In this document: positions 1 to 64,000 of the stretch, in pieces | Numbering within the stretch: position 1 is the first letter of the stretch | How the letters are laid out: each line of letters begins with the position of its first letter | Assembly (NCBI GenBank): GCA_903914535.1 | Contig: CAIWPG010000140.1 | Coordinates: forward strand, 1-64,000 | DNA from: an uncultured Oxalobacteraceae bacterium | GTDB lineage: Bacteria; Pseudomonadota; Gammaproteobacteria; Burkholderiales; Burkholderiaceae_D | DNA: 64,000 nucleotides | Direction of reading: 5' to 3' | Translations under genes and position numbers: made by a program | The notes under the pieces: generated by a model | The model's input: the letters and a program-made list of their open reading frames with translations, nothing else | What the model was told of the DNA's origin: nothing | The model's database searches: none

Positions 1-1
1 A

Positions 2-190
2 TTGAAGCAAGTGGCGGAAGTAATCGCCAATAGAAGTAAATTAAAAGTGCATGTGATGCTGGTGTTTTTTTTCTTTTGCGGCGGAGTCGTAGGAGCACTG
101 GGTTTTAGTACTATCGGGTTTATTTCGACGGTACCTTTAGCAATCGCATTAATTACCTTGTCGGTAGCACCGGTTTTTACCCGTCATTGA
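2..190 (+). CDS. C-terminal fragment of a membrane protein, possibly DUF1275/YoaK family
   Basis: ORF open at the window edge with two hydrophobic segments; family assignment is tentative. Confidence 0.35.
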   Translation: MKQVAEVIANRSKLKVHVMLVFFFFCGGVVGALGFSTIGFISTVPLAIALITLSVAPVFTRH

Positions 191-316
191 ATTAACAGAC
201 AGGTTTTTCATTTGGCGTTAGTCTTTTTCCCTCCCGCATATCAGTGAAATTATTACCGATCTGCGAATAATGTGGCGCCGTTATGTTTATTTAATTAACC
301 CACGTTTAATTAATAC

Positions 317-345
317 TTGTGGCAAGTTAATAAGTCAGGTAGAAT
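317..345 (+). promoter_or_regulatory. Putative sigma70 promoter upstream of the 5S rRNA gene
   Basis: TTGTGG, 17 nt spacer, TAGAAT. Confidence 0.4.
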
Positions 346-442
346 CCGGTCTCATTGAAAAAATGTTCTTTTTAGTTTTTTCGCCAGAATTTGGTAGTGT
401 GTGGCACTCAGAGTAATGAGTTCACACATCACCCGCCAGTTA

Positions 443-558
443 TGCTTGATGACCATAGCGATTTGGACCCACCCCTTCCCATCCCGAACAGGACCGTGAA
501 ACGAATCTGCGCCAATGATAGTGCTGCAACCAGTGTGAAAGTAGGTTATCGTCAGGCT
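443..558 (+). rRNA. rrf: 5S ribosomal RNA
   Basis: Recognisable 5S core (GACCATAGCGATTTGGACCCACCCCTTCCCATCCCGAACAGGACCGTGAAACG...); helix I GCTTGATGA pairs with TCGTCAGGC. Confidence 0.93.
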
Positions 559-566
559 GTTATTCC

Positions 567-603
567 AAAAAACCCCCGCTAAGCAATTAGCGGGGGTTTT
601 TTC
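567..603 (+). terminator. Intrinsic terminator of the 5S gene
   Basis: AACCCCCGCTAA / TTAGCGGGGGTT stem followed by T tract. Confidence 0.9.
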
Positions 604-802
604 TTTGAATTTTTAGTTTTTAACGGTTAAAGTTAGACCAGACGGATCTTAAATAAGTTATTCGGGACAACTATTCAGGATATGACCCTGATTGCTTGTG
701 ATCCGGCCCGCAATAAGCAGCATGCATGGCATTGCTGTCTTTTTTCGTACTTTGCCGAAATTTTTCATTTAATCAGATAAACACAGATAACCGGAGTTTA
801 AT

Positions 803-1705
803 TTGACGCTTCCATCCATTGCATTTGTAGGGTTAGGTTTAATGGGCCAGCCTATGGCTTGCCGTTTACTATCTGCCGGATTTCCGGTGACGGTGTGGAA
901 CCGCACACCATCAAGGGCTGCTCCCTGCGTTGCGCTGGGAGCCAGGCTTGCCGCTTCTGTTACTGAGGCGGTGCAGCAGGCTCAGATCGTAATTACGATG
1001 CTGGAAGCGGGTCCTGTAGTTCATGCATTGCTGTCTCAGTGCGTTGATGCGATGCTTCCCGGCACACTGGTGATTGATATGAGTTCAACGCAACAGGCAG
1101 AAGCGCTTGTGTTGCACCAGATGCTTACTGCGCATGGCGTGGCATTTATGGATGCGCCGGTATCGGGAGGTGTGGTGGGTGCCGAAGCGGGCAGCCTTGC
1201 CATTATGGCAGGTGCTGCTGAGTCGGATTATATGCGTGCACAATCTGTCTTTGAGGTCTTGGGTAAGCCCACCCGGGTAGGTTTGCCCGGCTCGGGACAG
1301 TTAGCTAAATTGTGTAATCAGTTGATTGTCGGTGGAACATTAAATTTAATAGCAGAAGCCCTGTTATTGGCTCAGGCTGGCGGCGCTGACCCGGCTGCGG
1401 TCAGAACAGCATTGCGTGGCGGTTTTGCTGAAAGCCGGATACTGGAAGTGCATGGACAGCGTATGCTGGACCGGAATTTTTTACCAGGTGGTCAGGTAAA
1501 AAGTCAGTATAAAGATATGGAAAACGTCATGAAGGCGGCTCAGGCCATGCAGTTGCACTTACCCCAAGCACAGCTGATCACCGCTTTGTATGGACAACTG
1601 ATGCCGCTACATCCGACGGCAGATCAGTCGGCAGCCTTGCTGGCATGTGAAATGAATAATCCAGGCCTGAGATTAGGGCAAAAAGCGGATCAGTTACCGG
1701 AATAA
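803..1705 (+). CDS. NAD(P)-dependent oxidoreductase, 3-hydroxyisobutyrate dehydrogenase / tartronate semialdehyde reductase family
   Basis: N-terminal GLGLMGQPMA Rossmann motif; DAPVSGGVVGAEAGSLAIMAGG-like motif. Confidence 0.88.
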   Translation: MTLPSIAFVGLGLMGQPMACRLLSAGFPVTVWNRTPSRAAPCVALGARLAASVTEAVQQAQIVITMLEAGPVVHALLSQCVDAMLPGTLVIDMSSTQQAEALVLHQMLTAHGVAFMDAPVSGGVVGAEAGSLAIMAGAAESDYMRAQSVFEVLGKPTRVGLPGSGQLAKLCNQLIVGGTLNLIAEALLLAQAGGADPAAVRTALRGGFAESRILEVHGQRMLDRNFLPGGQVKSQYKDMENVMKAAQAMQLHLPQAQLITALYGQLMPLHPTADQSAALLACEMNNPGLRLGQKADQLPE

Positions 1706-1812
1706 AACAGTCTGAATTTTGTTACGCGGTGATTGCACAGTGATTGATGCTGATTTCTGCGGCAGGATGGTGTGCTGAAAATAAATATAACTTTCCTCTA
1801 TTGAAAACGAAT

Positions 1813-3906
1813 ATGACATCCTTTCAAGTAAAAGCAGTTTGTCCGCACGATTGCCCTGATACGTGTGCCCTGTTAGTGACCGTGAATGATGGCATTGCAA
1901 CCGAGGTGAAGGGCAATCCGGATCATCCGACGACAGGAGGGGTATTGTGTACCAAAGTCGCCCGTTATACTGAACGCACGTATCATCCGGATCGTTTGCT
2001 TTATCCGCAAAAACGTATCGGTAAAAAAGGCGAAGGTCGTTTTGAGCGTATCAGCTGGGATGAGGCAATTGCGGCTATTACGGCGAAGCTTAAAAATATC
2101 GTTGCAGTGAATCCTGAGGGTTTGCTGCCGTATAGTTATGCCGGAACCATGGGCCTGGTCCAGGGTGAGTCTGTGGCACAGCGATTTTTTAATAAAGTGG
2201 GCGCATCCTTATTGGATCGTACTATTTGTGCATCGGCCGGGGCTGCGGGATATAAGTACACGGTGGGTGCCAGTATTGGTACTGATCTGGAGCAGGTTCA
2301 GCATGCCAGACTGATTATTATCTGGGGTTCTAATCCTATTGCCTCCAGTGTGCATTTTTGGATGCGCGCTCAGGAAGCCAAACGCTCCGGTGCACGTTTA
2401 ATTGCGATTGACCCTTATCGTTCCTTAACTGCTGAAAAATGCCATCAACACATTGCTTTGTTGCCTGGTACTGATGCGGCGCTGGCTCTGGGTCTGATGC
2501 ATGTCTTGATCAAAGAAGAATTGATTGACCGGGATTATATCGGGCAGTACACGCTGGGTTTTGAACAATTAGCCGAACGTGCGGCGGAATGGACGCCGGA
2601 GCGGGTAGCTGAAGTATGTGGAATTACCGTTGATGAAGTCGTTCAGCTGGCGCGGGATTATGGAAACGGGTGTCGCGAAGGTGCGACACTGATCCGCTTA
2701 AATTACGGTGTGCAGCGGGTGCGTGGCGGCGGTATGGCGGTACGTAATATCGCTTGTCTCCCTGCATTAACGGGTGCATGGCGCAACCCGGCCGGTGGTG
2801 CTCTGTTGTCTCTGTCCGGTGCCTTTCCAAAGAATAATGCTGCCTTACACCGGCCTGACTTACTTGCTCCTGGTATGGCACCGCGTACTATCAATATGAA
2901 TGAGATAGGGGATGCCTTGTTGCAGCCTGCCAGCACTGAATTTGGTCCTGAAATTACGGGGCTGATCGTTTATAACTCCAACCCTGTTGCAGTAGCTCCC
3001 GATTCGGGAAAGGTAGCGCAAGGTTTTGCTCGCGAGGATTTATTTACTGTCGTGCTGGAGCATTTTCAGACGGATACGGCCGATTACGCAGATATTTTAT
3101 TGCCGGCTACAACGCAGCTTGAGCATACCGATGTGCATTCAACCTATGGCCATTACTACATGATGGCAAATAATGCGGCCATTCAGCCTTTGGGTGAAGC
3201 GAAACCCAATAGTGAAATTTTCCGCTTGATTGCAAAAGGCATGGGGTTCGATGATGCTTGTTTTAGTGAAACAGACGACCAGATTGCAGCTACGGCATTC
3301 CGTACTGATACGGTAAATGCAGTGCATTTTGACTGGGAATTTCTTAAAAAAAATGGCTGGCAAAAATTAATTATGCCGGATGCGCCATTTGCTCATGGTA
3401 ATTTTCTGACGCCATCCGGAAAATGTGAATTCTATTCTGAGTCTATGTTGCAGCATGGTCTGGATCCTTTGCCGTGTTTTATTCCTCCGTATGAATCGGT
3501 CGCGAGTAATGCGGTTTTGGCGCAACAGTTTCCATTAGCAATGATTTCGCCGCCTGCACGTAATTTTATGAATTCGACTTTTGTTAATGTAAAAAGTTTA
3601 CGTGACACAGAAGGAGAGCCGCATTTAGATATGCATCCGGAAGATGCCGCTGCCCGTGTGATTGTGACAGGTGATATGGTGCGTATCTTTAATCAGCGTG
3701 GCAGCATGCAGGCACGGGTGCGTGTGACGGATAAAGCCCGTAAGGGATTGGTAGTCGGTCTTTCCATCTGGTGGAAAAAATTGGCGGGTGACGGTCAGAA
3801 TGCTAATGCGGTGACGAGCCAGAAGTTAGCTGATATGGGCGGCGGCGCTACTTTTTATGATGTGTTAGTCGAGGTGGAAAAAAGTACCGTAGTTTTGTCG
3901 GCGTAG
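1813..3906 (+). CDS. Molybdopterin-dependent oxidoreductase (DMSO reductase superfamily)
   Basis: CPHDCPDTCALL Fe-S motif; WGSNPIASSVH and C-terminal MGD-binding features; internal ATG at 1813 preferred over ORF start 1744. Confidence 0.85.
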   Translation: MTSFQVKAVCPHDCPDTCALLVTVNDGIATEVKGNPDHPTTGGVLCTKVARYTERTYHPDRLLYPQKRIGKKGEGRFERISWDEAIAAITAKLKNIVAVNPEGLLPYSYAGTMGLVQGESVAQRFFNKVGASLLDRTICASAGAAGYKYTVGASIGTDLEQVQHARLIIIWGSNPIASSVHFWMRAQEAKRSGARLIAIDPYRSLTAEKCHQHIALLPGTDAALALGLMHVLIKEELIDRDYIGQYTLGFEQLAERAAEWTPERVAEVCGITVDEVVQLARDYGNGCREGATLIRLNYGVQRVRGGGMAVRNIACLPALTGAWRNPAGGALLSLSGAFPKNNAALHRPDLLAPGMAPRTINMNEIGDALLQPASTEFGPEITGLIVYNSNPVAVAPDSGKVAQGFAREDLFTVVLEHFQTDTADYADILLPATTQLEHTDVHSTYGHYYMMANNAAIQPLGEAKPNSEIFRLIAKGMGFDDACFSETDDQIAATAFRTDTVNAVHFDWEFLKKNGWQKLIMPDAPFAHGNFLTPSGKCEFYSESMLQHGLDPLPCFIPPYESVASNAVLAQQFPLAMISPPARNFMNSTFVNVKSLRDTEGEPHLDMHPEDAAARVIVTGDMVRIFNQRGSMQARVRVTDKARKGLVVGLSIWWKKLAGDGQNANAVTSQKLADMGGGATFYDVLVEVEKSTVVLSA

Positions 3907-4022
3907 TTTTTTATTGTGCACTGTGCTAAAAATTTTCCGGGCTCAGTCCGGTTGTGGTCCGGATTTAACCGGCTGTCGTTTGTAAAATTAACTGAACAGT
4001 ACTCTTGTTTGAATGTCTAACT

Positions 4023-4260
4023 GGCGGGAGCCTGCCGGGCTCAGGGTGTCGAAATGAAAAATCGATCAGGTGAGGCGGATTTTGCAGCCGGTGATTCTTA
4101 AGTCCGACAGGCTCCTAGAGTAGATGCTCAATTTCAGTGAAACTGCTTGCGGCAATACGTGTATCTGCCGTACGATTTACTGCGAAGAATTGTGCCGGGT
4201 TTTAGCTGTAAATTTTTAGCTATGCATTGAGCAATACCCAAGCCAGGAGCCTGTCGGACA
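4023..4260. repeat. Three related copies of an AGGAGCCTGTCGGAC motif, two in one orientation and one inverted
   Basis: GGGAGCCTGCCGGGCTC near 4027; GTCCGACAGGCTCCT at 4102-4116; AGGAGCCTGTCGGAC at 4245-4259 (exact reverse complement of the second). Confidence 0.75.
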
Positions 4261-4364
4261 AAAAAGTTATCAGTATTAAGTGCGGGTCGTATTGTGTCCG
4301 TCCGTCAGCTCATCCCACCACAGATCACAGACATCAGATCAAAGATCAGAGACAAGAGGATAGT

Positions 4365-6116
4365 ATGGATAAAATACGAGACAAGGTTGTTACCGGTACA
4401 GCCGGTACGGCGACAGATAAAATTTGGTTAAAATCGTATCCGCGGGGGGTGCCGGCGGAGATTGATTTATCTCAGTATCATTCCCTGCCGCAGTTATTTA
4501 CAGAATGTTTTACCAGTTATGCTACACGTAGTGCGTTTATATGCATGGATAACTCGATCAGCTATGCAGAGTTAGATGCCATGTCGTTAAAACTGGCTGC
4601 CTGGTTACAGCACCAGGGTTTAAACAAGGGTGCGCGCGTTGCTATTATGATGCCTAACGTGTTGCAATATCCGGTCGCGATGGTTGCGATATTGCGCGCC
4701 GGGCTGACCGTGGTCAATGTGAATCCTTTGTATACGCCACGTGAATTACAACATCAACTGAATGACTCCGGTGCAGAAGCAATTTTTATTCTTGAAAATT
4801 TTGCGACTACGCTGGAACAAGTCATCGTCAATACATCGATTAAACATGTCGTTGTCGCCAGTATGGGTGATTTGCTGGGAATGAAAGGAACTGTTGTAAA
4901 TTTAGTGGTACGCCATGTAAAAAAAATGGTGCCGCCTTATTCATTACCAACAGCCTTGCGTTTTAATCATGTCATCAGTGAAGGAGAACGGCTCAAGTTG
5001 CTGCCTGTCGATATACAGATGGAGGATGTCGCCTTTTTGCAGTACACCGGCGGAACTACCGGTATCTCAAAAGGTGCGATGTTGACGCATCGCAATATGA
5101 TTGCAAACGTGCTTCAGGCCGATGCCTGGTTTCAGACCGTACTGGAGCATCACCCGGTTCAGCAGCAATTGATTATGGTATGTGCTTTGCCGCTGTATCA
5201 TATTTTTGCGCTGACGACGTGCGGATTGATGGGGTTTCGTCTGGGAGCCGTTAATTTATTGATTCCGAATCCGCGTGATATTGAGGGATTTATTAAGGAA
5301 TTGGCCAAATATAGCGTCGATATGTTCCCTGCAGTGAATACCTTGTATAACGGTTTAATGAATAATCCGGGATTTGGTAAGTTGGATTTTTCTCGTCTGA
5401 AGGTGAGTATGGGCGGTGGTATGGCGGTGCAGAAAGTGGTTGCTGACCGCTGGTTTAATATTACCGGGTGTCCGATTGTTGAAGGATATGGTTTGTCTGA
5501 AACGTCGCCTATTGTATCGGCGAATCCGTTTACCTCATCAGAGTATTCCGGCACGATAGGATTACCTTTGCCGTCAACGGAAATCACTATTCTTGATGAC
5601 GACGGTGTTGTGGTTGCGCTGGGTGTGGCGGGTGAAATTGCGGTTCGCGGTCCGCAGGTTATGGCCGGATACTGGAAACGTCCCGATGAAACAGCGAAGG
5701 TTATGACATCCGATGGATTTTTTAAAACAGGTGATATTGGCATCATGGATGCACGTGGTCATACCACTATTGTGGATCGTAAAAAAGATATGATTCTGGT
5801 TTCTGGTTTTAATGTGTATCCGAATGAGGTTGAGGGTGTCGTCGCTATGCATCCGGGGGTATCAGAGTGTGCTTGTGTTGGTGTTGCTGATGCTAATTCC
5901 GGTGAAGCTGTTAAATTGTATGTTGTTAAAAAAGATCCGGAACTGACGCTGGAAATGCTGGCCGATTATTGCAAGCATGAGCTTACCGGCTATAAGCGGC
6001 CTAAGTATATTGAGTTCCGGACTGACCTGCCTAAAACCAATGTGGGTAAGATATTGCGGCGTCAGCTCAGATCGGAAGGCACAGCTGAAAAAGCGAATGA
6101 AAAAAGAATTGCATAG
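4365..6116 (+). CDS. fadD: Long-chain fatty acid--CoA ligase
   Basis: AMP-binding motif YTGGTTGISKGAMLTH, GYGLSET, and C-terminal acyl-CoA synthetase motifs; start at 4365 preferred. Confidence 0.93.
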   Translation: MDKIRDKVVTGTAGTATDKIWLKSYPRGVPAEIDLSQYHSLPQLFTECFTSYATRSAFICMDNSISYAELDAMSLKLAAWLQHQGLNKGARVAIMMPNVLQYPVAMVAILRAGLTVVNVNPLYTPRELQHQLNDSGAEAIFILENFATTLEQVIVNTSIKHVVVASMGDLLGMKGTVVNLVVRHVKKMVPPYSLPTALRFNHVISEGERLKLLPVDIQMEDVAFLQYTGGTTGISKGAMLTHRNMIANVLQADAWFQTVLEHHPVQQQLIMVCALPLYHIFALTTCGLMGFRLGAVNLLIPNPRDIEGFIKELAKYSVDMFPAVNTLYNGLMNNPGFGKLDFSRLKVSMGGGMAVQKVVADRWFNITGCPIVEGYGLSETSPIVSANPFTSSEYSGTIGLPLPSTEITILDDDGVVVALGVAGEIAVRGPQVMAGYWKRPDETAKVMTSDGFFKTGDIGIMDARGHTTIVDRKKDMILVSGFNVYPNEVEGVVAMHPGVSECACVGVADANSGEAVKLYVVKKDPELTLEMLADYCKHELTGYKRPKYIEFRTDLPKTNVGKILRRQLRSEGTAEKANEKRIA

Positions 6117-6259
6117 TAGTTTACGCGTTGCGGTAGTGTGTTGTAATTGTCAGAAAAATTACAGGGTGTGCGGACTTTTTTGTGTCTTATTTTCTCACCG
6201 GTGCCGTTATGCTGCACCGGTGGGGATTTCGTGTTTTTGTCGTTGATTACCAGAATTAG

Positions 6260-7918
6260 TTAGTTGTGTTCAGATTCAGATTGTCCCAGCACGAAAAATC
6301 CGTGTGTGCCATCAAGTCGTAGCTGCTCCACCAGACCTGCTTCCCAGTCCAGATAAGCTTGCATGGCTTCTGCTGCATTGTCGTTTCCTTCATAAGGCCG
6401 CCGATAGCGATCAATACGTGGTGATACTAATGCAGATTCACCGGTTTCCAGTGGTAATCCTGCTGCTATCCATGCTTGTGTGCCACCTTCCAGCAGCGTT
6501 ACGGGCTTGCCGCTGAGGCGCTGTAATTCATCAACTACATAGACGGATAAGCGGCCGGTGTCACAGGTGACTACGTAGCCTTGCGCTTCGGGGAGTTGCT
6601 TCAGTGCGCTTGTCAGTTGTGAGCGCAATACAAATCGGGCTCCCGGAATATGCCCCCTGACGTAGCTGGCACTGCCGGAGAAATCCAGTAGCAATGTCGT
6701 GTTTTTTTGTTCCGAATCTGCTAACAGCCAGCTGGCTAACTCTGTGGCTTGTATAGTGTCGACACAGGGTGCGGTGAGGCAGGGAGGCTGCCAGTGGCCT
6801 GTCTCACAAAATACCGTGGCTGGTTCCGGCTCATTCAGCACATACACCTCCCATGCCATTTGTGCCAGCCAGGAAGCTGTCATATTGGCACGTACCCCAT
6901 CGTCATCGGCCAGTACGATGCGTGCGCCGCGAACGCTGGCATTGGCTTCAGTTTCCTGCACTAACTGACCACCGGGAGCACAGGCAAAGCCGGGCAGATG
7001 TCCGGCGCGATATTCTTCCGGAGTGCGTACATCGAACAGGTAGGTAGTCCGGTCTGGTTGTGCGCGCAATACAGACAGTTCATTCAGCGTGATATGTCGG
7101 ACGCCAGCTCGTCCGGCAAGCTTGAAGGCATTTTGCGCTGCTTGCTGTTGTACTGCGGCTGTAACCGGGCCGAAGCAACGTGTTTGCCCGTGCTCCAGTG
7201 TTTGCCCGGCCAGTGTCCAGCCTATAGTACCGTTGCGCAGAGCATGCACCTGGTTGGGTATGCCCGCATTCAGTAATGACTGTGTACCGATGATGCTGCG
7301 GGTGCGACCGGCGCAGTTAACAATGACCCTGGTTTCTTTACGTGCAGCCAGTGCGCCGGCACGTAATGCCAGTTCTGCACCGGGTACGCTGACAGAACCG
7401 GGAATATTCATGTTGTTGTATTCATCAAAGCGGCGTGCATCCAATACAACTATATCGGCATTGCTTTCAATGAGTGCCAGTACTTCCTGTGCCGATAGCG
7501 ACGGTGTATGCACGCGGGCTTCAACCAGTTCACCAAATGCTTTGCTGGGAGCATTCACATCCTGGAATATTTCGCCTCCGGCTGCGCGCCAGCCGGATAG
7601 TCCGTCTTCCAGGATGGCGATATTGGTGTAGCCTAAGGTGTGCAGACGCTGTGCCGCCAGTGTGGATAACCCTTCACCGTTATCCAGCACCACAATCGCG
7701 GTGCTCAGGCGCGGGATGCGTGAGTATGCATCCAGTTCTATCCTCCCCAACGGTAAATTGGCGGCAAACAGGGGATGACCGAGTGCATGGGGTGCTTCTT
7801 CGCGTACATCCAGTAAGGCGATTTCTTGTTTTGATAACAGCGCATCACGTACTGAGAGTGTGGAGCGCAGTGGCGGGTGAAACGGCATTATGGCGGGCAG
7901 TGTCGTAGTCGGTGTCAT
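6260..7918 (-). CDS. Rhodanese-related sulfurtransferase with about four tandem rhodanese domains
   Basis: Repeated LLDVRxxxEY/GHIPGA-type motifs; active-site-like CAGRTRS and CDTGRLS loops. Confidence 0.85.
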   Translation of the reverse strand: MTPTTTLPAIMPFHPPLRSTLSVRDALLSKQEIALLDVREEAPHALGHPLFAANLPLGRIELDAYSRIPRLSTAIVVLDNGEGLSTLAAQRLHTLGYTNIAILEDGLSGWRAAGGEIFQDVNAPSKAFGELVEARVHTPSLSAQEVLALIESNADIVVLDARRFDEYNNMNIPGSVSVPGAELALRAGALAARKETRVIVNCAGRTRSIIGTQSLLNAGIPNQVHALRNGTIGWTLAGQTLEHGQTRCFGPVTAAVQQQAAQNAFKLAGRAGVRHITLNELSVLRAQPDRTTYLFDVRTPEEYRAGHLPGFACAPGGQLVQETEANASVRGARIVLADDDGVRANMTASWLAQMAWEVYVLNEPEPATVFCETGHWQPPCLTAPCVDTIQATELASWLLADSEQKNTTLLLDFSGSASYVRGHIPGARFVLRSQLTSALKQLPEAQGYVVTCDTGRLSVYVVDELQRLSGKPVTLLEGGTQAWIAAGLPLETGESALVSPRIDRYRRPYEGNDNAAEAMQAYLDWEAGLVEQLRLDGTHGFFVLGQSESEHN

Positions 7919-8505
7919 GGCGTGGCGGTATCCGCAGAAAAATTCCAGATATTGGGTAAAGTGGTATTAACGTAGCCCGAAATAAAATCTTTCCGGATGC
8001 CGTCTTCTGAAAATACCGAGCGTTGCACTTCACCGATATTGGCGCCATAAACATGGATGCTGATGGAAACGCGATCCGTAAATGCATTGCTTACTTTATG
8101 CACATCACCGATACGCGGTGATACTGCTTCGACCATGCCGGGTTGCAGCTGTAGCGGCTTGCCATGCTCTTGCAGTGCACCATCCTGCCAGGTGTAGCTC
8201 TGGGCGGTTTCGGCGCCGCGTAGCATGCCTATCATGCCCCAGACGGTATGATTGTGTATGGGGGTGTGCTGACCGGGACCCCAGACAAAACTCACTACAG
8301 AAAAACGTCTTAGTGAGTCGGCATGCAGCAGATACTGCTGATAACGCAAGGGGTCCGGTCTGGCGTAGTCTTCCGGAAGCCAGTCGTCGTGAGTGACCAG
8401 GTTTTGCAATAATTGTGCTCCATGCTCCAGTATGTGTGGTTCGTCCTGATGCTGTTCCAGCATATCGGCAAACGCGGTAACAAAATCACGCAGACGTGTG
8501 TTCAT
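7915..8505 (-). CDS. Cysteine dioxygenase family protein
   Basis: Cupin motif GPGQHTPIHNHTVWGMIGMLRG. Confidence 0.88.
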   Translation of the reverse strand: MNTRLRDFVTAFADMLEQHQDEPHILEHGAQLLQNLVTHDDWLPEDYARPDPLRYQQYLLHADSLRRFSVVSFVWGPGQHTPIHNHTVWGMIGMLRGAETAQSYTWQDGALQEHGKPLQLQPGMVEAVSPRIGDVHKVSNAFTDRVSISIHVYGANIGEVQRSVFSEDGIRKDFISGYVNTTLPNIWNFSADTATP

Positions 8506-8574
8506 CCAGAATCTCCGGTTTGGGGGGCTTTATATTAAAGACTTATTGTTGATAATTTATTTAAGCTTATTTTA

Positions 8575-9027
8575 TCAGTCGGGTAAATCAGGAATGAGGC
8601 GCGGTTTGCGGCTCTCATCAGTCGCAACGTACGTCAGCGTGGCTTCGGTAACCCGGATAGTTTCGGCTTGTAGTCTGTTACGTTCGGCGTACACCTCAAC
8701 ATAAACCGTGATGGAAGTACGCCCTACTTTGACTACATCGGCGTAAAACGATAATAAATCACCCACAAATACGGGTTGTTTGAATAAAAATGAATTAACG
8801 GCAATGGTGGCTACCCGGCCGTTAGTGCGTCGTGCAGCCGGGATTGCTCCGGCAATATCGACTTGCGACATGATCCAGCCGCCAAAGACATCGCCATGTA
8901 TATTGGCATCGGCGGGCATGGGCATGACCCGTAATTGCGGCATACGCGATGGCAGCGGCGTATTGGCAGCGGGGTTGACCACAGGATCAACGGAGGAATT
9001 AAAAGAAGGATTGCTGGGTGTATTCAT
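8575..9027 (-). CDS. Acyl-CoA thioesterase, YciA-like hotdog family
   Basis: MPMPADANIHGDVFGGWIMSQVDIAG hotdog signature; start at MNTPSNPS preferred. Confidence 0.9.
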   Translation of the reverse strand: MNTPSNPSFNSSVDPVVNPAANTPLPSRMPQLRVMPMPADANIHGDVFGGWIMSQVDIAGAIPAARRTNGRVATIAVNSFLFKQPVFVGDLLSFYADVVKVGRTSITVYVEVYAERNRLQAETIRVTEATLTYVATDESRKPRLIPDLPD

Positions 9028-9084
9028 AAAAATTCTCTGGTAAGCGTTACAATTAGGCACACAAAAACTACAGACTATTATTCC

Positions 9085-10953
9085 ATGCGGCGTTCTTCTT
9101 ATTCGGTTCCACCTGCTAATCCGCCTGGTTCGGGGCAGCCACGCAATGATTTTGCGGCGATTAAAACATTATTTCCCTATTTGTGGGCCTATAAGTGGCG
9201 AGTCATTTTAGCGCTATTGTGCCTGGTCTGTGCAAAGCTGGCGATTGTCAGCGTTCCTCTTATCTTAAAGTCATTGATTGATCAGCTGACTCCCGGAAAA
9301 TCTGGCGTACAGCTTGCTTTGCCGGCGGGCCTGTTATTGGCTTATGGTTTACTGCGTTTATCGAACACCTTTTTTACTGAGTTACGCGAATTTGTTTTTG
9401 CCAGGGTCACTCAGCGTGCGGTACGTACCATTGCGCTGCAGGTATTCCGGCATTTGCACAGTTTGTCCTTACGTTTTCATTTAAATCGCCAGACCGGAGG
9501 GATGACGCGGGATATTGAACGTGGTACCCGTGCTGTTTCTTCTCTGGTGTCATATGCATTATTCAGTATTTTACCGACGCTGATTGAAATTACACTGGTG
9601 TTGAGTTATTTGATTATTCATTACGATATCTGGTTTTCGGTGATTACGTTTTGTGCCTTGCTGCTGTATATCGGTTTTACGGTAAGCGTGACGGAGTGGC
9701 GTACGCACTTCAGACGCACGATGAACGAATTAGATTCTAAAGCCAATACCAAAGCGATTGATTCTTTAATTAATTATGAAACGGTGAAGTACTTTGGTAA
9801 TGAGAATGTGGAAGCAGCACGTTACGATCAGGGCTTGCAGCAGTTTGAGCAGGCGGCGGTTAAATCGCAAACGACCTTATCCTTGCTGAATGTGGGGCAG
9901 TCCGGAATTATTGCTATTGCAGTGAGCCTGATTTTATGGCGTGCTACCGTTGGTGTCATTGCCGGAAAAATGAGCCTGGGCGATCTGGTTTTAGTGAATT
10001 CATTTATGATTCAGTTGTATGTTCCGCTGAATTTTTTAGGCGTGTTGTACAGGGAAATAAAACAGAGTCTGGCTGATATGGAAAAGCTGTTTTCCCTGCT
10101 GGATCAGCATCGGGAAATTGCAGATGCCGATCATGCACATGTGTTGGATTTGCCTGCGCATGCCGGCCCGGAAATTTGTTTTAATGCAGTTGATTTTTCT
10201 TATGAAACTGACCGGGAAATTTTGCATCAGGTTTCCTTTGTGATGCCTGCTGGTGCGACCACCGCGGTTGTGGGAACCAGTGGTTCCGGCAAGTCGACAC
10301 TGGCGCGTTTATTATTTCGGTTTTATGATATTCAGCATGGCAGTATTACCATCAGCGGACAAGAGCTCAGGGAGGTGACGCAGGCGTCATTGCGCGCTGC
10401 GATTGGCATTGTTCCGCAAGATACCGTGTTGTTTAATGACAGCATTGAATACAATATCGGATACGGTCGGCCGGATGCCGGCTTTGATGATATTGTGGCG
10501 GCAGCAAAGGCGGCATATATCCACGATTTTATTTTGAGTCTGCCTGCCGGTTATGCCACCCTGGTGGGGGAGCGCGGCTTAAAATTATCTGGCGGTGAGC
10601 GTCAGCGCGTTGCCATTGCCCGTACTATTCTGAAAAATCCTTCCATCCTGATTTTTGATGAAGCCACTTCAGCGCTTGACTCAAAATCGGAGCAAGCCAT
10701 ACAAACTCAACTCAAAGAAATCGCTAAAGGCCGGACCAGTCTGGTGATTGCGCACCGGCTCTCTACCATCATTGATGCTGCTCAGATTTTAGTGATGGAA
10801 CATGGTCGCATTGTCGAGAGTGGCACTCATGCAGAATTGCTGCTGAAAGAGGGCGTTTATGCGCAAATGTGGGCACGTCAGCAAGCCATGCCGGAATCGG
10901 ATATGTGGGAAGAAGAAACCGCTGTCCTGTCACTGCAAAGACAAGTGGGATAA
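9085..10953 (+). CDS. ABC transporter ATP-binding/permease protein, ATM1/HMT1 type
   Basis: N-terminal TM domain, Walker A GTSGSGKST, signature LSGGERQRVAIART; ATG at 9085. Confidence 0.92.
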   Translation: MRRSSYSVPPANPPGSGQPRNDFAAIKTLFPYLWAYKWRVILALLCLVCAKLAIVSVPLILKSLIDQLTPGKSGVQLALPAGLLLAYGLLRLSNTFFTELREFVFARVTQRAVRTIALQVFRHLHSLSLRFHLNRQTGGMTRDIERGTRAVSSLVSYALFSILPTLIEITLVLSYLIIHYDIWFSVITFCALLLYIGFTVSVTEWRTHFRRTMNELDSKANTKAIDSLINYETVKYFGNENVEAARYDQGLQQFEQAAVKSQTTLSLLNVGQSGIIAIAVSLILWRATVGVIAGKMSLGDLVLVNSFMIQLYVPLNFLGVLYREIKQSLADMEKLFSLLDQHREIADADHAHVLDLPAHAGPEICFNAVDFSYETDREILHQVSFVMPAGATTAVVGTSGSGKSTLARLLFRFYDIQHGSITISGQELREVTQASLRAAIGIVPQDTVLFNDSIEYNIGYGRPDAGFDDIVAAAKAAYIHDFILSLPAGYATLVGERGLKLSGGERQRVAIARTILKNPSILIFDEATSALDSKSEQAIQTQLKEIAKGRTSLVIAHRLSTIIDAAQILVMEHGRIVESGTHAELLLKEGVYAQMWARQQAMPESDMWEEETAVLSLQRQVG

Positions 10954-10955
10954 GG

Positions 10956-11876
10956 ATGGATACTAAATGGCTGGAAGATTTTATTTCTTTAGCAGAAACG
11001 CATAGTTTTAGCCGGTCAGCCGAGTTACGGCATGTGACGCAATCGGCTTTTTCACGACGAATACAATCACTGGAAGCCTGGCTGGGTGCGGATTTGATTG
11101 ACCGTACATCTTACCCAACCCGTATGACATCGGCGGGGGAGGTTTTTTATGAACAGGCGATTGAAATGCTGGGTCAGATTAATAATACGCGCGCCTTGTT
11201 GCGCAGTAAACGTACCTCGGCACAAACCACGCTTGATTTTGCTGTTCCGCATACCCTGTCCCTTACGTATTTGCCTAAGTGGATGACGAAGCTGGAGAAG
11301 AATTTCGGGAGTTTGCATGCCCGTTTGCTGGCGCTGAATGTGCATGATGCTGTGATGACTCTGGTGGAAGGCGGCTGTGATCTCATGCTGTGTTTTCATC
11401 ATCCGCGTCAGCCTTTGCAATTGGATCAGAGTCAGTATGAAATGATTATTCTTGGCATAGAATCGTTACGTGCGTATTCACGTTGTAATTCACAAGGCAT
11501 TCCTGATTTTGTGTTGCCCGGAGATGCAGAAAATCCCTTGCCATTTCTGGCTTATGCGAATAATGCCTATCTGGGACGTATGGTTGATGTGATCTTATCT
11601 GACACCCCCACGCCGCTACATTTGCGTAAATGCTATGAAACCGATATGGCGGAAGGCTTGAAAATGATGGCGCTGGAAGGTCACGGTGTTGCTTTTTTGC
11701 CTGAATCATCTGTGTTGCGTGAGCTTAAACGTAAGCAATTGGCTCGTGCAGATAATGGTCTGGCTAGCTGGCAGGTGGATATGGAAATTCGCCTGTATCG
11801 CCAGCGCCCTTCCGCTCTGCGTCCCGGAAAACCATTGGTTAATCGTTTGTGGAATTATCTGGTGACGCAAAAATAA
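10956..11876 (+). CDS. LysR family transcriptional regulator, resembling HypT/YjiE
   Basis: N-terminal LysR HTH (WLEDFISLAETHSFSRSAELRHVTQSAFSRRIQSLE); starts 3 nt after the ABC exporter. Confidence 0.85.
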   Translation: MDTKWLEDFISLAETHSFSRSAELRHVTQSAFSRRIQSLEAWLGADLIDRTSYPTRMTSAGEVFYEQAIEMLGQINNTRALLRSKRTSAQTTLDFAVPHTLSLTYLPKWMTKLEKNFGSLHARLLALNVHDAVMTLVEGGCDLMLCFHHPRQPLQLDQSQYEMIILGIESLRAYSRCNSQGIPDFVLPGDAENPLPFLAYANNAYLGRMVDVILSDTPTPLHLRKCYETDMAEGLKMMALEGHGVAFLPESSVLRELKRKQLARADNGLASWQVDMEIRLYRQRPSALRPGKPLVNRLWNYLVTQK

Positions 11877-12083
11877 ATAGCATATTTCCGGTTGTTTATG
11901 TCGGTGCGAAGTGAAGTTACTTTGCCTTTTTTTCAATTGGTTTTTTATCGTTGAATTGTAGCCGTGGATAAACTATGCAAGTTACGCATAGTTCAATGCA
12001 AACAAAGCATTGGCGTGAAATTACTCCTATAGGTACGATGCAGCCATCTTTTACTTACAAGAAAAAAGATTTCGTTGATTGGT

Positions 12084-12113
12084 ATTGGATTGAACTGAAC
12101 CGTTCAATCCAAT
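12084..12113. promoter_or_regulatory. Perfect 12-bp inverted repeat upstream of gdhA
   Basis: ATTGGATTGAAC-TGAACC-GTTCAATCCAAT. Confidence 0.6.
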
Positions 12114-12155
12114 CAATCCGAATAACCCGATTTAACCTACCAGGATGTTAATAGC

Positions 12156-13442
12156 ATGAATACCCATCATGAAATACCTTCTTACCTGACTCCGACTGAA
12201 ATTGGCCCATGGGGCGATTACATTGAGCAAATTGAACGTGTAACTCCTTACCTCGGATCGTTATCGCGTTGGGTTGAAACCATGAAACGCCCTAAGCGCG
12301 TCCTGATCGTCGATGTGCCGATTGAACGTGATAATGGAACAATTACTCACTTTGAAGGCTATCGTGTACAACACAATACCTCTCGTGGGCCAGGTAAAGG
12401 CGGTGTTCGTTTTCACCAAAATGTAACGCTGTCGGAAGTCATGGCATTGTCAGCCTGGATGACGATTAAAAATGCGGCTGTCAACGTACCGTTTGGTGGC
12501 GCAAAAGGCGGGATTCGGGTTGATCCGAAAACATTATCCCTTGGTGAATTGCAACGTATGACACGTCGTTACACCAGTGAAATCGGCATCATCATCGGAC
12601 CAAACAAAGACATTCCTGCGCCTGACGTTAATACCAATGAACAAACCATGGCGTGGATGATGGATACCTATTCGATGAATGAAGGCAGTACATCGACTGG
12701 TGTTGTGACAGGTAAGCCTATTTCCCTGGGTGGCAGCCTGGGTCGGAGAGAAGCTACCGGTCGTGGTGTATTCGTTGTTGGAGCGGAAGCTGCCAATACC
12801 ATTGGTCTGGCAATACCTGGTGCCAGAATTGCGGTACAGGGTTTTGGTAATGTAGGTGGTGTTTCTGCTAAATTATTCGCAGAAGCCGGTGCTAAAGTCG
12901 TAGCGGTGCAAGACCATGCAGGTACCGTATTTCATGAAAACGGGCTTGATGTTTCAGCATTGCAGGCATATGTGACAGCACATGGCAGCGTGGCAGGGTT
13001 TCCTGGTGCTGAAGAACAAATGAGTCGTGATAATTTTTGGGACGTACAGTGCGATATCATGATCCCGGCCGCGCTCGAACAGCAAATTACGGAAAGTAAT
13101 GCGCATCGTATTCGTGCCAAAATTATTTTGGAAGGCGCTAATGGCCCGACTACACCGAAAGCCGATGATATTTTGCATGACAGAGGTATTTTGGTCGTGC
13201 CTGACGTTATTGCCAATGCTGGTGGTGTGACGGTGAGTTATTTTGAATGGGTACAGGATTTTTCCAGCTATTTCTGGAGTGAAGATGAAATCAATCAGCG
13301 CCTGACCCGATTGATGCGCGATGCTTTTAATTCTGTGCGTCATATTGCCGAAGATAAAAAAGTGTCACTGCGTACTGCAGCATTTTTAGTCGGTTGTACC
13401 CGTGTCTTACAAGCGCGTGAATTGCGTGGTTTGTATCCTTAA
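12156..13442 (+). CDS. gdhA: Glutamate dehydrogenase (Glu/Leu/Phe/Val dehydrogenase family)
   Basis: [13 protein letters not shown] catalytic motif; GFGNVGG Rossmann motif. Confidence 0.95.
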
Positions 13443-13454
13443 TAAGGTGGTTTA

Positions 13455-13528
13455 AGCCTGGTCGTTCACTTCGGTAAAGCAGGGTGTGACCCTTACTTTA
13501 CCGTATGAAAGACCAGGCTGATCATTTT
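13455..13528 (+). terminator. Long hairpin downstream of gdhA, possible terminator
   Basis: AGCCTGGTC/GACCAGGCT outer and CGGTAAAG/CTTTACCG inner stems, then a short T tract. Confidence 0.5.
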
Positions 13529-13569
13529 TGTTTCTTTTGTCTCCTTGAAAATCGCCAGAAATGGTGTTT

Positions 13570-13606
13570 GGCCGCTTGCCATCTCCCTGGTAAGCGGCCT
13601 TTTTTT
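13570..13606 (+). terminator. Intrinsic terminator
   Basis: GGCCGCTTGCC ... GGTAAGCGGCC TTTTTTT. Confidence 0.85.
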
Positions 13607-13728
13607 GTGTATTTTTATATGGAAATGAATCGCTAAGTATAATTACCTATGCGAAAATTAATAAATGGTAATAGGATCAAGGGCTTAATTTGATAGAATA
13701 AAAAGCTACTAGAGATAATCAAGGGGAT

Positions 13729-14694
13729 GTGATGAAAGTAGCAAAATTGTTTGCAGGATTGGTTGCTGCGACAGCGGTCGCAGGCCTGATGAGTGGTGCT
13801 GCCAGTGCGCAAGAACTCACTGGTACCTTAAAAAAGATCAAAGAAACCGGCACTGTCACCCTCGGTGTGCGCGATACATCGATTCCGTTTTCTTATCTGG
13901 ACGATAAACAGTCTTATCAGGGCTATTCGATTGACCTGTGCATGCGTATAGTGAGTTCGCTGCGCAAGCAACTTGGTATGTCTGACTTAAAAGTGCTGAT
14001 GAATCCAGTCACTTCGGCAACACGAATTCCCCTGATCTCTAATGGCACTATTGATCTGGAATGTGGCTCCACTACAAATAACACAGAACGACAAAAACAG
14101 GTCGCCTTTGCGCCGACCACTTTTGTGAGCGGCACCCGTTTTTTATCTAAAAAAGCAGCTAATGTGCAGACGCTGGCCGACCTGAAAGGTAAATCGGTGG
14201 TATCGACTTCTGGTACAGCGAATCTGAAGCAAGTCGTCACCCTGAACGCTGATCAGCATTTGGGAATCAGTATTATGACGGCCAAAGATCATGGTGAAGC
14301 ATTTCTGATGGTAGAGACCGGTCGTGCAGTTGCGTTTGCTATGGATGATATTTTACTGGCAGGACTGGCTGCCAATTCAAAAGCGCCGGCTGACTATGTT
14401 ATTTCCAAAGAAGCTATTTCAGTCGAGCCCTATGCCATTATGATGCGTCGCGATGATGCTCCGTTTAAACATGCGGTTGATACGGCGATTACCGGTGTAT
14501 TTAAGTCGGGTGAAATCAACAACATCTATAAAAAATGGTTTTTACAGCCGATTCCGCCTAAGGGGATGAATCTGAACTGGCCTATGGCAGAAAACCTGAA
14601 AGCCATTATTGCTCATCCGACTGATTCTGGTGATCCTGCTGCGTATGCAGTGGTTCCGGAGGCACAAAAAGCTATTTTGAAAAATAAAAAATAA
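13729..14694 (+). CDS. gltI: Glutamate/aspartate ABC transporter substrate-binding protein
   Basis: Signal peptide; SBP family 3 features (TVTLGVRDTSIPFSYLDD, GYSIDLC); followed by gltJKL. Confidence 0.92.
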   Translation: MMKVAKLFAGLVAATAVAGLMSGAASAQELTGTLKKIKETGTVTLGVRDTSIPFSYLDDKQSYQGYSIDLCMRIVSSLRKQLGMSDLKVLMNPVTSATRIPLISNGTIDLECGSTTNNTERQKQVAFAPTTFVSGTRFLSKKAANVQTLADLKGKSVVSTSGTANLKQVVTLNADQHLGISIMTAKDHGEAFLMVETGRAVAFAMDDILLAGLAANSKAPADYVISKEAISVEPYAIMMRRDDAPFKHAVDTAITGVFKSGEINNIYKKWFLQPIPPKGMNLNWPMAENLKAIIAHPTDSGDPAAYAVVPEAQKAILKNKK

Positions 14695-14714
14695 AATAAC
14701 AAACAGCCATATTG

Positions 14715-14740
14715 CGGGGGGCTCTTGCCTCCCGTTTTTA
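14715..14740 (+). terminator. Intra-operon hairpin/terminator between gltI and gltJ
   Basis: CGGGGGGC TCTT GCCTCCCG TTTTTA. Confidence 0.6.
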
Positions 14741-14836
14741 TTTGTAGTTTCATACTATTTATATCATACCGCCCCTGTATCAGGGCACAGAACTGCGGGG
14801 TGCCGGACGGCACAAGGCAGATAACAGGAGATCACC

Positions 14837-15589
14837 ATGAATTATCACTGGAATTGGACTATTTTCTGGGAGGATGCGCCAGATGGCGGAGGCTCTTATC
14901 TTGATACTTTGCTTTCCGGCTTGTGGTATACGCTGGCAACAGCAGGGATTGCCTGGATTATTGCGTTGGTATTGGGTTTTGTCATTGGTACTTTACGCAC
15001 TACGCCAGGTAAGACCTGGGCACGTATCGGCAATATCTATGTTGAATTATTTCGTAACATTCCCTTATTGGTGCAAATGTTTCTCTGGTATTTTGTGATG
15101 CCGGAATTGTTGCCGGCCAGCCTGGGAGACTGGGTTAAAAGTTTGCCGAATGCCCCGTTTGTTACCGGCGTATTGTGTCTCGGATTTTTTACTTCGGCAC
15201 GGGTAGCAGTACAAGTATCGGCCGGACTTCACTCTTTACCGCGTGGACAGACAATGGCAGGTGTCGCGCTCGGACTGACTTTGCCGCAGACCTATCGCTA
15301 TGTGTTATTGCCGATGGCTTTTCGCATTATTATTCCTTCCCTGACCAATGAGTTTACGGCGATTATCAAGAATAGTTCGGTGGCGCTGACGATCGGTTTG
15401 CTGGAGTTGACGGCGCGTACCCGCTCCATGTCGGAGTTCAGTTTTCAGACTTTTGAGGCATTTTCTGCCGCGACCCTGATTTATCTGATTGTTTCCCTGA
15501 TTGCTATTTTGCTGGCGCATTTGCTGGAAAAATCGCTGCGGGTTCCTGGTTTTATTAGTAGCGGTACGACTGGTTCGGGAGGGCACTGA
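14837..15589 (+). CDS. gltJ: Glutamate/aspartate ABC transporter permease
   Basis: Polytopic; amino-acid permease (HisM/GltJ) features. Confidence 0.92.
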   Translation: MNYHWNWTIFWEDAPDGGGSYLDTLLSGLWYTLATAGIAWIIALVLGFVIGTLRTTPGKTWARIGNIYVELFRNIPLLVQMFLWYFVMPELLPASLGDWVKSLPNAPFVTGVLCLGFFTSARVAVQVSAGLHSLPRGQTMAGVALGLTLPQTYRYVLLPMAFRIIIPSLTNEFTAIIKNSSVALTIGLLELTARTRSMSEFSFQTFEAFSAATLIYLIVSLIAILLAHLLEKSLRVPGFISSGTTGSGGH

Positions 15590-15591
15590 TT

Positions 15592-16284
15592 ATGTTTAGT
15601 CATTTTGATTTTGACGTGATTTCACGTTCATGGCATTACCTGTTCTTTACCGGGATGACGTTTACCCTGAAGCTGACATTGATTGCTATGTTGGGCGGTA
15701 TTTTGATGGGGACGTTATTGGCGATGATGCGCTTATCAAGTTATCGCATTATTTCTGTGGTGGCGGCTTCGTATGTCAATATGATGCGTTCGATTCCTTT
15801 GTTGCTGGTGATTTTCTGGTTTTATTTTTTAGTTCCTTATATCGGTGCATGGCTGACCGGTTCTCCTGAACCGGTTCAGGTAGGGGCATTTTCCTCCTGC
15901 GTGATTACATTCATTATGTTTGAGGCGGCATATTACTGTGAAATTATGCGTGCCGGGATACAGTCAATCTCGCGTGGTCAGGTCTGGGCGGGCTATGCCA
16001 TGGGGATGAGTTATTGGCAAACGATGGCTTATATCGTCTTACCGCAGGCATTCAGAAACATGATTCCCGTGTTACTGACACAAACCATTGTGTTATTTCA
16101 GGATGTATCGCTGGTGTATGTGTTGTCGATTACTGATTTTGTGGGCGCGGCTTCCAAAATCGCACAGCGTGATGGTCGTTTGGTTGAAATGTATTTGTTT
16201 GTTGCTGTGGTGTACTTTGTACTGTGCTTTAGCTTGTCCCAGGCGGTAAAAATAATTCAGAAAAAAGTGGCGATTATACGCTGA
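15592..16284 (+). CDS. gltK: Glutamate/aspartate ABC transporter permease
   Basis: Polytopic permease; adjacent to gltJ. Confidence 0.92.
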   Translation: MFSHFDFDVISRSWHYLFFTGMTFTLKLTLIAMLGGILMGTLLAMMRLSSYRIISVVAASYVNMMRSIPLLLVIFWFYFLVPYIGAWLTGSPEPVQVGAFSSCVITFIMFEAAYYCEIMRAGIQSISRGQVWAGYAMGMSYWQTMAYIVLPQAFRNMIPVLLTQTIVLFQDVSLVYVLSITDFVGAASKIAQRDGRLVEMYLFVAVVYFVLCFSLSQAVKIIQKKVAIIR

Positions 16285-16397
16285 CAGCCAGAAGAGATTT
16301 TCGGACCAGATAGAGTTCTTTTTTTAGTTTTGATGTGCTAAATCCGACAATTTTTCAGGCTTGCCCCCCGTTAAAAATAAGTAATTAGGAGTATAAA

Positions 16398-17123
16398 ATG
16401 ATTCATTTAGACAAGGTAAACAAATGGTACGGTCAGTTTCAGGTACTAACGGATTGCACTACTAGTGTTGCTAAAGGCGAAGTGGTGGTGGTTTGCGAGC
16501 CGTCCGGTTCCGGTAAGTCTACGCTGATTAAAACGGTGAATGGTCTGGAACCGTTTCAGCAGGGTAGCATTATGGTGGACGGCATCCCGGTGGGTGACCC
16601 TAAAACCAATTTATCTAAATTGCGGGCCCGTATCGGTATGGTATTTCAGAATTTCGAACTATTTCCTCATTTGTCCATACGCCAGAATCTGACCATCGGT
16701 CAGATCAAGGTGCTGGGTCGCAGTGAAGATGAGGCTAATGAAAAAGGCTTGAAATATCTGGATCGTGTCGGTTTGCTGGCGCAAAAGGATAAATTCCCCG
16801 GTCAGCTTTCCGGTGGTCAGCAACAACGTGTTGCTATTGCCCGTGCTTTAGCGATGGACCCGATTGCTATGTTGTTTGATGAACCTACCTCGGCGCTGGA
16901 CCCGGAAATGATTAATGAAGTATTGGATGTGATGGTGGGTTTGGCTCAGGACGGTATGACGATGATGGTGGTCACGCATGAAATGGGCTTTGCCAAAAAG
17001 GTCGCAAACCGTATCGTGTTTATGGATAAGGGTCTGGTTGTGGAGGATTGTGAGAAGGATAAATTCTTTACCGAAGCACACTCAGAGCGCGCCCGCGATT
17101 TTTTATCTAAAATTATTCATTAA
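16398..17123 (+). CDS. gltL: Glutamate/aspartate ABC transporter ATP-binding protein
   Basis: ABC ATPase with LSGGQQQRVAIARALAMDP; Walker A EPSGSGKST. Confidence 0.93.
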   Translation: MIHLDKVNKWYGQFQVLTDCTTSVAKGEVVVVCEPSGSGKSTLIKTVNGLEPFQQGSIMVDGIPVGDPKTNLSKLRARIGMVFQNFELFPHLSIRQNLTIGQIKVLGRSEDEANEKGLKYLDRVGLLAQKDKFPGQLSGGQQQRVAIARALAMDPIAMLFDEPTSALDPEMINEVLDVMVGLAQDGMTMMVVTHEMGFAKKVANRIVFMDKGLVVEDCEKDKFFTEAHSERARDFLSKIIH

Positions 17124-17205
17124 TGCAGCAAAGCTCGCAAGGGGGGCCCAAGTGCTCTCCTTGCGGTTAAAATAGCGTACCTTCTTCGACTATCCGGTTT
17201 ACGCT

Positions 17206-18315
17206 ATGTCTATGACACCTTCCGTATCATCATCTTCTGCACCTGTTGCACCGACCGCTTCCGGTCAGTTAATGAATCAGCAAATAAATCAATTTACTAT
17301 TGCACGTCCTGATGACTGGCATGTGCATTTGCGCGATGATGCGGTGCTGGCCAGTGTCTTGCCGGATACCGCCAGACAGTTTGGGCGTGCCATTGTTATG
17401 CCTAATTTAAAACCGCCGGTCACTACAACTGCGCAGGCGCTGGCTTACCGTGACCGTATTCTGGCTGCCTTACCGCAAGGGATGCAATTTGAACCTCTGA
17501 TGACACTGTATCTGACCAATAATACAGCGCCGGAAGAAATCCGGCGTGCTAAGGACAGTGGTTTGATTCATGCCGTTAAACTGTACCCGGCCGGAGCAAC
17601 GACGAATTCGGATGCCGGAGTGACGGATTTACGTCATTGTTATGCCACGCTGGAAGCCATGCAGGAGTGCGGTATGCCCTTTTTGGTTCATGGTGAAGTG
17701 ACCGATCCTGAGGTAGATTTATTTGATCGTGAAGCGGTGTTTATTGATCGGGTATTACATCCCTTGCGTACCGATATGCCGGAGCTGAAAGTCGTATTTG
17801 AGCATATAACGACCAGTCAGGCAGCCGATTACGTGAGTACAAGCAGCGGAACAATTGCCGCTACGATTACGGCGCATCACTTGCTTTATAACCGTAATGA
17901 GATTTTTAAAGGCGGTATACGCCCGCATTATTACTGTTTGCCGGTGTTAAAACGCGAAAGTCATCGTCTGGCGTTGCTTGCGGCGGCGACTTCCGGCAAT
18001 CCGCGTTTTTTCCTCGGAACGGATTCTGCACCACATGCTAAAGGCGCAAAAGAGCAAGCCTGTGGTTGTGCCGGATGTTATACGGCCTTGCATGCGATGG
18101 AGTTGTATGCACAAGCGTTTGATCAGGCAGGGGCACTGGATAAACTGGAAGGCTTTGCCAGCTTGTTTGGCCCGGCATTTTATAATTTGCCTGTTAATAA
18201 AGAACAATTGACCCTGCAACGCCAATCATGGACTGTCCCGGAAGAATTGCCATTAGCCGGAAATACGGTAGTACCGTTGAATGCCGGTGAAACTTTGCCA
18301 TGGCAGGTCATTTGA
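17206..18315 (+). CDS. pyrC: Dihydroorotase
   Basis: [36 protein letters not shown] motifs; a downstream ATG at MNQQIN is possible. Confidence 0.95.
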
Positions 18316-19103
18316 ATATCGGTCAGGGCGTAGACTGGTCGGTTCCCTGGCTTGATTCTGTACGGGATGCCGGTATAGAGATTATTTCCGGGGATGATTG
18401 GCGTGTCGCATTGAATGCGCGTGCCAGTCGTTGTAATTTACGTAATTATCTTGGCCATCCAATACGTTTTATACCGCAGGAGCAGCTTCCGGCCGGTCAG
18501 TCGTATGAAGCGCATATCAGTCAGACCGGCGAGGTGCCCACCCGGGATAATCTGCATGACTTTTTTAATGCTTTGGTCTGGTTTTCTTTCCCTCAGACTA
18601 AGGTATGTTTAAACGCGCAACAATTTGCGCAGATTAGTCGTCTGGGAATAGGGCAGTCGCGTGGTGCCGTACGTGATGCAGTCACCTTATTTGATGAAAA
18701 TGCAGCCATATTGGCTGTGCCGGATAATCAGGTCGGGCGTGAGCTGGTACAGGCTTTGCGTGAACACCAATGGAATCAATTATTTGTGCAGGAACGTACT
18801 GCATTTATGGCACATGCCGACGTTTTATTATTTGGTCATGCCTTAATGGATAAACTGGTTCGTCCGTACAAAGCGATTACCGCACACACATTAGTGTGCT
18901 GGGTGGATGAAAATTATGCGCATCTGGCACCGTCGCAACGACGTGCCGTGCTTGATCAGCAATTGGCCACACAATTGGCCGGGCAGGCATTGCTTCCTTC
19001 CGCTTTCTTGCCCCTGCCGGTGTTGGGCGTGCCGGGGTGGTGGCCTGATCAGGATGCTGCTTATTATGCCGATGTTACTGTATTTCGCCCTAAGCGAAAG
19101 TAG
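18300..19103 (+). CDS. DUF3025 domain-containing protein
   Basis: Overlaps the pyrC 3' end; sequence character ([15 protein letters not shown]..., [19 protein letters not shown]). Confidence 0.75.
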
Positions 19104-19444
19104 GTGCTTACATTCATCAGTTGACCTGGTTGGCTGATGGATGTATTCAGTATTTTTTTCTGTACATTTAAATAAATTCCCGAAAAAGAATAACAACGGT
19201 TATATTTATGTAAGCCTCAAAGCGATGTTATTTATTCCTTAATAATTTCAATAAGTTCAATAAGTTATGATCAGTAAGTAATTAGTAAGTGAGTAGGGTT
19301 ACTCTAATTAGAAATAGGGAAAAACTGCTTAGACGATTACTCCTATTCCTCTTGGTATTTTGCAATGCGTTCTTAGTCTGTTATTTGTTTGAACGAATTG
19401 CCGGATACCAGAGATTGAAATTGATAAATAAACTGGAGACAATT

Positions 19445-19750
19445 ATGGAAGACCATCTTGTTCAAAAGATTTTGAACAACCCCAATTATCAACATCTCAG
19501 AAGAACCCGCTCAGTTTATGGCTGGTCGCTTACCGCATTAATGTTGGTGGTGTATTACGGATTTATCTTGTTAATCGCATTTGATAAAGAATTATTGAGT
19601 GCTCGCATCGGTGCCGGTGTGATGACCTGGGGTATGCCAATCGGTTTGGCAGTCATTGTTTTTACTGTTGTAATTACCGGTATTTATGTGCGTCGTGCCA
19701 ATGATGAATTTGACACACTGACCGCAAAAATCAAGCAGGAGGTGTTGTAA
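19445..19750 (+). CDS. DUF485 family inner membrane protein (YjcH-like)
   Basis: Two TM helices, [19 protein letters not shown]; directly upstream of actP; ATG at 19445. Confidence 0.85.
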
Positions 19751-21411
19751 TGAAAAATGTTAAATCAATGTTAGCTGCTCTGGCGCTGCTCGCAGTGAGT
19801 GGCCTTGCTGTGGCATCTCCGGATCTTGGTCAGGCAGTACAGCAACCGACCAACTGGACTGCGATCAGTATGTTCTCCGTGTTTGTTGTTTTTACTTTGT
19901 TCATTACTAAATGGGCGGCTAAAAAAACCCGTTCAGTCGCTGATTTCTATACGGCTGGCGGTGGTATTACCGGTTTTCAGAATGGTCTGGCGATTGCCGG
20001 TGACTATATGTCAGCCGCATCGTTCCTGGGTATTTCCGCTGCTGTGTATGCAAACGGTTACGATGGTTTGATTTACTCTATCGGCTTTTTAGTCGGCTGG
20101 CCTATCATTACGTTCTTAATGGCCGAGCGTTTGCGTAATCTGGGTCGTTTTACCTTTGCTGACGTTGCTGCATACCGCTTTAAACAGGCACCGATCCGGA
20201 TTTTTTCGGCTTCGGGTACGCTGGTGGTGGTCGCGTTTTACCTGATCGCACAAATGGTTGGCGCTGGTCAGCTGATTAAATTGTTATTTGGTCTGGAATA
20301 CTGGATCGCTGTGGTGATTGTTGGTACGCTGATGATGGTTTATGTGTTGTTTGGTGGTATGACCGCAACAACATGGGTGCAAATTATTAAAGCAGTGATG
20401 TTGCTGGCCGGTGCTACTTTCATGGCTTTCATCGTTATGTCGCAATTTAACTTCAGTCCTGAAGCATTATTTGCTAAATCAGTTGAAATTCATCAGAAAA
20501 AACAAGCCATCATGGGGCCGGGAACGTTTATTAAAGACCCGATTTCGGCGATTTCGTTTGGTATGGCACTTATGTTCGGTACAGCTGGTTTGCCGCATAT
20601 TCTGATGCGTTTCTTCACTGTACCAAGCGCTAAAGAAGCGCGTAAATCGGTATTTTGGGCAACAACATGGATTAGCTACTTTTACATTCTGACTTTTATT
20701 ATTGGTTTTGGTGCGATCGTGTTAGTAAGTGTCAACCCAGAATATAAAGATGCTGCCGGTAAGCTTCTCGGTGGTAATAATATGGCGGCGATTCATCTGG
20801 CTAAAGCGGTTGGCGGTAATGTGTTCCTCGGCTTTATTTCTGCTGTTGCGTTTGCAACGATTCTGGCTGTTGTTGCAGGTTTGACCCTCTCAGGCGCTTC
20901 TGCTGTATCGCATGATTTGTATGCGACAGTATTCATGAAAGGTAAAGCAACCGGCGCGAATGAACTGCGTGTTTCACGGATTACCACTATTTGCCTTGGT
21001 GTGATTGCTGTTGTGTTAGGGATAGTTTTTGAAAAACAAAATATTGCTTTCATGGTGTCGCTGGCTTTTGCGATTGCAGCATCTGCAAATTTCCCGGTAT
21101 TGTTTATGTCGGTGTTGTGGAAAAACTGTACAACGCGTGGTGCAACAATCGGTGGTTTTATGGGCTTGATTACGGCGGTCGGATTGACCATCGTATCTAA
21201 ATCGGTATGGGTTGATGTATTCCATCATCAAGATGCGATTTTCCCTTACACATCACCTGCATTGTTTTCAATGACAGCCGGTTTTGTTGGTATCTGGTTG
21301 TTCTCGGTACTTGATAATAGCGATCGTGCAGCAGAGGACCGTGCCGGTTATGAAGCACAACGTGTACGTTCTGAAACAGGTATCGGCGCTTCGACAACCT
21401 CAGGTCATTAA
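19750..21411 (+). CDS. actP: Cation/acetate symporter
   Basis: Sodium:solute symporter, [34 protein letters not shown]. Confidence 0.93.
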
Positions 21412-21484
21412 GACCAGATGGTGATGTAGCGTAAAGCTGGTGCAGTGGCAGTTATTGCACCGGCGTTTTACTTAAAGTTAAAAT

Positions 21485-21518
21485 AAAAACAGCCCGCTCG
21501 GGCTGTTTTTATTTTTTT
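21485..21518 (+). terminator. Intrinsic terminator downstream of actP
   Basis: AAAAACAGCCCG CTC GGGCTGTTTTT. Confidence 0.88.
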
Positions 21519-21561
21519 ATCGGATTTGTCTGTGTTTTTGTATTGAGTCGCACCGCCTATA

Positions 21562-22314
21562 TTATTTGAGTATGCCAAATACTTTGCCAATGATTTTGCT
21601 GCCCGTACCGATTGGATCCTGACGTATGGCTTTTTCTTCCTCGCCTATCATGTAAAACAGACCGTCCAGTGTCCGTTGTGTGACATAGTTTTCGACCGTC
21701 GATTGTTCTGGCGGCACGGTTGTCAGCTTGCCGATCTGACCGATGGCGGAATTATATTTGCTTGCCAGTCCGGAGCGATCTGTGATTTTTTTTACTTTTG
21801 GCAAAAATTCCTGGGTCAGTGACGCTGACGTTTTTTCTTTAAAAAAGGTCGTTACTGAGGTATCGCCACCGGTCAGAATATTTTTCGCATCAGTAAATGT
21901 CATGGATTTTATAGCGTTGATCAATAACGGTTTTGCCAGCGGTACGGCCGATTCTGCCGCCTGATTCATTGCCGTGACCAGATCATCCAGTTGCTGGCCA
22001 TAGCCCGCCATTTTTAAAAATGGTTTTGCCTGTTCTAAAATTTTTGGCAAGGGAATCTTTACTTTATCGTTATTTAAAAATCCCCCACTGACACCAAGTT
22101 TGGCTATGGCAGAATCGGAGCCCTGTTCAACGGCGGCTTTCAGTCCTGAGTTAGCTTCTTTGTCCGTTAGCTGATCCAGTGACTGTGTTTTTGGTGCAGT
22201 AGCATCGGCGGGTGTCGATAATTTTTTCAGGAAGTCGAGTGACTGCGCTGTGGCAGCCTGACAAGCGAGAAAACACACGGTAACAACGATGTGTTTTTGG
22301 AATGATCGTGGCAT
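21562..22314 (-). CDS. DUF4197 domain-containing protein
   Basis: Signal peptide; GLKAALEQG-like (GLKAAVEQGSDSAIAKLG), IPLPKxLEQA, VTxFFKEKT patterns. Confidence 0.85.
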   Translation of the reverse strand: MPRSFQKHIVVTVCFLACQAATAQSLDFLKKLSTPADATAPKTQSLDQLTDKEANSGLKAAVEQGSDSAIAKLGVSGGFLNNDKVKIPLPKILEQAKPFLKMAGYGQQLDDLVTAMNQAAESAVPLAKPLLINAIKSMTFTDAKNILTGGDTSVTTFFKEKTSASLTQEFLPKVKKITDRSGLASKYNSAIGQIGKLTTVPPEQSTVENYVTQRTLDGLFYMIGEEEKAIRQDPIGTGSKIIGKVFGILK

Positions 22315-22524
22315 GGTAACTCTTTCAGTAGCTGGACGTATGGGACAGGGCTTGAGTCAGTCCTGACGGATAAAGAAATGAATGTAGCATAACTCCCTGC
22401 CACTTTATATGAATATGCCCCAATCGCCCATATCTGCGTCCTGATCAGCACTGATGACGTTACGATGAACTATCCGGCGAGCGTAAGTTGAGGTATTACG
22501 CATTTTTTGATTCAATATCGTATA

Positions 22525-22548
22525 TAATAATAAGAATCATTCTCATAT
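22525..22548. promoter_or_regulatory. Fur box upstream of the PepSY gene
   Basis: AATAATAAGAATCATTCTCATAT matches Fur consensus AATGATAATCATTATC-type. Confidence 0.75.
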
Positions 22549-22701
22549 GAGATATTGAGTTGAGAGCAGCGTCAATAGTTGTTTTTTGTGAATATATCGT
22601 ACACAAAGCGATTTTGATGCTTACTGAAAATAGGATAACTGCTTGTTATCGCAACTTGTTGCGGATAGGGTGCGTTATGACAATTTTAAAGGCAGGGTTT
22701 T

Positions 22702-23400
22702 ATGAGCAATCTTCAACGCCAACTTCTTGATACCGGGATTCAGGGTAGTGGCATGTTTGGTGCTGTTCGTCAGGATGGTCGTTCGCGTCGGGCAGTATTT
22801 TTGAAATGGCTGCGTAAATTACACAGCTGGATCGGGTTATGGGGCGCGGCACTCGGTTTGTTGTTTGGTGCTACTGGCATCTTACTGAATCATCGCACTG
22901 TCTTGAAAATACCGGCTGCACAGGTACAGGAATCGACGGTGCAATTGCCGCTGCCTGATCCTGCTCCGGAAAATGCACAGGCGCTGGCTGAATGGCTGCA
23001 GAGTAAACTGGACGTCGACCGGCCTGCCGCCCTTGTGCGCAGTGAACCGGAAAAGCCGGTGGCATGGGGAGATAAAACCATGAAACAGCCGCCGCACTGG
23101 TCGGTAGTATTTAAAGCGCCGCGTGCTAATTTGCAGGCTGAATATTGGTTCGGCAATAATTTTGTCAGTGTTAAGCGTAGTGATAACAATTTTTTTGCCA
23201 TCCTGAATAATCTGCATAAGGGAACTGGTGCCGGTATCGGTTGGATATTGCTTGTCGATACTCTGGCGGGCAGCATTATTTTTTTGTCGCTTACCGGTAT
23301 TTTGTTATGGGTACTGACCAGTCGCCGACGCGTGATAGGTGCAGGTATCGGGCTGGTGTCGCTGACAGTCGCTGTTACGTTTGCTGTGATGGCAATGTAA
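22702..23400 (+). CDS. PepSY-associated TM helix domain protein
   Basis: LRKLHSWIGLWGAALGLLFGATGILLNHR and LHKGTGAGIGWILLVDTLAGSIIFLSLTGILLW. Confidence 0.85.
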   Translation: MSNLQRQLLDTGIQGSGMFGAVRQDGRSRRAVFLKWLRKLHSWIGLWGAALGLLFGATGILLNHRTVLKIPAAQVQESTVQLPLPDPAPENAQALAEWLQSKLDVDRPAALVRSEPEKPVAWGDKTMKQPPHWSVVFKAPRANLQAEYWFGNNFVSVKRSDNNFFAILNNLHKGTGAGIGWILLVDTLAGSIIFLSLTGILLWVLTSRRRVIGAGIGLVSLTVAVTFAVMAM

Positions 23401-23509
23401 TTCAGGGTCGTTCTTTATTTATAAGTGGAAAAAAATCCGTAATCTGCATCTGTCAGCAGTCTGGAACAGACATTGACTACGTTACCGTTCAATTGAATTA
23501 AACCATAAT

Positions 23510-24571
23510 TTATAAACCCAGGCTTTGTGCAGCCTGTGAGTAATGTTCGGTCTGGCAGACTTTGTCTGCAATCTGTTTCCAGTTATCGCTTGATTCAAGT
23601 AAGCCCCACCGGTGAAATTGTTCAAGGAACCACAGGCCATCACTGGCAAGCGGGTAATTCATTCCCTGTTCATCAAAAAAACGAATCGGTAATACGGCAG
23701 ACAATGCAGAATTACTTTCATTTTTAATTTCGCCCGATAGCTGCGATGCGATTAATTCCTGTGAAATATTGAGAAATTCCGGACGTGCCAGCCAGGTACT
23801 GGCAGTGGCTTTATTAACGGGATTTTCAAGCCAGCGACACGCTTCTAATATGGTGCGTATTAAGGCTTGCGCTGTGTTTGGGTAAAGGGCAGAAAATTCA
23901 CGACGACAGGCGAGTGCTTTTTCCGGATGGTTGGGCCAGATCTGACTGGAACTGACAATAATCCGCCCACAATTTTTGTTTTGTGCCACAGCATGCCATG
24001 GTTCACCGGCACAAAATCCATCGAGTTCACCTTGCGCCAGTGCTTCTGCCATCAGCGGCGGTGGAATGACAACACTTTCAATATCATTCAAGGGGTCAAT
24101 GCCTTGCTCCGCCAGCCAGTAATTTAACCACATTGCATGTGTGCCGGTCGGGAAGGTTTGTGCAAATACAGGTTTTCTGCCGAGATCCGCAAATACAGAT
24201 TTCAGCGATTTATTTTTGCCAAAAGCATCGGCTATCTGATTGGATACGGTAATCGCCTGACCATTCCTGTTCAGCGTCATTAAAATTGCCATGTCAGACT
24301 GAGGCCCGCCTAAACCAAGCTGGACACCATATACCAGACCATACAAGGTTTGTGCCGCATCCAGTTCTCCGGAAAGTAGTTTATCGCGAATTGCTGCCCA
24401 TGAAGCTTGCTTGCACAGTTCCAGCGTTAAGCCGTGTCGCTGATCAAAGTTCATCATGACAGCTGTGATTAAAGGTGCGCAATCAGTCAGCGGCAAAAAA
24501 CCGATACGCAGGTGTGAGCGTTCCGGTTGTGTAAATTCACATGAAGTGGAGGGATTGGCAGGCGTAGTCAT
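23510..24571 (-). CDS. nasS: Cytoplasmic nitrate sensor, CmpA/NrtA family without signal peptide
   Basis: RIGFLPLTDCAPL, LNYWLAEQGIDP, GFCAGEPWHAVA; adjacent to nasT. Confidence 0.88.
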   Translation of the reverse strand: MTTPANPSTSCEFTQPERSHLRIGFLPLTDCAPLITAVMMNFDQRHGLTLELCKQASWAAIRDKLLSGELDAAQTLYGLVYGVQLGLGGPQSDMAILMTLNRNGQAITVSNQIADAFGKNKSLKSVFADLGRKPVFAQTFPTGTHAMWLNYWLAEQGIDPLNDIESVVIPPPLMAEALAQGELDGFCAGEPWHAVAQNKNCGRIIVSSSQIWPNHPEKALACRREFSALYPNTAQALIRTILEACRWLENPVNKATASTWLARPEFLNISQELIASQLSGEIKNESNSALSAVLPIRFFDEQGMNYPLASDGLWFLEQFHRWGLLESSDNWKQIADKVCQTEHYSQAAQSLGL

Positions 24572-24582
24572 TCAGAAATTCC

Positions 24583-25158
24583 TTAATTTAACAGGTCTGC
24601 CATGGCGATAATTTGTCGGGCTACTTCTGCTATTTTCATCCCTTGCTTCATGGATTGATTACGCAATGTTTCATAGGCTTTGGCTTCGCTCATTTTTCTT
24701 TTATCCATTAACAATCCTTTGGCACGATCTATTAATTTACGATCAGCGAGCTCACCCTCTACATCTGCCAGTCGTTGACGTAAGCGGGCTTCTTCTGCAA
24801 ACCGTGCTAAAGCCACTGCAAGTATCGGCGCCAGTCTGGCAGGAGCTAATCCGTCGACGACATAGGTCGTCACACCGGCACCAACTGCTGCCCTGATAAG
24901 TTGCTGATCGGCGTCATGACTAAACATGACTACCGGTCGCGGTGCAGCTTTATGCATGAGCGCAAGCTGTTCTAATGTATCGCGGGAAGGCGATTCTGTG
25001 TCGACGATGACAATATCGGGGCGTTGCTGTTTTACTGCCTCCGACAACGCACGCGAAGTGACGATTAAAGGAAGAACCTCATAACCGTGTTCCATCAAGA
25101 CCTGGCAAAGTTCGGCGATGGGTTTATCAGTGTCGTTGACGAGAAGAATTCGGAGCAT
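24583..25158 (-). CDS. nasT: ANTAR domain response regulator
   Basis: Receiver domain plus ANTAR tail DRAKGLLMDKRKMSEAKAYETLRNQSM. Confidence 0.92.
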   Translation of the reverse strand: MLRILLVNDTDKPIAELCQVLMEHGYEVLPLIVTSRALSEAVKQQRPDIVIVDTESPSRDTLEQLALMHKAAPRPVVMFSHDADQQLIRAAVGAGVTTYVVDGLAPARLAPILAVALARFAEEARLRQRLADVEGELADRKLIDRAKGLLMDKRKMSEAKAYETLRNQSMKQGMKIAEVARQIIAMADLLN

Positions 25159-25323
25159 GGAGAAAAAAGTGGGTTAATTCGATGGAAAACCGTATCAGGC
25201 TCTTTATTTACAAGACTTACGCGAATTCTATTCTAATTTGTTTTCATTCCTATTTTCTTTTCATTTTTTTTGATATTAAGGTAGTACACAGCCGTAGTAA
25301 ATCCGTTGTGTTCGTTCTTATTT

Positions 25324-28300
25324 TTAATACACATCCCGCACATAGCGTTTTTCCTTGGACATGTCAGAAACATAGAGGATTGCTCCTGCGGCACTCATGC
25401 GCCCGTGCGTCTGTACTATTTGTTTGAGTGCGGCATCAACATCTTTCGCCATGCGGGTCGCATCGCCGCAAACGTAGAAATGTGCGCCTTGCTGCAACCA
25501 GGACCAGAGTTTGTCGCCGTGTTCCAGCATCCGGTGCTGAACATAGATTTTCTCGGCCTGATCACGCGAAAAAGCGGTATCCAGTCGTTCCAGCGTGCCT
25601 TGTTGTTGCATCGTTTCGAATTCGCTGCGGTAATAAAAATCTGTCGCAGCGCGTTGTTCGCCGAAAAACAGCCAGTTGCGCCCGGACCCGGCAATGGCCT
25701 TACGTTCCTGCAGGAAGGCACGAAACGGTGCGACACCGGTTCCCGGTCCTACCATAATGACATCTGTCTCCGGATTTGTTGGCAGACGGAATCCCGTCGA
25801 TTTTTGTAAGAAAATCGGCAACTGAACGTCTTTTGACCGGTCAGCCAGAAAGCCGGAGCATACGCCCGTGCGCGTCGGCCCGTCGCTGGCATAACGTACT
25901 GTGGATACCGTCAGATGTACTTCACCCGGATGTACTCTGGGGCTGGATGAAATAGAGTATAAACGCGGTTGCAGCGGTTTGAGGATCGATAAAAGTGCCG
26001 GCGCATCGCAAGGGAACGGAAATGCCTGGAACAGATCGATTGCTTGTCTGCCCCATAACCACTGCTTAAGTTCTGCCGCGTGGTCCGGTTCAAGTAACTT
26101 AATGAGTGCGGTATGGCCGGAACGTTGTTTGACAAAGCGGAGCAAATCGGGTGTGATACGCCCGATTTCATAGTGGTGCAATAAAGCTTCTGACAAAGGC
26201 ATCTGGCCGTGATCTTTCACTGTCACCGGCGTTGCTTCTGCAAGCTTAAACGTTGACAGAATATCCCTGACGAGCACCGGACAGTTGGTCGGCCAGACTC
26301 CCAGCGCATCGCCGGCTTCATAGCCGAATTCGCTATTGTTTACTTCAAAGACGTATTGGCGGATTTCTTTTTCAGCACCCGGAGCACTGAGCAGATCGTT
26401 ACGTAATACCTTAGAAAGCAGAGGCTGTGCGCGGCTATAAACCGGCTTGGTCGTTTTGGTCAGTGCCGCATTGACTGATGTCAGCCATTGCCTGGCTGGG
26501 TCATGGAAATCCGGTTCGCAATCCACCCGTGCCACAAGGCGCTGTGCACCAAGTGCCTCCAGTCGTGCATCAAGTTTGCGGCCAAAGCCGCAGAACTGGT
26601 CGTAATTGGAGTCGCCGAAGGCCAGTACTGCGAAACGGGTATGGCTCAGATCGGGTACTTTATCTTGTTGTAAGGAATTCCATAAAGCAATGCCATTTTC
26701 CGGCGGGTCGCCGTCGCCAAAGGTACTTGCCAGCAGTAATACGCTATCGGCCTGTGCTAATTCTCCTACACTGACTGCATCCATCGCAGCGACACGCACG
26801 TTACGGCCTTCTTCTTTCAGTCTGGCTGCACACTCGGCAGCAAGACCTTCTGCATTGCCGGTGGAGGAAGCCCACAGCATGAGTACCGGGGGGGCTGTTT
26901 TGATGGTAACAGCTTCTGTTGCTACAGGGGCCGATACGGGTGCCGGTAGCGTGCTTGTTTGTGTATCGCTGTTTGTTACCCAGGTGCGTGCAAACAATCC
27001 TGCCAGGATACCGTCTAAAAACAGCCGTTTTTCCGGCATCAGTGGCGCACTGGCAGGCAGTGTCGGTATGCCGCCAAGTTTGCGTCCCTCTTCATTACGC
27101 AACCCTGATAAATAGCCTTGCATGTACAACTGTTCATGAGGTTCCAGTGTAATGTCAGGAGCCGAATCCAGACCTAGTAAGCGGGCTAAGGCATTGATTT
27201 GCATGATGTCGAGTTCCTGTGAACGTGGGACTGTTGTGCCTGCGCTGGCAAGAACAGCATTGTTCTCGCTGATTGCAGATATGTTGGCCGGTTCCGGCGC
27301 GACAAGTGATAAGACGACAGCACAAAATTTGAATTCAGGTTGTTGTGAAATAGGGTCAATGGCATCGTTGGTGACGGCATTGATTGCCAGGTCTTCTCCA
27401 AATACATCATTCCAGTGAAACGGCGCAAAGCAGTTGCCAGCTTGTACGCGATCAGTCACTACTGCCGGTAATACGGCACGGCCGCGTCGTGAGCGTACCT
27501 CAACTTTATCCTTATCGCGAATACCAAGCGCAGCAGCATCTTCCGGATGCAGTTCGACGAACGGCCCGGGATTGAGCTTGTTCAGCGTGGCGATCTTGCC
27601 GGTTTTGCTCATCGTATGCCATTGGTGCTGCAAGCGTCCGGTATTAAGAACGAACGGGAATTCCGTGTCCGGCATTTCAGCCGGTGGCATGTGTGGTCGT
27701 GCCAGGAAGATGGCTTTGCCGCGTTCTGTAGCAAACACGATGCGTGGACATCTGCCGTCAGCTGTTCTTGTGAGAGTCTGGCTAAGGCCATTATTCAGAT
27801 ACCGTATCGGATTGCGATCTGATGCCTCGTCCGGTGCACACGGCCACTGCAAAGGTGTTTCGCGCAAACGTGCATAAGTGGCACCCCGTATGTCATAGCC
27901 TGTTTTAGGGTTCCATGCCTGTTTGATTTCCTCAAATACTTCCGCCGCCGAGCTGTAACTGAATGCCTGCGCATAACCCATCTCACAGGCAACCCGTGCA
28001 ATAATTTGCCAGTCGGGTAGTGTGGCGCCCGGAGGGGCCACGGCTTGTTGCATCAGTGTCAGATTGCGCTCCGAATTGATCATGACACCTTCGGCTTCCG
28101 CCCACAGCGCGCCCGGCAGCAGAATATCGGCATAGAGGTTGGTTTCGGTGTCAAGGAAAGCGTCTTGCGTAATAACCAGTTCTGCGGCTTGCAGCGCAGC
28201 GATGACGTTTTTGCGGTTGGGCACGGTTGCCACCGGGTTGGTGCAAATGATCCAGCATGCTTTGATGTTCCCTGCCAGTATATTCTCAAACATCGCTACC

Positions 28301-29448
28301 GTACCGCCGCCGGTTTCCTGCCGTAAGCTGCCGGAAGGGATATTCCACATATCTTCGATGAAAGTACGATCTTTTTCAGCCAGTACCGAACGCTGACCAG
28401 GCAGCCCGGGTCCCATGTAACCCATTTCCCGGCCACCCATTGCGTTGGGCTGGCCAGTAAGAGAAAATGGTCCGCTCCCCGGCCGGCAAATTGCCCCGGT
28501 TGCCAGGCTTAAATTACATAAAGCATTCGTGTTCCACGTGCCGTGTGTGCTTTGATTGAGCCCCATCGTCCAGCAGCTCATCCAGTTCTGTGCTTCGCCT
28601 ATCCACTGTGCGGCTTGATGAATGTCAGCTTCCGGCAATCCTGTGATTTCCGCTACTTTTTCCGGCGGATAATCCGCCAAAAATTCTGGCATGACTTCCC
28701 AGCCTTCGGTGAATTCCTCAATAAAAGCAGGATCGGTGTGGCCATTCTTAAGCAACAGATGCAATAAACCGTTGAGCAGAGCCAGATCGGTGCCGGGTTT
28801 TATTTGCAGAAACAGATTTGCTTTATCTGCGGTGCCATTGCGACGCGGATCGACTACAATTAGCCTGGCACCCGCTTTGACCCGATCCATCATGCGCAAG
28901 AACAGAATGGGATGGCAATCGGCCATGTTGGCGCCGCTCACGAAGAATAAATCTGTCTGGTCAAAATCCTGGTATGAACCGGGCGGACCATCTGAGCCCA
29001 GCGAGAGCTTGTAGCCGCTGCCCGCACTCGCCATACAGAGACGTGAGTTTGATTCGATATTGTTGGTACGAACGAAGCCTTTGGCAAGTTTATTGATCAG
29101 GTATTGCGCTTCCAGCGACATTTGGCCGGATACGTAAAACGATAATGCATCCGGGCCGTGTGCGTCCAGAATAGCCCGCAATCGTTGGGCTGTTTCACGA
29201 ATGGCGGCATCCATCCCGACCTGTACCGGTTCATTATTGCGGTTATGGCGTAAGTATGCCGATTCCATCCGTCCTGATTCTGTGATGGCTTGCGCACAGG
29301 TATTGCCCTTGGTGCAAAGTCGTCCAAAGTTGCTTGGATGTTGTTTGTCTCCCATAATCTTAATGACGCGATTGTCTGTGACCTCCATGATAATGCCGCA
29401 TCCTACTCCGCAATAAGGGCAAACAGATTTAATGGTTTTTATTGTCAT
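25324..29448 (-). CDS. nasA: Assimilatory nitrate reductase fused to a diflavin (CysJ-type) reductase
   Basis: N-terminal [10 protein letters not shown] nitrate reductase; flavodoxin segment [28 protein letters not shown] reductase domain ([36 protein letters not shown]) in one 1374-aa ORF. Confidence 0.93.
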
Positions 29449-29452
29449 ATAA

Positions 29453-29734
29453 TTACCTGTTTCGTGCGTGAAGACTCAGTCCAAGTGCTTTGACCAGGGT
29501 GATGATTGCTGAAAATTCAGGACTACCCTCTGGTGATATCAGTTGATCCAGGTATTCGTTTGATAAACCGGTTTCTTGTGCCAGCTTTGCTACGCCGTGC
29601 GCCCGGGCGATATCACCCAATATTTCGACAATAAGCGCAGGATCACCTTCTGAAACGCACATTTCAAAATGGGTAGTGCGGCCGCCGTTACGTAATTTTG
29701 TGGCAGAAGTCCGGTTTATTTTCAGGGCAGGCAT
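29453..29734 (-). CDS. HigA-type addiction module antidote protein (HTH)
   Basis: [58 protein letters not shown] matches the antidote protein pattern; start at MPALKIN preferred. Confidence 0.82.
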
Positions 29735-29894
29735 CGTTTGACTTTTCAATGTTAGACGGTAGTGTCGCACTGCACAGGAACTGTCGCGACTGAGCGAACA
29801 TTCAATTGTTTCTAATCCCGGATATTGAGCCATAACAACATGGCGCTGGCGACGCCAAGCTGTGACGGGTTGGTGTGTCCGGTTATCGCAGCTT

Positions 29895-30242
29895 TCATGC
29901 AGCAACCCAAACCTTCCCGTCGTTAATGCGTGCGGTGTATGTGCAAACGGAATGTTGCGGGGCTTCCAGGCATTCGCCGGTTCGTAAATCAAAGTGATGC
30001 TTGTAAATGGGTGAGGCAACGACAATGCGCTCTCCCAGATTGCCGATCAGCCCGCGTGACAATACGGCGGCATTGGAATTAGGGTCATAATTATCTATCG
30101 CAAATATACGGTCTTCCCCGTCATTGACATGAAAAACAGCGACTTGTTCACCGTTGATCAGTGCACACACTCCGGTGTTGGGAATAATTTCATCCAGATT
30201 GCAAACTGGAATCCAATTTTTTATGTGGTGCTTGCTGTGCAT
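29895..30242 (-). CDS. nirD: Nitrite reductase (NAD(P)H) small subunit
   Basis: Rieske-like fold protein, VCNLDEIIPNTGVCALINGEQVAVFHV; downstream of nirB. Confidence 0.92.
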   Translation of the reverse strand: MHSKHHIKNWIPVCNLDEIIPNTGVCALINGEQVAVFHVNDGEDRIFAIDNYDPNSNAAVLSRGLIGNLGERIVVASPIYKHHFDLRTGECLEAPQHSVCTYTARINDGKVWVAA

Positions 30243-30286
30243 TTCTTTTTCTCCCGGTTTCAGTTGAATACGAGTTTCGGTGCTGT

Positions 30287-32824
30287 TCAGGCGGCCTTCA
30301 TCACCACTACTGGAATATTGATCAGCTTTCTTTCTGCCATCGTGGCCGGTCTGATTTGTCCCCGGTCTTCGATGAACGTAATATGCTGATCGGCCTGATC
30401 GCTGTTAACGAAATGGCGGAAGCGTTTGCGGGTCTCAGGATCGGTGACGGCTTTCTTCCATTCGCACTCATAGGTATCCACTACCTGTTGCATTTCGGCT
30501 TCGAGTTCGGCTGCTATATTCAGTTTGTTCTGAATAAGTACTTCTTTCAGGTAGTCAAGGCCACCTTCCAGGTTGTCGCGCCAGACGCTGGTGCGTTGCA
30601 GCCGGTCAGCAGTACGTACGTAAAACATCAGGAAGCGGTCAATGTAGCGAATCAGTGTGGCTTTGTCCAAATCCGCTGCCAGTAATTCTGCATGACGCGG
30701 TTTCATGCCGCCATTGCCGCAGATGTATAGATTCCACCCTTTTTCTGTTGCGATGATGCCGACATCTTTACCCTGGGCTTCAGCACATTCGCGGGTACAG
30801 CCAGATACGCCGAATTTGATCTTGTGCGGAGCACGTAAGCCTTTGTAGCGGTTTTCTAATTCAATGGCGAGTCCGACACTGTCGTCCACGCCGTAACGGC
30901 ACCAGGTTGATCCTACGCATGATTTCACGGTGCGCAGCGATTTGCCGTAGGCATGGCCGGTCTCAAAACCGGCAGCGATCAATTCTTCCCATATCAGTGG
31001 TAATTGCTCAACACGTGCACCAAACAGATCGATGCGCTGACCGCCGGTAATTTTTGTGTATAAACCATATTTTTTGGCAAGCTGACCTACCGCGATCAGA
31101 CCATCCGGCGTCACTTCACCGGCCGCCATGCGCGGGACAACGGAATAGCTTCCATCCTTTTGAATATTGCCCAGGAAGTAATCATTGGAATCTTGCAGGC
31201 TGGCGTGTTCTTTTTGCAGGACAAAATCATTCCAGCACGAAGCCAGGATATTTGCTGCCAGCGGTTTACAAATGTCGCAGCCCAATCCTTTGCCATATTG
31301 CGCAAGTAAGGCCGTAAACGTTTTGATGTTGCCGACCCGAATCAGGTGGTAGAGTTCCTGGCGTGAGTAGGAAAAATGTTCGCAGATATGATTGTTGACG
31401 GCCATGCCTTGCTTCTTCATTTCTGCCTTCATGATCTGTGTGACCAGCGGCACGCAACCACCGCAGGCAGTGCCGGCTTTGGTGCAGCTTTTTAACTCGC
31501 CGATGCTGGTGGCACCGTCGCATACTGCTGCACACAGATCGCCTTTGGAGACGTTATTACAAGAGCAGATTTGTGCTGAAGCAGGCAAAGCATCGACGCC
31601 GATTCCCGGTTTGGCTTTGCCATCGGATTGCGGCAGGATCAGGAACTCCGGCGCTTCGGGTAATTCTATGCGGTTCAGCATCATTTGCAGCAGTGTACCG
31701 TATTCACTGGCATCGCCCACCATGACGCCGCCCAGCAAATATTTGCCGCATTCCGATACTACGATTTTCTTGTAGATTTGCTTGCGTTCATCGGTAAATT
31801 GATAAGAACGGCTGCCGGTTTCTTTACCGTGAGGGTCACCGATACTGGCAACGTCGACTCCCATCAGTTTGAGCTTGGTACTCATATCAGCACCGCAGAA
31901 TTCACCGCTTTCACCCAGCAAATGTTTGGCCGCAATACGCGCCATATCGTAACCTGGTGCGACCAGACCAAAAATTTGTCCGTTCCAGAGTGCGCATTCG
32001 CCAATAGCATAAATATCAGGATCGCTGGTCAGGCAATGGTTGTCGATAACGATACCGCCGCGTTCACCAATTGTCAGAGCGCTGTTGCGCGCCAGCTCAT
32101 CACGCGGACGAATACCGGCGGAAAATACGATCATATCGGTATCGAGATGACTGCCGTCGGAAAACCGCATACGGTGTGTGCCATTTTCACCATCGACGAT
32201 TTCAATGGTGTTTTTTTGCGTGTGTGCAGTTACGCCCAGTTCTTCAATTTTATTACGCAAAATACGTCCGCCGCCTTCGTCGACTTGCACGGCCATCAGG
32301 CGGGCAGAAAACTCAACGACATGGGTTTCAAGCTGCATATCGCGCAAGGCTTTCGCGCATTCCAGACCTAAGAGGCCGCCACCGATAACAACGCCCGTCC
32401 TGGAGCGACTGCCGCATTCCAGCATGGCTTCCAAATCCTCGATAGTGCGGTAGACAAAGCAATCTTTGCGGTCGTTGCCGGGTACCGGCGGCACAAAAGG
32501 TGTGGAGCCGGTGGCGATCACCAGTTTGTCATAAGACAGCGTTTCTCCGGTGCTGACGGTCACCGTCTTTGCAATGCGGTCAATGGTGCTGGCTTTAGCA
32601 TTAAGTTTGAGCAGCAGATTGTCACGCTCAAAAAATCCGACCGGAACCAGAGATAAGTCCTCCGCTGATTTTCCGGCGAAAAATTCCGATAAATGAACAC
32701 GATCGTATGCCGGACGCGGCTCTTCGCACAATACGGTCACTTCAAGATGAAGCGCCTTGCTATCAGAAAGACTTTCGAGAAATTTGTGGCCGACCATGCC
32801 GTGACCGATGACGATAATTTTCAT
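30287..32824 (-). CDS. nirB: Nitrite reductase (NAD(P)H) large subunit
   Basis: FAD domain (VIGHGMVGHKFLE), BFD-like CSCNNVSKGD...CGGC, siroheme motif VGSTWCRYG and GCTRECAEAQ. Confidence 0.96.
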   Translation of the reverse strand: MKIIVIGHGMVGHKFLESLSDSKALHLEVTVLCEEPRPAYDRVHLSEFFAGKSAEDLSLVPVGFFERDNLLLKLNAKASTIDRIAKTVTVSTGETLSYDKLVIATGSTPFVPPVPGNDRKDCFVYRTIEDLEAMLECGSRSRTGVVIGGGLLGLECAKALRDMQLETHVVEFSARLMAVQVDEGGGRILRNKIEELGVTAHTQKNTIEIVDGENGTHRMRFSDGSHLDTDMIVFSAGIRPRDELARNSALTIGERGGIVIDNHCLTSDPDIYAIGECALWNGQIFGLVAPGYDMARIAAKHLLGESGEFCGADMSTKLKLMGVDVASIGDPHGKETGSRSYQFTDERKQIYKKIVVSECGKYLLGGVMVGDASEYGTLLQMMLNRIELPEAPEFLILPQSDGKAKPGIGVDALPASAQICSCNNVSKGDLCAAVCDGATSIGELKSCTKAGTACGGCVPLVTQIMKAEMKKQGMAVNNHICEHFSYSRQELYHLIRVGNIKTFTALLAQYGKGLGCDICKPLAANILASCWNDFVLQKEHASLQDSNDYFLGNIQKDGSYSVVPRMAAGEVTPDGLIAVGQLAKKYGLYTKITGGQRIDLFGARVEQLPLIWEELIAAGFETGHAYGKSLRTVKSCVGSTWCRYGVDDSVGLAIELENRYKGLRAPHKIKFGVSGCTRECAEAQGKDVGIIATEKGWNLYICGNGGMKPRHAELLAADLDKATLIRYIDRFLMFYVRTADRLQRTSVWRDNLEGGLDYLKEVLIQNKLNIAAELEAEMQQVVDTYECEWKKAVTDPETRKRFRHFVNSDQADQHITFIEDRGQIRPATMAERKLINIPVVVMKAA

Positions 32825-32930
32825 AATATGTATTTCCTTAAACGGTAAAGTAAGTGCCGGAGAACGTTTGCTGGCCGGTAAAATCCAAGATATTGATACC
32901 GGTTGCTTTACCGCTCATTGTTAACATTTC

Positions 32931-32988
32931 AAAAATAAAAACGGCGCCCGTCCAAACAGGTGACATACCTGATTGGACGGGCGCCGTT
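32931..32988 (-). terminator. Leader terminator (attenuator) upstream of nirB
   Basis: 16-bp perfect stem AACGGCGCCCGTCCAA/TTGGACGGGCGCCGTT, inner CAGGT/ACCTG, then TTTTATTTTT on the minus strand. Confidence 0.88.
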
Positions 32989-32994
32989 GCCCGG

Positions 32995-33060
32995 GCAAGT
33001 CCTTCATTAGACTTGCGGAATTATTTATAAAATTATTTACAGAATCGTCATTGATCCAGT
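32995..33060 (-). promoter_or_regulatory. Putative ANTAR two-hairpin RNA element in the nirB leader
   Basis: P1 33060-33039 ACUGGAUC-AAUGAC-GAUUCUGU; P2 33016-32995 GCAAGUCU-AAUGAA-GGACUUGC; both hexaloops have A1 and G4. Confidence 0.8.
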
Positions 33061-33073
33061 TGCGTTCATGATC

Positions 33074-33089
33074 AGCAAATTCCGTGCCA
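33074..33089 (-). promoter_or_regulatory. Putative sigma54 promoter of nirB
   Basis: Minus strand TGGCACGGAATTTGCT: GG-N10-GC, matching TGGCACG-N4-TTGCW. Confidence 0.8.
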
Positions 33090-33137
33090 CCATAATCTCC
33101 CTGAAAATGAGGCGTGTTGAGGTATTTGTGTGGCGAC

Positions 33138-33191
33138 ATCGCACTATTTAAATGCGCATAAATAGACTGATACGCATTTAAATGGTGCGAT
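33138..33191. promoter_or_regulatory. 22-bp imperfect inverted repeat, possible activator (NtrC-like) binding region
   Basis: ATCGCACTATTTAAATGCGCAT versus reverse complement ATCGCACCATTTAAATGCGTAT, 2 mismatches, 10-nt spacer. Confidence 0.6.
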
Positions 33192-33251
33192 ACTGCACTT
33201 GATTGGGGCGGTAAAGAGTTGGCAATGACAAAAAATTAGAATGGAAGAAAA

Positions 33252-33962
33252 ATGACGATCACTGAATTACCTTTTCGGGCAACAACGGAGCAGGCTTGTC
33301 ACTGGCTTGCGCAGCAAACCGGTATGCCGTGGACATTAACGCGTCTGATAGAAAGCAGCCTGACTCCTTATGTCTGGCTGGACTATGACGCTGCCTGTCC
33401 TGCGCTGTTCGGTGAGGCGAACGGTGGTTATGCGGCACCGATTTTTTTTGAAGCCGATATCCGGCGACTTGCGGCCGGCAGCGAAGATGTACTCATCACG
33501 ATGACGAAAGATGCCTACTCAATAGTGACGCAACTTAAGCCGCCTGGTTTTCAACGGGCCTTGCATGAATTGCGTTTTTTAAAAAAGGATCTGGAGCGGC
33601 TGGCAGGCAAACTCAAACACGAAGCCGAACCCCAGCCAGTCAGCATGAAGGAAGCAACAGAATCGCAGACCGGTATCAATAAAGAACAGGTAGTCATCGC
33701 ATTTTCCAGTCTGGTCAGAATTAACCTGGAACAGGCTCTTGCTACCGGCGGCGGTATATTTGGCGATGAGGGAGCAAGGGTGAAAGGCAGCGCTAAAAGG
33801 GCAAAAAATAAAATTGTCTGGAACCCCATCACGCTGGCGCTGGGATTGAATGACGTTTATCGGGTACCGATGTCACATCTGAAACGGGCGTTTAATACAC
33901 ATGATTTTTTGGAGGCATGGATCGGGGACTGGAATCGCACGCTGGTGCTATTGGGAAAATAA
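33252..33962 (+). CDS. Hypothetical protein
   Basis: 236-aa ORF with protein-like composition; no family recognised. Confidence 0.7.
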   Translation: MTITELPFRATTEQACHWLAQQTGMPWTLTRLIESSLTPYVWLDYDAACPALFGEANGGYAAPIFFEADIRRLAAGSEDVLITMTKDAYSIVTQLKPPGFQRALHELRFLKKDLERLAGKLKHEAEPQPVSMKEATESQTGINKEQVVIAFSSLVRINLEQALATGGGIFGDEGARVKGSAKRAKNKIVWNPITLALGLNDVYRVPMSHLKRAFNTHDFLEAWIGDWNRTLVLLGK

Positions 33963-33991
33963 ACTGTATTAGTTTCGATTTGATCTGACAG

Positions 33992-34273
33992 TTGGGCCTT
34001 GCCCGGCCACAATCATTAGACTCTTACGCCGCCCCAGAACCCGATATACTCGATTTAGCCGCTGCTTATGGTTATGGCTTCATGAAAAATCATGGTTTTA
34101 ATGATGGTAATAAGCGTACGGGCTGGATTCTGGCGCGTTTATTTTTGGCCGATAATGGCGCAAATATCCAATACACCGCACAAGATGCGATTCAAGTCAT
34201 GTTAGATGTTGCTGCCGGGACTGTCACTGAGCGGCAGTTTGCTGATTGGTTGCGTAGTCGTCATATTAATTGA
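33992..34273 (+). pseudogene. N-terminally truncated death-on-curing (Doc/Fic family) protein
   Basis: LARPQSLDSYAAPEPDILDLAAAYGYGFMKNHGFNDGNKRTGWILARLFL: Fic-motif region present, N-terminal about 30 aa absent, only TTG start available. Confidence 0.7.
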
Positions 34274-34445
34274 AGGATTCAAAGGTCTACATTATCGCTT
34301 GACATTAACCTTTAGCGCTTTTTCTGTATGATTTTTAATTGCATGAAAATTACAGACTTTATTGCCAGGCCCCAGATTCCGTTACAGAGTTTAAAACTAA
34401 AATACAGACTTCATTACTTGCGATCATCAGGTGTTCCTTGCCATT

Positions 34446-34580
34446 AAAGTCCGGGACAAGCTCCACTATGAAACGTGAATCCTAAAATCGGTAATTCCAT
34501 GATGTAAAGTATGGGACAAACTGCCACATCGATTCCTCAAAACGTCTTAGCGCGCAATAAAGTATGGGGCAGTAGCCCTA
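34446..34580 (+). repeat. Three degenerate direct repeats AAAGTnnGGGACAAnCTnCCAC
   Basis: Units start at 34446, 34506 and 34559. Confidence 0.5.
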
Positions 34581-34725
34581 ACCTATGTATGAGTTTTTCT
34601 TCAATAACAATCAAAAATTTATGCCCTAAGCATGGCGTACATATTCGCATTCACCAGTGCGTAATATCGCGTTGCTGCACACAATTTATGGCACTGGCAT
34701 GGTAATCCCCCCCCCAAAAAAAAAT

Positions 34726-36543
34726 CTACTCCACCGTAACCGACTTAGCCAAATTCCGAGGTTTATCCACATCCGTACCGCGTGCCAGTGCGGTGTGGTA
34801 GGCCAGTAATTGCAATGAGACGGTGTGCAATATCGGTGAAAGCTGACCGTAGTTTTCCGGCAGGCGAATGACGTGTACCCCTTCGCTTGGTGTGATGTTG
34901 GTGTCGGCATCGGCAAATACGTAGAGTTCACCGCCACGGGCGCGTACTTCCTGCATATTGGATTTTAATTTTTCCAGTAAAGCGTCTTTCGGTGCGACGG
35001 TGACTACCGGCATTTCTTTGGTGACCAGTGCCAGCGGGCCGTGTTTTAGCTCGCCCGCAGGGTAAGCTTCAGCATGGATGTATGAAATTTCTTTGAGTTT
35101 TAATGCGCCTTCCAGTGCGATCGGGTAATGCATGCCGCGCCCCAGGAACAGGGCATTTTCGTAACGGGCAAAGTCTTCTGACCATGCAATAATTTGCGGC
35201 TCCAATGCCAGGACGGCGCTGATGGCGACCGGCAAATGGCGCATGGCTTTGAGGTGTTCTGCTTCTTGTTCGTCGTTCAGCAGCCCTTTGCTTTGCGCCA
35301 GTGTCAGCGTCAGTAAAAACAAGGCGGCTAATTGGGTGGTGAAGGCTTTGGTTGAGGCGACACCGACTTCGACACCGGCACGGGTAATGTAGGACAGGGC
35401 GCATTCACGTACCATGGCGCTGGTCGATACATTGCAAATTGTCAGTGTGTGTTGCATGCCGAGCTGGCGGGCGTGCTTGAGCGCGGCCAGTGTGTCGGCG
35501 GTTTCGCCGCTTTGCGAAATAGTCACAACCAGGCTGTCAGGATTGGGTACGCTGTCGCGGTAGCGGTATTCGCTGGCGACTTCAACTTGTACCGGAATTT
35601 TAGCGATGGATTCGATCCAGTATTTGGCAGTCAGACCGGCGTAGTAACTGGTGCCGCAAGCCAGGATTAACACGGAATTGATTTTTTTGAATACGCCGTG
35701 TGCCGCATCGCCAAACAGTTCCGGCATGATGCCGGTGACACCTTCCAGTGTGTCGGCGATGGCGCGTGGTTGTTCAAAAATTTCTTTTTGCATGTAGTGG
35801 CGGTAAGGACCTAATTCTGCGGCACCGGTATGCGCGTGTACTGTGCGTATTTCGCGCTGTGCCGGACGGCCTTCGCTATCGACAATCCAGCAGCGGTGCA
35901 GTTGCAGGTCGACGACATCGCCTTCTTCCAGGTAAATAATCTGATCTGTGGTGCCGGCAATCGCCATGGCATCGGAGGCCAGGAAGTTTTCGCCCTGACC
36001 TACACCGACGATGAGTGGTGAACCCTGACGTGCACCGATAATGCGATGTGGTTCATCACGGCAGAAAACGGCAATGGCGTAGGCGCCATGCAGGCGTTTA
36101 ACGGCGAGTTGTACGGTTTCAAATAAGTCGCCCTGATACATGTGGTCGACCAGATGTGCGATGACTTCGGTATCGGTCTGACTGTCAAACCGATAGCCCA
36201 GTGCTTTGAGTTCAGCACGTAACTCATCGTGGTTTTCAATAATGCCATTGTGAACCAGTGCAATACGGTCGCGTGAAAAATGCGGATGGGCATTGTCGGT
36301 AGAGGGAACGCCATGGGTTGCCCAGCGGGTGTGGGCAATGCCGGTGAAGCCACTCAGATTGGCTTGCTGAACCAGATTCTCCAGTTCGGCAACGCGTGAG
36401 GTGCTGCGTGAACGTTGTAATTCGCCATTGCTATGCAGGGCAACGCCGCAGGAATCGTAGCCGCGATATTCAAGTCGTTTTAAACCTTCCAGTAAAACAG
36501 GAGTGATGTTGCGTTGTGCTACTGCGCCGACGATGCCACACAT
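34726..36543 (-). CDS. glmS: Glutamine--fructose-6-phosphate aminotransferase
   Basis: Mature N-terminus [15 protein letters not shown] domains; C-terminal [11 protein letters not shown] at 36543 preferred over ORF start. Confidence 0.96.
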
Positions 36544-36623
36544 AGAGACCTCAGTAATGAATTTGGATAGACCATATCCTAGAGGAAATTGAGTGAAATT
36601 ATGCGTCAATATTTATATTTGTT

Positions 36624-36667
36624 TGAAATTATATTTCATTGATAAATACGTATGAAATATAATTTCA
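36624..36667. promoter_or_regulatory. Paired quasi-palindromic operators between glmS and the Lrp/AsnC gene
   Basis: TGAAATTATATTTCA (36624-36638) and its exact reverse complement TGAAATATAATTTCA (36653-36667). Confidence 0.65.
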
Positions 36668-36732
36668 TTATTATGAATAATATGAACTATTATTAATTTC
36701 ATGGTATTCATTATGATAATAAAGGTGCATTT

Positions 36733-37212
36733 ATGCAAAGCCAATCAGTAATAAGCAGTCTTGATGAGCTGGATAAGCGTATTCTGACTATACTGCAGCA
36801 TGATGCTGCGATGACAAATCAGCAGTTGGCCGAATTGGTGCATGCTTCTGCACCGACTTGTTTGCGACGTGTGAAGCGTTTAGTTGATCAGGGTGTGATT
36901 GCGCGCCAGGTCGCTATTTTGAATCCGGAAAAAATGGGGGCGGCCTTAACGGCGATTGTGGAAATTACCCTGGATGCACAAAGCAGCGAGCGCATGGTGG
37001 AGTTTGAGCGTCTGGTGGGTACAGAGCAGGCCGTGCAGCAGTGTTACCGGGTATCGCCCGGTCCGGATTTTGTGCTGGTGATCCAGGTGAATGATATGGC
37101 GGCTTATCACTTGCTGGCACATCGTTTGTTTGCCAGTCATGCTAATGTGCGTAATGTACGTAGTTTTTTTTCGGTATTGCGCAGTAAATTTGAAACCAGA
37201 ATCGCAGTATGA
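36733..37212 (+). CDS. Lrp/AsnC family transcriptional regulator
   Basis: LDELDKRILTILQHDAAMTNQQLAELVHASAPTCLRRVKRL HTH plus AsnC ligand domain. Confidence 0.93.
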   Translation: MQSQSVISSLDELDKRILTILQHDAAMTNQQLAELVHASAPTCLRRVKRLVDQGVIARQVAILNPEKMGAALTAIVEITLDAQSSERMVEFERLVGTEQAVQQCYRVSPGPDFVLVIQVNDMAAYHLLAHRLFASHANVRNVRSFFSVLRSKFETRIAV

Positions 37213-37221
37213 GCCGTGATG

Positions 37222-37256
37222 CCGGGAGAGTGGTGTATCTCTCCCGGTATTTTTTG
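37222..37256 (+). terminator. Intrinsic terminator after the Lrp/AsnC gene
   Basis: CCGGGAGAG TGGTGTAT CTCTCCCGG TATTTTTT. Confidence 0.85.
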
Positions 37257-37278
37257 CCTTACGGAAGGCGTGCGGCTG

Positions 37279-38655
37279 TTAGTTTGCTTTGACTTTTTTT
37301 ACCGGACGTTCCCAGCTATTGATGCTGATTTGCTTCGCGCGCGAAACGGTCAGTTGTCCGGCGGGGGCATCTTTGGTGAGTGTCGTACCGGCACCGATGG
37401 TCGCGCCTTTGCCGACGGTAACCGGTGCCACTAATTGGGTATCGCTGCCGATGAAGGCATCGTCTTCAATTATGGTACGGAATTTATTGGCGCCGTCGTA
37501 GTTGCAGGTAATCGTGCCGGCACCGACATTGACCCGTTCTCCTATGGTGGCGTCGCCGATATACGCCAGGTGATTAGCTTTGCTGTGGGCGCTGATCTGG
37601 CTGTTTTTGACTTCGACAAAATTACCGATATGGACATCTTCGGCTAAAGTTGTTCCCGGGCGTAAACGTGCATAAGGGCCGATTTGTGATCCGGCGCCAA
37701 CCACGCTGTCTTCAATATGACAGAATGGTTTGATGCTGCTGCCCTTCGCGATATGAGCATTTTTAATGACGCAGCAGCTTCCCACGGTCACGCCATCTTC
37801 CAGTGTGACGGTTCCTTCAAAAATACAACCGGCATCAATGCTGACATCACGTCCGCATTGTAAGTTGCCGCGTACATCCAGACGCGCCGGATCTAATAAA
37901 GTGACGCCTTGCTCCAGTAACAGCTTAGCGTTGTTACCTTGAAATAAGCGTTCCAGTTCGGCTAATTGCAGCTTGCTGTTGACGCCCATCGTTTCCCATT
38001 CGGCATCGGGTTGTGCGGATACGATTTCGACGCCTTCACTTACTGCTTTTGCGATAACATCCGTTAAATAATACTCGCCCTGTGCGTTATCGGAAGACAG
38101 GGTGGACAGCCACTCTTTGAGCTTGGTGGTTGGCATAATCATGATGCCGGTATTGACTTCCCGTATCGCGTGCTGTGCAGCGGTGGCATCTTTATGTTCG
38201 ACGATGTGGCTGATTTTTCCGTCATTATTGGCACCTTCACGCACGATACGTCCGTAACCGGTCGGGTCAGATAAATCAACGGTCAGAATACCTAATTTAT
38301 CCGTACCGGCAGCGGCGACTAATGCACGTAAGGAATTGACTTTGGTGAGCGGTACGTCACCGGCCAGAATCAGGGTGGGCAGATTTTCATCCAAAAATGG
38401 CAGTGCCTGCTGTACGGCATGACCGGTACCTAATTGTGGCTCCTGTTTGGCAAACTGTACATCTCCGGCAGCCAGAGCCAGCGGCACTTGCTCGCCGCCA
38501 TGACCATAAATAACGCATAACTTACCCGGTAATAGTTGGCGAGCAGTATCCAGTACATGGGCGACCAGAGGTTTTCCTGCAATGTGGTGCAGCACTTTTG
38601 GTAAATCAGAACGCATACGTTTGCCCATGCCGGCAGCGAGGATGACGATATTCAT
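37279..38655 (-). CDS. glmU: Bifunctional N-acetylglucosamine-1-phosphate uridyltransferase/glucosamine-1-phosphate acetyltransferase
   Basis: [20 protein letters not shown] and C-terminal hexapeptide repeats. Confidence 0.96.
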
Positions 38656-38818
38656 AATGAGTGGGTTCGCAGGTAAGTGATTAGTTGTTGGTTAGGGTAG
38701 GTGACAGCTAATGATAACAGATGTTTGATTGATAATTTTGTCTTATAACATACGGCGTATCCGTACATTGATCCGCTTGTCAGTCAGGCTGGCAAGCGGC
38801 GTATTTATTGATAATAAA

Positions 38819-39838
38819 TTATATGGATTCCGGTCTGCGCAATTGCGTTGTGGTGACCAGTTCATGAAACTCCAGCACAGGGGATAAGCGTATGGTGTCT
38901 GATGGTGCCGGTGTTGCACAGGGCTCTTCATCAAAGGCAATATCACCCTGCGGATTGGCGGTTCCGTCAATTTTCAGGTCGCGGAAGTTAAACAAGTCTT
39001 TATCCATCAAATGGGACGGTACGACGGTTGATATGGCAGAGAAAATACTTTCTACCCGACCCGGGAATTTCTTTTCCCATTCGCGCATTAAGCCCTTGAT
39101 TTGCTTACGTTGCAAATTTTCTTGCGACCCACATAAATTACACGGAATGATAGGGAATTTTTTGACTTCGGCATAACGGATAGTGTCGGCTTCTTTGACA
39201 TAGGCCATCGGGCGGATCACGATATGTTTACCATCGTCGGATTGCAGTTTAGCGGGCATACCTTTGATTTTTGCACCAAAAAACATATTCAGGAAAAACG
39301 TTTCCAGAATATCGTCACGGTGATGGCCTAAGGCGATTTTATTGGCACCTAATTCATCGGCCACCCGGTATAAAATGCCGCGTCGCAGGCGCGAGCAGAG
39401 TGCGCAGGTGGTTTTGCCTTCTTCTACCACCCGTTTTACGATGCTGTAGGTATCCTGGTTTTCAATATGAAAAGGAATACCCAGTTTGCTCAGATAAGCC
39501 GGTAAAACGTCTTCCGGAAAATGCGGTTGCTTTTGATCCAGATTGACCGCAACGATATCAAAGTGAATCGGCGCACGTTCGCGCAGCGTCATTAAAATAT
39601 CCAGCAGGGCATAACTATCTTTGCCGCCGGACAGACACACCATCACTTTGTCGCCGTCTTCGATCATATTAAAGTCACCGATGGCTTGTCCTACCTGGCG
39701 ACATAAGCGTTTGTGCAGCTTATTGTTTTCGTAAGCAATTTTTTCGATGCTTTTTGCAGTCGGTGCGTTTTCTGCTTCGGTCTGTACTTCTGTACCAGAT
39801 ACCGGTACCTTGTTTAATTCGGTTTGCATAATACTCAT
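38819..39838 (-). CDS. ttcA: tRNA 2-thiocytidine(32) synthetase
   Basis: PP-loop [26 protein letters not shown]. Confidence 0.94.
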
Positions 39839-39842
39839 TCGC

Positions 39843-40235
39843 TTATTCTTTAATCTGAAAAACTTCAACGCCGACACCATCACAATCGGGATAGACATCC
39901 GGTTTTGTGGTGGAAACGCGAACAGCGCGGACTTGAGGGTGTGCCAGCAGGCTGGCGGCCAAATCATCACACAGGGTTTCCTGTAAATGAATATGGCCGG
40001 TTTCCATACGTCTGACTACGGCACTACGCATCAAATCATAATCAACGACCTCATCCAGCAGGTCGTGCTGTGGTGTAGAATTTTGCAGGGGAATATACAG
40101 ATCAATATTGATCAATACCCGTTGTTCGCCTTTTTTTTCAAAGTCATGGACGCCGATGTTAATCATTACCTCGTAGTTGCGTAAAAATAAACGACGGCAA
40201 TTGTTTAACCGGGGATGAGCTAGGGCAGAAATCAT
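39843..40235 (-). CDS. folB: Dihydroneopterin aldolase
   Basis: [40 protein letters not shown]. Confidence 0.92.
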
Positions 40236-40269
40236 AAAGGTTCAGTTTGTGTGAAATTGTGTAAATAAA

Positions 40270-41076
40270 TTAAGCCTGATGTGCGACGGTAAACATCACA
40301 TCGCGCGCCAGGGGAATCAAGTGTTGACCGCCATCCACAACCAGTATGGTGCCGGTCACAGAGCGGGCACAAGCAAAATAATGCACTGCATCCGCAATAT
40401 CCTGTGGCGTACTGGAATGACCTAATGCCGCTACCTGGTGCGTCTGATCAAAATTGAGCTGATCCTGATGTATCGATACCAGGGTCGCTCCGGGAGCTAC
40501 GCCCACCACCCTGACTTTGGGGGCCAGTGCTTGCGCCAGTGTGGTTGTGGCGCATTGCAGTGCGGCTTTGGAAAAGGTGTAGGATAAAAAATCGGGGTTT
40601 AAATTCACCAGTTTCTGATCCAGTATGTTGATCACGCAAGCTTGTTCGCCTTGCGGCGTTGCTTCAAACAGCGCCTGTGCCAGTATGACCGGCGCTGCCA
40701 GATTAATATGCATATGCTGATCCAGTATTGCCTGGCTAAAATCAGCCGGGCTATCCATCTCAAAAACTGAGGCATTATTGACGACACAATTTACCTGACC
40801 CAATGCCAGTTGCACTCGTCCCAGCAATCCGCGTACCGCAGTCTGGTCGGCCAGGTCGCACTGCAGAGCAACGGCACGCCGTCCCATTGCGATAATTTCA
40901 TTGACTACATCGTCGGCCTGTTGTGCTGAACCGTTAAAATGTACTGCAATATCCCAGCCATGTCTGGCCAGCGTCAGAGCAATGGTGCGGCCTATGCGTT
41001 TGGCTGCACCGGTAATCAGCGCGACGGGCGCCGCTGCAATTTTCGCGGTCTGGTTCAAAGGGCTGCTTGTTGTCAT
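40270..41076 (-). CDS. SDR family oxidoreductase, pteridine-reductase-like
   Basis: ALITGAAKRIGRTIALTLARHGWD, NNASVFE; adjacent to folB. Confidence 0.85.
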   Translation of the reverse strand: MTTSSPLNQTAKIAAAPVALITGAAKRIGRTIALTLARHGWDIAVHFNGSAQQADDVVNEIIAMGRRAVALQCDLADQTAVRGLLGRVQLALGQVNCVVNNASVFEMDSPADFSQAILDQHMHINLAAPVILAQALFEATPQGEQACVINILDQKLVNLNPDFLSYTFSKAALQCATTTLAQALAPKVRVVGVAPGATLVSIHQDQLNFDQTHQVAALGHSSTPQDIADAVHYFACARSVTGTILVVDGGQHLIPLARDVMFTVAHQA

Positions 41077-41155
41077 TGTAGTAGGTGTAATGAATAAACG
41101 TGATTAATTTTCAGTGAAATGTTCGTATGTCAGGAATATTTACTACAATTGCACT

Positions 41156-42349
41156 ATGCAAATACCTCAATTACCCCAACCCACTCCTGCGGCACAAGCC
41201 GCTTCGCATGCTTTACTCATGCTGATCAAGCAAGAAATCATCGCTCAGTCAGGCTGGATTTCATTTGCACGTTATATGGAACTGGCGCTGTATGCGCCAC
41301 AACTCGGTTATTACACCGGCGGAGCGACTAAACTTGGTCACGCTGGTGATTTTACGACTGCTCCGGAAATTTCAGCGTTATTTGGTGCCACGCTAGCCCG
41401 TTTTGCGGCACAGGTATTACCTCAATGCGATAATCAGATCATGGAATTCGGTGCCGGTACCGGCAAGCTTGCTTTTGACTTGCTCACAGAGTTGCATCGT
41501 GAGCAATGTCCGCCACAGCGCTATTATATCGTTGAATTATCCGGTGAACTGCGGCGGCGCCAGGAGGATTTGTTAAAAGAGTTTCAGGAAGTGGTATGGC
41601 TGGATCAGATGCCTGCGGTATTTTCTGGTCTGGTGCTGGGGAATGAAGTATTGGATGCCATGCCTGTGCAATTAGTTAAAAAAATTGATTCGGACTGGTG
41701 TGAAGTGGGCGTAAGCTGGCAGGAGCGGCCAGGTGTATCGTCAGATGCCTTGCCGGATGAGCCGTCGGGACAGTTGGTCTGGGCGGACCGCCCGCTTGCC
41801 GACACCTCTGTTCTGGCGCAAATTCCGGATGCGGCTGCGCTGCCATCCGGGTATCTGACAGAATTGCATCCGGTCGGCCTTGGGTTTATGGCTTCGGTTG
41901 CGCAGATGTTAAAGGCGGGTGCGGCAGGGGCGGTGTTGTGGATAGACTATGGGTTTCCTGCTGCTGAGTATTATCTTCCTCAGCGTGACCAGGGGACGCT
42001 GATGTGTCATTACCGGCACTATGCGCATGGCGAGCCGTTTTATTGGCCCGGCTTGCAAGATATTACCTCGCATGTAGATTTTAGTGCTGTGCAACAGGCA
42101 GGTCAGCTGGCCGGGCTGGATTTATTATCCTATACCAGTCAGGCCGGATTTTTGCTGCATTCCGGGATCGGTGAATTATTGCTGCGCACCTCGCCGGAAG
42201 ATGTGCGGCATTATCTGCCACAATCTACCGCACTGCAAAAATTAATCTCACCGGCAGAAATGGGCGAGTTGTTTAAAGTCGTGATTATGGGTATAAATGT
42301 TGCCCTACCGAAAAATTTAATGCAACAGGATCGCCGTCATCGTTTATAG
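41156..42349 (+). CDS. Class I SAM-dependent methyltransferase, MidA/NDUFAF7 (DUF185) family
   Basis: GDFTTAPEISALFG, MEFGAGTGKLAFDLL, LGNEVLDAMPV, WIDYGFPAAEYY. Confidence 0.93.
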   Translation: MQIPQLPQPTPAAQAASHALLMLIKQEIIAQSGWISFARYMELALYAPQLGYYTGGATKLGHAGDFTTAPEISALFGATLARFAAQVLPQCDNQIMEFGAGTGKLAFDLLTELHREQCPPQRYYIVELSGELRRRQEDLLKEFQEVVWLDQMPAVFSGLVLGNEVLDAMPVQLVKKIDSDWCEVGVSWQERPGVSSDALPDEPSGQLVWADRPLADTSVLAQIPDAAALPSGYLTELHPVGLGFMASVAQMLKAGAAGAVLWIDYGFPAAEYYLPQRDQGTLMCHYRHYAHGEPFYWPGLQDITSHVDFSAVQQAGQLAGLDLLSYTSQAGFLLHSGIGELLLRTSPEDVRHYLPQSTALQKLISPAEMGELFKVVIMGINVALPKNLMQQDRRHRL

Positions 42350-42473
42350 TAGAGAGAATTGTCAGTAGTTTGCTGGCAATTTGTCGGCGAAGCATGGTTG
42401 CCCAGGTTTTAAGTCGTTATGTCAGATCGTTATGTCAGGTAATTATGTCATTATGTGACTTCGGGAGGTAAGG

Positions 42474-42671
42474 TTGATTCGTTGGGTATTGGTCATATTT
42501 ATCGGGCTGATTGTGTTTTCCAGAGTGTTGCCCTGGCTGGAAAAATTTGGCATCGGCCGCTTGCCCGGAGACGTGCGATTCACCTTATTTGGCCGCGTAT
42601 TTAGTTTTCCATTTGCATCCACAATATTAATAACGATAGTGGTATTAATAATTGCAAAATTACTAAAATAA
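42474..42671 (+). CDS. DUF2905 domain-containing small membrane protein
   Basis: IGRLPGDVRFTLFGRVFSFPFASTILITIV; TTG start with upstream GGAGG. Confidence 0.8.
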   Translation: MIRWVLVIFIGLIVFSRVLPWLEKFGIGRLPGDVRFTLFGRVFSFPFASTILITIVVLIIAKLLK

Positions 42672-42727
42672 AAATAGTGATTATCACTGAGTGATTCATA
42701 CCACGCTATTTTCTACCCAAGGATGCT

Positions 42728-44350
42728 ATGAGCGCACTTGCTGATATCAGAGTCTTGCTCGTAGAACCCCAATCGGGGATGCGGGCGAGCATACACAATA
42801 TGCTTACCTTATGCGGCATTACTAAAATTGAGCATGCTATTTCTGCCGGCACGGCATTAGGTGCTATTCAATCCAGAACACTGGATTTGATTCTGTGCGA
42901 GTACGATTTAGGCATAGGGCAGGATGGGCAGCAATTGCTGGAAGATGTGCGGCACCATAAATTGATTCCGCTTTCCACACTGTTTTTTATGGTGACAGCG
43001 GAGCGTGGCTATGAAAAAGTGGTTAGCGCTGCCGAGTTGGCTCCCAATGATTATTTACTCAAGCCATTTACTGCCAGTAATTTATTGTTACGTGTAAATC
43101 GGGCTCTGGAAAAACGTGCGGCATTTCTTCCCATCTATGAACTTATCGAAACCGGTGATTTAATCAATGCATTGGCAGCGTGTAACCGTGCTGAGGAAAT
43201 GCATAGCCGGTATGCGGTTGATTTTATGCGCCTGCGTGCTGAGTTGCACGTTATGCTGGGCGAGGCGAATCAGGCAGAACTGCTTTATAAGCATGTTGTT
43301 GATAGTAATGGCGTTGATTGGGCCCGTTTGGGCGTGGCTAAATCCATGTATCTGCAGGGGCGACACCAGGAAGCAGGGCAGGCATTGCAGGCGCTGGTGC
43401 TCCACAATACCCTGTTTATGGATGCCTATGACTGGCTGGCAAAAAATCACGAAGCCAGCGGCCAGTTACCTTCTGCTAAGGACGTGCTGAGCACCGCTGT
43501 CGGTATTTCTCCGCATTCGGTACGACGTTTGCGCAAGCTCGGTCAGATTGCGTTAGAGACGGGGGATCTGGATAGCGCTGAGAAAAGTTTTAAAAAAGTC
43601 GTGAGCAAGGTTAGGTTTTCCGATTTTCGTGACCCTGAAGACCATGTAATGCTGGTGCATGCACTGGTGCAGAAGGGCGATTCGGCACAAGCCAGATCGG
43701 TCGTGCGTGAGCTGGAGAAAACCATGCCGAAGCAAATAAAAATGGCAGTATGCAAGGCTATTTCAACTGCGTATATACATGGGAAAAATAATGATCCGCG
43801 TGTTACGGAGGAATTGGCTGCAGCCGTGATGGGTAGCCGGGAAAATATTGGCTTATCGACCAGAATGAAGCTGGGACTGGCAAAAAGCTGTCTGGAAAAT
43901 AACCTGGATGAGCAAGCGTCGGAAGTTATCCTGGATGTCATGCGCAATAGCACCAATCATGTGGATATGGAGCGTGCTGTGACCATTTTTGAGCAGGCAG
44001 GCCGTGGTGAACTCGGACAAAAACTGGTTAAGCAAAGTCGGCAGGAGGTTATGGATATGGTGGCCGCCGGAGTACAAAAAGCCAAACAGGGCGACTATGC
44101 CGGTTCGGTTGAGCTGATGTCCATTGCAGCCAAACAGATGCCGGATAATCCGCAGGTCATTATGAATGCAGCTTTGGCGTACCTGAAGTGCCTGGAACAT
44201 ACCGGCTGGCAGCAAAATCTGGGTGACAAAGCCCGCAGCCTGATTGATGCAGCGCGTTTACTGGATCCGACTAACACGCGTATTCATGCCATGCGTGCTT
44301 TATACGATGAATTACAGGTAAAGTATGGTATTCAGCGTTCTTTTATCTGA
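42728..44350 (+). CDS. Response-regulator-like receiver domain fused to tetratricopeptide repeats
   Basis: Receiver-like N-terminus (MVTAERGYEKVVSAAELAPNDYLLKPF) followed by TPR-like repeats. Confidence 0.85.
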   Translation: MSALADIRVLLVEPQSGMRASIHNMLTLCGITKIEHAISAGTALGAIQSRTLDLILCEYDLGIGQDGQQLLEDVRHHKLIPLSTLFFMVTAERGYEKVVSAAELAPNDYLLKPFTASNLLLRVNRALEKRAAFLPIYELIETGDLINALAACNRAEEMHSRYAVDFMRLRAELHVMLGEANQAELLYKHVVDSNGVDWARLGVAKSMYLQGRHQEAGQALQALVLHNTLFMDAYDWLAKNHEASGQLPSAKDVLSTAVGISPHSVRRLRKLGQIALETGDLDSAEKSFKKVVSKVRFSDFRDPEDHVMLVHALVQKGDSAQARSVVRELEKTMPKQIKMAVCKAISTAYIHGKNNDPRVTEELAAAVMGSRENIGLSTRMKLGLAKSCLENNLDEQASEVILDVMRNSTNHVDMERAVTIFEQAGRGELGQKLVKQSRQEVMDMVAAGVQKAKQGDYAGSVELMSIAAKQMPDNPQVIMNAALAYLKCLEHTGWQQNLGDKARSLIDAARLLDPTNTRIHAMRALYDELQVKYGIQRSFI

Positions 44351-44373
44351 TCTTGGCGAGTCTGGCCGGCTGC

Positions 44374-45063
44374 CTAAGCCACCCGGCTGATTCGTATTGT
44401 GGGCCAGCGTCGTTGTCTTGCTTGTGCCGCCAGCTCCGGGCTGCCAATGAGAGCTATCGGGTGGCCTACCAGTTCAAGCATGGCGATGGCAGAACTGTCG
44501 CTGCCCATGGCATAGCAACTGGCTTCGGAAACTTGTTGTTCATCCAAAAATAGCATAATGGCGGTTGCTTTACTGTCGCAACTGATGTCCGCTGAAATGG
44601 TGCGGTTTTTTAGTATTTCACCGGGGCGTAACAGCCGGGCAGACAAAATATGTGCAATGCCCAGTGCGCGCGCAATCGGGCGCATTATTTCTATGAGTGA
44701 GCTTGATACCAGTACCGGTTCGACACCGAGGGCACGCAGACGTCGTATTTCGTTATAGCTTTCTTTTACCCAGAAAGCAGATTTATTTCTACTGACATGT
44801 GCAAACCAGTCTTCCGCGCAGGTGCGGATGTCGGTCGCTTGTCTGTCAGCAAAAAAAGCGTAATAACGCTGGTTCAGTTCACGCTGAGTCACCCCCAGTC
44901 GGTTGAGGGTGTTCATAATCGTATTAATATCTTCGTACTCAATTGCCCGGTTGGCCCTTTTGGAGGGCAACCAGAAATTGAACCAGTAGTCATGAAAGCT
45001 CGGCATACTTTCAATCTTGATCAGGGTACTATCCACATCAAAAAATAAGAATTTTTTAGCCAT
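44374..45063 (-). CDS. HAD-IB family hydrolase (SerB-like)
   Basis: FFDVDSTLIKIES, VLVSSSLIEIMRPIA, YAMGSDSSA; ATG at 45063 preferred. Confidence 0.85.
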   Translation of the reverse strand: MAKKFLFFDVDSTLIKIESMPSFHDYWFNFWLPSKRANRAIEYEDINTIMNTLNRLGVTQRELNQRYYAFFADRQATDIRTCAEDWFAHVSRNKSAFWVKESYNEIRRLRALGVEPVLVSSSLIEIMRPIARALGIAHILSARLLRPGEILKNRTISADISCDSKATAIMLFLDEQQVSEASCYAMGSDSSAIAMLELVGHPIALIGSPELAAQARQRRWPTIRISRVA

Positions 45064-45082
45064 GTCGGATAAGCCCCATCTA

Positions 45083-46102
<1,020 letters not shown>

Positions 46103-46229
46103 TTATAGGATTCTTAAAAAATAAACTAGATTAATGAAACTTATTTTACTGATCATACTCATAAGCAGTGGGTGAGTGATTGCCTCCCGCTGTAATCTCC
46201 CTGAGCGGGCACCTGTGAGGGTGTTATCG

Positions 46230-46263
46230 CCCGGCGTAGCGCAATGTTATGCCGGGTTTTTTT
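46230..46263 (+). terminator. Plus-strand intrinsic terminator with no plus-strand gene upstream
   Basis: CCCGGCGTAGCGCAATGTTATGCCGGG TTTTTTT. Confidence 0.75.
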
Positions 46264-46266
46264 GTT

Positions 46267-47016
46267 TTATTCCGTATCTTTTTCTGTGTTTTCTGTATCC
46301 TGACCAGGCTCTGCTGCTGCCGGTTCTGTCAGTGGGGCGAATGACACAGGATCGATGTCCAGTCCCAGCAATTGCTGGATTTTGGCATCGGCTTCTTCGA
46401 TCCCGGTGCGTTTGAGTGCGGAAAAGAGTTGCGCGGTATAAGGAAATGGTACGCCGCCTTCATCTATGTAACTGGCTAATACCGATTTGGTCATACGCAA
46501 GGCATTGATGGAGTCGTTGCGGTTGAGTTTGTCTGCTTTAGACAAAATGCAGTGTATTGGCCGGCCGGTAGGGGCAAACCATTCCAGCATATTACGGTCA
46601 AGCTCAGTAAACGGGCGGCGCGCATCCATAATTAATACCAGCGCACTCAGTTGCTCACGGCTTCTTACATATGAGCCAAGTAGTTCGTTCCAGTGATTTT
46701 TAGCTGCGCCGGCAACTTCGGCGTAGCCATAACCCGGTAAATCGACTAATAGTGCGCGAATTTCATCCTGGTTGGTCAGATCTTTGCGATGCTGTCCTAC
46801 CTGAGCGCCGCCGATAGAGAAATAATTGATGTGCTGTGTGCGTCCCGGGGTCTTGGATGCAAAGGCTAATTTTTTTTGGTTACATATGGTATTGATTGCT
46901 GTTGATTTGCCGGCGTTGGAGCGCCCGGCAAAGGCCAGTTCGGGAACCTGCAAGTCTGGCAGGTTGCGAAGATGGTTAACTGTAGTGAAAAAGCGTGCTT
47001 GCCATAAGATGGACAT
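46267..47016 (-). CDS. engB: Ribosome biogenesis GTP-binding protein
   Basis: [38 protein letters not shown]. Confidence 0.95.
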
Positions 47017-47148
47017 AAATTCAACCGAAAAATGCTACAAAAAGGGGTAAAGACCTAAGCAAGCTATTGTACAATAACGGGCTATTGAATGTTGATTAGT
47101 GTTGCTATACATAATGACATGGCATAAATGTGGCACAAGCGTGTGTGC

Positions 47149-47200
47149 TGATAATTATTATTGGATATTAATTCTTATTAATTATCAATAATAATTATCA
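47149..47200. repeat. Perfect 15-bp AT-rich inverted repeat between engB and cytochrome c4
   Basis: TGATAATTATTATTG (47149-47163) / CAATAATAATTATCA (47186-47200). Confidence 0.7.
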
Positions 47201-47414
47201 GTTAGTCACTAAAAATCGTCCGGTGGTGGTTGATGCCGGATTGGCATTGGTCTTATTTGGCTTAATGAAACTAAAATTTCATCAGATTCTGGCCAGACAT
47301 TGGTAAATGTCAATAAAGTGCGAAATAAGTGTCGGCGAAGTGTCAAATAAGTACAAAATGAGTGCCAAAAAATATGTTAGCATCTTCCTAAATTTCGTCT
47401 ATCAAGGTGTATGA

Positions 47415-48068
47415 ATGAACCAAAAATCTTTTCTTAAATCCATGCTCATAGCGATGCTGGCACTGTCAACGCTGGCCTATGCTAATGAAGAAAAGACAGC
47501 CGCTAAAGCTGACCCTGTCAAAGGAGAGGCACTCTTTACTGCCGGTGATGCAGCGCGCGGCATTCCTGCTTGTGTGGCATGTCACGGTGATGCAGGGAAC
47601 TCAACGATTACACAAAATCCAAAATTAGCAGGGCAACATTCTGCTTATCTGGTAAAACAATTAACTAATTTTACTGAGCCTGGCCGTAATAATCCGGTGA
47701 TGACGATGACGGCAAAAGCATTAACGCCGGATGATGTAAAAAATGTTGCTGCATATCTGAGTGCGCAGGCGCCAAAACCAGGCAGCGCAAAAAATAAAGA
47801 CATCGTTGAAATCGGTAAAAAAATCTATCGTGCCGGGATTTCTGAAAAAAATATCCCTGCCTGTGCCGGTTGTCACAGCCCGAACGGTGCCGGTATTCCT
47901 GGCCAGTTCCCGCGTATTGCCAGTCAGCATCAGGATTATGTGATTGCTCAATTGACTAATTTCCGTGCCGGTACACGCAGTAATAACGTTCCTATGGCAA
48001 CTATTGCCAAACGGATGTCGGATGATGAAATGAAAGCAGTTGCTGATTACGTTGCTGGCTTAAAGTAA
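47415..48068 (+). CDS. Diheme cytochrome c4
   Basis: Signal peptide, two CxxCH motifs (CVACHGD, CAGCHSPNG). Confidence 0.92.
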   Translation: MNQKSFLKSMLIAMLALSTLAYANEEKTAAKADPVKGEALFTAGDAARGIPACVACHGDAGNSTITQNPKLAGQHSAYLVKQLTNFTEPGRNNPVMTMTAKALTPDDVKNVAAYLSAQAPKPGSAKNKDIVEIGKKIYRAGISEKNIPACAGCHSPNGAGIPGQFPRIASQHQDYVIAQLTNFRAGTRSNNVPMATIAKRMSDDEMKAVADYVAGLK

Positions 48069-48132
48069 GTAGCAGTAAGTATCGCAACAGGTGCACCATC
48101 TGGATCTGTTGTTGTAAAATAAATACACTAAA

Positions 48133-48162
48133 GGGGTGGCGCTAGCCGCCCTTTTTTTTTAA
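48133..48162 (+). terminator. Intrinsic terminator after cytochrome c4
   Basis: GGGTGGCGCTAGCCGCCC TTTTTTTTT. Confidence 0.8.
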
Positions 48163-48169
48163 AGATACC

Positions 48170-50335
48170 ATGAGTAAATCAACTACAGCTACGACAGACA
48201 ACAGTAGCTCGGCAACCGTTGCGGCAGCCGTTTTAGTAGCGCAGGAACAAGAGCTGGCGGGTAGTCCTGCCAATTCACGTCGGCCTGGCGCAGAATGTAT
48301 TGAGTTGATTGCCTCCATGCGTTTTGCAATCAGCTTATTAAGCCTGATTGCAATTGCATCGGTAATCGGCACCATTCTTAAGCAAAATGAGCCTGCCAAT
48401 AATTATGTAAATCAATTCGGACCATTCTGGTATGAAGTGTTTAATCGTTTAAGCCTGTATACGGTTTATTCCAGCTGGTGGTTTTTACTCATTATGGCGT
48501 TTTTGGTGCTATCGACCAGTTTGTGCATCCTTCGTAATTCCCCCAAAATGCTGAAGGATATGCGTAGCTGGCGCGATAATGTTCGTGAGCAGTCACTTAC
48601 TAATTTTTCTCATAAGGCGGCATGGCAAAGTACATTTACCCGTCCCGAACTGGCAATGCAACTGGAAAATCAGCTCAGACAACGTGGTTACAGAGTCAAA
48701 CTGCTTGAAAAATCAGGTGCGACTTTGCTTGCAGCTAAAAAAGGCGCAGCAAATAAATTAGGTTATATTTTTGCTCATAGTGCAATTGTCATTATCTGCA
48801 TAGGCGGGTTGCTGGATTCCGGGTTGGCTATTCATGTCCAGGAATGGTTTATGGGCAAAGTGCCGTTTGATGGTAATGGCATTATCAGTCAGATTGACAA
48901 GAAGCACAGGCTTAGTTTGTCTACTCCTACATTTCGCGGTAATGCTATGATACCAGAGGGGCAAAGTACCAGCACTGCTATTATTTCAGAGCAAACCGGT
49001 GTATTGCTACAAGATCTGCCGTTTACGATTAAGCTTAATAAATTCATTATTGAGTATTACTCAACCGGCATGCCTAAGTTGTTTGCCAGTGAAGTTGTAG
49101 TACAGGATCATGCCAGCGGCGCTACTTTTCCTGCAACGATTAAAGTGAATCAACCCCTGACTTATCGGGGTATCTCTGTTTATCAGTCCAGCTTTGAAGA
49201 TGGCGGAAGTAAATTGCAACTGGCAGCCTACCCGATGTCAGGCTCCGGCAGATCACGGTTTATGCTGAATGGTGAAGTTGGCGGAACCACACCGTTGTTA
49301 GCCGGTGATTACACCATTGAATGGTCCGGGTTTCGCCCTTTTAATGTTGAAGATATGGCTGCCAACGGCAAAGATGTACGGGCTGCTGATCCTGCAATGA
49401 GTTTTAACCAGCAAGTGGTGAGCAACCTGAACAAACATTCCGGTTCTGCCGGTAAAAGTGAAAATACCAAAGACCTGAAAAATGTCGGTGCCAGTGTGCA
49501 GTATAAATTACGTGATAAAACAGGTCAGGCGCGTGAATTCAATAATTACATGCAGTCGGTATTATTGGATGGATCCTATGTGTTTTTGACCGGAACCCGT
49601 GATTCTCCTTCAGAACCGTTCCGCTATTTACGTATTCCTGCCGATGATAATGATTCGGTGCAAGAGTGGATGCGTCTGCGTGCCGCCTTGTTTAATCCGG
49701 AATTGCGTGCCAGGGCTGCTGCTAATTATGCTGCTCATGCTTTTACCAAGGAGGGTGCAGACACCGGTCTGCGCACTCAGTTACAGGCATCCTCTGATAA
49801 AAGCCTGACTATTTTTTCTGGTGATGGAAAAAAAGCAGGATTCATGGCGATATCTGGCTTTTTGCAAAAAATTCCGGCAGCCGATCAGGAAAAAGCAGCA
49901 GACGTCTTTATGAAAATACTCAACGGCAGTTTGTGGGAGTTGTGGCAGGTGGCGCGGCAACAGGATAGTATCCCTGTATTAGAACTAACCGAAAAACATG
50001 CACAATTTCTGCAACTGGCCAGTATTGCTTTATCGGATTCTTTTTTCTATCGCGCACCGGTTTACCTGCAACTGACTTCGTATAATGAAGTCAAAGCGTC
50101 TGTGTTGCAAATTACGCGTTCACCGGGAAAAAATGTCGTTTATCTGGGGTGTCTGTTACTGACCCTGGGGGTCTTTTCCATGTTTTATATTCGTGAGCGT
50201 CGCATATGGGTGTGGATAAAAGAGGGTGGCCCGGGTGCGCATGCATTAATGGCGATGAGTTCACAGCGTAAAACATTGGATTTCGAACAAGAATTCATCA
50301 AGCTCAAATCTGAACTGGCAGGCGCTGCGGAGTGA
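48170..50335 (+). CDS. resB: Cytochrome c biogenesis protein ResB/Ccs1
   Basis: SMRFAISLLSLIAIASVIGTILKQNEP, YRGISVYQSSFEDGG. Confidence 0.93.
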   Translation: MSKSTTATTDNSSSATVAAAVLVAQEQELAGSPANSRRPGAECIELIASMRFAISLLSLIAIASVIGTILKQNEPANNYVNQFGPFWYEVFNRLSLYTVYSSWWFLLIMAFLVLSTSLCILRNSPKMLKDMRSWRDNVREQSLTNFSHKAAWQSTFTRPELAMQLENQLRQRGYRVKLLEKSGATLLAAKKGAANKLGYIFAHSAIVIICIGGLLDSGLAIHVQEWFMGKVPFDGNGIISQIDKKHRLSLSTPTFRGNAMIPEGQSTSTAIISEQTGVLLQDLPFTIKLNKFIIEYYSTGMPKLFASEVVVQDHASGATFPATIKVNQPLTYRGISVYQSSFEDGGSKLQLAAYPMSGSGRSRFMLNGEVGGTTPLLAGDYTIEWSGFRPFNVEDMAANGKDVRAADPAMSFNQQVVSNLNKHSGSAGKSENTKDLKNVGASVQYKLRDKTGQAREFNNYMQSVLLDGSYVFLTGTRDSPSEPFRYLRIPADDNDSVQEWMRLRAALFNPELRARAAANYAAHAFTKEGADTGLRTQLQASSDKSLTIFSGDGKKAGFMAISGFLQKIPAADQEKAADVFMKILNGSLWELWQVARQQDSIPVLELTEKHAQFLQLASIALSDSFFYRAPVYLQLTSYNEVKASVLQITRSPGKNVVYLGCLLLTLGVFSMFYIRERRIWVWIKEGGPGAHALMAMSSQRKTLDFEQEFIKLKSELAGAAE

Positions 50336-50421
50336 TTGTTCGCCGGATGTTACTATAGCCGGCGCATCACGTCTGATGAACTGCTAAAGCCAGTAAGCTC
50401 GCCTTTTGGGGCTGTAAGATA

Positions 50422-50457
50422 AGCGGAAGAGATGTACACTCTTTCCGGTATTTTTTT
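50422..50457 (+). terminator. Hairpin/terminator between resB and ccsA
   Basis: CGGAAGAG ATGTACA CTCTTTCCGG TATTTTTTT. Confidence 0.65.
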
Positions 50458-50499
50458 GTGCCGTCATGATGACGGTTTGACCGATTGCTGGAGAATAAG

Positions 50500-51645
50500 A
50501 TGGAAATGACGCAAGTTTATCAACCGTATCAGGGTTTTTTTAAACGACTGACTTCGCTCGACTGGTGCTATGCCATTGCATTAGCCATTGCATCCGGAGT
50601 GAGCCTGGTTAAATTTAGTCATTTTATGGATTATTACGAGCAAGCGGTTTTGGTGTTGGCTGCGCCTGTTTTTGCTTTGGTCGGCTGGAACTGGAGGCGT
50701 GTACAAGGGCTGTTATTGTTACTGGCACTGGTGTGCTGGTTCGCTATTACGCAATATGCCGGTCATCTGGATATGGCTAACAGTAAATTTTTCTTAAAAT
50801 ATTTATTCTCTTCTCAGTCCGCCATTTTGTGGATGAGTACTTTATTTTTCTTATCTACCCTGTTTTACTGGGGTGGGGTACTTACCCGTACCGCGCTGGG
50901 TTATTCCATTGGCACGCTATTGTGTCAGGCCGCGGTGGTGATGGGTTTTATCGGTATGCTGGTGCGCTGGTATGAATCGTATTTGCTGGGTGCTGATATC
51001 GGTCATATTCCGGTATCTAATTTGTACGAAGTATTCGTCTTGTTTTCTCTGATTACCGCTCTGTTTTATTTGTACTACGAAGAGCAGTACAACACCCGTC
51101 AAATGGGGCCGTTTGTGCTGCTGGTTATTTCTGCTGCTGTTGGTTTTTTATTGTGGTATACCGTTAAGCGCGATGCCGCTGAAATTCAGCCTTTGGTTCC
51201 TGCTTTACAAAGTTGGTGGATGAAGATTCATGTCCCGGCCAATTTTATTGGTTATGGTACGTTTTCACTGGCGGCCATGGTCGGGGTGGCATATTTGCTC
51301 AAGGCCAGGGGTAAACTGGCAGATCGTTTGCCGTCGCTGGAGGTGCTGGACGATGTGATGTATAAAGCCATTACTGTTGGTTTTGCTTTTTTTACCATTG
51401 CTACTATCCTGGGTGCTTTATGGGCTGCCGATGCCTGGGGCGGTTACTGGTCCTGGGACCCGAAGGAAACATGGGCGCTGATTGTCTGGCTTAATTATGC
51501 GGCATGGTTACATATGCGTTTAATGAAAGGCTTGCGTGGCCAGGTTGCCGCCTGGTGGGCCGTGATGGGTTTATTGGTTACTTCATTTGCATTTTTGGGG
51601 GTCAATATGTTTCTATCCGGCTTGCATTCGTATGGCACCTTGTAA
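50500..51645 (+). CDS. ccsA: c-type cytochrome biogenesis protein (CcsA/ResC family)
   Basis: WGGYWSWDPKETWALIVWLNYAAWLH tryptophan-rich motif. Confidence 0.94.
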   Translation: MEMTQVYQPYQGFFKRLTSLDWCYAIALAIASGVSLVKFSHFMDYYEQAVLVLAAPVFALVGWNWRRVQGLLLLLALVCWFAITQYAGHLDMANSKFFLKYLFSSQSAILWMSTLFFLSTLFYWGGVLTRTALGYSIGTLLCQAAVVMGFIGMLVRWYESYLLGADIGHIPVSNLYEVFVLFSLITALFYLYYEEQYNTRQMGPFVLLVISAAVGFLLWYTVKRDAAEIQPLVPALQSWWMKIHVPANFIGYGTFSLAAMVGVAYLLKARGKLADRLPSLEVLDDVMYKAITVGFAFFTIATILGALWAADAWGGYWSWDPKETWALIVWLNYAAWLHMRLMKGLRGQVAAWWAVMGLLVTSFAFLGVNMFLSGLHSYGTL

Positions 51646-51743
51646 GGATAGAGTCCTGCAATAAAAAATAATTGCTCCATTAGTGTAAGCTTAGTGATGC
51701 AGTCCCCGACTAAGTCATATAGCCGCTCACTTATGGAGTTAAT

Positions 51744-52724
51744 ATGCGTCTCATCCACCGTCAGTCCGAACTTATTCTGCCTTCTGAAATTACTCCGCGA
51801 GAGGTGGTTGAGGAGCGCCGTGATTTTATCCGGAAATTAGCTTTGGGTTCCATTGCCAGCGCAGGATTACTGGAAATGGCGGGTCGCCGTGCTTTTGCGC
51901 AAAGCATTGGGGGGCAAGGAACACATCTGGCCGCCAGCGCCAATACCAATTATGTGGTCATGGATAAAAAGACCGCTTATAAAGATGCCACGACCTACAA
52001 CAATTACTATGAATTTGGCACGGATAAATCCGAGCCGGCGCAAACCGCCGGCAGTCTTAAAACCAGGCCGTGGACAATAAGTATAGAGGGATTGGTTAAA
52101 AAGCCCTTGGTGCTTGATCTGGATAGTCTGATGAAGCTGGCACCGATGGAAGAGCGGATTTATCGCCTGCGTTGCGTCGAAGGCTGGTCGATGGTGATTC
52201 CCTGGATTGGATTTTCACTTTCTAATCTGATTAAAAAAGTCGAACCGACTGGCAGTGCTAAGTTTATTGAATTCACCAGCCTTGCTGATAAAAAACAGAT
52301 GCCCGGATTGCAGAGCGGTGTGTTGGAGTGGCCTTATGTCGAGGGTTTGCGTCTGGATGAAGCCTTACATCCGCTGGCCTTACTCACTTTTGGTATGTAT
52401 GGTGAAGTTTTACCTAATCAAAATGGTGCGCCGGTACGTGTGGTATTGCCATGGAAATACGGATTTAAATCAGCTAAGGCTATCGTTAAAATTCGTTTTA
52501 CCAGTGAACAGCCCCGTACCGCCTGGAATCAGGCTGCGCCACGGGAATACGGTTTTTATTCCAATGTGAACCCGGAAGTAGATCATCCGCGTTGGTCACA
52601 ATCAAGCGAGCGTCGTATCGGGGAAGACAGTTTTTTTGCTAAAAAACGTAAAACACTGATGTTTAACGGCTACCCGGAAGTCGCGTCTTTGTATAGCGGT
52701 ATGGATCTGAAAAAATATTTTTAA
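51744..52724 (+). CDS. msrP: Protein-methionine-sulfoxide reductase catalytic subunit
   Basis: Tat-like [31 protein letters not shown]. Confidence 0.94.
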
Positions 52725-53344
52725 TGAATATTAAACAACAAAACAGCATAAAGTCAGTGGTGTTTATTGCGGCACTGTTTCCTGTATTCCGGTTAATTTT
52801 TGCAGTTTTTACCGATAATCTGGGTGCGAATCCGATTGAATTCATTACCCGTAATACCGGTGACTGGACTTTGTATTTTCTGTGTATTACGTTGTCGGTC
52901 ACGCCGGTACGGCGCATGATGCAATGGCCCTGGTTGCTTAAATGGCGCCGCATGCTGGGTTTATATGTATTCTTTTACGCGCTGCTGCATTTCATCACTT
53001 TTTTGTGGTTTGATCATTTTTTTGATATTGATGAAATGCTGAAAGACATTATCAAACGACCATTTATTCTGGTGGGTTTCAGCGCGTTTATATTACTGAT
53101 TCCATTGGTGCTGACCAGTACCAATAAAATGATTAAACGTTTGGGTGGTAAGCGCTGGCAATGGCTGCACCGCTTGGTGTATGTGATTGCCCCGCTGGGA
53201 ATTTTGCACTATGTCTGGATGAAGGCCGGTAAACATAATTTTACACAACCGGTTATCTGGGGAAGTATTGTTGCTGTGTTATTGTTGTTACGTATAGTGT
53301 GGGCAGTGCAAAAAAACCGGGCCGGGAAGATGGCGGCAGGATAA
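52724..53344 (+). CDS. msrQ: Protein-methionine-sulfoxide reductase heme-binding subunit
   Basis: TGDWTLYFLCITLSVTPVRR, RMLGLYVFFYALLHFITF; overlaps the msrP stop. Confidence 0.93.
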   Translation: MNIKQQNSIKSVVFIAALFPVFRLIFAVFTDNLGANPIEFITRNTGDWTLYFLCITLSVTPVRRMMQWPWLLKWRRMLGLYVFFYALLHFITFLWFDHFFDIDEMLKDIIKRPFILVGFSAFILLIPLVLTSTNKMIKRLGGKRWQWLHRLVYVIAPLGILHYVWMKAGKHNFTQPVIWGSIVAVLLLLRIVWAVQKNRAGKMAAG

Positions 53345-53384
53345 GCCGGGTTGAGTTGCTGCCGGTTTTCCTGCCGGGGATGAT

Positions 53385-53600
53385 TTATTTGCTGGCCGGG
53401 GTGGCAGATGCAGCAGGAGTTGTTGCTGCCGGCTCAGGCAGAACAGCGGCTGCCGGATTGGTTGGCGTGCTGGCTTTGGCTGGTATTGGTGTCATTTGCG
53501 GTCCCGGCAGAACAGGCAGGGTGAGCGGGCCTTTTTGACCGCAGGCGCAGACAGCTGCAATGATCAGGGAGTATAAACTGAGGCGAAAAAAAGACGTCAT
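53385..53600 (-). CDS. lptM: LPS translocon maturation lipoprotein LptM (YifL-like)
   Basis: Short lipoprotein with CGQKGPLTLP. Confidence 0.8.
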   Translation of the reverse strand: MTSFFRLSLYSLIIAAVCACGQKGPLTLPVLPGPQMTPIPAKASTPTNPAAAVLPEPAATTPAASATPASK

Positions 53601-53648
53601 GGTGGTTATCTCTTACAATAGCGGTTTATGAACGTGGTGGAGTGTAGC

Positions 53649-53972
53649 ATGACCGAAACAGAATTTTTGACCCTGATCGATGCAAGCCTGTCCCATATTG
53701 AACAAATGTTTGAGGATGCCGGTCAGCAGGGCGACGTTGATGTCGAATGCAGTCGCAGCGGATCGTTGTTGGAAATTGAATTCTTACACAACGGTTCAAA
53801 AATCATTATCAACAGTCAGGCCCCTCTCAGCGAACTTTGGGTTGCGGCAAAGTCGGGCGGATTTCATTATAAGCACGATGGACTGCATTGGATCAATACC
53901 CGTGACGGGAGTGAGTTAATGGCCTCGTTAAAGGCCATTGCGCAGGCACAGGGTGGTTTGCTTATTATGTAA
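53649..53972 (+). CDS. cyaY: Iron donor protein CyaY (frataxin)
   Basis: MTETEFLTLIDASLSHIEQMFED, KIIINSQAPLSELWVAAKSGGFHYKHDG. Confidence 0.94.
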   Translation: MTETEFLTLIDASLSHIEQMFEDAGQQGDVDVECSRSGSLLEIEFLHNGSKIIINSQAPLSELWVAAKSGGFHYKHDGLHWINTRDGSELMASLKAIAQAQGGLLIM

Positions 53973-53995
53973 GCCGTCCGCTTAGCTTTTATCTT

Positions 53996-56338
53996 TCATT
54001 GCTGAGCTGTGACAGCTGAAGTCGCCGGTGCAGACGCCGGCGCCTGAACCGGTGCTAATGCCGGTGAACCCGCTTCAATACCTATACTGCGTACTACTGC
54101 TTCGGGCGGAGTATCTGCATACATAATATCACCACCATCGCTTTGTATCAGACCGCCCGGCATGGCACGTTCTTCCGCAGGCAGGTGACGCAGTGCTGTT
54201 TGCATAAAGCCGATCCAGATCGGTAATGCCAGTCCGCCGCCGAATTCGTGGTTACCCAGGTTTTTCGGCTGGTCAAAGCCTATCCAGGCCACCCCGACCA
54301 ATCTTGGCTGATAGCCTGCAAACCAGGCATCAAATGAATTGTTTGTTGTGCCGGTTTTACCCGCAAGATCAGCGCGTTTTAATACCGAAGCCCGGGCACC
54401 GGTGCCGGTTTTAACGACACTTTGCAATAAACTATCCATCACAAATGCATTTCTTGCACTAATCACCCGATTTTCTTCATTGCCAGGGGCATCTGCTTTG
54501 GTTTCATGCAAAATTCTTCCGGCGGAGTCGGTAATTTTGCTGATCAGGTAGGGTTTTATGCTATAGCCGCCATTGGCAAATACCGCATAAGCCGCCGCCA
54601 TTTGTAAGGGGGTTACGGCACCTGAACCCAGCGCCAGCGGTAAGTAAGGCGGATTTTTATCAGAATCAAAACCAAACTTCATCGCATACTCTTGCGCGTA
54701 ATTGACTCCAATGTATTGCATAATCTGGATAGAGACCATGTTTTTTGACTGTGCCAGTGCGTTGCGCATGGTCATGGGGCCGCTGTACTCGTCTTCTGCA
54801 TTTTTGGGTTCCCATGGCATACCACCGGTTTGCGCAGATGAAAAAGACAGGGGGGCATCATTAATCAGTGTTGACGGAGATAAGCCTTTTTCCAGGGCAG
54901 CAGAGTAGATAAAGGGTTTAAACGTCGAACCGGGTTGTCGCCATGCCTGAGTGACATGGTTGAATTCATTACGTTTGAAGTCAAATCCGCCAACCATGGC
55001 CCGTATGGCTCCTGTACCGGTATCTGTCGCTACAAAGGCAGATTCGACTTCCGGTAATTGGGTAATGCTCCAGCCGGAACCATCTTGCATGACACGAATG
55101 ACGGCGCCACGCTGTATTTTATGTTTAGCTGCGGCCGAGCTGGAAAGACTACTGGCGGCAAAGCTAAGACCTGCCCCCGAAATGGTGATTTCTTCGCCAT
55201 TGGAGTTAATGGCGAGAACTTTTTTAGGTGAGGCATCCAGTACCACTGCGGTTAAAATATCGTCACTGGACGGAAAATCATTGAACGCGGTTTCAATATC
55301 ATCATCGGCATCTGCCGGGTTACTTGAGATATCTAAAAAGGCATCCGGTCCGCGATAGCCGTGGCGTTTTTCATAGTCCATTACAGTACGGCGCATGGCA
55401 TGATAAGCGGCATCCTGTTCTGCTTTGGTAATAGTGGTGTAAACATTAAACCCGCGTGTGTAGCTTTCGTCCTTAAATTCGTTGTATACCGTCTGACGTG
55501 CGATTTCTGCTACATATTCAGCATGAATGCCAAATTCATTGCTGCTGGTTTTAATTTGCAGTTGCTGTGCTTTTGCCTGTTGATAGGCTGATTCTGTCAG
55601 GTAATCCATCTGGCGCATCAGTTGCAAGACGACGAGTTGTCTGGCTTTGGCCCGTTTGGGGTTAGTAATGGGATTGACGCGTGATGGTGATTTTGGCAGG
55701 CCGGCTAGCATGGCTGCTTCTGCCGGTGTGATTGCACTGAGTTTTTTCCCAAAATAAATTTGTGCAGCAGAGGCAAAGCCATATGCACGTTGCCCGAGAT
55801 AAATCTGGTTCATGTACAGTTCAAGAATCTGATCTTTAGTCAGGTTCTTTTCGATTTTCCAGGTCAGTAATGCTTCAATTAATTTACGTTTATAGGTTTG
55901 CTCATTGGTGAGGTAAAAATTGCGTGCCACTTGTTGCGTGATGGTGGAGGCTCCTTGCTTTGGTCCGCCGCTAAAGTTGGTCATGTTATGCAGCAATGCC
56001 CGGAAATTACCGATAATATAAATACCGTTATGCTCGTAAAAATGCTGATCTTCAACTGCCAGCAAGGCATGTTTCATGACAAGCGGGATATCGGCAATCG
56101 GTGTTACGTGCCGGCGTTCTTCACCAAATTCAGCCAGCAATACATTGTCTGCTGAAAAAACACGCAGGGGCATTTTAGGATGATAGCTGGTGATGGTATC
56201 AAGCTCTGGTAAATTCGGATATAACACCACCGCGGCAAAAGCAATTATCAGGGCTCCGATAAGGAGGATGGCAGCAAAAAGTGCGGCCAGGATGACCGCA
56301 ATACGCTTATAAGAGTACCTGAAAGGAGTGAGCTGCAT
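53996..56338 (-). CDS. Penicillin-binding protein 1A (second tandem copy)
   Basis: GT51 EDQHFYEHNGI and QGASTITQQVARNFYL; transpeptidase STFKPF, KTGTTNNSFDAWF. Confidence 0.93.
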   Translation of the reverse strand: MQLTPFRYSYKRIAVILAALFAAILLIGALIIAFAAVVLYPNLPELDTITSYHPKMPLRVFSADNVLLAEFGEERRHVTPIADIPLVMKHALLAVEDQHFYEHNGIYIIGNFRALLHNMTNFSGGPKQGASTITQQVARNFYLTNEQTYKRKLIEALLTWKIEKNLTKDQILELYMNQIYLGQRAYGFASAAQIYFGKKLSAITPAEAAMLAGLPKSPSRVNPITNPKRAKARQLVVLQLMRQMDYLTESAYQQAKAQQLQIKTSSNEFGIHAEYVAEIARQTVYNEFKDESYTRGFNVYTTITKAEQDAAYHAMRRTVMDYEKRHGYRGPDAFLDISSNPADADDDIETAFNDFPSSDDILTAVVLDASPKKVLAINSNGEEITISGAGLSFAASSLSSSAAAKHKIQRGAVIRVMQDGSGWSITQLPEVESAFVATDTGTGAIRAMVGGFDFKRNEFNHVTQAWRQPGSTFKPFIYSAALEKGLSPSTLINDAPLSFSSAQTGGMPWEPKNAEDEYSGPMTMRNALAQSKNMVSIQIMQYIGVNYAQEYAMKFGFDSDKNPPYLPLALGSGAVTPLQMAAAYAVFANGGYSIKPYLISKITDSAGRILHETKADAPGNEENRVISARNAFVMDSLLQSVVKTGTGARASVLKRADLAGKTGTTNNSFDAWFAGYQPRLVGVAWIGFDQPKNLGNHEFGGGLALPIWIGFMQTALRHLPAEERAMPGGLIQSDGGDIMYADTPPEAVVRSIGIEAGSPALAPVQAPASAPATSAVTAQQ

Positions 56339-56356
56339 ACCTGTTTCGTAGAAAAG

Positions 56357-58693
56357 TTAGTTGGTGGCCGGCGCGTTTTCGGTTGTCGCCGGGGCAGGCG
56401 TATCCAGATCGTGAATGCTGGTGCCGGGAGGATTTTCGGCGTAATAATAATCCCCCTGAGTCTGGATGATACCATTAGGAACGGGACGCTCTTCCATAGG
56501 CAGATTTTTTAATGCCGTTTGCATGTAGCCGATCCAGATCGGCAGCGACAGGCCGCCCCCTGTTTCACGGTTACCCAGGTTGCGGGGCTGGTCAAAGCCC
56601 ATCCAGGCAATACCAACGAGTTTGGCCTGATAACCGGCAAACCAGGCATCTATCGAATCGTTGGTCGTACCTGTTTTTCCTGCCAGATCGGTGCGATTCA
56701 GCGACATGGCACGTGCCGCAGTACCGTACCTGACTACGTCTTTGAGCATGCTATCGATGAGAAACGCATTGCGCTCATCAATAACACGATTGTCTTCATT
56801 GCCTGCCTGTGCCGGTCTGGTACGCGATAAAACTTTACCGTTATTGTCAGTAATTCTGGAAATAAGGTAAGGGTTGATTTTATATCCGCCATTGGCAAAT
56901 ACGGAATAGGCCCCTGCCATCTGTAAGGGAGTGACTGCACCTGCGCCCAGTGCGAGGGTCAGGTAGGGAGGGTTTTTTTCGGGATCAAAACCAAAGCGGG
57001 TAATGTATTTTTGTCCGTATTTCGCACCAATTCTGTTCAGAATGCGAATAGAAATCATATTTTTCGATTTGGTCAGTCCTTTACGCATAGTCATCGGACC
57101 TTCGTACTTATTGTCGTAATTTTTAGGTTCCCATGCTTGTCCGCCTGTTTGCCCTGCGCCAAAGGAAATAGGAGCATCATCAATGATAGTGGCAGGTGAT
57201 AGTCCTTTTTCGAGGGAAGCTGAATAAATAAACGGTTTAAAGCTGGAGCCGGGCTGGCGCCAGGCCTGGGTTACATGGTTGAATTTATTGCGATTGTAGT
57301 CAAAACCGCCAACCAGCGCCCGTATGGCCCCATCACTGGTATTGGCCGCAATAAAAGCGGATTCTACTTCTGGCATTTGGGTAATAGTCCAAGTTTTTCC
57401 ATCTAAAATCACCCGGATAATCGAGCCGCGGACAATTTTACGTTTGGGTGCTGCCGTCGGACTTAATCCGCTGCTTGCAAAGCTTAAGCCGGTACCCGTC
57501 AGACTGACTTCATCACCGTTTGACATAACGGCACGTACATGCTTCTGGTCGGCTTCCAGCACCAGGGCAGCGACGATATCGTCGCTGTCAGGATGGTCTG
57601 ACAGTGCATCTTCAATGGCATCGTCTGCTTCACTTTTATCTTCGGGTATGTCGATGTATCCTTCAGGGCCACGATAACCATGTTTTTTCTCGTAATCCAT
57701 TACGCCGCGACGTAAGGATAAATAGGCCGCATCCTGGTCTGCTTTAGTAATGGTGGTGTATACGTTCAGACCCAGGCTGTAGGTTTCGTCTTTAAATTGC
57801 TCATAGACCATTTGTCTGGCCATTTCAGTGACATATTCCGCATGAATGCCGTAATCGCTGCCATCATTGTTAATGTGGACGTCTTCGTTTTTAGCTTGCG
57901 TATATTCGGCAGTAGTGAGATAACCAAGTTGTAACATCCGCTGTAGAATGACGAGTTGTCTGCTTTTGGCTCGTTTGGGATTCGAAATCGGGTTGGAGGC
58001 ACCCGGTGCTTTGGGTAAACCAGCCAGCATTGCAGCTTCGGCAATGGTGATGTCTTGTAATTTTTTACCAAAATAGATTTGTGCCGCAGATGCAAAACCG
58101 TATGCGTGTTGTCCCAAATAAATCTGGTTCATGTAAATTTCCAGAATCTGGTCTTTGCTTAGATTTTGTTCTATCTTCCATGCCATCAGAACTTCGTAGA
58201 TCTTTCGTTTAAATGTTTGCTCACTGGAGAGGAAAAAGTTACGGGCTACCTGCTGTGTGATAGTCGATGCGCCCTGTTTGCTGCCACCCATGGCATTATG
58301 CAGAGCCGCACGTGTGATGCCAAGGTAGTCGACCCCGCCGTGTTCATAAAAACGTTCATCTTCCGTAGCCAGTAGTGTTTTTTTCATGATGTCAGGAATA
58401 TCTTTGATCTGCATCACACTGCGTCGTTCTTCACCGAACTCACCCAGTAACACATTGTCAGATGAAAAAATCCTAAGTGGTATTTTGGGGCGATAGCTGG
58501 TAATTGAGTCCAGCGGTGGTAAATTGGGATAAGCCATGGTCAATGCAAAAATCACGATTAACACGCCTGTTATGATCAGGCCTGCAATCGTGCCAAAAAA
58601 ACCAAGGATAAATTTAGTCAGGGCGTGACGCTTTTTTTTGGGCGTTGATGCGGGCGGTGTGGTCGGAGATTCTGGTGTCATGCCGGTTTGCAA
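56357..58693 (-). CDS. mrcA: Penicillin-binding protein 1A (first tandem copy)
   Basis: GT51 EDERFYEHGGVDYLGITRA and QGASTITQQVARNFFL; transpeptidase SSFKPF, KTGTTNDSIDAWF. Confidence 0.94.
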   Translation of the reverse strand: MQTGMTPESPTTPPASTPKKKRHALTKFILGFFGTIAGLIITGVLIVIFALTMAYPNLPPLDSITSYRPKIPLRIFSSDNVLLGEFGEERRSVMQIKDIPDIMKKTLLATEDERFYEHGGVDYLGITRAALHNAMGGSKQGASTITQQVARNFFLSSEQTFKRKIYEVLMAWKIEQNLSKDQILEIYMNQIYLGQHAYGFASAAQIYFGKKLQDITIAEAAMLAGLPKAPGASNPISNPKRAKSRQLVILQRMLQLGYLTTAEYTQAKNEDVHINNDGSDYGIHAEYVTEMARQMVYEQFKDETYSLGLNVYTTITKADQDAAYLSLRRGVMDYEKKHGYRGPEGYIDIPEDKSEADDAIEDALSDHPDSDDIVAALVLEADQKHVRAVMSNGDEVSLTGTGLSFASSGLSPTAAPKRKIVRGSIIRVILDGKTWTITQMPEVESAFIAANTSDGAIRALVGGFDYNRNKFNHVTQAWRQPGSSFKPFIYSASLEKGLSPATIIDDAPISFGAGQTGGQAWEPKNYDNKYEGPMTMRKGLTKSKNMISIRILNRIGAKYGQKYITRFGFDPEKNPPYLTLALGAGAVTPLQMAGAYSVFANGGYKINPYLISRITDNNGKVLSRTRPAQAGNEDNRVIDERNAFLIDSMLKDVVRYGTAARAMSLNRTDLAGKTGTTNDSIDAWFAGYQAKLVGIAWMGFDQPRNLGNRETGGGLSLPIWIGYMQTALKNLPMEERPVPNGIIQTQGDYYYAENPPGTSIHDLDTPAPATTENAPATN

Positions 58694-58876
58694 TCTGATT
58701 AGGAACAGTACCTATTATAGCTGTTGACAGTCCTGCAAAGGAAAGGCATAGCGTATAAAACTGGCAGATAAGTGTGATTTTGTTGTGCGATGTTTTTTTG
58801 ACGGAGTCTTGAAAAAGTCCTTTACACGCCGAGAACCTTGTTGCTACGATTTAGAAGTACAGTGGGAAACCATCAC

Positions 58877-58902
58877 CGGAGAGCAGTTCTCCGGGTAATT
58901 TT
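58877..58902 (+). terminator. Plus-strand hairpin/terminator in the pilM upstream region
   Basis: CCGGAGA GCAGT TCTCCGG GTAATTTTTT. Confidence 0.6.
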
Positions 58903-59074
58903 TTAGTTTACAGGCGTGTAGTGCGTGATGATGATTGTTTGTCAGGAAAAAATTCAGTTGTAGGACAGTCGTATTAAGTTTCGGTAATGTTTGCCGGCGA
59001 AGATGGTGAGTCCGGCAACGAGGCATAACGCCACCGGGCGCTGTTGCGGAAGTCTTGGATTACTAGAAAATACG

Positions 59075-60190
59075 ATGGGGGTTGCTTTGGCTTTAGAACT
59101 TGGAACGCTGTTGGGTGGTTTATTTTCTGGTCTTTCCAGTAAAAAAAATACACCGTTAGTTGGGTTGGATATCAGTACCACCGGTATCAGAATGGTGGAA
59201 TTATCGCAAGGCAGCAATCATGAATTACGACTAGAGCGTTGCGTTTCGGAATCATTGCCGCGTGGTGCGATGACAGACGGCAATATTGAGAATATTGAAC
59301 AAGTATCAGAGGCTATACGCCGGGTGTTGAAAAAAAGTGGTACGAAAATCAAAGAAGTTGCTCTTGGTATGCCCCCGTCCGCTGTTATTACAAAAAAAAT
59401 TAATTTCTCGGCAGCGTTGTCGGATGAATCTCTTGAAGTTCAGGTTGAATCGGAAGCCAGTCAATATATTCCATTTGCATTAGATGAAGTCAGCCTCGAT
59501 TTTTATGTGATCGGTCCTTCGCGCGGTTCACCGGATGATGTAGAGGTGATGCTGGCTGCTGCCCGCAAAGAAAAAATCGAAGACCGGGTTGCCGTTGTTC
59601 AGGCTGCAGGGCTGAAGGCTTTGGTGATGGATATTGAGTCTTATGCAGCACGGGCAGCTGCATTACGGATTGTCGGTCAGATGCGAAATGGTGGCAAAGA
59701 TCAGATTGTTGCCCTGTTTCAGATCGGAGCCAAAATCACGCATGTCTCGATTTTACTGAATGGAGAGACGGTCTATGAGCGTGAGCAGACCTTTGGCGGA
59801 AACCAGCTCACTCAGGACATTGTGCGTACCTACGGACTGACATTTGAAGATGCCGAAGCGCGCAAGAAAAATAATGATTTGCCAGATGGATACGAGCAGG
59901 AATTGCTTAATCCATTTTTGGAAAGCACGGCGATGGAAGTCAACCGGGCGATTCAATTCTTTTTTACCTCAACGGCATATACACGGGTGGATCATATTTT
60001 TCTGGCAGGAGGGTGTGCTGCTATTCCTGATTTAGTGGATATGGTAGCTAATCGTACGAAGATTCAGACGGAAGCCATCAGTCCATTTTTGGGTATGCAA
60101 TTTTCATCGCAAATCAGAGAAAAGCAGCTACGTAATGATGCTCCGGCATATTTGGTGGCGTGTGGTCTGGCAATGCGGAGATTTGACTGA
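59075..60190 (+). CDS. pilM: Type IV pilus assembly protein PilM
   Basis: PLVGLDISTTGIRMVEL actin-like; first gene of pilMNOPQ; ATG at 59075 preferred. Confidence 0.93.
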   Translation: MGVALALELGTLLGGLFSGLSSKKNTPLVGLDISTTGIRMVELSQGSNHELRLERCVSESLPRGAMTDGNIENIEQVSEAIRRVLKKSGTKIKEVALGMPPSAVITKKINFSAALSDESLEVQVESEASQYIPFALDEVSLDFYVIGPSRGSPDDVEVMLAAARKEKIEDRVAVVQAAGLKALVMDIESYAARAAALRIVGQMRNGGKDQIVALFQIGAKITHVSILLNGETVYEREQTFGGNQLTQDIVRTYGLTFEDAEARKKNNDLPDGYEQELLNPFLESTAMEVNRAIQFFFTSTAYTRVDHIFLAGGCAAIPDLVDMVANRTKIQTEAISPFLGMQFSSQIREKQLRNDAPAYLVACGLAMRRFD

Positions 60191-60840
60191 TGATTAAAAT
60201 TAACCTGTTACCTCATCGTGAAGAAAAGCGAAAACAGCGTAAGCATGATTTTTATTCGTTACTGGTTTTTTTTGCGATAGTCGGTGTGGTGTTGTTGATT
60301 CTGGTCGGGATCTATAACGCGAGTCAGATTTCTGTTCAAAATCAGCGTAACGATGTGTTACGTGCAGAAAATGCCAAACTGGATATGGAAATCAAAGAGA
60401 TTGCCAATTTAAGGGATGACATTGAAAGGTTAAAAGCGCGCCAGCAAGCCGTGGAGGATTTGCAGGGTGACCGTAATCAACCTGTTTATTTACTGGATGA
60501 GTTGGTTAAACAAACACCGGAAGGTATTTATTTGCGTGGCTTAAAGCAAGACGGGCAACGTATCGTACTGTTGGGTTATGCCGAATCTAATGAACGTGTC
60601 TCTGAGTATCTCAGAAATTTGGGAAGCCGTTCAGAATGGCTGAATAAACCGGATCTGATTGAAATCCGGTCTGCAGGAATAGGCCAGGGTCGTGATGCCA
60701 GAAAAGTGTTTGATTTCACAATTAACGTGGGAATTAAACGTCCGCGCGATCAGGAGATTGCCGGGGTGGCAGCATCGGCGTCAGCAAGCGCAATATCGGC
60801 AGCTCCTGTAGCACCGGGCGGTCAGGTAGTTAAGCCATGA
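60190..60840 (+). CDS. pilN: Type IV pilus assembly protein PilN
   Basis: MIKINLLPHREEKRKQRK. Confidence 0.93.
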   Translation: MIKINLLPHREEKRKQRKHDFYSLLVFFAIVGVVLLILVGIYNASQISVQNQRNDVLRAENAKLDMEIKEIANLRDDIERLKARQQAVEDLQGDRNQPVYLLDELVKQTPEGIYLRGLKQDGQRIVLLGYAESNERVSEYLRNLGSRSEWLNKPDLIEIRSAGIGQGRDARKVFDFTINVGIKRPRDQEIAGVAASASASAISAAPVAPGGQVVKP

Positions 60841-60862
60841 GATTTACCAGGGAAAAAGTACC

Positions 60863-61501
60863 ATGCAAAAAATGACGGAATCATTATCCGCTCAATTTAA
60901 TGATTTGAGTGGGATACACCCGGGATTGTGGCCGCTTGCCCCGCGGATGTTATGCGCGACTGCTGCATTGATCAGTGTCCTGATTGTCGGCTGGTTTTTT
61001 TATTGGAGTCCGCAGTTTGATGATCTGAGCCGTGGTCAGCAAGAAGAAAAAGCCTTGCAGGATGGTTATAAAGTGCGAATCCAGCAGTCGATTAACCTGG
61101 ATGGTTTACGTAAACAAAAATTGCAGGTTGCACAGTATGTTTCTTCATTAGAAAAACAATTGCCGAGTAAAGCAGAAATGGATGCTTTATTGTCGGATAT
61201 TAATCAGGCAGGGCTCGGACGTGGCTTGCAATTTGAATTATTTCGCCCCGGTCAGGCAGTAGCTAAAGATTACTATGCCGAGTTGCCTATAGAAATCAAA
61301 CTAACGGGCAATTACCATGATATTGGTGCATTTGTCAGCGACATTGCGCATTTGAACCGTATCGTGACACTAAAAAATCTGAATGTAACTGCAGGAAAAG
61401 ATGGTTCTCTCGGATTGGAAGTGATCGCAAAAACTTTCCGTTATCTTGATCCTGAAGAAATTGTCAGTCAGCGTAAAGTCAATAAAGGAGGGCAGAAATG
61501 A
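60863..61501 (+). CDS. pilO: Type IV pilus assembly protein PilO
   Basis: Position in pil operon; LRKQKLQVAQYVSSLEKQLPSKAEMDALLSDI. Confidence 0.92.
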   Translation: MQKMTESLSAQFNDLSGIHPGLWPLAPRMLCATAALISVLIVGWFFYWSPQFDDLSRGQQEEKALQDGYKVRIQQSINLDGLRKQKLQVAQYVSSLEKQLPSKAEMDALLSDINQAGLGRGLQFELFRPGQAVAKDYYAELPIEIKLTGNYHDIGAFVSDIAHLNRIVTLKNLNVTAGKDGSLGLEVIAKTFRYLDPEEIVSQRKVNKGGQK

Positions 61502-62028
61502 ACAAGCTTCTGAGTTTATTCCTGCTTTCACTTTGTCTGAGCGGCTGCGGCGATAGTAATACCCAGGCCGTTCAGAAGTGGATGGAAATGACCAAAAATC
61601 AAACGCGCCCCATGTTGCCCAAGTTGAGTGAACCTAAAAAATTCATTCCTTTTTCTTACGATGAAAAAGACCAGATTGATCCTTTTAATCCGGCAAAGCT
61701 GATGGCCGCTTTATCCAAAATGAGAATGCAGGGCGGGCACGGTCTTAAACCAGACATGGATCGTCGCCGTGAAGCATTGGAAGCTAATAGCCTTGATACC
61801 TTAAAAATGGTCGGAACCTTAACTAAGGGACGATTTCATTATGCGTTGTTGCAATCGGATTTAAAAGTCGTTTATCAGGTGAAAGCCGGGAATTATGTTG
61901 GTCAGAATTTTGGTTTGATTACCAGGGTCAATGATGACTCTGTCGAAATTAAAGAAATTGTGTTGGATGCGGCAGGTGATTGGGTTGAACGGATGAGTAA
62001 GTTAGAGTTGCAGGAGGCAAAAAAATGA
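61498..62028 (+). CDS. pilP: Type IV pilus lipoprotein PilP
   Basis: Lipobox LSGCG; DPFNP; LKMVGTLTKGRFHYALLQSD. Confidence 0.92.
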   Translation: MNKLLSLFLLSLCLSGCGDSNTQAVQKWMEMTKNQTRPMLPKLSEPKKFIPFSYDEKDQIDPFNPAKLMAALSKMRMQGGHGLKPDMDRRREALEANSLDTLKMVGTLTKGRFHYALLQSDLKVVYQVKAGNYVGQNFGLITRVNDDSVEIKEIVLDAAGDWVERMSKLELQEAKK

Positions 62029-64000
62029 GGATGTTACTTAAAATGTGCACAAAAAATATGGGGTTATGGTCGCTGTGCCGATTATGCCTGTTTATGAGTC
62101 TTTTTGGCATAAGTGCCCAAACCTTCGCTCAAACGAACTCGATTGAAAATGTTACTGCCAGTCAGCAGGGTAATAATGTGATCGTCAAAGTGGGCTTGAA
62201 AAATGCACTGACAACACCGCCTCTGGGGTTTTCTACCGTGACTCCGGCTCGTATTGCGCTGGACTTTACGTCAACGTCTAACGGAATGGGAAAATCTGCC
62301 ATTGATATTAATTTAGGCAATGTACGTACTCTTAATATTGTTGAGGCAGGTGAGCGTTCCCGGCTGGTTTTTAACCTGACCCGCCCGCTTAATTTTGCCA
62401 GTGTGGTTGAGGGTAATATGCTGATTGTGACCATTGAAGGCTCTGGCGATGTGGCTACTCCGGTGAATTCAAGTGGTGTGCCGGTGCCTGCAACAACTGA
62501 GCTCACTGGTAAACAAGCGTTAAAAGATATCGATTTCCGTCGGGGCGTTTCCGGTGAAGGGCGTATTATTGTCGATTTACCCAGCAAGCAAATTGCGATC
62601 GATGTTCATCAGCAGGGACAAACAATCGTTGCAGATTTCTTAAAAGCAGATTTACCAGAAGTATTACACCGGCGTATGGATGTGAGTGATTTTGGTTCGC
62701 CGGTACAGACGATTACTACATCGTCCAAAGGTGACAATGTACATATGGTGATTGAGCCTAAGGGCTTGTGGGAGCACAGCGTCTACCAGAGCGACAGCCG
62801 GCTGGTGATTGAAGTTAAGCCGATTAAAGAAGATCCGAATAAACTGACTCAGGGGAGTCAGGGTTATCGTGGTGAAAAATTATCGCTGAATTTCCAGAAT
62901 GTTGAAGTTCGTTCCCTGTTGCAGGTGATTGCCGAAGTCAGTGGTTTTAATGTGATCGCCAGTGATACTGTGAACGGCAGCATTACCTTGCGCCTCAAAG
63001 ATATTCCCTGGGATCAGGCTTTGGAAATTATTATGCAATCCAAAGGTCTGGATATGCGTAAAAACGGTTCAGTTATCTGGGTTGCCCCTAAGGATGAATT
63101 ACTGACTAAAGAAAAACTGGAGCTCGAACAAAAAGCACAAATTGCTGAATTAGAACCATTGAAAACGGAAACCTATCAGCTGAACTATCAAAAAGCAGAA
63201 GCATTTAAAATGGTGTTCGGTCTTGATGGCAGCAGTCCGGGTATCCGGATTTTATCTAAACGGGGCAGTGCTGTTATTGATCCGCGTACCAACCAGTTAT
63301 TTGTAACCGATGTGGCATCACGTCTGGAAGAAATTGCTAAGTTGGTGAAAAAAACCGATATTGCATCGCGTCAGGTATTAATTGAAGCGCGGATAGTAGA
63401 GGCTACGGATGATTTTAGCCGGAATCTGGGGGCTAAACTTGGATTTACGGATAATAGTGTTGTTAATGGCACGCTGCCTGGCTCTGGTCTTGGTGGTAAT
63501 GCCCGGGCTGCTATTGGCGGAACATATCAGGGTGTGGCCAACCAGACTGGGCAGCTGGGTTCGGCTGCCGCTGTGGTGACAGATGTGACTGCCGGTCAGT
63601 TTTTTAGTTTGCCTGCTGCTGCCATTGGCGGTGTCAATCCGGGTAGCGTTGCACTGAGTTTATTCTCTTCAGGCGCTAATAAATTTCTGAATCTGGAGTT
63701 GTCGGCATTGGAGGCGGATGGTAAAGGTAAAATTATTTCCAGTCCGCGTGTCGTTACTGCTGATCAAATTAAGGCAGTAGTCGAGCAGGGAACAGAATTG
63801 CCATTTCAGGTAGCGACAAGTAGTGGTGCGACATCGATTACCTTCAAAAAAGCCAATCTGAAATTGGAAGTGACTCCGCAAATTACGCCGGATGGCAATG
63901 TTATTCTGGATGTGGACGTGAATAATGACAGTCCGGGTATTTTGACTACATCCGGTTATGCCATTAACAGTAAACACGTAAAAACACTGGTGATGGTTGA
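62025..64000 (+). CDS. pilQ: Type IV pilus secretin PilQ, truncated by the window end
   Basis: ATG overlaps the pilP stop; AMIN domain IENVTASQQGNNVIVKVGL; secretin segments (LSLNFQNVEVRSLLQVIAEVSGFNVIASDTV, QVLIEARIVEA). Confidence 0.95.
   Translation, partial: MRMLLKMCTKNMGLWSLCRLCLFMSLFGISAQTFAQTNSIENVTASQQGNNVIVKVGLKNALTTPPLGFSTVTPARIALDFTSTSNGMGKSAIDINLGNVRTLNIVEAGERSRLVFNLTRPLNFASVVEGNMLIVTIEGSGDVATPVNSSGVPVPATTELTGKQALKDIDFRRGVSGEGRIIVDLPSKQIAIDVHQQGQTIVADFLKADLPEVLHRRMDVSDFGSPVQTITTSSKGDNVHMVIEPKGLWEHSVYQSDSRLVIEVKPIKEDPNKLTQGSQGYRGEKLSLNFQNVEVRSLLQVIAEVSGFNVIASDTVNGSITLRLKDIPWDQALEIIMQSKGLDMRKNGSVIWVAPKDELLTKEKLELEQKAQIAELEPLKTETYQLNYQKAEAFKMVFGLDGSSPGIRILSKRGSAVIDPRTNQLFVTDVASRLEEIAKLVKKTDIASRQVLIEARIVEATDDFSRNLGAKLGFTDNSVVNGTLPGSGLGGNARAAIGGTYQGVANQTGQLGSAAAVVTDVTAGQFFSLPAAAIGGVNPGSVALSLFSSGANKFLNLELSALEADGKGKIISSPRVVTADQIKAVVEQGTELPFQVATSSGATSITFKKANLKLEVTPQITPDGNVILDVDVNNDSPGILTTSGYAINSKHVKTLVMV

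Follow-up and report, generated by a model that had tools for sequence, protein, structure and literature searches.

In the EutV/eut system (Ramesh et al. 2012, PMC3369931; structure PMC8934654), a cognate ANTAR protein acts on leader hairpins, one of which overlaps the terminator; their hexaloops begin with A and have G as the fourth base (A1/G4). This overlap is integral to the published ANTAR mechanism, in which the second hairpin must overlap the terminator (PMC3369931, PMC7496416). The linker between the dual eut hairpins measures 5-12 nt, and a linker of 3 or 14 nt impairs the element (PMC3369931); making the linker 20 nt longer abolishes antitermination by EutV (PMC8934654). The use that ANTAR proteins make of two hairpins is contested. 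A dimer has been placed on both (PMC3369931, PMC7496416), whereas the EutV model of 2022 has successive recruitment and transfer, in that a recruitment hairpin catches the dimer and passes it to the antitermination hairpin (PMC8934654).

Nitrate assimilation genes are already known to be governed by switches of this type, in the nasF/NasR and NalA/NasT systems. Klebsiella oxytoca NasR, which exerts nitrate-responsive antitermination at nasF, is a one-component NIT-ANTAR protein for which a two-hairpin motif is reported to be enough for full binding, and SELEX gave a consensus of a closing C:G pair, A1 and G4 (PMC7496416). The Pseudomonas NalA leader (reviewed in PMC12830290) is a nirBD leader that is started by sigma54 and NtrC and is subject to NasT antitermination. 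In Paracoccus denitrificans, a NasT/NasS pair is combined with leader hairpins at nasA (PMC5424462, PMC3795266). The two hairpins, HI and HII, lie about 46 nt apart and only HI is critical, nasTS stands upstream of the operon, and NasT binds its own nasA leader (PMC3795266).

In this study, we examine the leader of a nirB gene cluster in a stretch of 64,000 nucleotides (the window) from an uncultured Oxalobacteraceae bacterium. We conclude that it is very probably an antitermination leader started by sigma54 and controlled by NasT, in which three hexaloop hairpins of ANTAR type, termed P1, P2 and P3, follow one another. It has in common with EutV/eut the A1/G4 hexaloops, a terminator-overlapping hairpin and a cognate ANTAR protein; with NalA a sigma54 promoter ahead of nitrite reductase genes and predicted NasT control; with nasF a predicted nitrate response of assimilation genes; and with Paracoccus the NasT/NasS pair and leader hairpins. 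In contrast to the two eut hairpins it has three, with P1 at the very 5' end, and its P2-P3 linker is 1-2 nt, combined with an 8-bp P2 stem, as compared to the 5-12 nt of eut. Unlike the Pseudomonas cluster, the operon ends in nasTS and has apparently lost narK.

Results

Three hexaloop hairpins precede nirB

The features of the locus are collected in Table 1. An earlier note on this DNA had described, on the minus strand, two hairpins with the A1/G4 hexaloops AAUGAC and AAUGAA and, 6 nt past the second, a terminator with a 16-bp stem and a U tract. The hairpins were correct to the base, and sequence and folding bore out the terminator. In the RNA fold of 33063-32931 (-59.8 kcal/mol, z = -7.4), P2 forms together with the 16-bp terminator and five base pairs in the upper part of P1; none of 200 dinucleotide shuffles was equally stable.

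Table 1. Features of the nirB leader and the genes it precedes, with positions in the window
Feature	Position	Strand	Description or basis
Two NtrC-like sites, inverted	33189-33173 and 33159-33138	minus	resemblance; near-palindrome, two arms of about 19 bp
sigma54 -24/-12 promoter	33089-33075	minus	TGGCACGGAATTTGC; exact consensus; predicted start near 33063
P1 hairpin	33060-33039	minus	ACUGGAUC-AAUGAC-GAUUCUGU; one U:U mismatch, one G.U pair; loop AAUGAC
P2 hairpin	33016-32995	minus	GCAAGUCU-AAUGAA-GGACUUGC; loop AAUGAA; U.G closing pair
P3 hairpin	32993-32978	minus	CGGGC-AACGGC-GCCCG; folding of partial transcript; switch conserved in relatives
Intrinsic terminator	32988-32931	minus	16-bp stem 32988-32940, U tract to 32931; RNA folding
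narK remnant, 26 codons (putative)	32918-32838	minus	between terminator and nirB; first codons resemble a narK start
nirB	32824-30287	minus	
nirD	30242-29895	minus	
nasA-type nitrate reductase fused to CysJ-like flavoprotein	29448-25324	minus	
nasT (receiver plus ANTAR)	25158-24583	minus	domain matches, EutV residue comparison
nasS (NrtA-like nitrate sensor)	24571-23510	minus	domain match

A transcript ending at 32976, in which the 3' strand of the terminator is absent, folds as P1, P2 and a third hairpin, P3. All three hairpins present an A1/G4 hexaloop on a short stem, with closing pairs of C:G in P1 and P3. Neither P1 nor P2 overlaps the terminator, and most of the 6 nt between the 3' end of P2 and the start of the terminator stem are part of P3. 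The 5' strand of the terminator consists of the P3 loop and the P3 3' strand, while the P3 5' strand lies outside it; base 32988 is the first of the P3 loop and also the first of the terminator stem, and P3 and the terminator are therefore mutually exclusive. Because the overlap with the terminator belongs to P3 and not to P2, P3 is predicted to act as the mutually exclusive antitermination hairpin demanded by the published ANTAR mechanism. The module that had been called complete is of the ANTAR/NasT kind, but as P1 plus P2 it is incomplete, since the third hairpin, the only one that overlaps the terminator, had been missed.

The P1-P2 linker had also been singled out as long. Its length of 22 nt (44 nt from loop to loop) stands, but it is probably not the linker of the canonical pair. 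The P2 and P3 loops are 20 nt apart, near the spacing that we estimate for the eut elements by adding up stems and linker. P2-P3 is therefore likely the canonical hairpin pair and P1 an extra element, which accounts for the apparent length of the P1-P2 linker.

The leader is predicted to start at a sigma54 promoter

By the usual sigma54 spacing, the predicted transcription start lies some three nt ahead of P1. About 45 loci retrieved through NasT have this promoter as well, equally far from their P1, and in the window's own genome this promoter followed by the hairpins was found at this leader only. The sole other match to the sigma54-plus-CAANGR pattern (C201) has no hairpins and an ATG a few bases after the promoter, and was rejected. 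The CGCACCATTTAAATGCG of the first NtrC-like site is identical in a relative, L100. Several NtrC-family activators are encoded in the 81% complete assembly of the own genome, none of them above the curated ntrC cut-off. In Burkholderia cenocepacia, nas genes are under NtrC control: mutation of ntrC strongly lowers nirB, nasT and the nitrate transporter (PMC5491218).

A NasT/NasS pair is encoded in the same gene cluster

As had been noted from the sequence, nasT and nasS lie at the 3' end of the gene cluster. A receiver-ANTAR protein (PF00072, PF03861) adjoins an NrtA-like binding protein (PF13379). NasT is identical to EutV (6wsh) at R142, K143, K149, E160, Y164 and M172, which are most of the RNA-contact residues, and has R for EutV K147. 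Counted against the NasT reading are the replacement of EutV N173, R175 and R177 by K, G and K, and the U.G closing pair of P2 as compared to the C:G of the NasR SELEX consensus; this U.G recurs among relatives. The NasT receiver has Asp at the position of the conserved lysine, which suggests that NasT may be governed by NasS rather than by phosphorylation.

Could the structure instead escape NasT control, either as an attenuator that acts constitutively or as a plain 3' end? The terminator is strong, and NasT control at this locus is a prediction. Yet the hexaloops are conserved, a cognate nasT and nasS are present, and the same leader precedes nitrate genes in NasT-bearing genomes, all of which leaves this alternative scarcely plausible. 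NasT antitermination, as the earlier note had proposed it, is well supported by the hexaloops, the covarying stems (see below), nasT and nasS, the sigma54 start and the position of the leader before the nitrate transporter genes of relatives.

When the interval from nasA to nasT was scanned on the minus strand, no candidate promoter or terminator passed, a result compatible both with joint and with separate transcription of nasTS. If co-transcribed with nirBD-nasA, nasTS would come under the same switch, and the suggested feedback of nasTS on their own expression is compatible with the sequence. An ORF with the C-terminal part of an HI1420-type addiction-module antidote domain (29453-30025, minus strand) lies between nirD and nasA; a related locus (L002) has no ORF of its size in that interval. 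Within the own genus NasT is found in one of five genomes, the window's own, and the nearest NasT (94% identity) is that of Glaciimonas. This distribution of the nasT cluster in the genus may reflect transfer or repeated loss.

The hairpins are conserved in relatives

A covariance model was made from nine relatives. Because MAFFT misplaced the 3' strand of P2 when the window was included, the window was left out of the model, and stems anchored on their loops served for the counting of covariation. In the covariance search that had been proposed for this leader, the relatives-only model found the window leader as its sole match in 64 kb (E = 2.1e-5). The same model matched 45 of 196 genomes of the family, 152 of which encode an ANTAR protein, and 13 of 369 genomes in a class-wide sample. 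Against the whole own genome it gave no match, not even the window's leader, probably because the first look of that search is coarse, and the result therefore carries no information on further targets there. In an Rfam scan of the window and 20 related loci (4227 families), the leader had no match at gathering score; weak matches to ncS035 and rli56, far below threshold, were rejected.

Covariation support in related genomes, which the note had made a test of its reading, is present. Across a non-redundant set of 39 triple leaders, many pair types occur in the stems of P1 and P2, and pairing exceeds that of column shuffles at most variable positions. The pairing percentages themselves are inflated by the picking of paired hairpins, and the argument consists of the shuffle controls and of positions outside the selection. 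At such positions, the closing C:G is kept in 38/39 (P1) and 37/39 (P2) leaders and loop A2 in 38/39 (P1) and 35/39 (P2). Between the window and L100, two pairs of P2 and one of P3 are fully compensated.

For P3, we scanned for sigma54 promoters followed by a hexaloop, its sequence left free, whose loop forms the terminator 5' strand; among the true leaders returned, the P3 loops are AANGRN. These data bear on a rival arrangement, in which NasT would sit on P1 and P2 only, as on a canonical dual module, and crowd the adjacent terminator indirectly, P3 being a by-product of the terminator sequence. In its favor, the stems of P1 and P2 are the longer ones and adjoin the terminator, which in any case restricts what sequence the P3 loop can have. 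However, the A1/G4 and closing C:G of P3 are conserved across families, its 5' strand retains pairing in relatives in spite of lying outside the terminator, and an overlapping hairpin is required in the published ANTAR elements. We therefore regard an action of P1 and P2 alone as very unlikely, and retain P3 as the predicted antitermination hairpin.

Leaders with two and with three hexaloops

A pattern of P3 plus terminator, blind to P1 and P2, was run on the 196 family and 369 class genomes and matched 99 and 49 of them, respectively; a reversed control gave few matches. The strict pattern misses the window because it wants a P3 stem of GAC/GTC, whereas the window has GGGC/GCCC. Pattern searches and earlier loci together yielded a non-redundant set of 101 leaders whose terminator is of the P3 type. 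P1, P2 and P3 are all present in 51 of these; 27 have an upstream hexaloop only at a greater distance, P1-like and with no canonical P2; 16 have a P2 partner with no detected P1; and in 7 no upstream hexaloop was detected, these class counts resting on simple pair scores with mononucleotide shuffles. Among leaders chosen by the P3 pattern alone, 24/56 are triple.

The third hexaloop is not obligatory, as Burkholderia sensu stricto, Cupriavidus and Pigmentiphaga have two. In Burkholderia sensu stricto (L021, L025-L050) the middle hairpin stands at the same position with a GCAA tetraloop (GCCCG-GCAA-CGGGC) and no A1/G4 hexaloop; Cupriavidus metallidurans has a larger loop there, also without A1/G4; and Pigmentiphaga has two hexaloops. 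The leaders of alphaproteobacterial-type NasT likewise have two in both examples.

In another reading, P2-P3 would be the entire functional NasT element, and P1 a stabiliser of the 5' end or a decoy resembling a NasT site. Consistently, P2-P3 loop spacing is tight (19-26 nt in 38/39 triple leaders) and P1-P2 spacing variable (24 to 54 nt), the 16 leaders cited above have a P2 with no detected P1, and where P1 would stand, L154 and L158 carry upstream sequence of a different kind. Against it, P1 loops retain A1, A2, G4 and the closing C:G, P1 stems covary, and in the 27 leaders without a canonical P2 it is the distant P1-like hexaloop that is present. On balance a non-functional P1 is rather unlikely, and we favor a leader in which all three hexaloops would be read by NasT.

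To judge from its distribution in these genomes, the three-hexaloop leader is a widespread variant, and apparently an undescribed one: no description of the architecture was found in the literature searched, where the NalA system was represented by a review (PMC12830290). A few loops have G at position 1 with G4 kept (GACGAA, GACGCA; P1 of L005, P2 of L116 and L123) and provide a natural test of the loop bases; they agree with the EutV structure, where the contact is G4 and not A1 (PMC8934654).

The leader formerly preceded narK

In relatives, the leader stands before narK, another transporter gene or an nrtA-like gene. The order in Cupriavidus metallidurans is leader, narK, nirB, and the DNA alignment of the window with L100, L111 and L088 continues into their narK start. 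The own genome, 81% complete, yielded no narK orthologue, and narK appears to have been lost from the window locus by deletion. Since the leader of relatives precedes narK and narK start codons remain before nirB, these sequence comparisons make the nirB leader, by ancestry, a narK leader which has come to lie directly before nirB.

Discussion

Starting from the demonstrated RNA elements, P3/terminator exclusivity, promoter sequence, conservation, covariation and genes, we propose the following switch. Under nitrogen limitation, NtrC, presumably bound at the upstream sites, and sigma54 RNA polymerase would initiate just upstream of P1. When nitrate is absent, NasS would retain NasT, the 16-bp terminator would form instead of P3, and transcription would stop before nirB. 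In the presence of nitrate or nitrite, NasS is expected to free NasT, which may be captured by P1 and P2 as they emerge, in successive loading, and then stabilise P3. Polymerase would then continue into nirBD, nasA and probably nasTS.

More generally, it is possible, and we suggest it tentatively with less than even confidence, that a relay of three hexaloops, working while the RNA is being made, is common among the NasT leaders of proteobacteria. NasT would be loaded successively by two hairpins that serve for recruitment, or two dimers would be loaded, and would then pass to a short third hairpin that has to outcompete a strong terminator. If true, this would be a natural, tunable version of the transfer from recruitment to antitermination proposed for EutV. 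Natural leaders with two hexaloops, three hexaloops or an inert middle hairpin are a ready mutant series with which to discriminate between the dimer and transfer models, and the covariance model together with the P3-terminator pattern provides a means of annotating NasT targets, which are absent from Rfam. One related genome (G040) has two separate leaders within 3 kb (C1:560810 and C1:563437), which suggests multi-operon NasT regulons.
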